This document shows, piece by piece, positions 1-27,737 of a stretch of DNA of 27,737 nucleotides. Source of the stretch: a virus; the IMG/VR virus record IMGVR_UViG_3300025128_000248, positions 1 through 27,737 of that record; one strand, 5' to 3'. The notes under the pieces were generated by a model that made no database searches, was not told the DNA's origin, and saw nothing but the letters and a program-made list of their open reading frames with translations. Within the stretch, counting starts at the first letter, position 1; each line of letters begins with the position of its first letter. The translations under genes and the position numbers were made by a program.

Positions 1-1124
1 TAACGCTTGCCCATAGCATTTTCTATAAAGCCTCTGACATGGCTTATGCCAGAAGATATGTTTCTTGAGACTTTGTCTCTTATAGTCTGTATTCTTATAC
101 CATTTTGTCTAAATATCTCAATATCCCCCATACCCGATTGTCCTTGAGCTTGTTTTCCAGCAGGATCACCGTAGTAAGCCCTAACATAATATGGCTTTGA
201 TTTAATCCTGTTAACGAGTTCATCTGTTTTAATATTTTTTTCGTGTATAATTTCATCTATTATATTTATGTGCCATTCTCCATTAATCATTTGCGTTTGA
301 AACCACGCTACTGCTGGCATCCTATATCCAAAGTCAATACTACAAAAAGTAGGATAGTTCGGATTGTATGGAAAATAACCGACATCTAAATTGCGGTCAA
401 ATGGGTAAACTTGACCAGCAAATGTTGTAAATTTTGCGCCATATTCTTGGTCATAAGATTCTTTTGACATATTTCTCTTACGTTCAACAATAAACGAGTC
501 TTCTTGTCCTTCTGGAAAAGCAAATTGATTGTCCCAAGAAGGTGCTTGGTGAGATTCCCATAATTCATCTTTCTGTCCAAGCAAATACATATCATAGAGC
601 CAATTAAAGCCTTCAGGGGTAGAAATAAATATTGCCTTACCCTTTCTGTCTGATAAAGTAGGAGATAAATACATATCCCATATCTTTCTCTTTACTTTGG
701 CGGCTTCATCAATAATAAGCAGATCTAAACCTTCCCCTACCAATGAATCAGGGTTATCTGCCGATTTCCCTTCAACAACTGTTCCCCACTTAAACTTAAT
801 GTATCTTTCTTTTTCAGATGCTCTTATAATATCGTTGGAATGTCCAACTACCATCTTTTTCCAAATTTCTCGGAACATTAAGTCTGCTTTGTCGTAAGAT
901 AGCCCTACACACCAAATTCTTTTATTCGGCTGTGAGGCAACAAACGTAGCTTCCATAGCAGAACAAGTTGTTTTACCAAACCTTCTACCACATACCATGA
1001 CAAAAAACCGAGCCGTATCTTTAGTTGGGTAATGCAATTTTTCTTGACCTTTGTGAGGTTTATACCCCATATAATCAAACCAAGACTTCTTAAAATCCAG
1101 CTCTTCTTTTAAATTATTTTTCAT
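1..1124 (-). CDS. terL: Terminase large subunit (partial, C-terminus beyond window)
   Basis: This gene encodes the packaging motor ATPase/nuclease that moves phage DNA into the prohead through the portal. It reads leftward from an ATG at 1124 and stays open to the window edge, giving 374 visible residues. A Walker A motif, GRRFGKTT, lies near residues 47-53. A Walker B motif, LLIIDEA, lies at about 135-141 with catalytic D139/E140. An ISTPEG motif at about 168-172 fits the ATPase coupling motif, and SIDFGY near 262-267 marks the start of the RNase H-like nuclease domain with its first metal-binding Asp. The later nuclease residues are expected beyond the window. No strong Shine-Dalgarno site precedes the ATG. 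The gene points away from the scaffold and capsid genes at 1228, which is unusual for a head module. The assignment is very secure. Confidence 0.96.
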   Translation of the reverse strand, partial: MKNNLKEELDFKKSWFDYMGYKPHKGQEKLHYPTKDTARFFVMVCGRRFGKTTCSAMEATFVASQPNKRIWCVGLSYDKADLMFREIWKKMVVGHSNDIIRASEKERYIKFKWGTVVEGKSADNPDSLVGEGLDLLIIDEAAKVKRKIWDMYLSPTLSDRKGKAIFISTPEGFNWLYDMYLLGQKDELWESHQAPSWDNQFAFPEGQEDSFIVERKRNMSKESYDQEYGAKFTTFAGQVYPFDRNLDVGYFPYNPNYPTFCSIDFGYRMPAVAWFQTQMINGEWHINIIDEIIHEKNIKTDELVNRIKSKPYYVRAYYGDPAGKQAQGQSGMGDIEIFRQNGIRIQTIRDKVSRNISSGISHVRGFIENAMGKR

Positions 1125-1227
1125 TAATTGTTGTAATTGACAACTGACATAATATAAGTTATGGCGAAAGATAAATACAAGATATAGTATTTATATTTTT
1201 AAAACTAACAATATATAGGAGGGCAGT
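1125..1227. promoter_or_regulatory. Divergent intergenic control region between terL and the scaffold gene
   Basis: This 103-base AT-rich gap separates the leftward terminase gene from the rightward capsid operon, so both transcripts may start here. On the plus strand a perfect TTGACA (-35 type) sits at 1137-1142, but the box at the usual spacing (1160, TATGGC) is poor; TATAGT at 1183-1188 is a better -10 without a matching -35. On the minus strand TTGTAT (plus 1175-1180) and TATATT (plus 1151-1156) are 18 bases apart and could serve terL. An imperfect palindrome, TTGTAATTGACAA at 1131-1143, overlaps the -35 box and could be an operator. AGGAGG at 1217-1222 is the ribosome site of the scaffold gene. 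The promoter calls are weak inferences. Confidence 0.4.
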
Positions 1228-1740
1228 ATGTCCCAAGAAAATCAAGTAGCAAGCGAATCAGTAAGTGAGCAAACTACACAAGAATCACCAACAAGTTCGC
1301 CTGATGTTGGCGCATTAATAGCAGAAAGCAAAAAGTATAGAACAAGGGCGCAGGATGCAGAAGCTCGTATAGCAAAAATGGAAAAGACGCTAGCAAAAGC
1401 AGAAGAAGCAAAGCTTAAAGAAAAAGAAGACTTTAAAACCCTCTACGAGAAGGTGTCTTCAGAAAACGAGTCTTTGTCATCTGTGGCAAAAAAATGGACT
1501 AATTACGAAGAAACAAGACGATCTTCTTTATTAGAAAAGCATCCTGAAAATGAAAGAGAACAATTATCAAGACTCGATTTAGAGACCCTTGAATTTGTTA
1601 CAGGTAAAATTACAAGCACAAAGCCTAATGCCCCTGAAGTTATAGGAAGAAGCAAGGATATTGTCATGAACAAAGACTGGAAAGACATGACGGATTCTGA
1701 AAGAAGAGCTTTCTATGAAAGTAAGGCAAAAGGCAACTAA
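1228..1740 (+). CDS. Putative capsid scaffolding protein
   Basis: This 170-residue protein is charged and rich in E and K. Its Ser/Thr-rich disordered N-terminus (residues 1-28) is followed by a predicted coiled coil over roughly 30-90 and a helical C-terminal segment ending in basic residues. That architecture, and its place immediately before the major capsid gene, fit a phage scaffolding protein that directs prohead assembly and is then removed. It begins at an ATG with an excellent AGGAGG site 5 bases upstream and is separated from the capsid gene by only 18 bases. No protease catalytic motif was seen in it. Identification rests on context and composition, not on a recognised domain. Confidence 0.72.
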   Translation: MSQENQVASESVSEQTTQESPTSSPDVGALIAESKKYRTRAQDAEARIAKMEKTLAKAEEAKLKEKEDFKTLYEKVSSENESLSSVAKKWTNYEETRRSSLLEKHPENEREQLSRLDLETLEFVTGKITSTKPNAPEVIGRSKDIVMNKDWKDMTDSERRAFYESKAKGN

Positions 1741-1758
1741 AAATATTAGGAGAAATAA

Positions 1759-2916
1759 ATGTTTAACTTAACTTTTGAAGGTCAAAAGCCTTGGATTCAG
1801 TCTGGCATGGATTTCCATGTTACTTCTAGAATCCAAATGAATTTGGCTGGAACAAACAATGTTGCTCTTGCTGGTGGTTTGCAGGATTCTGATTCTGCTA
1901 CTGCTACGTTACAAGAGTTTATCCCTGAAGTATGGGGTGCATCAATAATGGATTATATGGAAAAAAATCTAGTTTTTGGTGCTATGGCAAACGACTTATC
2001 TGGCTTGGTTTCAGGTGGTGGAGATAGAATACACTTGCCAAGACAAACTGAACTAACTGCATCTGACACTTACGGTGGCGGAACAGTTGCTGTTGAAACT
2101 TTGATTGATACAAATTTAGCTTTTGCTAAATCTACTGATGCTGAAGATGCTTATACTTTAGATATTAATCAAGCTATCCACAGCGCAATTTCAATTACTG
2201 ATGTTGCAAAAGTTCAGTCAGGTTATGATGTAATGAATCTATATACATCTAAACTTGGATATGCTTTGGCTAAAAAAGTAGACCAATACCTAGCTCTTAA
2301 AGTGTTTGAAGAAGTTGCTTTCAACTACGCAAACGGAACAAGTGATGGTGATCAGTCTGGAAACACTATTGAGCTAAACACAACTCATGATTCAACAGAC
2401 ATCATTGCCGCAGGTGTTGCTAATATGCTAGAAGCTATTTATACAAATGACTCTGCTGCAAGCGACTACTTTATGGTGCTTACACCAGCAACTTATGGTA
2501 GCTTATTCAAATTAGCTGAATTTGCTAAATATGAAGGTACTGGTTTAGCTGGAAACGAAAACCCATTTATCAATGGTTTCGCTGGTCAGTTAGGCGGAGT
2601 GCAAGTTATTGTATCTAATAACTTTATGCACTATGGTGCAGGCTCTGCTTCTTCAGCAGCTTCATCTTCACCAGTTGGTAACTTTAGTGCTAACGGAGTT
2701 TCAGATGAAAGTGAAAAACTTCTTGGCTACTTAATACATAAAGATGCCATGCACATTGCTTATTCTTCGGGATTGAAAGCAAGAGTGCAAAGTGACTATC
2801 ATCTACCTTCTCTATCTACAAGATTTGTTGCAGATAGCGTTTATGGTTGTTTAGTTACTGGTACTACTACTGCTGGAAACAAAAAAGTTTTCGCATTAGT
2901 GAGCCCAGCTTCATAG
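1759..2916 (+). CDS. Major capsid protein
   Basis: This 385-residue protein is the likely main shell subunit. After a variable N-terminus it has a segment with FIPEVWG (residues ~54-60) followed by MEKNLVFG, then a GGGDRIHLPR-like motif near 85-95. It continues with a helix containing KKVDQYLALKVFEE around 174-187, a pattern common in HK97-fold/P22-type coat proteins of environmental phages. A Ser/Ala/Gly-rich stretch near 295-305 may be a flexible loop. An AGGAG site precedes the ATG. It follows the scaffold gene and is followed by a strong hairpin that could end or stabilise its message. The fold is inferred from sequence pattern and position; there is no obvious N-terminal pro-domain. Confidence 0.88.
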   Translation: MFNLTFEGQKPWIQSGMDFHVTSRIQMNLAGTNNVALAGGLQDSDSATATLQEFIPEVWGASIMDYMEKNLVFGAMANDLSGLVSGGGDRIHLPRQTELTASDTYGGGTVAVETLIDTNLAFAKSTDAEDAYTLDINQAIHSAISITDVAKVQSGYDVMNLYTSKLGYALAKKVDQYLALKVFEEVAFNYANGTSDGDQSGNTIELNTTHDSTDIIAAGVANMLEAIYTNDSAASDYFMVLTPATYGSLFKLAEFAKYEGTGLAGNENPFINGFAGQLGGVQVIVSNNFMHYGAGSASSAASSSPVGNFSANGVSDESEKLLGYLIHKDAMHIAYSSGLKARVQSDYHLPSLSTRFVADSVYGCLVTGTTTAGNKKVFALVSPAS

Positions 2917-2928
2917 TAAGCTATAAAT

Positions 2929-2954
2929 TAAGGGGGCGGGAAACTGCCCCCTTA
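2929..2954 (+). terminator. Perfect 9-bp GC-rich hairpin after the capsid gene
   Basis: TAAGGGGGC (2929-2937) pairs perfectly with GCCCCCTTA (2946-2954) around an 8-base loop, starting 13 bases after the capsid stop codon. It looks like a rho-independent terminator stem but has no U-tract after it (ATAAACAGG follows). It may therefore be a leaky terminator, or a 3' stem that protects the abundant capsid message from exonucleases while allowing read-through to downstream late genes. Confidence 0.65.
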
Positions 2955-2969
2955 TAAACAGGAGAAAAA

Positions 2970-3113
2970 ATGATTAAAATGGAAAGCCCTAACAGAAAGG
3001 GTCAATTTAAAATGTTTAAGCCCGATGACGTACAAGCTGCTAAATCTAATGGTTGGGTAGAAGCCGACAAGCCAAAAGCCAAACCTAAAGCTAAAAAGAA
3101 ATCTGGCAAATAA
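2970..3113 (+). CDS. Small basic-tailed protein following the capsid gene
   Basis: This 47-residue ORF starts at an ATG with a clear AGGAG site 6 bases upstream. It has a folded-looking N-terminal part with the motif GQFKMFKPDDVQAA and SNGWV, then a Lys/Pro/Ala tail (PKAKPKAKKK type) from about residue 36. Small proteins of this kind often follow phage capsid genes, but the function is not known. The basic tail could contact DNA or acidic surfaces inside the head. It lies downstream of the capsid hairpin and before the lysozyme gene. The ribosome site and position support it as real; no family was recognised with certainty. Confidence 0.7.
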   Translation: MIKMESPNRKGQFKMFKPDDVQAAKSNGWVEADKPKAKPKAKKKSGK

Positions 3114-3144
3114 ATACGAATACTGGACAGAGCAGTATCACATT

Positions 3145-3549
3145 ATGAAAGATATAATAGAACAATTAAAGATTCACGAAGGATATAAGCCTACTGTATA
3201 TAAATGTACGGCTGGGGTAGACACCATTGGAGTGGGGTTTGCTATTAAAGATTTAAACCTATCTGAAGAAGTATGTGAGTTGATCCTTACTGAAAAATTA
3301 GAAGTATTAGAAGAAAGATTTGAAAAGAAATTTGATTGGTTTCAAGAAAGTCCTGTAGAAGTCAGGAATGTTATGCTGAATATGGCATATCAATTAGGCT
3401 TTGCAGGATTTTGTAAATTTAAGAAAACCATAGCGTACCTACAAGAAGCAGAGTGGGAAAAAGCCTCGGAAGAGATGCTTGATTCCAAGTGGGCTGTACA
3501 GACTCCCAACAGAGCTAAAGAGCTATCCGAAATAATAAAATCTCTTTAG
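3145..3549 (+). CDS. Endolysin, T4-type lysozyme (GH24)
   Basis: This 134-residue enzyme should cleave the MurNAc-GlcNAc bond of peptidoglycan. The catalytic Glu is E12 in IHEG; C21 and T27 follow with exactly the E-8-(D/C)-5-T spacing of T4-type lysozymes, so Cys replaces the usual Asp20. The glycine-rich TIGVGF segment matches TIGxGH of the family, with Phe in place of the last His. The C-terminal QTPNRAKEL (about 119-127) is the usual GH24 ending. There is no signal peptide or N-terminal TM/SAR segment, so release needs a holin, and a candidate lies at 4875. The start ATG lacks a good ribosome site; the frame is open upstream to 3061 but offers no better start. Confidence 0.93.
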   Translation: MKDIIEQLKIHEGYKPTVYKCTAGVDTIGVGFAIKDLNLSEEVCELILTEKLEVLEERFEKKFDWFQESPVEVRNVMLNMAYQLGFAGFCKFKKTIAYLQEAEWEKASEEMLDSKWAVQTPNRAKELSEIIKSL

Positions 3550-3579
3550 TTGCTTTTTATCTACGCCATAAGGTAAATT

Positions 3580-4794
3580 ATGTCATCTGATGAATACTTA
3601 AATAAGGTTCTAGCTTGCCCTAGATGCTACAGTACAGGTCTAACTAAAAGCGGCTTTGATAAATACAAACAAAGATACGATTGCAAGGGCTGTAAATATA
3701 GAACCGTTAATCCTATAGAGGATTTAGAGCTTCTCCGAGAGAATGTTAAGTATCGTAAACAGAAGCAGAAAGCCCAAGATGTTACCAGAATAGAAAGAAA
3801 GGGCTTTAGAGAACACGCAAGAATTGAGAACGCTGTAGAAGAATACAGCAAAGAATTAAAAAAGCTTTTTGAAAAGAATAGACTACATAAGCTCACTAAA
3901 AGTCATAAGATTAGTAAAAGGGCGGTTGGGGTCATCCAATTTAGTGACGTTCACTTTAATGAATTAGTTGAACTTCAGAACAATAAATATGACTTTAAAG
4001 TTGCCTCGCAACGATGCCAATACTTTGTAGATAAGGCATCGGCTTATTTCAAGATTAATGGAGTTAGCCAAGTTGTGGTTGCTTTAACTGGAGATCTAAT
4101 GAATAGTGACCGAAGGCTGGATGAATTACTTAATCAGGCTTCAAATAGGGCGAAGGCTACCTTTTTAGCAGTCGATATAATGCAGCAAGTCATACTCGAC
4201 CTAAATAAAAGCTTTAATGTAAGTGTTGCAAGTGTAGTAGGAAATGAAGGGCGTGCCAATAAAGAGTTGGGTTGGTCAAATTCAGTAGCTACAGATAATT
4301 ATGATTATACTATATTTACTTGTTTGAGGTACCTATTTAAAGAATCAAAGGTACATTTTATAGATGGCGATCCATCTGAAATAGTCATAGATGTAGCAGG
4401 ACAAAACCTTTTAATGCTTCATGGTCATGGAGCGATAAGTGCAGGCGTAGAAAAGTCTATAAACCAAATATGTGGAAGATACTCTATGAAAGGTATCAGA
4501 ATAGACTATGTTATATTTGGTCACGTCCATTCAGCTAGAGTAGGGGATTGTTTTGGCAGAAGTTCAAGTATGGTGGGAGCCAACGACTACTCTGAAAAAG
4601 CTTTAAACCTCGGTGGAAGAGCAAGTCAGAACGCTTATGTGTTCTATAACAATGGAAATCGAGATGGAATTAAAATAGACTTGCAAAACGTAGATTGTAA
4701 GGGTTATAACATTGATAAAACTTTGGAGGCGTACAATGCAAAATCAGCCAAAAAAAGCAAGAAAACTGAAACCATATTCAAGGTGGTCGTATAA
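3580..4794 (+). CDS. Zinc-ribbon / calcineurin-like metallophosphoesterase fusion
   Basis: This 404-residue protein combines two domains. Residues 10-42 form a zinc ribbon with C13-x2-C16 and C35-x2-C38, resembling the ribbons that precede transposase-type DNA-binding regions. A basic helical linker (about 50-112) follows. The catalytic domain carries the metallophosphoesterase motifs in order: DVH (D123, H125), GDLMN (D172), GNEGR (N222), HGHG (H281, H283) and GHVH (H315, H317). The two-metal site therefore looks intact. The substrate is unknown; nuclease or phosphodiesterase activity on DNA is a reasonable guess given the ribbon. It sits between the endolysin and the holin candidate, an odd place for a nuclease. 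The C-terminus is Lys-rich and overlaps a small ORF at 4736. Confidence 0.87.
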   Translation: MSSDEYLNKVLACPRCYSTGLTKSGFDKYKQRYDCKGCKYRTVNPIEDLELLRENVKYRKQKQKAQDVTRIERKGFREHARIENAVEEYSKELKKLFEKNRLHKLTKSHKISKRAVGVIQFSDVHFNELVELQNNKYDFKVASQRCQYFVDKASAYFKINGVSQVVVALTGDLMNSDRRLDELLNQASNRAKATFLAVDIMQQVILDLNKSFNVSVASVVGNEGRANKELGWSNSVATDNYDYTIFTCLRYLFKESKVHFIDGDPSEIVIDVAGQNLLMLHGHGAISAGVEKSINQICGRYSMKGIRIDYVIFGHVHSARVGDCFGRSSSMVGANDYSEKALNLGGRASQNAYVFYNNGNRDGIKIDLQNVDCKGYNIDKTLEAYNAKSAKKSKKTETIFKVVV

Positions 4795-4885
4795 TACATC
4801 CTTAAGTTTTACCTCTCCTTATTATACGGAAGACAGGGATTGCACACCGCCTCCAATATTTTCAGGGAGTATTTATGCTAGATAG
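4736..4885 (+). CDS. Small overlapping ORF with strong ribosome site
   Basis: This 49-residue ORF begins inside the end of the phosphoesterase gene in another frame and runs 11 bases into the holin candidate. Its ATG is preceded by GGAGG at ideal spacing, a signal with no other gene to serve. The protein has a basic N-terminus (KKARKLKP), an aromatic/Ser-rich middle (YSRWSYNTSLSF) and a CTPPP segment; no TM helix or known domain is evident. It may couple translation of the holin to the upstream gene, or be a short virion or lysis-control peptide. It was not previously bounded by homology here, so the ribosome site is the main support. Confidence 0.5.
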   Translation: MQNQPKKARKLKPYSRWSYNTSLSFTSPYYTEDRDCTPPPIFSGSIYAR

Positions 4886-5021
4886 TTTAAGAACGGTAAC
4901 AGCAGGTGCAAGCGGCATGGTTGTTACTTGGATGGAATGGTTGCCTATATTGGTGAGAGTTTTAGTTGGGTTGGCAACATTCGTATATATATGCGCAAAA
5001 ATTTATAAGTTAATGAAGTAA
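4875..5021 (+). CDS. Putative holin (single membrane span)
   Basis: This 48-residue protein has a short soluble N-terminus, then one hydrophobic stretch from about residue 19 to 42 (containing LPILVRVLVGLATFVYI) and a short basic tail ending IYKLMK. Size, a single span, a positive C-terminus and position 1.3 kb after the endolysin suit a small class of holins that permeabilise the inner membrane. It starts at ATG 4875 after CAGGGAG, and its TAA is followed within three bases by the MscS-like gene. It could instead be an antiholin or another small membrane protein; the sequence cannot separate these. Confidence 0.6.
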   Translation: MLDSLRTVTAGASGMVVTWMEWLPILVRVLVGLATFVYICAKIYKLMK

Positions 5022-5024
5022 TGA

Positions 5025-5390
5025 ATGAACGAAGAGGAATTACAAAAACAAGCGGAAGGGTTCCTAGGAAACTGGGTATGGCTGTTTGTATCTGGCGTTG
5101 CTCTATTATTGTTTAAGTCGACAATAGAAACCGTCGTTGAAGGGCTTAAGGTCTTTCTTGGTAAGGATTTAAATACCGACGATGTGGTTATATTAGATGG
5201 TCGCCCTGCAAGAGTTATAAGGGTTGGTTTTTGGAAGACAACATTCTTTGCTTACGATATTGGAACTGCCAATGGAAAGCCGTTTGTAAAAGGTGGAACA
5301 AAGATACAGATCCAAAACGATAAGCTCAAAGACCACACGATAGAAAGACCATTACAAATGCTAGACTTGAGCAAGTGGGAAGAGAAGTGA
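5025..5390 (+). CDS. Mini MscS-like membrane protein
   Basis: This 121-residue protein has one hydrophobic helix at about 16-31, an amphipathic helix at about 32-46, and then a small beta domain at about 47-105. The beta domain reads like that of MscS mechanosensitive channels: F-L-G-K-D at its start, VVILDGRPARV resembling the IEIDGxxGxV strand, VGFWKTT resembling IGLRST, and IQIQNDKL resembling the VIPNSKL turn. MscS proteins form heptameric pores whose last helix lines the channel; here only one membrane helix and the beta ring are kept. Immediately after the holin candidate, it may form or gate a membrane pore during lysis or alter osmotic response. The homology is judged by eye, and oligomer formation is inference. 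Confidence 0.6.
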   Translation: MNEEELQKQAEGFLGNWVWLFVSGVALLLFKSTIETVVEGLKVFLGKDLNTDDVVILDGRPARVIRVGFWKTTFFAYDIGTANGKPFVKGGTKIQIQNDKLKDHTIERPLQMLDLSKWEEK

Positions 5391-5545
5391 TAAGAAGCAG
5401 TTTACAAGATAGAAAGCTATTGAAAATGATTAGAAGTGAGCTGGATGTTACGATAAATAGCTTTGGTTTAAAAATAAAAAGGCTTCAAAACGAAGTAAGA
5501 AGCCTTCGTGGCAAAGTTAAAAGATTAGAAAATAAAGGAGAATGA
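5387..5545 (+). CDS. Small basic coiled-coil protein (GTG start)
   Basis: This 52-residue ORF starts at a GTG that overlaps the stop of the MscS-like gene (GTGA), with GGGAAGAG just upstream. It is basic and helical with heptad-like Leu/Val/Ile spacing over its second half (LKIKRLQNEVRSLRGKVKRL region), so a short coiled coil is likely. No TM segment or signal peptide is present. Coupled translation with the gene before and the 5547 gene after (one base gap) places it in the membrane/lysis cassette. Its role is unknown. Confidence 0.6.
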   Translation: MIRSSLQDRKLLKMIRSELDVTINSFGLKIKRLQNEVRSLRGKVKRLENKGE

Positions 5546-5546
5546 T

Positions 5547-5813
5547 ATGGACTTTTTAGGACTAGGATTAGGATTAGGCGGTGGTGGGATTTTACTTTTT
5601 ATATTAAAAAAGATACCAAATGAAAAGATTTGTGCCTTTGTAGAAGGCGGATTTGAAAAGCTTGGTGTTGCTATGACAGCAGGATTAAGCAAGTTTAAAT
5701 GGACTAAAGGCGTATGGAATAAAACTATAGAGCCTTGGTTTATTGATTTAATAGATAATATATTCGGATCAATGGTTAGAGGTCTGATTAAAGGTCTAAA
5801 GTCTGACAAATAA
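5547..5813 (+). CDS. Small membrane protein with glycine-rich N-terminal span
   Basis: This 88-residue protein opens with a Gly/Leu-rich hydrophobic segment (residues about 3-20, GLGLGLGGGGILLFIL) followed by a Lys pair, and then a mostly amphipathic helical region with a second moderately hydrophobic part near the C-terminus. The start is supported by AAAGGAG 6 bases before the ATG. The Gly-rich span is encoded by a short GGATTA repeat. Its stop overlaps the next start by one base (TAATG). Size, topology and context suggest a membrane role, perhaps in lysis or as a small virion protein; no family was recognised. Confidence 0.72.
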   Translation: MDFLGLGLGLGGGGILLFILKKIPNEKICAFVEGGFEKLGVAMTAGLSKFKWTKGVWNKTIEPWFIDLIDNIFGSMVRGLIKGLKSDK

Positions 5814-6013
5814 TGTTACAGAAACTCGTTATAAATAAGATAATTGATTTACTCGCAAAGAACTTTAAGCTCTTCAAGATAATGAAATATGTTGAGGAGC
5901 CTAACGAGCTTGATGTAAAGGTATTAGAGCTAGAAAACAAGATATTAAAGCTAGAGAAGTTCCAGAGCAAAGTAAAGAAGATAGAGAAAAGGCTAGAGAT
6001 ATTTAAAAAATGA
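5813..6013 (+). CDS. Small Lys-rich coiled-coil protein
   Basis: This 66-residue protein starts on the last base of the previous stop (TAATG). Residues 1-28 form an amphipathic, hydrophobic/Lys helix, and 30-66 a strong coiled coil with regular Leu/Ile heptads (VLELENKILKLEKF type). The end overlaps the start of the 6010 gene (ATGA). It has no clear signal or lipobox, so it does not look like a spanin. Together with 5387 and 5547 it makes a set of tightly coupled small helical proteins whose job is unknown; they could act as assembly partners of the following appendage protein. Confidence 0.7.
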   Translation: MLQKLVINKIIDLLAKNFKLFKIMKYVEEPNELDVKVLELENKILKLEKFQSKVKKIEKRLEIFKK

Positions 6014-7263
6014 AGTCAGTATCAATACAAAGCCTAGACCAGCACTTAAGACCTTTACAGGTAGACGGTGTATCTACAGGAATAGAGTTGTCTACAAAAG
6101 GATTGAGAATAACAGCAGGTGATTTAGGGCTTAAAAGTTTGACAGCCGAATCTGCTAGAATTAACGGAGATGTAAATGTTGACGGAAACCTGACTGTAAC
6201 CGACACAGATACTGGCAAAGGCAATATTGATTTTCCAAACACTCAATCAATAAAGGGTAATGAAAATGCTGGACAGCTTACTGTTGAGTCTGAAGGATTT
6301 GTTGTCGACTCTCTGACTTATGGGTCTAATGTTGGGGCTGATAAAGATTCTGGAATAGCCTTGATAGCAACTAGCGGCAAAGATTCTTTTTTATCTTTTT
6401 TTGAAGGATCGACTAATAGATGGAGAATAGGTCATGATGCTACTGACAATTCTTTAAAAATTGATTCTGGAGCAGCAGTAGGTGGAAATACTTTTTTTGA
6501 ATTATCAGCTACAGCACTAACTATTCCAAATGGAGATGTAGTTGTAGGCGATGATGTAAAGTTAAGTGCTACTGGAAAAGTTAGGTTTGATTTTGGAGAT
6601 TTACTGTCTCACACTTACATACATGAAGCATCTTCTGATGATTTAGAGATTGTAGTAGGTGGCGATACTATGGCTACTTTTGATGAGGCTAATGATAGAA
6701 TAACTATGGCAGCTACTAAACATACTTCTGCTTTAGCTAATGGTACAGAGTTTAGTGCAACAGATAGTGCTTATGCAGGCATGATATTAGGCTACACTAG
6801 GATTTTTAATCTTTCATCTACGATAGGACATAATGTTATAACTGTCAATAATTCATCAATGACAGTTTTGCAAACTTCTCAAGGCACAGATGTAAAAGTT
6901 CAATTTATTGTACCACCAAGTGGTAATGTCGAAATAGAGTGTACGTTTTGGTCTTCTTTTTCATCTAGAGGTGCTAAATTTAGTTTGTCAGATAATGCAA
7001 GTTATAATGAAATAGCTTTTAATTATACTTACGATGCTGATTGGACTATTTTCAATGATGAAACTGACCACCACATGCACAGGATAGTTTTTGGGGTTTC
7101 AGGCTTGACAGCAGGTACGGACACAACATATTTTTTAGCTGGACTGGCTAGCAGTACGTTTGCTTCGATATTACATGGAAAAAACAGGTCTCAAGATGCA
7201 TATTACCCACCAATAATAATGAAGGCGACAGCTTTGCCTGCAACAATTACAACAGGAGAATAA
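6010..7263 (+). CDS. Beta-rich virion appendage / tail-fibre-like protein
   Basis: This 417-residue protein has low-complexity, Gly/Ser/Thr/Asp-rich strands typical of trimeric fibre shafts. Residues about 40-70 include NGDVNVDGNLTVT, a beta-helix or collar motif common in fibres. The segment RWRIGHDATDNSLKID near 140-155 is also common in phage appendages. The C-terminal third (about 255-417) looks like a globular jelly-roll-type domain ending in PPIIMKATALPATI. It is probably on the virion surface, either a receptor-binding fibre or a head fibre. It begins by ATGA overlap with the preceding coiled-coil gene and runs directly into the 7264 gene with no gap. The exact role is inferred from composition and context. 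Confidence 0.65.
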   Translation: MKSVSIQSLDQHLRPLQVDGVSTGIELSTKGLRITAGDLGLKSLTAESARINGDVNVDGNLTVTDTDTGKGNIDFPNTQSIKGNENAGQLTVESEGFVVDSLTYGSNVGADKDSGIALIATSGKDSFLSFFEGSTNRWRIGHDATDNSLKIDSGAAVGGNTFFELSATALTIPNGDVVVGDDVKLSATGKVRFDFGDLLSHTYIHEASSDDLEIVVGGDTMATFDEANDRITMAATKHTSALANGTEFSATDSAYAGMILGYTRIFNLSSTIGHNVITVNNSSMTVLQTSQGTDVKVQFIVPPSGNVEIECTFWSSFSSRGAKFSLSDNASYNEIAFNYTYDADWTIFNDETDHHMHRIVFGVSGLTAGTDTTYFLAGLASSTFASILHGKNRSQDAYYPPIIMKATALPATITTGE

Positions 7264-8040
7264 ATGGCATTAACCAATAAAACAATAGCAAGTACGTATG
7301 GAGATATGCTTCAAATAGACAATAGTGGATCAGGTAGAACTGCAAGCGGAACAGTTGTAAAAGATGGTTTAGGGCAATCTACAGCTTTAACACTAGGGCA
7401 AAACAAACTTCATGTTAAGCCTGCTTCTGACCAAACAGATGCTATGGTAGTTGAAACAGCAGGTGGTACAGATTTATTGACAGTAGACACAACCAATAGT
7501 GCAGTAAAAGTAGGGACTACTCAAAACTATGCTAATACTCAAATACAAAGATTCATGGTCACAGATATAGGCACTACAGATGGCAAACATCATTCTATGT
7601 TTGTTGATAGTGGTTGGGCAGGGCTAACATCACTTGACTTTGGAACAGGTACAGATCCTGCAACTACATTTACACTATCATCTTCAGAAGCTAATGCAAA
7701 TGCTTTAGTTGGTTCTATTTGGTACATTCAATCTGCAATAACCATAGATGAGGTAAGGGTTATAGGTGGTGGAGAAGCAGCAGATACGGTTAATTTCCAT
7801 TTGTTTTCATATACAATAGCTACAGGAACAGGAAGTGGTGCAGGAGATTTGTCTAGTGGCGCATTATTAGCACACAATGGCTCTACGCTAACAACAGGAA
7901 ATGACAGAGTAACAAGCACAACATTAACAGTAGATTCTGCAAATGTAGCGGCAGATAAAGTAGTGTTGGCTTTTATAGAAAATGTAGGTGCAACAACAGA
8001 TTTAACAGCTCAATTAATAGTAAAATATCATTATCAGTAA
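7264..8040 (+). CDS. Virion appendage protein
   Basis: This 258-residue protein is low in charge and rich in Thr, Ala, Gly and Ser. Its N-terminal half contains repeating short strands (TALTLGQNKLHVKP, LLTVDTTNSAVKVG) like the attachment region of fibres. Its C-terminal half (from about 115) has regular beta-strand patterns ending in a compact VKYHYQ terminus. The ATG follows the 6010 stop immediately, with AGGAG just inside the upstream gene. It probably forms part of the same surface appendage as its neighbours. No catalytic motif was seen. Confidence 0.6.
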   Translation: MALTNKTIASTYGDMLQIDNSGSGRTASGTVVKDGLGQSTALTLGQNKLHVKPASDQTDAMVVETAGGTDLLTVDTTNSAVKVGTTQNYANTQIQRFMVTDIGTTDGKHHSMFVDSGWAGLTSLDFGTGTDPATTFTLSSSEANANALVGSIWYIQSAITIDEVRVIGGGEAADTVNFHLFSYTIATGTGSGAGDLSSGALLAHNGSTLTTGNDRVTSTTLTVDSANVAADKVVLAFIENVGATTDLTAQLIVKYHYQ

Positions 8041-8049
8041 GGAGATAAA

Positions 8050-9612
8050 ATGGCTCAATATACAAAAGAGATAAAATTAAGTACAGCTAAAGGGGATTAT
8101 TTAAAAAAATTGTCAGGTGGTTACAATGTAATTTTTGACAAAATAATTAAAGTAGATAATTCTAATGCAGGAATAGATTTAGTTAATTACGGCACAAGCG
8201 TAGCAGACGACACAATGACTGCCCCTAAAGCAATTTTAGTAGAAAATACTGGAAATGTTGGATGCGAGCTATTGATGTCAACAGCAGAATGGACAACAGA
8301 TGATGCTACTGATTCAGCAGACACATTAAGCGATTCTACTCACTATCTTTCAATGCTATTACCTGCTGGCGAGTGTGTTTATCTTCCTAGCAATAGATTG
8401 ATTGGCACCTCTACTGCTTTTGGTGGTGGCATGGGTATTGTTGTTAGCAATGCAGTACCTGACTCTAACGAATATACTGATAGTGGTGCAGATTTAGACC
8501 ATGCAACATCTGCTACAATGGGTTCTGACGCTACACACACTACTCTTAATTTAGAAAATGGGCATAGCAAATACTTTAAAGTAGGCGACTTAATAAGATT
8601 AGAAAATGAAATCTGTGAAGTAACTGCTGTAGGCACAGGTGCAGATTTAGCAAATAGCACTTGCACAATTAAAAGAGGATTGTACGGATCAACTGCGGCA
8701 ACTCACGCAGATGATGTAGCAGTTAGGTTTCCTTTCTTTAATATGCACCACGATTTTGATGATACGTCTTACAATGGTGGTGGTAATGGTAGTGCCACAG
8801 TATCTAAAACAAATGCCTCTGGCTTGTTTCGTGCAATGAATTTTTTCGGTTACGCTAGAACTGCCGATACTGTATGTGATGGGCTAGTTCCAGGAAGTGT
8901 TGCTTTAAAGTTTTATAATCACGGTTATCAAGAATTTGGTTTGTCAGGAATAACATCTGGAACAAAAAGTGGTCTTGCTACATCAACTACATATACTTTT
9001 GCTCTTACAATATCAGGAGGCTCATCAGATGATGTTGCATTTACGACTGATTCAAGTGATGTTACTTTTGGCAATATAGTTGGTAAAATCCAAAGCAGTA
9101 TAAATGATAAATTTACGACTGGTACTAACTTAAAGAATAAAAAAGCAACAATATCTATAGTTAATGGTGATATTAGAATTACTGACAGCTCTAGGCTTTC
9201 TACGGGGGCGGTATTGATGGCTGCTCCAAGTGGTGGAACCACTCCATTTGGGGTAGGAATTGTGCCTGCTGTAGGTGTTTTAGAGGCTCCTGTTGCCGCA
9301 AAGCTTCCTGATGATACTGTAAGAGACTCATTGACTTACGCAGAAAGAAAAAATGCTTCTGCTTTTTTACTTGATGATGGAAAAGGAAATTTAAGAGGTG
9401 CAGGTGGTAGTGGAAATATTAACTATGAAACAGGTGAAATTAATATAAATGCCTATCCAAATGCAGAGTTTGTTGTTAGTGCTAACACTAAAGCAGCGCA
9501 TTGTGGAGGGATGGAAGATAGCGGGACAACAATAAACGGTATAAGTATTTTAGAAGCAAGAAGTTGCAATTCTAAAGCAGACACAGAAATAAGAATAATC
9601 AGTTTAGGCTAA
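8050..9612 (+). CDS. Large virion structural protein
   Basis: This 520-residue protein starts after a clean AAGGAG site. The N-terminal 120 residues (KEIKLSTAKGDYLKKLSGG onward) look like a beta-rich domain. A segment around 165-220 (KYFKVGDLIRLENEICEVTAVG) resembles a small beta-barrel found in phage structural proteins, where a surface is described as 'defined by level and type'. A Gly/Ser/Thr-rich region with Ig- or fibre-like strands follows (about 300-390). Near 430-470 it has short motifs GKGNLRGAGGSGNINYETGEINI that resemble a repeated structural turn. It is most likely a capsid-decorating or appendage protein because it lies between the fibres and the connector genes. Confidence 0.55.
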   Translation: MAQYTKEIKLSTAKGDYLKKLSGGYNVIFDKIIKVDNSNAGIDLVNYGTSVADDTMTAPKAILVENTGNVGCELLMSTAEWTTDDATDSADTLSDSTHYLSMLLPAGECVYLPSNRLIGTSTAFGGGMGIVVSNAVPDSNEYTDSGADLDHATSATMGSDATHTTLNLENGHSKYFKVGDLIRLENEICEVTAVGTGADLANSTCTIKRGLYGSTAATHADDVAVRFPFFNMHHDFDDTSYNGGGNGSATVSKTNASGLFRAMNFFGYARTADTVCDGLVPGSVALKFYNHGYQEFGLSGITSGTKSGLATSTTYTFALTISGGSSDDVAFTTDSSDVTFGNIVGKIQSSINDKFTTGTNLKNKKATISIVNGDIRITDSSRLSTGAVLMAAPSGGTTPFGVGIVPAVGVLEAPVAAKLPDDTVRDSLTYAERKNASAFLLDDGKGNLRGAGGSGNINYETGEININAYPNAEFVVSANTKAAHCGGMEDSGTTINGISILEARSCNSKADTEIRIISLG

Positions 9613-9622
9613 AGGAGAAAAT

Positions 9623-9703
9623 ATGCCATACGGTAAAGGAACATACGGCAAAAAAAGAAAAATGAAAAGAAAAGTTAAAAGAAGAATTAAAAGGAAGAAG
9701 TGA
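9623..9703 (+). CDS. Ultra-basic 26-residue peptide
   Basis: This very short ORF has an AAGGAG site 6 bases before its ATG. After a MPYGKGTYG start, the rest is almost only Lys and Arg: 15 of 26 residues are basic and none is acidic. Such peptides resemble protamine-like or viral core peptides that neutralise DNA. It is the first of four consecutive basic genes (9623-10396), and its stop is one base from the TTG start of the next. The Shine-Dalgarno site, the conserved-looking YGKGTYG start and the context make it likely to be translated. Confidence 0.7.
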   Translation: MPYGKGTYGKKRKMKRKVKRRIKRKK

Positions 9704-9704
9704 G

Positions 9705-9962
9705 TTGGCAAAGTTTAAAGGAAAATCAGTTAGATTAAACAAACCAAGTCGAATAAGAAAAGGGCAAGCAGGCTATGGAAGAAAGAAGTTTCAAGTCTAC
9801 GTTAAGGCTGGAAGCAAAACTAAAAGAGTAGCTTTTGGAGACCCTAATATGAGAATTAAAAAATCAAGTCCTGCAAGACGAAAGTCTTTTAGAGCAAGGC
9901 ATAAGTGCGCTACTCCAGGACCTAAAACTAAAGCAAGATATTGGTCTTGCAAAATGTGGTAA
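9705..9962 (+). CDS. Basic protein with conserved FGDPNM...YWSCKMW motif
   Basis: This 85-residue protein starts at a TTG preceded by AAGGAAG; the only downstream in-frame ATG would remove more than half of it. About a third of its residues are Lys or Arg and there is one acidic residue. The C-terminal half holds FGDPNMRIKK, RRKSFRARHKC and KTKARYWSCKMW, a motif set that recurs in phage proteins, often near head genes or as a domain of prohead proteins. C69 and C82 or the adjacent His may bind metal. It could be a DNA-binding virion component. Its function is not established; only the motif similarity is recognised. Confidence 0.78.
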   Translation: MAKFKGKSVRLNKPSRIRKGQAGYGRKKFQVYVKAGSKTKRVAFGDPNMRIKKSSPARRKSFRARHKCATPGPKTKARYWSCKMW

Positions 9963-9965
9963 ATT

Positions 9966-10151
9966 ATGGCTAGGAAAAAAAGAAAATCATCAGTAAATAA
10001 AGCAGGAAACTATACCAAGCCTACTATGAGAAAAAGATTGTTTTATAAAATAAAAGCAAGCTCAAAAGGCGGCAGGGCTGGTCAATGGTCGGCCCGTAAA
10101 GCGCAGATGCTAGCCAGGCAATATAAAGCAAAGGGTGGCGGATACAGATAA
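9966..10151 (+). CDS. Highly basic small protein
   Basis: This 61-residue protein has 20 Lys/Arg and no Asp or Glu. It opens with ARKKRKSS and includes aromatic/basic stretches (RKRLFYKIK) and a C-terminal GGGYR. It starts 3 bases after the previous stop, and its TAA overlaps the next ATG by one base. The composition suggests binding to DNA or RNA, for example packaged with the genome. No family was recognised. Confidence 0.7.
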   Translation: MARKKRKSSVNKAGNYTKPTMRKRLFYKIKASSKGGRAGQWSARKAQMLARQYKAKGGGYR

Positions 10152-10396
10152 TGGCACTTAAGAAATCACAGCGTTCTTTAAAAAAATGGACTGCTCAAAA
10201 ATGGGATTATGTAAGCTCTAGGGACAAGAAAAAGCCAAAGAGTAAGAGAGGTCGTTATCTTCCTAAATCTGTGCGAGAAAGCCTAACAAAGTCCCAAAAA
10301 GCCTATGAGAATAGGAAAAAAAGAGCAGCAACAAAAAAAGGTAAACAAAGAGCTAGTTATTCTAGGTCTGTAAGAAAAAAAATGAGAGGCAAATAA
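10151..10396 (+). CDS. Highly basic small protein
   Basis: This 81-residue protein is rich in Lys, Arg and Ser with only four acidic residues. It has predicted helices (SLKKWTAQKWDYV; VRESLTKSQKAYENRKKR) and a basic C-terminus (SVRKKMRGK). It overlaps the previous gene by one base (TAATG) and abuts the ATG of the head-tail connector at 10397, which makes it the last of the four-gene basic cluster. A genome-condensing or head-internal role is an inference from charge and position. Confidence 0.7.
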   Translation: MALKKSQRSLKKWTAQKWDYVSSRDKKKPKSKRGRYLPKSVRESLTKSQKAYENRKKRAATKKGKQRASYSRSVRKKMRGK

Positions 10397-11368
10397 ATGG
10401 CAACAGCACCAACATATATTACACACGCAGAATTAAAAAGAATATTTCCACAAATGGATGAGTTTGACCAAAAGACTCCTATTTATGGGTGGACAGAAGT
10501 AACAAGTAATAAGTATGCTGCTCACGATAGTGGACAGGTAACTCAATTATTTGCAGACGGTGAGGATTTGGGACCAGCTCAATCAGCTCATACTGATTTA
10601 AATGTTGAGGGAGAGTGGTTTTATAATTCGGCTGAAGATGTATGCTATTATTATTCAGCCAGCACTCCATCAGACAAATTGATGGAAGGTGGAGAAGAGT
10701 TTGTAGGCATGATAACTCAATACAGAGCAGATGCAAGCCGATACTTTGACTCAAGAGTTGACCCTTCTTTGCCTAGAGAGCAATTAAAAGATAAGTCAGG
10801 CAACTATGATTATATGGTAATTAGAACAGTTGGATTGATTGCTTCTTGTTTTATGATAAGAACTAAAGATCATAATTCTGAATTAGCTACATCTTTTATG
10901 GAAGAAGCCGAAAATAATATAGGACTGTTAAATGAAGGGAAGGCAGCTTTATCTTGGCAGAATACAGCAGATGCGTCACAAGGAATAATACGAGAAGCCA
11001 CAACAATACAAGGAGCTTTGCATCCTGTAGATACTAGGGGAGAATATAGTGGTAGTTGGGATTTAGTTAAATTAGGCATAGATACGGCTGGCGCAATAGG
11101 AACAGCTACTTATAGCGTATATGTTAAAGATTCAAATGGATTAAAAAACAATCGAGTAGTGACTAGCGAAAAAATCACAGGAGACTTTCAAGCTTTGGCT
11201 GGAGGCTTGCAGATTAGGTTTTCAGGCGCAGCCGATGATTCAGAAGCTCACGCAGATGATGAATGGGAAATTGAAGTAACTGGAAGACAGGAGTATGTTG
11301 ATAGTTCTGATATGAAATCTATTAAAGTTACAAGAACAGCAACGCCAAATAGAAGGTTTTACAAATAA
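10397..11368 (+). CDS. Head-tail connector (adaptor) protein with extra beta domain
   Basis: This 323-residue protein starts with a helix, ITHAELKRIFPQM, as in gp6/gp15-like adaptors that dock on the portal. A second helical part around 108-180 (ASRYFDSRVDPSLPRE; then VIRTVGLIASCFMIR and FMEEAENNIGLL) completes the adaptor pattern. The protein is longer than usual because of a beta-rich insertion at about 30-97 and a C-terminal beta domain at about 205-315 (GSWDLVKLGIDTAG, EWEIEVTG), possibly an exposed Ig-like or decoration domain. It is the first gene of the neck module and overlaps the next gene by one base. Confidence 0.68.
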   Translation: MATAPTYITHAELKRIFPQMDEFDQKTPIYGWTEVTSNKYAAHDSGQVTQLFADGEDLGPAQSAHTDLNVEGEWFYNSAEDVCYYYSASTPSDKLMEGGEEFVGMITQYRADASRYFDSRVDPSLPREQLKDKSGNYDYMVIRTVGLIASCFMIRTKDHNSELATSFMEEAENNIGLLNEGKAALSWQNTADASQGIIREATTIQGALHPVDTRGEYSGSWDLVKLGIDTAGAIGTATYSVYVKDSNGLKNNRVVTSEKITGDFQALAGGLQIRFSGAADDSEAHADDEWEIEVTGRQEYVDSSDMKSIKVTRTATPNRRFYK

Positions 11369-11802
11369 TGCCAGTAACATTTACAAACAACTGGAAGAAC
11401 ATTCTTGAAAAATTAAGAAGTATTCTTCGCACAGAATTTAAAGGAGCATTGCCTGTATATATAGGAGAAGAAGGTAGTGAGGGAACTCAATTTGTTCGGC
11501 TCGATCCTATTGGAAGCGAGTTTATAGAATATATGCACAGCTCTGAATCAAGAGAATTTACAATTAATGTGTTCTATTATTTTGCCGAACATAATGTTAA
11601 GAAAACGGCATTAGACCATGTTTTAAGATATACATCAAGAATTGAAGCACTAATACACGATAATGTAACAATGACGCTAGCAGATAGCACTCAAGCCTAT
11701 AATTGTAGATTTGAGACAACGGAATTGAATCCTGATGAAGAGTCAGGAGCCTATGTGGTTCAATGGGAATATAAATGTCAACACACAGGTAACATCTCTT
11801 AA
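11368..11802 (+). CDS. Tail completion / tail terminator-like protein
   Basis: This 144-residue protein has the length and layout of neck or tail-terminator proteins that cap the tail tube and join it to the head. An N-terminal helix (NNWKNILEKLRSILRTEF) is followed by beta strands (LPVYIGEE, QFVRLDPIGSE), a helix-rich middle with HVLRYTSRIEALIHD, and a final strand pair ending VVQWEYKCQHTG. It begins on the last base of the connector stop (TAATG) and is followed by a small gene and the tail tube gene. The specific neck role is inferred from gene order. Confidence 0.6.
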   Translation: MPVTFTNNWKNILEKLRSILRTEFKGALPVYIGEEGSEGTQFVRLDPIGSEFIEYMHSSESREFTINVFYYFAEHNVKKTALDHVLRYTSRIEALIHDNVTMTLADSTQAYNCRFETTELNPDEESGAYVVQWEYKCQHTGNIS

Positions 11803-11811
11803 GGAGGGATT

Positions 11812-12003
11812 ATGAAAGTAAAACTAAAAGAAGGAGTACGCCTTTCGTCTATGGATAATTATTGTGGATTATTGTATAAAGATTGGCTTGCTCTTGAGCA
11901 AGGTAAGACAGTAGAACTTGAAGGTTTAAACAAGTTTATTAAAGATAAAGTAGAAACAGTAGGTGCTGACAAAAAGCAACCTAAACCAAAGGAGGTTAAA
12001 TAA
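11812..12003 (+). CDS. Small protein before the tail tube gene
   Basis: This 63-residue protein starts after a strong AAGGAGGG site. It has a small beta/alpha-looking body with LKEGVRLSSMDNYCGLLYKDWLAL and GKTVELEG, and a Lys/Pro tail. Its stop overlaps the tail tube ATG (TAATG), and GGAGG near its end is the ribosome site of that gene. A tail assembly or chaperone role is possible from position alone. Confidence 0.65.
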   Translation: MKVKLKEGVRLSSMDNYCGLLYKDWLALEQGKTVELEGLNKFIKDKVETVGADKKQPKPKEVK

Positions 12004-13013
12004 TGGCAGATGCGGTATTTTCACCCAAAGACTTTAAGGTTTTCGTTTCTGAAGAAGCACAAACAGGAACAGTAAACGATCTTACATCAACAAGCAATGT
12101 ATACCAGCTTGATGTTGATTCAGTTTCTTTTCCAAGCCTTAATGTAACACAAGTAACAAATGTAAGAAGTCAAAATGGTAGAGTTGCTCATATTGACGAC
12201 TTTTTTCAAGATAACAACATCAGGGCAACAGAAATATCTTTATCAGGAACATTTCATAAAGACGGTGGTCATGTTATGTTAATGCAAAGCGTATGTTCAA
12301 ACGCTTTAACACCTGATTCTGTTGCAGATGTAACGCTAGGGACTAATCCAACTGCAACTGTAGGCAAGTATGGGGAGAATGAAGTTAACAAAACATTTAC
12401 ACTAGCAATAGACTCTCCTGATAATAATGATGCACAAAATATTGTGATGAAAGGTTGTTTATGCACATCTTTTACATTAAATGCAGATATGGGTACTGAT
12501 GGCGGACAATATAAGTTTAGTGCAACAATATCTAGCGGTAGAGTTCCTGACCTTACAGACGGCACAGCAGTTAGTGGAACAGCTTACGATGCAAATCATA
12601 TAGATATGAATGGAGTCGATGTTTCGGCTGTTAAAATTGCAAGCAAAACTGCTCCTGTTCTTTCATCTTTCGGATTAACTATTGAAAGTCCAGCGGTTTA
12701 TACTGGTGTTTCAGAAGGTGCTGGATACCAATGTTTTGGCAGAGGCGAAGAAATATCAGTAACAGCTAGCGCACAAGTTAAATTAGATAGCGTTACAATG
12801 GAGCTTCCTTCTGAATTTGACGCGCAGTCAACACATGTTGCGACAGATTTGCTTACTTTAACACAGACAACTGCAACTAACGCATCAATATCAATTCCAT
12901 GCGGAATATTGACTAATGTTGCTTATAATGAAGGCGATATTATGATGTTAGATGTAGAGATGAAAGCACTCAATAAGGAATCAGGCAATATTCTAGCTAT
13001 TGATTTAGCATAA
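12003..13013 (+). CDS. Major tail tube protein
   Basis: This 336-residue, beta-rich protein lies exactly where the tail tube gene belongs, after the neck genes and before gpG/gpGT and the tape measure. It contains VSFPSLNVTQVTNVRSQNGR near 37-56 and strand-rich segments such as EISLSGTFH and FSATISSGR, as in tail tube proteins that stack as hexamers. The C-terminal part (VEMKALNKESGNILAIDLA) suits the final strands of the fold. AGGAGG precedes the ATG. Gene order makes the call strong, although no single diagnostic motif exists. Confidence 0.8.
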   Translation: MADAVFSPKDFKVFVSEEAQTGTVNDLTSTSNVYQLDVDSVSFPSLNVTQVTNVRSQNGRVAHIDDFFQDNNIRATEISLSGTFHKDGGHVMLMQSVCSNALTPDSVADVTLGTNPTATVGKYGENEVNKTFTLAIDSPDNNDAQNIVMKGCLCTSFTLNADMGTDGGQYKFSATISSGRVPDLTDGTAVSGTAYDANHIDMNGVDVSAVKIASKTAPVLSSFGLTIESPAVYTGVSEGAGYQCFGRGEEISVTASAQVKLDSVTMELPSEFDAQSTHVATDLLTLTQTTATNASISIPCGILTNVAYNEGDIMMLDVEMKALNKESGNILAIDLA

Positions 13014-13036
13014 TAAAATAAAAAAAGGATGTTTAA

Positions 13037-13315
13037 ATGGAGATTAAACTAAAGAATAAAAAAGCGTTTAAGGTTAAAGAGTTTACTATTGCTGATGAAG
13101 CAAAGTTAAAAGACATACTGATGAAGATGGTTAATTCAGTTGAAGGTGGGGTAGAAATTATAGACCCTAACTATAATTGTCTTAAGATTTTGCAAATAGC
13201 ATTAGTAGACTCTTCAGACGACACTATCAGAAAAATAAGCGATGAAGACAGGATCAACATTGCTTTAGAAATTCAGAAAGTGTTGTTTGAGGGAAACGAG
13301 AAGCCCTCCAAGTAG
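13037..13315 (+). CDS. Tail assembly chaperone, short form (gpG-like)
   Basis: This 92-residue protein is the 0-frame product of the classical tail-chaperone locus between tail tube and tape measure. It is helical and charged (IADEAKLKDILMKM; INIALEIQKVLFEG) and probably binds the tape measure during tail assembly. The message carries a GGGAAAC slippery site at 13291-13297, three to nine codons before its stop. The ATG follows AAAAAAGGATG at a good distance. It is not part of the virion in relatives such as lambda gpG. Confidence 0.82.
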   Translation: MEIKLKNKKAFKVKEFTIADEAKLKDILMKMVNSVEGGVEIIDPNYNCLKILQIALVDSSDDTIRKISDEDRINIALEIQKVLFEGNEKPSK

Positions 13316-13752
13316 AACTTAATATACTTTTACCTACTTGCGAGGGTTGTCAGTATCACAACTTTCCTTATTCGGCTGAAATTCCAGTCTTAATTGACGG
13401 AGTTAGGGAAAAACGCAGATTCGACAATATGGATGACGTTTGGGCAGTTGCAAACCTTATTATAGAGGAAACTGCCCAAGTCAATGAACAGCAAAATAGA
13501 TCTTTTGATATTGCTCAATCATTGGTTTCGCAGATACCTTTTTTTGCTTGTGCTAATAAATTTATGGATATTAGCTTGCATAAAGATATAGAAAGGTACA
13601 CATATTGTGAAAAATTTAATATACCTCCTTATGAGGGGTCTTATGACAATCAGCCAGCTAAATGGGTTAGGCGGGCATTTGCAATCAGAACAGCATTTGC
13701 TAAAAAAGAAAAGAAGGAAATAGATGTCAGAAAGAATACTAATAAAGTTTAA
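13037..13752 (+). CDS. Tail assembly chaperone, frameshift fusion (gpGT-like)
   Basis: A -1 slip at GGGAAAC joins the first 87 residues of the short form to a 151-residue extension, giving 238 residues. The -1 frame is open from a TGA at 13288 through the slip site to the TAA at 13750-13752, and has no well-supported start of its own near 13291; the internal ATG at 13429 has no ribosome site. The extension contains C102-x2-C105 and YHNFPYSAEIP and ends in a basic helix. It overlaps the tape measure start by 29 bases. In lambda-like phages the T domain recruits tail tube subunits to the tape measure. Frameshift efficiency is unknown. Confidence 0.8.
13291..13297 (+). promoter_or_regulatory. 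Programmed -1 frameshift slippery heptamer GGGAAAC
   Basis: In the 0 frame the bases are read as xxG GGA AAC, an exact X-XXY-YYZ arrangement. Both tRNAs can re-pair as GGG AAA in the -1 frame, which then runs open for 151 codons. The site lies 15 bases before the 0-frame TAG. A short GAGGG/CCCTC pairing (13289-13293 with 13304-13308) overlaps it; no strong downstream stem or pseudoknot was found by eye. Confidence 0.82.
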
Positions 13753-16222
13753 AGCATCAGGAGACAATAGGCTCCGAGCTTCAATGATAAAGCTAGCTGG
13801 CGCTCAAAGCTTGCTTGAAAAAAACACTAAAGAATTTAGAAAAGCTTTATCAAACCTTTCAGGTGCTTTTGATAAAACAGAAAGAAGGTCAAGGCTTCTT
13901 AATAATTCATTTGCTACGCTTCGTTCTAAAATGCTTCTCTTCTCTTTTGCTATGTCAATGGGTGGAAGGCAGTTAATTCAATTTGGTAAGCAGGCTGCTA
14001 ATTTAGAGGCTATGGAAACAGCTTTTACTAACCTTCAGGGTGGAACAGAAAACGCTGCTATAGCTATGGATAGATTGAGGGCGGCTACAGACAACACAAT
14101 GTCTAATTTTGATTTATTTCAGCAAGCTAATAATGCAATGATTCTTGGAATCACGACAAGTTCAGAGGAAATGGCTCAAATGTTTGATATGGCTCAAAGG
14201 CTTGGTGAAGCTTTGGGAAAAGACACAAGGCATTCTGTAGAGTCTCTTATTACTGGTATTGGTCGCCAATCGAGACTTATGCTTGATAACATTGGTATTA
14301 TTGTTGACACAGAAAAAGCTTATAAAAATTATGCCAAACAAATAGACGTAACTGTTGACCAACTTACAGACGCAGATAAAAAACAAGCATTTTTTAATGC
14401 TACAATGGATTCTGCTAAACAAAAATTAAAAGGAATAGGACCAGAGGTAGATACTCCTATAAGAGCTTTTAATAGATTCTCTGCTAGTATGACAAATTTA
14501 GGAACCTCTATAGGAGAAGATTTTTTAGTAGCTGCTGTTCCACTTTTAAATATGCTTTCAGGCATAGCAAATGCACTAGAGAATGTTAATTTTGCACAAG
14601 TTGCAAAACAGGCTAGTATTTTTGCTGCTGCTATTTTTACAGTTACAAAATCAGGTAGAAGAGCGGTAAAAACTTTAATTGCTTTTAAAGCTAGCATGAT
14701 AGGTCTCGCATCAGGAACTAAAAAAGCAACGCTTGCTATGGCAAAATTTAAAAGAGCATCTATAGTTTTTATTGCATTGGAAGGAATTGTTTTTGCACTT
14801 GAAAAGACGATTGGCTTTTTTGGAAACAGTTCTAAAGAAAACTTTGAAGAAGCTACCGAATCTGTCAACGAATATGTTGTTGCTTTGGGAGGTGTTCCCA
14901 ATACAACCAAAGATTTAACAGCAGAGCAAGATATTCTTAATGAAAAATTACTTTCTATTAAAAAGGCTGTTCCCGACATTAGAGACCTTAAAAAGGAATA
15001 TGAGTCTTTAATTAAGATAGATACTACCGAGTTTTTAGGACAAAATATTGAATTTCTTGATGTTGAAGCTCAAAAAGAAATGGCTGCATTTTTTACAAGT
15101 GATATATTGCCAGCGATAAAACAAACGCTAGGCGTAGACAAAGAAAGTCTTAATGTAAAAGTTGCTTTGTCATTAATAAATCAAAAATTACTTGATATTG
15201 AGCTTCAGAAAGAAGTTGCGTCCAAGTCTTTAATTCCAAATCTTGAAAAAGAAATTGCAATGATTCAGCTAAAAACCCAATTTGAGGGAACTAGATTAGT
15301 TTTGATGCAAGAACTTTTAAAGGTAGATCAAAAGGATTTGGATTTAAATGACTTTGAGCTTTTTCAATTAAGTATGTTGATTATAAAGAAGCAAGAGCTT
15401 TTAAAGCAAATTTCAGATGAAGAAAAAGAAAAAAGAAGACTGGAAAAAGCTGAAAGAGATGCTGCAAGATTAAGAGAAAACCAAATATCTGATGCTCAAG
15501 CAATTGTAGACTCAATGAAATCTGAAATGGAAATAATTGAAGAACAAATAACTCTATACGAAGCACTACGGTTTGCCGCAATAGGCTCAAGAGATGTAGA
15601 GGCTGCATTTGCGTATGGACAAGCTTTAGATGTTTTAAATCAACAAGCGATAGACTTAAAAGAAACTTTAGAAGATGCAAAACTAGAAAAGTTCCTTGAC
15701 ATGGATGTTGTAAATGCATTTTCTAATGCCTTCTCAAGCGAAATAGTAAGAGCCATTGAAACTGGAAAAATGAGTTTGGAAAGTTTTGGTAGATCATTTT
15801 TTAGAGTAATAAATCAAATGATTGCAGAGATAATTGCAGCAGAAACTTTAAAAGGATTTTTTAAGCTTGCGATGATGTTTATTAATCCTGCGGGAGGTGT
15901 GACTGCTAGCTTGGGGTCTGCCGTTGGGACTGAAGTTTTTCCAGCAGTTATACCTTATCACAGCGGAGGAATGATAAGAGGCAGGCAGCAAGGCGGAGAT
16001 GTTCCTATGGTTGGGCAGGAAGGTGAGTTTGTAATGAGAAGGTCAGCCGTAGAATCTATAGGACTAGAAAATATGAACAGAATGAATAGAACAGGACGGG
16101 TAGGTGGGGGAGCCAACATAACATTTACAGGAAATATAATGAGTGATACTTTTATTGAGGAAGAAGCCATACCTAAAATTAAAGATGCAATCCGCAGAGG
16201 TGAAGATTTAGGAATTAATTAA
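13724..16222 (+). CDS. Tape measure protein
   Basis: This 832-residue protein sets tail length; at about 0.15 nm per residue it predicts a tail of roughly 125 nm. The N-terminus is helical (coiled-coil rich), with the conserved early region ANLEAMETAFTNLQGG and ITGIGRQSRLMLDNIGI around 105-190. Hydrophobic helices occur near 270-370, and long charged coiled coils near 390-660 (EEKEKRRLEKAERDAARL). The C-terminus has the typical GGMIRGRQQGGDVPMVGQ and GEFVMRRSAVESIG motif at about 746-782. AAGGAA precedes the ATG, which lies within the end of the frameshift product. Its stop overlaps the next ATG by one base. Confidence 0.92.
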   Translation: MSERILIKFKASGDNRLRASMIKLAGAQSLLEKNTKEFRKALSNLSGAFDKTERRSRLLNNSFATLRSKMLLFSFAMSMGGRQLIQFGKQAANLEAMETAFTNLQGGTENAAIAMDRLRAATDNTMSNFDLFQQANNAMILGITTSSEEMAQMFDMAQRLGEALGKDTRHSVESLITGIGRQSRLMLDNIGIIVDTEKAYKNYAKQIDVTVDQLTDADKKQAFFNATMDSAKQKLKGIGPEVDTPIRAFNRFSASMTNLGTSIGEDFLVAAVPLLNMLSGIANALENVNFAQVAKQASIFAAAIFTVTKSGRRAVKTLIAFKASMIGLASGTKKATLAMAKFKRASIVFIALEGIVFALEKTIGFFGNSSKENFEEATESVNEYVVALGGVPNTTKDLTAEQDILNEKLLSIKKAVPDIRDLKKEYESLIKIDTTEFLGQNIEFLDVEAQKEMAAFFTSDILPAIKQTLGVDKESLNVKVALSLINQKLLDIELQKEVASKSLIPNLEKEIAMIQLKTQFEGTRLVLMQELLKVDQKDLDLNDFELFQLSMLIIKKQELLKQISDEEKEKRRLEKAERDAARLRENQISDAQAIVDSMKSEMEIIEEQITLYEALRFAAIGSRDVEAAFAYGQALDVLNQQAIDLKETLEDAKLEKFLDMDVVNAFSNAFSSEIVRAIETGKMSLESFGRSFFRVINQMIAEIIAAETLKGFFKLAMMFINPAGGVTASLGSAVGTEVFPAVIPYHSGGMIRGRQQGGDVPMVGQEGEFVMRRSAVESIGLENMNRMNRTGRVGGGANITFTGNIMSDTFIEEEAIPKIKDAIRRGEDLGIN

Positions 16223-18078
16223 TGATAGAGCTTCCAAAAAGATTTAAGCTAGACGTAGAATCGAAAACAACAAACTTGGTTCCATTGATTGTTATTGACG
16301 ATACTTTTTATTTTTCTACAAATAAGGTTTATTTAGAAAACAATTATGAAGCAATGTTAAAAAACATTGGCTCTATAACTGAATCTATAGACGTAGAAAA
16401 GAAAATTTTTAAAATATCATCTTTAAAAATAGAGTTTTTTAATTCTGACTACATTGATCCGCCTAATAATACTCCTTTGTCTGTAAGGTTGTTTAATCCT
16501 TCTATTATGAACAAAAAATTAGATGTTTATTATAAATCACAATCAGCGCAATCTTTAGATGATTGCTTAAAGGTGTATTCAGGGTACGTAAAAGATGTTC
16601 AAGAAAACCTACATACTTTAGAAATAAATTGCGAAGATAGGACTGAAATGATTTTAGACCAAAAACTTCCTATAAGAAGAACCCCAATAAGCGATGATTT
16701 GCCTGAAAAGCGAAGAGATGTCCCTATTCCTATAGCTTACGGAGTTCTTGATAGAGCTGCTTTAATCTATAATTCTCTGACAGAAATAGATGCAAATAAA
16801 CATTATGTTGCTATTGCTGACGATTTTCCTATAAAGTCTTGTTCAAGCCCTAAAGTTTTTTTAGACAATTCTTATTGCAATATATCTAAATCGCCAGAGT
16901 TTTTTCAATCTTTAAAAGAATCAACTGTGTATAAGGGGTTAAACAAAAATCAATACATTGACTCTGAAGACGAGAGTCATTTAGGCGAAGATAATTCTAT
17001 TATTTTTGAAACTCAATACGATGTTTCTTTTTTAGACATGAACCAATTTTACCCTGACGGATCTCCTGTGTCTGCAAATATAGTAGAGGTTTTACAAAAA
17101 AGCGACGTTGCATTTAAAGATGCGAGCTATTCTTTAAAGTGGGATTATTCTCCTACCTATGTTGAGCAAAACGGACTTCCTGAAGGCGACCCTAACGAAG
17201 GTTTTGCGGTTTGCCCTGTTAGACCACACACAGATATTCAGGGACTCAATCCTAGCAATAATTTTTATTATACTTATTTTATGCCGTCTTCAGATTTTGA
17301 AGGATTTCCTCAAATTCAAAGAGATAATCAGGATTGGCTTTGGGACATGAATCAATATTTTTATGGAGGAAACATACTAGGAAATCAAGTGTTTTTTGAT
17401 ATAAGGTCTTTAAATATGATTTCTGCGGAAACTATTGAAACATTTCCTTCTCAAAATATTTTAAATGTTATGCCGCACATAGATGAGAATCAAGATGATA
17501 TTGAATTTAAATCAAGAATAGGCATAACTTATTCAATCGATTCAAAGATTAATTTTGGAGATTACGAAATTTCCCCTTTGCCTAGCAGCAATATTGTAAA
17601 CTTTAGAACTGAAATTTCTTTTATGTGTGGGACAAGAGGAATTGAGCATCTTATTTTAGATGACACGCCTATTACAGGCTATAGTTACCAAGATACTGAT
17701 GGAGATTCGTTTGTCGACATAGAACACCACCATAGTGCTAAATCTACTGTTCAATGGTGGGGGACAGACGATATTTCTAATAGAGGCATAGAAATAGGAA
17801 ACAGATATTATAGCAGCAATTACGGCTATAGCACTTTTCAGGCAGAAGGAAAGGCTCTAGAATATTTAAAATTTAATTCACTCAAAGTACACAAGCAGGC
17901 TATATTAAAAGGGTTTGATAACTTTAAATTGTATGCCAAAGTAGAAGGAAGAGTTGACAATATTTATGGAAGATACACAGGAGAGGCTTTAAGCGCATCA
18001 TCTTCTACAGCAAGCGCAACTACAGAAACCCCAAGCAATAGCGAAGGTTCATCAAGCGGTGGGGGCGGAGGATATTAA
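16222..18078 (+). CDS. Distal tail / tail-tip protein
   Basis: This 618-residue protein is directly downstream of the tape measure, where distal-tail proteins are encoded. It has a beta-rich N-terminal domain with LVPLIVIDDTFYFSTN, LKIEFFNSDY and VYSGYVKDVQENLHTLEINCEDRTE, which resembles a tail-tip hub strand pattern. A later part includes IPIPIAYGVLDRAALIYN. The C-terminus is a flexible Ser/Ala/Thr tail ending in five glycines and Tyr (about 590-618). One-base overlaps occur at both ends. No enzymatic motif was seen; a baseplate or hub role is an inference from order. Confidence 0.68.
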   Translation: MIELPKRFKLDVESKTTNLVPLIVIDDTFYFSTNKVYLENNYEAMLKNIGSITESIDVEKKIFKISSLKIEFFNSDYIDPPNNTPLSVRLFNPSIMNKKLDVYYKSQSAQSLDDCLKVYSGYVKDVQENLHTLEINCEDRTEMILDQKLPIRRTPISDDLPEKRRDVPIPIAYGVLDRAALIYNSLTEIDANKHYVAIADDFPIKSCSSPKVFLDNSYCNISKSPEFFQSLKESTVYKGLNKNQYIDSEDESHLGEDNSIIFETQYDVSFLDMNQFYPDGSPVSANIVEVLQKSDVAFKDASYSLKWDYSPTYVEQNGLPEGDPNEGFAVCPVRPHTDIQGLNPSNNFYYTYFMPSSDFEGFPQIQRDNQDWLWDMNQYFYGGNILGNQVFFDIRSLNMISAETIETFPSQNILNVMPHIDENQDDIEFKSRIGITYSIDSKINFGDYEISPLPSSNIVNFRTEISFMCGTRGIEHLILDDTPITGYSYQDTDGDSFVDIEHHHSAKSTVQWWGTDDISNRGIEIGNRYYSSNYGYSTFQAEGKALEYLKFNSLKVHKQAILKGFDNFKLYAKVEGRVDNIYGRYTGEALSASSSTASATTETPSNSEGSSSGGGGGY

Positions 18079-20684
18079 TGATAATATTTTTAAAAAGAGG
18101 AAATTTTGTAACAAACCAAGGGCATATTAAATTGCAATTAAATAATGCTAATATGTTAAATCTTGCAGAACAAGCAGATGGAACAGATGAAAATATGTTT
18201 TTAAGAGCAGTAAACGGTCAGGATGGCTGCGAGATTACTTTAGAAGGGTTTGGATTTTCATTGTGCTATCACAGAGATAATTATGATTTTGATAATATGT
18301 GGGGTCTTATGTCAACATATAGCCCTATTAATTCCGATTACATAAAATATGTAGGACATCAAGGAATGGGATGGGTTTTAGACAAGACTCCTGAATCTTC
18401 ACCACTTATTGGAGATATTAATCAAGATGGTTTAACAGACATTTTAGATCTTGTTAATATTATTCAAAGAATTGTTTCGGGCGAGGCAGGAGAAATTGTT
18501 GGGGGGGGGGATTTTACAGAAGAAGAAATTCAATCTTCTGACTTTAACGAAGACGGTGTTATAAATATTCTTGATGTTGTTAATTTGGTAAATCAGATAA
18601 TTAATTCAGAAAGCTCTCAATCTCTTGAATTTATTCCAATAAATTTTTTAGGTCATTCTAAAGCAGGGTTTTCTGGAAACACTAATTCACTAGAAAACAT
18701 AGGGGGTGCTTATGGTTATGCAGGGGAAAACAGTTATGTTTCTAGCGGGGATTACCTTTCTTTAAACCCTGTATGGACAACTCCTAATGTTGCTTGCGAA
18801 GTTACAATTCCTTGCCCAAATTCTTTTAATCCGTCAGGAAATTTGGCTTTAAAAACACAATCTGAATCCAACGGATTAGCAAATTATTTTTTAAATTATG
18901 ACATAGGTTTTGACAACAATAATTTACCGTCTTGGAAAACATCTCAATTAAACCAAATCAGAGAAACATCTTTTTCTGACCACACGCCATACAAAGATAT
19001 TGTTTTTGGTTTTAGATTAGGAGTTAGGCAAAATGGAGAACTTTTGTTCCCGATCCATGCGCAAGTTCCTAATGATTGGAATTGGGGAGATTACAATAAT
19101 TTAGGCTCTATGATATATCAGCCATATTCTGTAGAAGAGGGCGCACCTGAATACAATTTTGAAATATCTGTTTCTACAAACGAATCTTTTTCTTCTATGG
19201 GAGATAATGGCGTTGGCTCTATAAGCTTGCAAATATCTTCTCCTTCAAATTTTTCAGGAACTATTAATTTATATGCTTTAGACGAACAAGATGATTTGGT
19301 CAGTATTTCTGATTCGACTGGGTTAGATTTAGACGAATTTGACCAAGCGCAATTTGGCGAAGCAAACTGTGTCTCATCTATTGATATTTTAGCAGGGGAA
19401 ACTAAAACAGTTAGCGTTGAGTATTCCTCAAATGTAGAGGCGCAAGGGCAAGAAGATTATTTTTCATTTATTGCCCAAATGGCATCTTTAGACCAATCTG
19501 AATATTATGACTTTCCTGCCGAATCTCAAGAGCAATTTGATTTGTTAGAAGTCGACCAAAAAACTGTTTATTTAGACAGAATCTATGTTCCTTACAATGC
19601 GGAAGTAATTGATTCAAGTTTTGTACAAGACGAGATTCAACCTTTAGAAAACTATGGATCTGATGCTATTTACGAACCAGGCGATAAAGTTATACAAAAA
19701 CCCTGCGATATTATTTTTCATCTTTTAGAGCAAGAGCTAGGATATGATAAAAATATTGACACAAAAAGTTTGAGTAATGCTAGGACTTTTGACTCTTATA
19801 CTGACCCTGTTTTTTTTGATGTTTCATCTTTAAACACCAATGATTTTATTATGGCTTTTAGTTTAGACAAACAAAAGGATGCAAAAAAATTAATCAGCGA
19901 AATTGCAAAATCTAGTAAAATAATACCTACGCTAGCTAATGATAAATTAAAATTTATATCTTTAAGAAACTTTTATTGGGGTGGAACAAAATACTGGCAA
20001 GATGTTGGTTCAACTATAACTGAAGATGTTTCTCTGGTTAAAAGAAATGATATTATATCTTATAATTTTTCAAGAACATCAATAGATAATCTTTTAACTG
20101 AAGTTGAGTTAAAGTACAACTACGACAGGGGTTTAGGTCAATATTTAAAGTCTGTAAAAACAGAAATTGATGAAAATTATTTTTATTGCGGCACTCAAGC
20201 ATCGGTGGAAAAAAAGAATTATTATGGATTAAGGGAAAAAAGCGATGGTTCCGTAGATCATTTACATACAAATAAAGTATATGAAAGTCAATATATAAAG
20301 CATAATGACGGAGGAGATACGGCTAGAACTTTAGCAAACTATAATTTATCATGGAATCAAAATCAACACAATATTTTAAATATTTCTTTGCCTGTAAAAT
20401 ATTTTAATCTTGAAATAGGAGATTTAATTGAATTTGACAAAATGATTTTAGATAAAAAAATATATGGCGAAAAGTATGTTTTAGAAGACATAGATGAAGA
20501 TGGAATATATCAGGATATGCCTATTAGGTGTGGTCAGTATATATTGCCTTTATGGATAATAACAAAAATTAGAAAAAACATAGACAAGGCTCAAGTCACT
20601 ATTGTGCAACTTCATCATTTAGACAGGTATAAAAATTTGAGATGGAAAGGAGTTGATTACCCATCTCCTTTTCCTGTAATTTAA
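18078..20684 (+). CDS. Tail-tip protein with dockerin-like Ca-binding domain
   Basis: This 868-residue protein has an N-terminal tail domain (about 1-105), then a dockerin-like pair of EF-hand loops. Loop 1, DINQDGLTDILD, uses D113, N115, D117, D121 and D124; loop 2, DFNEDGVINILD, uses D155, N157, D159, N163 and D166. Each is followed by the hydrophobic helix typical of type I dockerins (LVNIIQRIV; VVNLVNQII). A Gly linker between them is encoded by ten consecutive G bases. A beta-rich region (about 350-500) and a large tail-tip domain (about 540-868, GDKVIQKPCDIIFHLLEQELG onward) follow. The ends couple by TAATG with the upstream gene. Dockerins normally bind cohesin modules; no cohesin was seen here. 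Confidence 0.78.
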   Translation: MIIFLKRGNFVTNQGHIKLQLNNANMLNLAEQADGTDENMFLRAVNGQDGCEITLEGFGFSLCYHRDNYDFDNMWGLMSTYSPINSDYIKYVGHQGMGWVLDKTPESSPLIGDINQDGLTDILDLVNIIQRIVSGEAGEIVGGGDFTEEEIQSSDFNEDGVINILDVVNLVNQIINSESSQSLEFIPINFLGHSKAGFSGNTNSLENIGGAYGYAGENSYVSSGDYLSLNPVWTTPNVACEVTIPCPNSFNPSGNLALKTQSESNGLANYFLNYDIGFDNNNLPSWKTSQLNQIRETSFSDHTPYKDIVFGFRLGVRQNGELLFPIHAQVPNDWNWGDYNNLGSMIYQPYSVEEGAPEYNFEISVSTNESFSSMGDNGVGSISLQISSPSNFSGTINLYALDEQDDLVSISDSTGLDLDEFDQAQFGEANCVSSIDILAGETKTVSVEYSSNVEAQGQEDYFSFIAQMASLDQSEYYDFPAESQEQFDLLEVDQKTVYLDRIYVPYNAEVIDSSFVQDEIQPLENYGSDAIYEPGDKVIQKPCDIIFHLLEQELGYDKNIDTKSLSNARTFDSYTDPVFFDVSSLNTNDFIMAFSLDKQKDAKKLISEIAKSSKIIPTLANDKLKFISLRNFYWGGTKYWQDVGSTITEDVSLVKRNDIISYNFSRTSIDNLLTEVELKYNYDRGLGQYLKSVKTEIDENYFYCGTQASVEKKNYYGLREKSDGSVDHLHTNKVYESQYIKHNDGGDTARTLANYNLSWNQNQHNILNISLPVKYFNLEIGDLIEFDKMILDKKIYGEKYVLEDIDEDGIYQDMPIRCGQYILPLWIITKIRKNIDKAQVTIVQLHHLDRYKNLRWKGVDYPSPFPVI
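18501..18510 (+). repeat. Ten-base poly-G tract inside the dockerin-like domain
   Basis: Ten G bases encode three glycines plus the first base of an Asp codon, between the two dockerin repeats. In an AT-rich genome this is exceptional and is the only such tract in the window. Gain or loss of one base would truncate the 868-residue protein after about 145 residues, so it is a candidate contingency locus. It could also hide a miscounted base, but the frame is intact at ten. Confidence 0.9.
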
Positions 20685-20702
20685 TAGGGCAAAATAACAA
20701 AT

Positions 20703-21137
20703 ATGGAAAACAATATAATTAAACAATCTCCTGCGACTAACGTAGAAATAAAATATGCAAACGGAAATGTTTTTTGCAATTCAAATGGAGAGGTTGCAGC
20801 TTTTGAAATTACTTACAAAGGGTCTATAAATGCAATAAACAAGCTAGGAAATGGATGGACTTTAACAATAGGAGAAAACAAAATAATTATTGTAAGTATT
20901 GCGCAAACTCCTGTTTCTAATGTTTTGTTTTCATACATAGGTGTGTTTGAAATGCTTTCTTGCTCTTATGTTACGTGGGATTTAAAAAAACACAGGGCTA
21001 AAATTTTAGGTATAAAAAAAGAATATTGGACAAATAATTCGACTCAATGGGGTTCGGCAGGCACAAAACCTGAAGAACTTGAGTCTGGTAAAATTGTTAA
21101 AAAAAGAATAAAAAAAAGAATTGTTAGGAGAAAATAA
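20703..21137 (+). CDS. Small tail-tip associated protein
   Basis: This 144-residue protein has a beta-rich body (VEIKYANGNVFCNSNGEV; WTLTIGENKIIIVSI) and a strongly basic C-terminal tail (KKRIKKRIVRRK). It lies between two tail genes and overlaps the next start by one base (TAATG), with AGGAG near its end serving that gene. Its own ATG lacks a classic ribosome site. A structural tail role is likely from context; the basic tail is unusual for a tail-tip protein and might interact with a packaged or surface acidic partner. No family was recognised. Confidence 0.68.
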   Translation: MENNIIKQSPATNVEIKYANGNVFCNSNGEVAAFEITYKGSINAINKLGNGWTLTIGENKIIIVSIAQTPVSNVLFSYIGVFEMLSCSYVTWDLKKHRAKILGIKKEYWTNNSTQWGSAGTKPEELESGKIVKKRIKKRIVRRK

Positions 21138-22375
21138 TGGCTAGAAAACAAATAGGAACACCAAGATTTTATTGCGACATACCAAGTTATTTAAAAAGCA
21201 TAGGAATGTATCACGGTACAATAACTTCAGGATTATTTACACCGAATGAGCCTAATCAAGAAAAAGTCTACACAATGAATCCTTACCAACCTAATAAATT
21301 TAGAGGGGGTTATAGCCATCATTGGGCAGCTTTTAGATTTGGAATAAATCAAGAGCCTGCAGACCTTGATGAACAAGAATTAATTAAAGACTATGAATTA
21401 AACAAGCTGTTAAAATACCGCAATAATAGTAGCGGTCATCATTCTAGCGGTTGGTATGCAGGTGTTTTAGGTCATAAGTTTGCAAGCCTGCAAGCCGAAC
21501 TAGGGGCTAATATACATATGTGTCAACGATTTATAGGAAGTGACGGAACAGGGGGTTCAAGCAGTATACTTTACTCTAATCCTACCGCTTTTGAAGAAAT
21601 TGTAAATTATAAAACTACTGCTGGTAGTAGCAATGCAGGGGAAACTGGCATGGCAAAATATGATGGCTATTCTTTATGGGAAATAACAGACAAAAACAAT
21701 ACTGAAGACAGAAGGTTTAATGTACTAGAATTTATTAATATAAGTGAAAATGTTATTGGCGACACAGAAAATCAACCATGGGCAGATTGGGGAGATAAGC
21801 GAATAACCATAGGATCAAATACTTGCGGAATATTTGTTGAAGCACCCAATTCTCCTGATCTTAATGTTTCTTTAGAGCTAAAGATGTCTGGAGCAGCTAT
21901 ATATGAAACACCTGGAGGAGGAACTTTGGTAAACATGAACCATATAGGGGTTCCTAATTGGGGCGACATTCCTGCATGGAAATTGCAAAAAACAAATGGA
22001 AGAGATTATACTAAAGTTGCTAACAAAGCTAGAAGATGCTGGAAAATAAAGTTTAGCTATATATCTGACGACAACTTATTCGATAAGGTTGAAAATTCTA
22101 ATTCATTTTATAATGACAGTTTTACAGGTGATGTAGAAGATGCCTATGATTTAGATAATTTTGATACTTCTATGAGCACATTTTTTAAGCTAACTCAATA
22201 TGGAAGCCTTCCGTTCATATTTTGTCCTGACTCTAAAGCTACCGCAACTATAGATGGTGTTGAAGAGCCTAATCCAGAACTTGCTATATGTATGTTAGAC
22301 CAAGACTCTATATCTTGTACTCAAGTAGCTCACAGGACTTGGAATGTTTCTTTAAGTATTAGAGAGGTTTATTAG
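21137..22375 (+). CDS. Tail protein, last gene of the late operon
   Basis: This 412-residue protein has aromatic-rich stretches (HHWAAFRFGINQE; SGHHSSGWYAGVLGHKFASLQAELGANIH) and beta-rich segments such as NVSLELKMSGAAIYETPGGG. It ends with LAICMLDQDSISCTQVAHRTWNVSLSIREVY, the kind of final strand set seen in tail-tip proteins. It may be a tail-tip or receptor-contacting protein. It converges on the leftward early operon with only 20 bases between the two stops, and no terminator is obvious there. The function is inferred from position only. Confidence 0.65.
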   Translation: MARKQIGTPRFYCDIPSYLKSIGMYHGTITSGLFTPNEPNQEKVYTMNPYQPNKFRGGYSHHWAAFRFGINQEPADLDEQELIKDYELNKLLKYRNNSSGHHSSGWYAGVLGHKFASLQAELGANIHMCQRFIGSDGTGGSSSILYSNPTAFEEIVNYKTTAGSSNAGETGMAKYDGYSLWEITDKNNTEDRRFNVLEFINISENVIGDTENQPWADWGDKRITIGSNTCGIFVEAPNSPDLNVSLELKMSGAAIYETPGGGTLVNMNHIGVPNWGDIPAWKLQKTNGRDYTKVANKARRCWKIKFSYISDDNLFDKVENSNSFYNDSFTGDVEDAYDLDNFDTSMSTFFKLTQYGSLPFIFCPDSKATATIDGVEEPNPELAICMLDQDSISCTQVAHRTWNVSLSIREVY

Positions 22376-22395
22376 TTTAAAAATTATATACGAAT

Positions 22396-22740
22396 TTATA
22401 ATGCTCTGCGAGGGTCTTGAACCGCAAAACCTAAAGTCGCTGCAAACCTTATAATCCTATCTAGCAGTTCGCTAAAATCATCTTTAGTCAAGTCTTTTGT
22501 AGACTCTATTTCAAATTTAGTTTTAACAACTTCGTGCATTTCATCTTCATTGTAACCTAGATGATTTCCTATCTGTCTTATAATGTGTCTATAGTAGCCG
22601 TTTTGCTCGCTAGAACGCATTTTAGGAGCAACTTTTATATCAATCCATACATCACCCTTAATTCCATTTAAGTATCGTTTAAGTCCAGATGGGTCGTTCA
22701 TCTTTAATGATCCGTTTTGTACTTTTCCTGTAAATTTCAT
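22396..22740 (-). CDS. NinB-like recombination protein (tentative)
   Basis: This 114-residue protein contains KMRSSEQNGYYRHIIRQIG near residues 40-58, followed by GYNEDEMHEVVKTKF. That is the R-S-x2-Q-N-x-Y-Y pattern seen in NinB/YbcN-type recombination proteins of lambdoid and many environmental phages. Those proteins bind single-stranded DNA and act in recombination with SSB. The C-terminal part has DFSELLDRIIRFAATLGF. It is the last gene of the early operon and overlaps the upstream nuclease stop by four bases (ATGA-type). The family link is by motif only; it could be an unrelated phage protein sharing the motif. Confidence 0.62.
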   Translation of the reverse strand: MKFTGKVQNGSLKMNDPSGLKRYLNGIKGDVWIDIKVAPKMRSSEQNGYYRHIIRQIGNHLGYNEDEMHEVVKTKFEIESTKDLTKDDFSELLDRIIRFAATLGFAVQDPRRAL

Positions 22741-23279
22741 ACTAGTATCTCCCTTATATCTCTCAAGTTACTATTCTTTATTTCATAATTGTCTGTAGAC
22801 GTTACCATGGTATCGTTTAAGCCACGACTTCTGACTTCTCCTTTTTTAAAAAAATCAGCCTTATCATCTATTTCGTTTTTCCATATCCAGCCACAGAACT
22901 CTATAATATTAGTTTTTTTATTTAAAGAAGTAAATATAATCATATCGCAGGCATAATGTGATTGCAGTTTAGGAAAGTTGTTTACATACTCTGGTTTAGT
23001 GTAAAAGTTTCTCCCCATTGATTTAACGTCTATTGTGTAGCCTAAATAATTAATGTCTACCCCTCCATCAAAACCATCTTCTTTTTCGTTAAGGTTTGGG
23101 TATTCATCTAGAAGTAGTTTGCGTGTTTCTGTTTCGGCAATTAATCCTGTTAGTTGTTTTTCTTTGTCGCCATCATAGACTCCACGATTTGCAAGGCTGT
23201 GAGTCTTTAAGTATTCCCAGCAATTCATTTTGTTTTCTTTGCTTATAAGTTTTCTTATTGGTTCATAGATTATTTTCAT
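22737..23279 (-). CDS. PD-(D/E)XK nuclease-like protein
   Basis: This 180-residue protein has the core of a restriction-endonuclease-like fold. An acidic residue in the first helix (E49 or E51, LIAETETRK) is followed by FDGGVDINYLGYTIDVKSMG, in which D75 and D84-x-K86 match the D...(D/E)xK metal site. The strand after it (CDMIIFTSL) and the Trp-rich GWIWKNEI fit the fold. It may degrade DNA or act in recombination or host exclusion; specificity cannot be read from sequence. It is separated by 42 bases from the PP-loop gene and overlaps the NinB-like gene. Confidence 0.7.
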   Translation of the reverse strand: MKIIYEPIRKLISKENKMNCWEYLKTHSLANRGVYDGDKEKQLTGLIAETETRKLLLDEYPNLNEKEDGFDGGVDINYLGYTIDVKSMGRNFYTKPEYVNNFPKLQSHYACDMIIFTSLNKKTNIIEFCGWIWKNEIDDKADFFKKGEVRSRGLNDTMVTSTDNYEIKNSNLRDIREILV

Positions 23280-23321
23280 AATTTCTGTATTATTGTATAA
23301 TCACCTGTCATTATTAAATAA

Positions 23322-24143
23322 TTATAATCCACAATAACCTTCACATTCCTCTACAAACATATCTAGCTGGTTTTCTTGGAAGTCTGCTTCATCTAAAGGC
23401 TTACATTGTCTGCTTAAATACTGCTTTTCTTTCATTTTAGGGTTTACTCTTATAGCTTTGTCTATTGTTACCGCCATATCCCAAGCCTCCCCTTTTTCTT
23501 TTTTAAGATCAGTCCAAAATTTATCAGAATGAAATGGGCAAAACACACAACTTGACTTAACAGGTACAGGAAAATTATTTTCTTTAAAAAAGTTCATGCA
23601 ATCTGATCTGCTCATATTATGATATATTAGAGGGTAAAAATAATTTATATTATGCAAGGTGCATTCTTTCATTCTTTGAATTTCGTCTAAAGATATTCCT
23701 AGCCACATTTCCGTAGACTTCATTCTTTGCCTTGGCTTTAATCCGTGTAGCTCTCTAGAGCTTTCTATAACAGGCTTTATCTTATAGTCAGATGTGCATT
23801 GCCTCATAACCAAGCCGTTGTTTTCTGTGTGTGCAGGTATAGATGCTACTCTAGACCCATTTTTATACCCATTTATAATATCTTTATATAAATTCCTTTT
23901 GTCATTAACTATAATTGGTATGCCATTGTTTTGTTTTTGCCAATCTAATAACCATTTAAGCATTTCGTATGTTTTTGGATGCTCGGCTTGAGGATCCGCA
24001 AAAATAGCAAAATCTGCCCTAGATAATTTATGCCCCATAGAACTCATTAAATACACAGCCGTAGACTGAACACCCATCCCTAAAGATATAACCTTCAGGT
24101 CTGCATCTTTATTTCCTTTAGCTGTTTTCCAACCTTCTTGCAT
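23322..24143 (-). CDS. PP-loop ATPase, PAPS-reductase-like (Fe-S)
   Basis: This 273-residue protein belongs to the adenine-nucleotide alpha-hydrolase group. The N-terminal nucleotide loop is SLGMGVQST (S20-T28), a variant of SGGKDS. Later come FADPQAEHPKTYE (about 48-60), MRQCTSDYKI (C116), GISLDEIQRM (149-158) and SSCVFCPFHS (C199, C202), then C267 and C271. The Cys set suggests an Fe-S cluster as in DndC and related enzymes. Members include sulfate-assimilation reductases, DNA phosphorothioation DndC proteins and many uncharacterised phage forms. A base- or backbone-modification role is possible beside the methyltransferase and nucleases. The 3' end of the HNH gene overlaps its start. Confidence 0.82.
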   Translation of the reverse strand: MQEGWKTAKGNKDADLKVISLGMGVQSTAVYLMSSMGHKLSRADFAIFADPQAEHPKTYEMLKWLLDWQKQNNGIPIIVNDKRNLYKDIINGYKNGSRVASIPAHTENNGLVMRQCTSDYKIKPVIESSRELHGLKPRQRMKSTEMWLGISLDEIQRMKECTLHNINYFYPLIYHNMSRSDCMNFFKENNFPVPVKSSCVFCPFHSDKFWTDLKKEKGEAWDMAVTIDKAIRVNPKMKEKQYLSRQCKPLDEADFQENQLDMFVEECEGYCGL

Positions 24144-24420
24144 GATATTCCCTTAATAGTTTAAATGCTTCTTTCCATAAGTTAACTTTATATTTGGCTT
24201 CAAATTCTGTGTTTCCTATTGAGTGTCTTTCAGAATGGTGCAATCGGCAGAGTGGTATGCAAGTATAGTGTTTGAGTGTGGGTTTCTTGCGGTTACCTCC
24301 CATACCGATTGCTTCAAGGTGGTCAGGATCTGGGTTCTCTGAAAAGCATATTAGACAATAACATCCTCTAATATAGTCTAAATACTTTAAAGAGTCTTTA
24401 TTAGCAGTAATACTCATCAA
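24118..24420 (-). CDS. HNH-type nuclease-like small protein
   Basis: This 100-residue protein has a compact treble-clef or HNH core: C22-x2-C25 (CLIC), DHL with H34, GMGGNRKKP, then C54, C58 and LHHSERHSIG with H61/H62 and H66. It resembles short phage HNH proteins (DUF968/NinG-like group) that can process recombination or repair DNA. It ends inside the start of the PP-loop gene (26-base overlap). The ATG is preceded by GAGGC-like bases at a distance. The exact family is uncertain, but metal-binding Cys and His are well placed. Confidence 0.72.
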   Translation of the reverse strand: MMSITANKDSLKYLDYIRGCYCLICFSENPDPDHLEAIGMGGNRKKPTLKHYTCIPLCRLHHSERHSIGNTEFEAKYKVNLWKEAFKLLREYHARRLENS

Positions 24421-24450
24421 TGCTTCCGCCTCTATGTGATATTATCGCCA

Positions 24451-24771
24451 TTAGCTTCCCACATTATTGTTAGAATTACTGCTAATAACTTCTAACCAAT
24501 CTTCCAACTTTAACACAATGTATGCCTCCCCCCTATCCTCCCTTATAACTTGAGCATCTACATTTTCATTAGGCACTAAATAGGATGCAATACTCTTGCG
24601 TATTTTAGCCTGTATTTTGTAGTCCTCAATTATAAGGTCGACTTCTGCGTGCATCCCTAGTGATTCTCCATTGGATGCGTAGGCTCGTTTTGATTCAAGC
24701 CCAAATTCTTTTGCTTTATTGACAACATCTCTTTCAAATTTGTTGCCCTTTACTTTACTTGGATGAGCCAC
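24451..24771 (-). CDS. Hjc-like Holliday junction resolvase
   Basis: This 106-residue protein matches archaeal-type Hjc resolvases and their phage relatives. KGNKFERDVVNKAKEFG supplies the first catalytic Glu (E13), RAYASNG follows, AEVDLIIEDY gives D45, and IQAKIRKS gives Q54-x-K56. It should cut four-way DNA junctions that arise in replication or recombination, and so clear branched DNA before packaging. Its start overlaps the MORN-like gene by 17 bases. The usual family length is about 110-140 residues. This is a secure call at fold level. Confidence 0.8.
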   Translation of the reverse strand: MAHPSKVKGNKFERDVVNKAKEFGLESKRAYASNGESLGMHAEVDLIIEDYKIQAKIRKSIASYLVPNENVDAQVIREDRGEAYIVLKLEDWLEVISSNSNNNVGS

Positions 24772-25015
24772 TATAATCCCTCAAGTTTAAAGATTTTAAA
24801 AGCCTTCCAGTTCTATATATCTCTATTTTATAAGGAAAGCCTTTAGCCGTATAGTAAGTCCACTCTCCTTCTTTAATATTATATATCTTTACACCCTTGC
24901 TCTGAATATTCCCATTATTATAATAGGTTTGTATGTGTGTGGTGTCGTTGTTAGTTACCTCAAAGTTAGTAACATTAGCAATCGTTATTCCTGCAATTAA
25001 TACTATGTATTTCAT
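24755..25015 (-). CDS. Small MORN_2/YwqK-like protein with N-terminal hydrophobic segment
   Basis: This 86-residue protein begins with a hydrophobic stretch (about 3-15, YIVLIAGITIANV) that could be a signal peptide or anchor. The rest reads like tandem MORN_2 repeats of the YwqK type: YYNNGNIQSKGVK, then GEWTYYTAKG, then a third Tyr/Gly strand ending in YRTGRL. These repeats occur in bacterial surface or YwqK 'antitoxin'-named proteins whose real biochemistry is poorly known. It is an odd component of a replication/modification operon. Its stop overlaps the resolvase and its ATG overlaps the zinc-protein stop (ATGA). Confidence 0.6.
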   Translation of the reverse strand: MKYIVLIAGITIANVTNFEVTNNDTTHIQTYYNNGNIQSKGVKIYNIKEGEWTYYTAKGFPYKIEIYRTGRLLKSLNLRDYSGSSK

Positions 25016-25209
25016 TTATTATTCTCCTGTTTAAGATCGTTTATTCTTTCTTGTAATGTATCTATATCGTCAAAGCCTTGACATTGTATAACCATATCTG
25101 TCATAGAGGACATACACCAAACGCAGAAGGCAACAGGCGATATTCCAAAATAGCCAATAACATCTCCGTTATCTTCTTCTATTTCAGAATCGCATATATT
25201 ACAATTCAT
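25012..25209 (-). CDS. Small zinc-binding protein
   Basis: This 65-residue protein has C3-x2-C6 (CNIC) and a second pair CVWC (C29, C32), so a single zinc ribbon or knuckle is likely. A C-terminal acidic/helical tail (DDIDTLQERINDLKQENNK) follows. A hydrophobic middle (VIGYFGISPVAF) lies between the pairs. The function is unknown; such phage zinc proteins may regulate transcription or bind host factors. Its stop overlaps the next start (ATGA). Confidence 0.68.
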   Translation of the reverse strand: MNCNICDSEIEEDNGDVIGYFGISPVAFCVWCMSSMTDMVIQCQGFDDIDTLQERINDLKQENNK

Positions 25210-25274
25210 AGTAGATAGAACCTCTGCTGGTTAACGAATGTTGGGTTTTTATTGCCGTCAAAACTATCTACCAT
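25206..25274 (-). CDS. Possible 22-residue coupled ORF
   Basis: This tiny ORF starts on the last base of the 43-residue ORF's stop (TAATG) and ends in ATGA overlap with the zinc protein. The peptide (MVDSFDGNKNPTFVNQ, then a short aromatic end) has no recognised feature. It may simply keep ribosomes moving through the operon. The support is only the chain of stop/start overlaps and the absence of any other gene here. Confidence 0.3.
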   Translation of the reverse strand: MVDSFDGNKNPTFVNQQRFYLL

Positions 25275-25405
25275 TATTCACTAAAATCTCCATTATTTAA
25301 AAGTTCTGCATATACCTTTGCCTTTTCTTTATTAATAAACTTTCGCCCATTAACAAAATAAACAAAATCTAATTCTTTATATATTTTTACTTTTTCTTTT
25401 TTCAA
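25274..25405 (-). CDS. Small ORF coupled to the methyltransferase gene
   Basis: This 43-residue ORF starts at a TTG overlapping the methyltransferase stop (TTGA), with GGGGGAAA just upstream. It is Lys-rich and mixed helix/strand (KVKIYKELDFVYFVNGRKFINKEKAKVYAEL broken here into its visible parts: KVKIYKEL, DFVYFVNGRKF, NKEKAKVYAEL), which looks like a small folded unit with a strand-turn-strand and a helix. No family was recognised. Tight coupling and a plausible fold support it; the non-ATG start lowers confidence. Confidence 0.48.
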   Translation of the reverse strand: MKKEKVKIYKELDFVYFVNGRKFINKEKAKVYAELLNNGDFSE

Positions 25406-26025
25406 AAAATTTCCCCCTGCCTTGTAACTTCTTTAAAATTTTTATACGCTTTTTTATAATAGTTTGGACTTATCTCAATGCCAAGCAGATCGCAATTATG
25501 CTCGTGGCAAGCTATGGCTATATTTCCAGACCCTAAATGTGTATCTAATACTTTATACCCTTTTTCCGTATATGAGCTTAATAGCCATTTATAGAGCTTT
25601 AATGGCTTTTCTGTTGGGTGTATTTTATTTCTCTGGTTGTTGGGTAGTCTAAATATTTTAGCAGGCTTATTAAATGATGTCCAGGCAAATTCCCAAGCAC
25701 TAAAGTTAGGAAATGGTTGCTTTTTATCCCAACATATGATTCCTCTTGTGGGAGGAAGGTCAAAATAGTTGCCTCCCCAAATTATTTGATTTTCAGAAAC
25801 CCTAATCAATTCTTCAAAATACGATCTGTCTGGAGCAACATCCCATCTGTTTTTATCCATTTCTTGGAATATTCTTGACTTTAATTTGCCTGTTCCTTGC
25901 TCTGGGTTTTTGCTAAATTCACGAAGCCCGTACGGGGGATCCACAATTGCAAGGTCGAAATAATTATCAGAATATTCTGGAATTATGTTCATACAATCAT
26001 CATTTAATAGTTTAATTTTGCTCAT
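25402..26025 (-). CDS. DNA methyltransferase (N6-adenine or N4-cytosine, beta type)
   Basis: This 207-residue enzyme has the catalytic DPPY at 29-32, HPTEKP at 136-141 and the AdoMet-binding LDTHLGSGN at 160-168. The order DPPY before the GSG motif is the beta class. The target-recognition part between them is short. It should methylate adenine or cytosine amino groups of DNA in a specific site, perhaps to protect the phage from host restriction or mark its own DNA. I prefer the ATG at 26025: the reading frame extends to a TTG at 26088, but that leader overlaps a structured hairpin and does not look like protein. No good ribosome site is present before the ATG. Confidence 0.88.
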   Translation of the reverse strand: MSKIKLLNDDCMNIIPEYSDNYFDLAIVDPPYGLREFSKNPEQGTGKLKSRIFQEMDKNRWDVAPDRSYFEELIRVSENQIIWGGNYFDLPPTRGIICWDKKQPFPNFSAWEFAWTSFNKPAKIFRLPNNQRNKIHPTEKPLKLYKWLLSSYTEKGYKVLDTHLGSGNIAIACHEHNCDLLGIEISPNYYKKAYKNFKEVTRQGEIF

Positions 26026-26033
26026 AATATATC

Positions 26034-26086
26034 GAGGGGAAGGATTAGATTGGCGGGTAACCAAGAGAGTTAAGAGCCTCCCCCTC
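26034..26086 (-). promoter_or_regulatory. RNA hairpin in the methyltransferase leader
   Basis: On the minus-strand transcript, GAGGGGGAGG (plus 26077-26086) pairs with CCUUCCCCUC (plus 26034-26043): ten pairs with one G-U wobble that would be an A-C mismatch on the other strand. An inner UUGG/CCAA stem (plus 26050-26053 with 26061-26064) adds to it. The stem ends 8 bases before the methyltransferase ATG and begins 6 bases after the upstream stop. There is no U-tract, so it may control translation or RNA stability rather than terminate. Confidence 0.55.
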
Positions 26087-26092
26087 AAATTT

Positions 26093-26314
26093 TTATAATC
26101 TTTCTCTATATTTTACTGCATATTTTTTAAATAAGTCTATAAAACCTTTTTTAGTGTATGGTACAGACTTAAGTTCAACGCTACCCTCTCTACCAAACCT
26201 TCTTTTAAACTCTGTCCTTCCTTTCATAGCTTCTGCTTGATTGCAATAAAAAGAACAAAATTCTATGTCGCCATCTTCGTATCTGACGATATATACATTT
26301 CTAGTATATTCCAT
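26093..26314 (-). CDS. Small hypothetical early protein
   Basis: This 73-residue protein starts after a good TAGGAGAG site. It has a beta-strand start (VYIVRYEDGDIEFCSF), then a charged helix (AEAMKGRTEFKRRFG) and a basic C-terminal helix. It resembles small phage accessory proteins but matches no family I can name. It sits between the 59-residue protein and the methyltransferase, ending just before the hairpin. Confidence 0.65.
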   Translation of the reverse strand: MEYTRNVYIVRYEDGDIEFCSFYCNQAEAMKGRTEFKRRFGREGSVELKSVPYTKKGFIDLFKKYAVKYRERL

Positions 26315-26323
26315 AATACTCTC

Positions 26324-26503
26324 CTATAAGTGTTTTTTTAATTCGAGTAAAGCTTTTTTAGGCATATCATAACCTTGCTCATACATAATCCAGATACAAT
26401 TTACACAAGTTTTTAAAAACTTATCTAACTGATCATCTCCATACATATTTTTGGTTATTTCTAAAAATTCTCTAAACTCTTCTATTTTAAGATTTTCGTC
26501 CAT
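26324..26503 (-). CDS. Small acidic helical protein
   Basis: I place the start at the ATG at 26503, which has AAAAAGGAAA upstream and overlaps the previous stop by one base (TAATG). The frame is open to 26539 but that extension lies within the upstream gene. The product is 59 residues, acidic then basic, with a helix (KIEEFREFLEITKNMY) and a Cys pair (TCVNCIW). Its function is unknown. Confidence 0.65.
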   Translation of the reverse strand: MDENLKIEEFREFLEITKNMYGDDQLDKFLKTCVNCIWIMYEQGYDMPKKALLELKKHL

Positions 26504-26922
26504 TATTTCCTTTTTGGTAATATTTCGGCTTTGCAACACCTACTATCACCTTTACGTTCATTTTCTGTGTACGATTCTCCAGATCCACACGACAGGCAAT
26601 ATCCTTTGAAAAACCTGCCTGTTGCATCTTTTTGCCATCCCGCATCTTGCTTTGGCAACTCAATCTCATCCTCCCACCTTCTTTGATTTATAAAGGTAGA
26701 TGGATGAGGTATGAACTGCTTTTCTGTTTCGTTAGCCTTCCAAACTTTAATATAATTTATAAGACCACTATAAGCCTCAAACTTATCCTTGCTTGATAGT
26801 TTCTTGAATGATTTTTCGGCAAGAAATCTGCCAACCCTTCTAGGATATAGCTTATAAAATTGTTCAAAAGTTATTTCCTTAAAACTAGGCATATTTATAA
26901 TATTAAAAAGGGATGTCTGCAT
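26503..26922 (-). CDS. Replication-loader-like protein with C-terminal zinc motif
   Basis: This 139-residue protein has a motif set found at the ends of many phage replication initiators or helicase loaders: FYKLYPRRVGR (22-32), AEKSFKKL (35-42) and FIPHPSTFINQRRWEDE (70-86). A Cys cluster (C109-x2-C112 and C129, C130) near the C-terminus may bind zinc. It may bring the replicative helicase to the origin or act in DNA replication with the SSB-like protein, whose gene it overlaps by 20 bases. The motif is common but its biochemical role is not settled. Confidence 0.66.
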   Translation of the reverse strand: MQTSLFNIINMPSFKEITFEQFYKLYPRRVGRFLAEKSFKKLSSKDKFEAYSGLINYIKVWKANETEKQFIPHPSTFINQRRWEDEIELPKQDAGWQKDATGRFFKGYCLSCGSGESYTENERKGDSRCCKAEILPKRK

Positions 26923-27319
26923 CTGTTAATTTAGAATCCTTATAAGAAGATAGCAATGATTCTAGCTCCTTGATTCTAGCCTTTAGCTTATCTACCTCAC
27001 TTGTTGGCGATGCTTCTGCTATCTTTTCTGCCGACCCACCACTATTCATCTCGTTAAGAGTAAGACCGTTGACTTTAAAAAAAGTGATCTCCCCTTCTTC
27101 ACACTTCTCAATAGTAATTTCGTCCCCCTCGCCAGCACCTAGTGTTTGAATCATGGTGTTCAGCGTTTGTGTAGCGAAAAAACTATCCTCATCATCATTT
27201 ATGCCTGATTTAATTCCATATAAATACCATGCTCCGTATGAATTAACACCTGTTTTTGGACTATCAAATGCAAGCACAACCTTTCTTGGCTCTCCAACTT
27301 TGAATTTAAATGAACTCAT
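26903..27319 (-). CDS. SSB-like single-stranded DNA-binding protein
   Basis: This 138-residue protein has an N-terminal beta-rich, OB-fold-like region (PRKVVLAFDSPKTG; AWYLYGIKSG; DEITIEKCEEGEITFFKVNG) followed by a coiled, flexible linker (about 95-128) and a C-terminal acidic tip, DADIPF. That tip is the hallmark of bacterial SSBs, where it binds partner proteins. It should coat single-stranded DNA and organise replication and recombination proteins of this operon. It has a strong AAGGAG site and its start overlaps the upstream stop (ATGA). The OB fold is inferred from pattern; the DIPF tip is clear. Confidence 0.68.
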   Translation of the reverse strand: MSSFKFKVGEPRKVVLAFDSPKTGVNSYGAWYLYGIKSGINDDEDSFFATQTLNTMIQTLGAGEGDEITIEKCEEGEITFFKVNGLTLNEMNSGGSAEKIAEASPTSEVDKLKARIKELESLLSSYKDSKLTDADIPF

Positions 27320-27450
27320 TTTTTCTTCTCCTTATTGTTTAATAATTCTTGACATACTGAAATTGCACCAATAGTTCTTTGATAGGCTTGCTCTAGCTCT
27401 GCTTTTTGCTTTAAGAGTTCTTCAAGCCTTTCCTTAACATTATCCTTCAT
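27316..27450 (-). CDS. Small coiled-coil protein upstream of the SSB-like gene
   Basis: This 44-residue ORF starts at an ATG preceded by AGGGGATAATA. It starts inside the end of the partial upstream gene and ends in ATGA overlap with the SSB-like gene. The protein is a charged helix with heptad spacing (VKERLEELLKQKAELEQAY) and a Lys tail. It contains the ribosome site of the next gene near its end. Its role is unknown; it could be a regulator or a partner of the SSB-like protein. Confidence 0.65.
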   Translation of the reverse strand: MKDNVKERLEELLKQKAELEQAYQRTIGAISVCQELLNNKEKKK

Positions 27451-27737
27451 TATTATCCCCTAACTTATAAAACTCTGTTACGGCTAAATCTATCTTACCA
27501 CTTTCCATCAAGTCTTTTATCTTTTGACCATCTGTTTTAGTAAGGGTTCTAAATATAGATTCGGCTTTGTCTTTATTATAAACACCTTTAGCACTAAATA
27601 TCTGCCTCATGTTATTCTTCATGTAGTCTGAAGCCTTGTTCCCGTACTGCTTAACCATAGGTGTTGATTCTTTCTTAAAGTCCTCTGCCTCTACATCAGA
27701 ATATAATCCATACTCATATAAGTCTAGTAGCTTTAAG
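27440..27737 (-). CDS. Partial early protein (N-terminus beyond window)
   Basis: The frame is open from the window edge to the stop at 27440, giving 98 C-terminal residues; an internal ATG at 27658 has no ribosome site, so the gene almost certainly begins outside. The visible part is helical and charged (EAEDFKKESTP; RQIFSAKGVYNKDKAESIFRTL; KIKDLMESGKIDLAVTEFYKLG). It could be the end of a recombination or replication protein, but no diagnostic motif is present. It is the first visible gene of the leftward operon. Confidence 0.7.
   Translation of the reverse strand, partial: LKLLDLYEYGLYSDVEAEDFKKESTPMVKQYGNKASDYMKNNMRQIFSAKGVYNKDKAESIFRTLTKTDGQKIKDLMESGKIDLAVTEFYKLGDNNEG

Follow-up and report, generated by a model that had tools for sequence, protein, structure and literature searches.

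The window analysed here is a viral record of 27,737 nucleotides (27.7 kb) that is classed as linear, has a GC content of 35% and carries, by sequence, terminase- and capsid-like genes. Its plus strand encodes a tape measure protein (13724..16222; PHROG 3779, E 9.5e-14), which is followed by four consecutive tail-tip genes with products of 618, 868, 144 and 412 aa. The 618-aa tail-tip protein (16222..18078) lies upstream of the 868-aa protein (18078..20684), a tail hub or tail-tip protein that carries a dockerin and was assigned from the ORF and its homologs L002-L033 and L072-L122. In distant relatives the 618-aa part is fused to the hub, and in L028, L029, L031, L032 and L033 this results in dockerin-terminated proteins of ~1300-1400 aa (1294-1400). 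Downstream of the hub gene lie the 144-aa gene (20703..21137) and, directly behind it, the gene of a conserved 412-aa protein (21137..22375) with 56-60% identity to its relatives, which probably belongs to the same tail tip. The first-pass annotation had called the 868-aa product a tail-tip protein. This was supported, as the ORF lies behind the tape-measure gene (PHROG 3779) and as L069, a distant homolog of the hub from a bacterial genome, exceeds the cut-off of Pfam Phage-tail_3 (PF13550) with 28.8 bits against 23. The same family scored only below threshold in close relatives and gave no match in the 868-aa protein of the window. Phage-tail_3 or gpJ-like hubs are encoded in the same gene order of tape measure, tip protein and hub; in the window family, however, a dockerin terminates the hub, whose distal part is encoded by separate genes. 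In an annotated phage collection no relatives of the 868-aa or the 618-aa protein were found, and matches confined to the dockerin came from seven unannotated faecal records.

The dockerin of the 868-aa protein is of type I and spans residues 112-174 (18411..18599, plus strand). Pfam PF00404 (Dockerin_1) matched the protein with 33.0 bits (gathering score 22.9, E 7.1e-8), and a six-frame search of the window led to the same location with 36.8 bits; dockerins of relatives likewise exceeded the threshold of this family. The two calcium-binding loops, DINQDGLTDILD (residues 113-124, 18414..18449) and DFNEDGVINILD (residues 155-166, 18540..18575), both present an acidic residue or Asn as ligand at positions 1, 3, 5, 9 and 12, conform to the duplicated type I dockerin motif D-x-[ND]-x-D-G-x-x-[ND]-x-x-D and are each followed by a hydrophobic helix-like segment. 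The first-pass annotation had placed a dockerin-like domain here and described it as two EF-hand loops with a hydrophobic helix behind each, and the Pfam match above the gathering score with two intact loops confirmed both position and description. When a profile of eight phage dockerins was compared with the PDB, 15 of the 16 matches at E<=0.01 were dockerins or dockerin-bearing enzymes; a single-sequence search with the window dockerin gave weak dockerin matches, with calcium-sensor proteins among them. An AlphaFold prediction of the whole 868-aa ORF reached a mean pLDDT of 39.8, with values of ~30-40 in the dockerin region and low-confidence helices after both loops. Since this model is too poor, the assignment of the dockerin fold is based on the sequence profiles. 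A chance match is argued against by the finding that the module occurs in 64 of 64 complete homologous genes that were collected with a query lacking the dockerin. Judged by these profile comparisons, the dockerin in the 868-aa tail protein is genuine. It shares the tandem EF-type loops and helix-like segments of the type I dockerins of clostridial cellulosome enzymes (PDB 1ohz, 2ccl, 6kgc). However, the phage version is located on a tail hub and not on an enzyme, and some phage relatives have one repeat. Moreover, loop positions 10-11 are hydrophobic in the phage (IL/VL), in contrast to the Ser-Thr that is typical of Clostridium thermocellum dockerins.

The search with the hub domain only, without the dockerin, returned 65 loci, which together with earlier loci amounted to 67 unique viral contigs. 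Three of the hubs were truncated, and the hub gene was complete in the other 64 contigs. One dockerin-type module was found in every complete gene by an iterated profile; a first dockerin profile had detected it in 58 of the 64, and the six apparent exceptions, all divergent, were recovered by the iteration. For three of these six (L105, L112 and L117), fragments also gave Pfam dockerin matches above the cut-off (28.9-38.7 bits). No phage record contained more than one dockerin; a candidate outside the hub (L025, 5421-5783) was a lone 13-bit match and was judged to be chance. In the window a conserved C-terminal hub domain covers residues 528-848 (19659..20621), and the dockerin is located behind this domain in all contigs except the window and L001, nearly always directly after it at the C-terminus. 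A scan with the 412-aa gene led to syntenic loci whose 868-type proteins carry the dockerin at the extreme C-terminus. Only the window and L001 have an internal dockerin (110-176), and both lack a C-terminal copy. These two records represent one phage, since they differ by only two bases over ~14.8 kb aligned without gaps. The window dockerin is most similar to the C-terminal dockerins of L011 and L014 (60-61% identity) and looks as if it had been relocated within the hub gene. As it lies near the N-terminus and not at the C-terminus, possession of a hub dockerin seems to matter more than the site of its attachment.

Between its two repeats, the window dockerin has a linker that contains a tract of ten G (18501..18510, plus strand). 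It lies inside an 8-residue insertion that is unique to the window phage in the alignment with relatives, is the sole run of at least seven G in the 35% GC contig, does not occur in 100 shuffles and is identical in L001 (5705-5714). Because a slip of one base at this site would truncate the tail hub, the tract is a possible phase-variation site or a sequencing hazard.

Retention of the calcium ligands in relatives had been named in the first-pass annotation as a point on which the dockerin would stand or fall. The ligands are preserved in most relatives, but one repeat is degenerate or missing in some. A single EF-type repeat forms the C-terminus of the hub in L081, L083-L085 and L090, and such a half dockerin might function as part of a hub multimer. 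In L018, L079, L080 and L082 the first loop is degenerate and the second intact. Alongside the calcium loops, the recognition helices of the phage dockerins retain an ILDVVxIVNxI pattern.

The product of the next gene, the 144-aa protein, is the proposed partner of the dockerin. A cohesin fold had been suspected from its sequence before a model was available, as the pattern NGEVAAFEI...GW...K.IIFSMA resembles cohesin strands. AlphaFold, run with 22 family members (model m9ea506afa085), predicted a nine-strand jelly-roll sandwich with a pLDDT of ~90 over residues 10-103. In a Foldseek search of this model against the PDB, the cohesin 2vo8 ranked first (E 3.6e-4, probability 1.00), and cohesins occupied ranks 1-6 and 8, that is seven of the top eight. 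Similar results were obtained with VIA-align, in which ranks 1-14 were all cohesins, with a best Z of 9.6 (99 aligned residues, 2.6 A), and in which most rows with Z of 8 or more were cohesins. The best PDB alignments of the predicted sandwich were thus to cohesins (2vo8, 2jh2, 6kgc_A, 2xdh; Z up to 9.6). Carbohydrate-binding modules, which share the sandwich fold, are also present in the Foldseek and VIA-align lists. A comparison of the model with BFVD gave nine matches with E below 1e-7, all to unnamed proteins of viruses. At the sequence level, the Pfam cohesin family PF00963 had no match in the 15 members of the 144-aa family that were scanned, and hhalign of the family profile with marine cohesins was not significant. 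The window has one antisense match to PF00963, which at 12.6 bits was regarded as fortuitous. For want of a sequence-level match we call the 144-aa protein cohesin-fold rather than classify it among the cohesins, and common descent with cohesins is unproven, as neither Pfam nor the profile-profile comparison gave a match. On the basis of one predicted model, the protein probably adopts a cohesin-type beta-sandwich. It has no detectable sequence relation to known cohesins and differs from them in being encoded as one lone domain within the tail operon of a phage and not as part of a scaffoldin.

The search for cohesins that the first-pass annotation had recommended was successful on the side of the host, with PF00963 present in genomes of the candidate-host phylum, but not in the first 32 viral records, none of which had a match over the cut-off. 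A further proposal, that the dockerin holds an enzyme, was not substantiated, since Pfam detected no enzyme domain in the tail ORFs tested. A cellulosome combines a multi-cohesin scaffoldin with dockerin-bearing carbohydrate-active enzymes. By this definition the phage system is not a cellulosome, given the lack of PF00963 matches over the cut-off, at most one dockerin per record and tail ORFs free of enzyme domains.

Dockerin hub and cohesin-fold gene are closely linked. According to iterated profiles, all 60 loci with downstream sequence have both; four dockerin loci lacking downstream sequence and the three truncated hubs were excluded. This and similar counts do not represent independent events, as the contigs are mutually related. 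The gap between the hub gene and the 144-aa gene is mostly -46 to +20 bases, and three hubs (L026, L100 and L119) continue directly from the dockerin into a fused cohesin-fold domain. The reverse scan with the cohesin-fold gene yielded 22 loci, every one on a contig of the hub set. We also considered co-evolution as support for the pair. In a partial Mantel test the dockerin distances tracked the 412-aa gene as well as the cohesin-fold gene (0.33 each), and this argument was rejected because it is not specific to the dockerin and its neighbour.

Hub homologs in cellular genomes pointed to a candidate host. A genome scan by hub patterns returned no relatives, which surfaced only with the family profile: 4 of 245 genomes in the phylum to which a Neomarinimicrobiota MAG belongs (NCBI Fidelibacterota) had hub homologs, compared with 0 of 241 in the phylum of a Phycisphaeraceae MAG, which served as control. 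Two of the four hub-bearing genomes also have homologs of the window capsid, 323-aa and 336-aa genes. The four related hubs end at the hub domain, with neither a dockerin nor a cohesin-fold gene behind it. The prophage-like loci L068 (G136), L069 and L070 (G144) and L071 (G140) encode compact fused tip-hub proteins of ~710 aa that lack a dockerin, and the capsid, 323-aa and 336-aa homologs are located in L068 and L070. The phage dockerin profile matched proteins in 147 of 245 genomes of the Neomarinimicrobiota phylum, many of them with 60-69 bits as top scores, compared with 32 of 237 genomes and a best score of 42.6 bits in a dockerin-bearing control phylum. Cohesins over the Pfam cut-off were present in 106 of 199 Neomarinimicrobiota-phylum genomes, and many genomes of this phylum hold tens to more than 100 dockerin-type candidate stretches each. 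The dockerins and cohesins sampled there belong to other proteins, and the related prophage hubs are free of dockerins. No tRNA was found that could serve as a host clue. Taken together, the hub homologs, the shared phage genes, the same type of dockerin and the cohesins of the phylum make a host from the Neomarinimicrobiota (Fidelibacterota) likely for the window phage, as far as genome comparison can indicate.

On balance we lean slightly towards a virion-encoded, calcium-dependent joint of the dockerin/cohesin type in the tail tip, which is suggested by sequence, linkage and predicted fold. The hub of this marine phage family bears a two-repeat calcium-binding dockerin of type I, and this dockerin would most likely dock into the cohesin-type beta-sandwich of the 144-aa protein encoded by the next gene. 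The calcium-dependent joint would fix the 144-aa protein, and possibly also the 412-aa protein, to the tail hub and may act in tip assembly or in attachment. From the computed dockerin, linkage, fusions and predicted fold we infer mutual binding, the need for calcium and the role at the tip. The chances are about even that the marine phage family encodes its own calcium-dependent snap joint of the cohesin/dockerin type, possibly captured from dockerin-rich Neomarinimicrobiota hosts. Of the docking options listed in the first-pass annotation, a cohesin-like module of the virion thus received most support through the 144-aa neighbour, and a host cohesin keeps a smaller share. In the latter case the tail dockerin would plug into cohesins displayed by the host, as a receptor-binding module that mimics host dockerins, and the 144-aa protein would have another role at the tip. 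The far stronger matches of the phage dockerin profile in the Neomarinimicrobiota phylum than in the control, the cohesins in that phylum, the hub genes absent from the control and the two genomes with further phage-gene homologs are consistent with this explanation. Nevertheless, we regard it as rather unlikely: the host is deduced from distant prophage-like relatives that are themselves without dockerin, the constant cohesin-like fold of the next gene and the three fusions would be left unexplained, and receptor-binding parts usually vary fast, whereas the dockerin module is universal in the family.

The dockerin could also have no cohesin partner at all and serve the hub only as a calcium-stabilised spacer or folding cap. 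Calcium sites are frequent stabilisers of phage tail proteins, and the relatives with one repeat or a degenerate first loop would fit such a role. However, the ILDVVxIVNxI recognition helices are kept along with the calcium loops, the module seems to have moved within the hub without being lost, and the neighbouring gene product has a predicted cohesin-type fold, which makes a pure spacer improbable. Finally, the 144-aa protein might bind dockerin-bearing proteins or glycans of the host and be held by its own dockerin loosely or not at all. Host dockerins would be plentiful, considering the many dockerin-type stretches in genomes of the Neomarinimicrobiota phylum, and carbohydrate-binding modules of the same fold appear in the structure-search lists. 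Yet the strict 60/60 linkage with the phage's own dockerin and the fusions behind the dockerin argue against this explanation, which we consider very improbable.

Dockerins and cohesins have attracted attention chiefly for holding cellulosomes together and also occur in related bacterial and archaeal proteins; we know of no phage virion that employs them. Neither module is new in itself, but a virion that uses them would be. In the open-licence literature we found no phage tail reported to contain either module; absence there is no proof. Two mentions of dockerins in phages are unrelated to the tail-hub dockerin, one concerning a blastp match of a Vibrio phage gene (PMC3558961) and the other the carbohydrate-binding module of a protein from an E. 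coli phage (PMC5967307). The dockerin described here is a constant component of the hub in dozens of uncultivated viral contigs and lies beside a cohesin-fold protein. If the hub dockerin and the 144-aa protein bind each other, phage tails would own a calcium-dependent, swappable joint for tip proteins, and with a true snap joint a cellulosome-type module would have been put to use in virion assembly. If the dockerin plugs into host cohesins instead, this would provide a receptor hypothesis for phages of the Neomarinimicrobiota. Either reading would offer small, new, calcium-switched binding pairs for protein engineering.

Some further observations were made during the analysis. The MAG chromosome CP070758.1 (Gemmatimonadota bin29; L034, L036) carries 81 cohesin matches as well as dockerins, possibly a large non-cellulosomal cohesin/dockerin system. 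In the window, a 134-aa ORF between the capsid and tail genes (3145-3549) appears lysozyme-like by eye and is adjoined by an exonuclease gene (PHROG 284, 3580-4794). On the minus strand, the ORF at 23322-24143 resembles, also by eye, the PAPS-reductase type.
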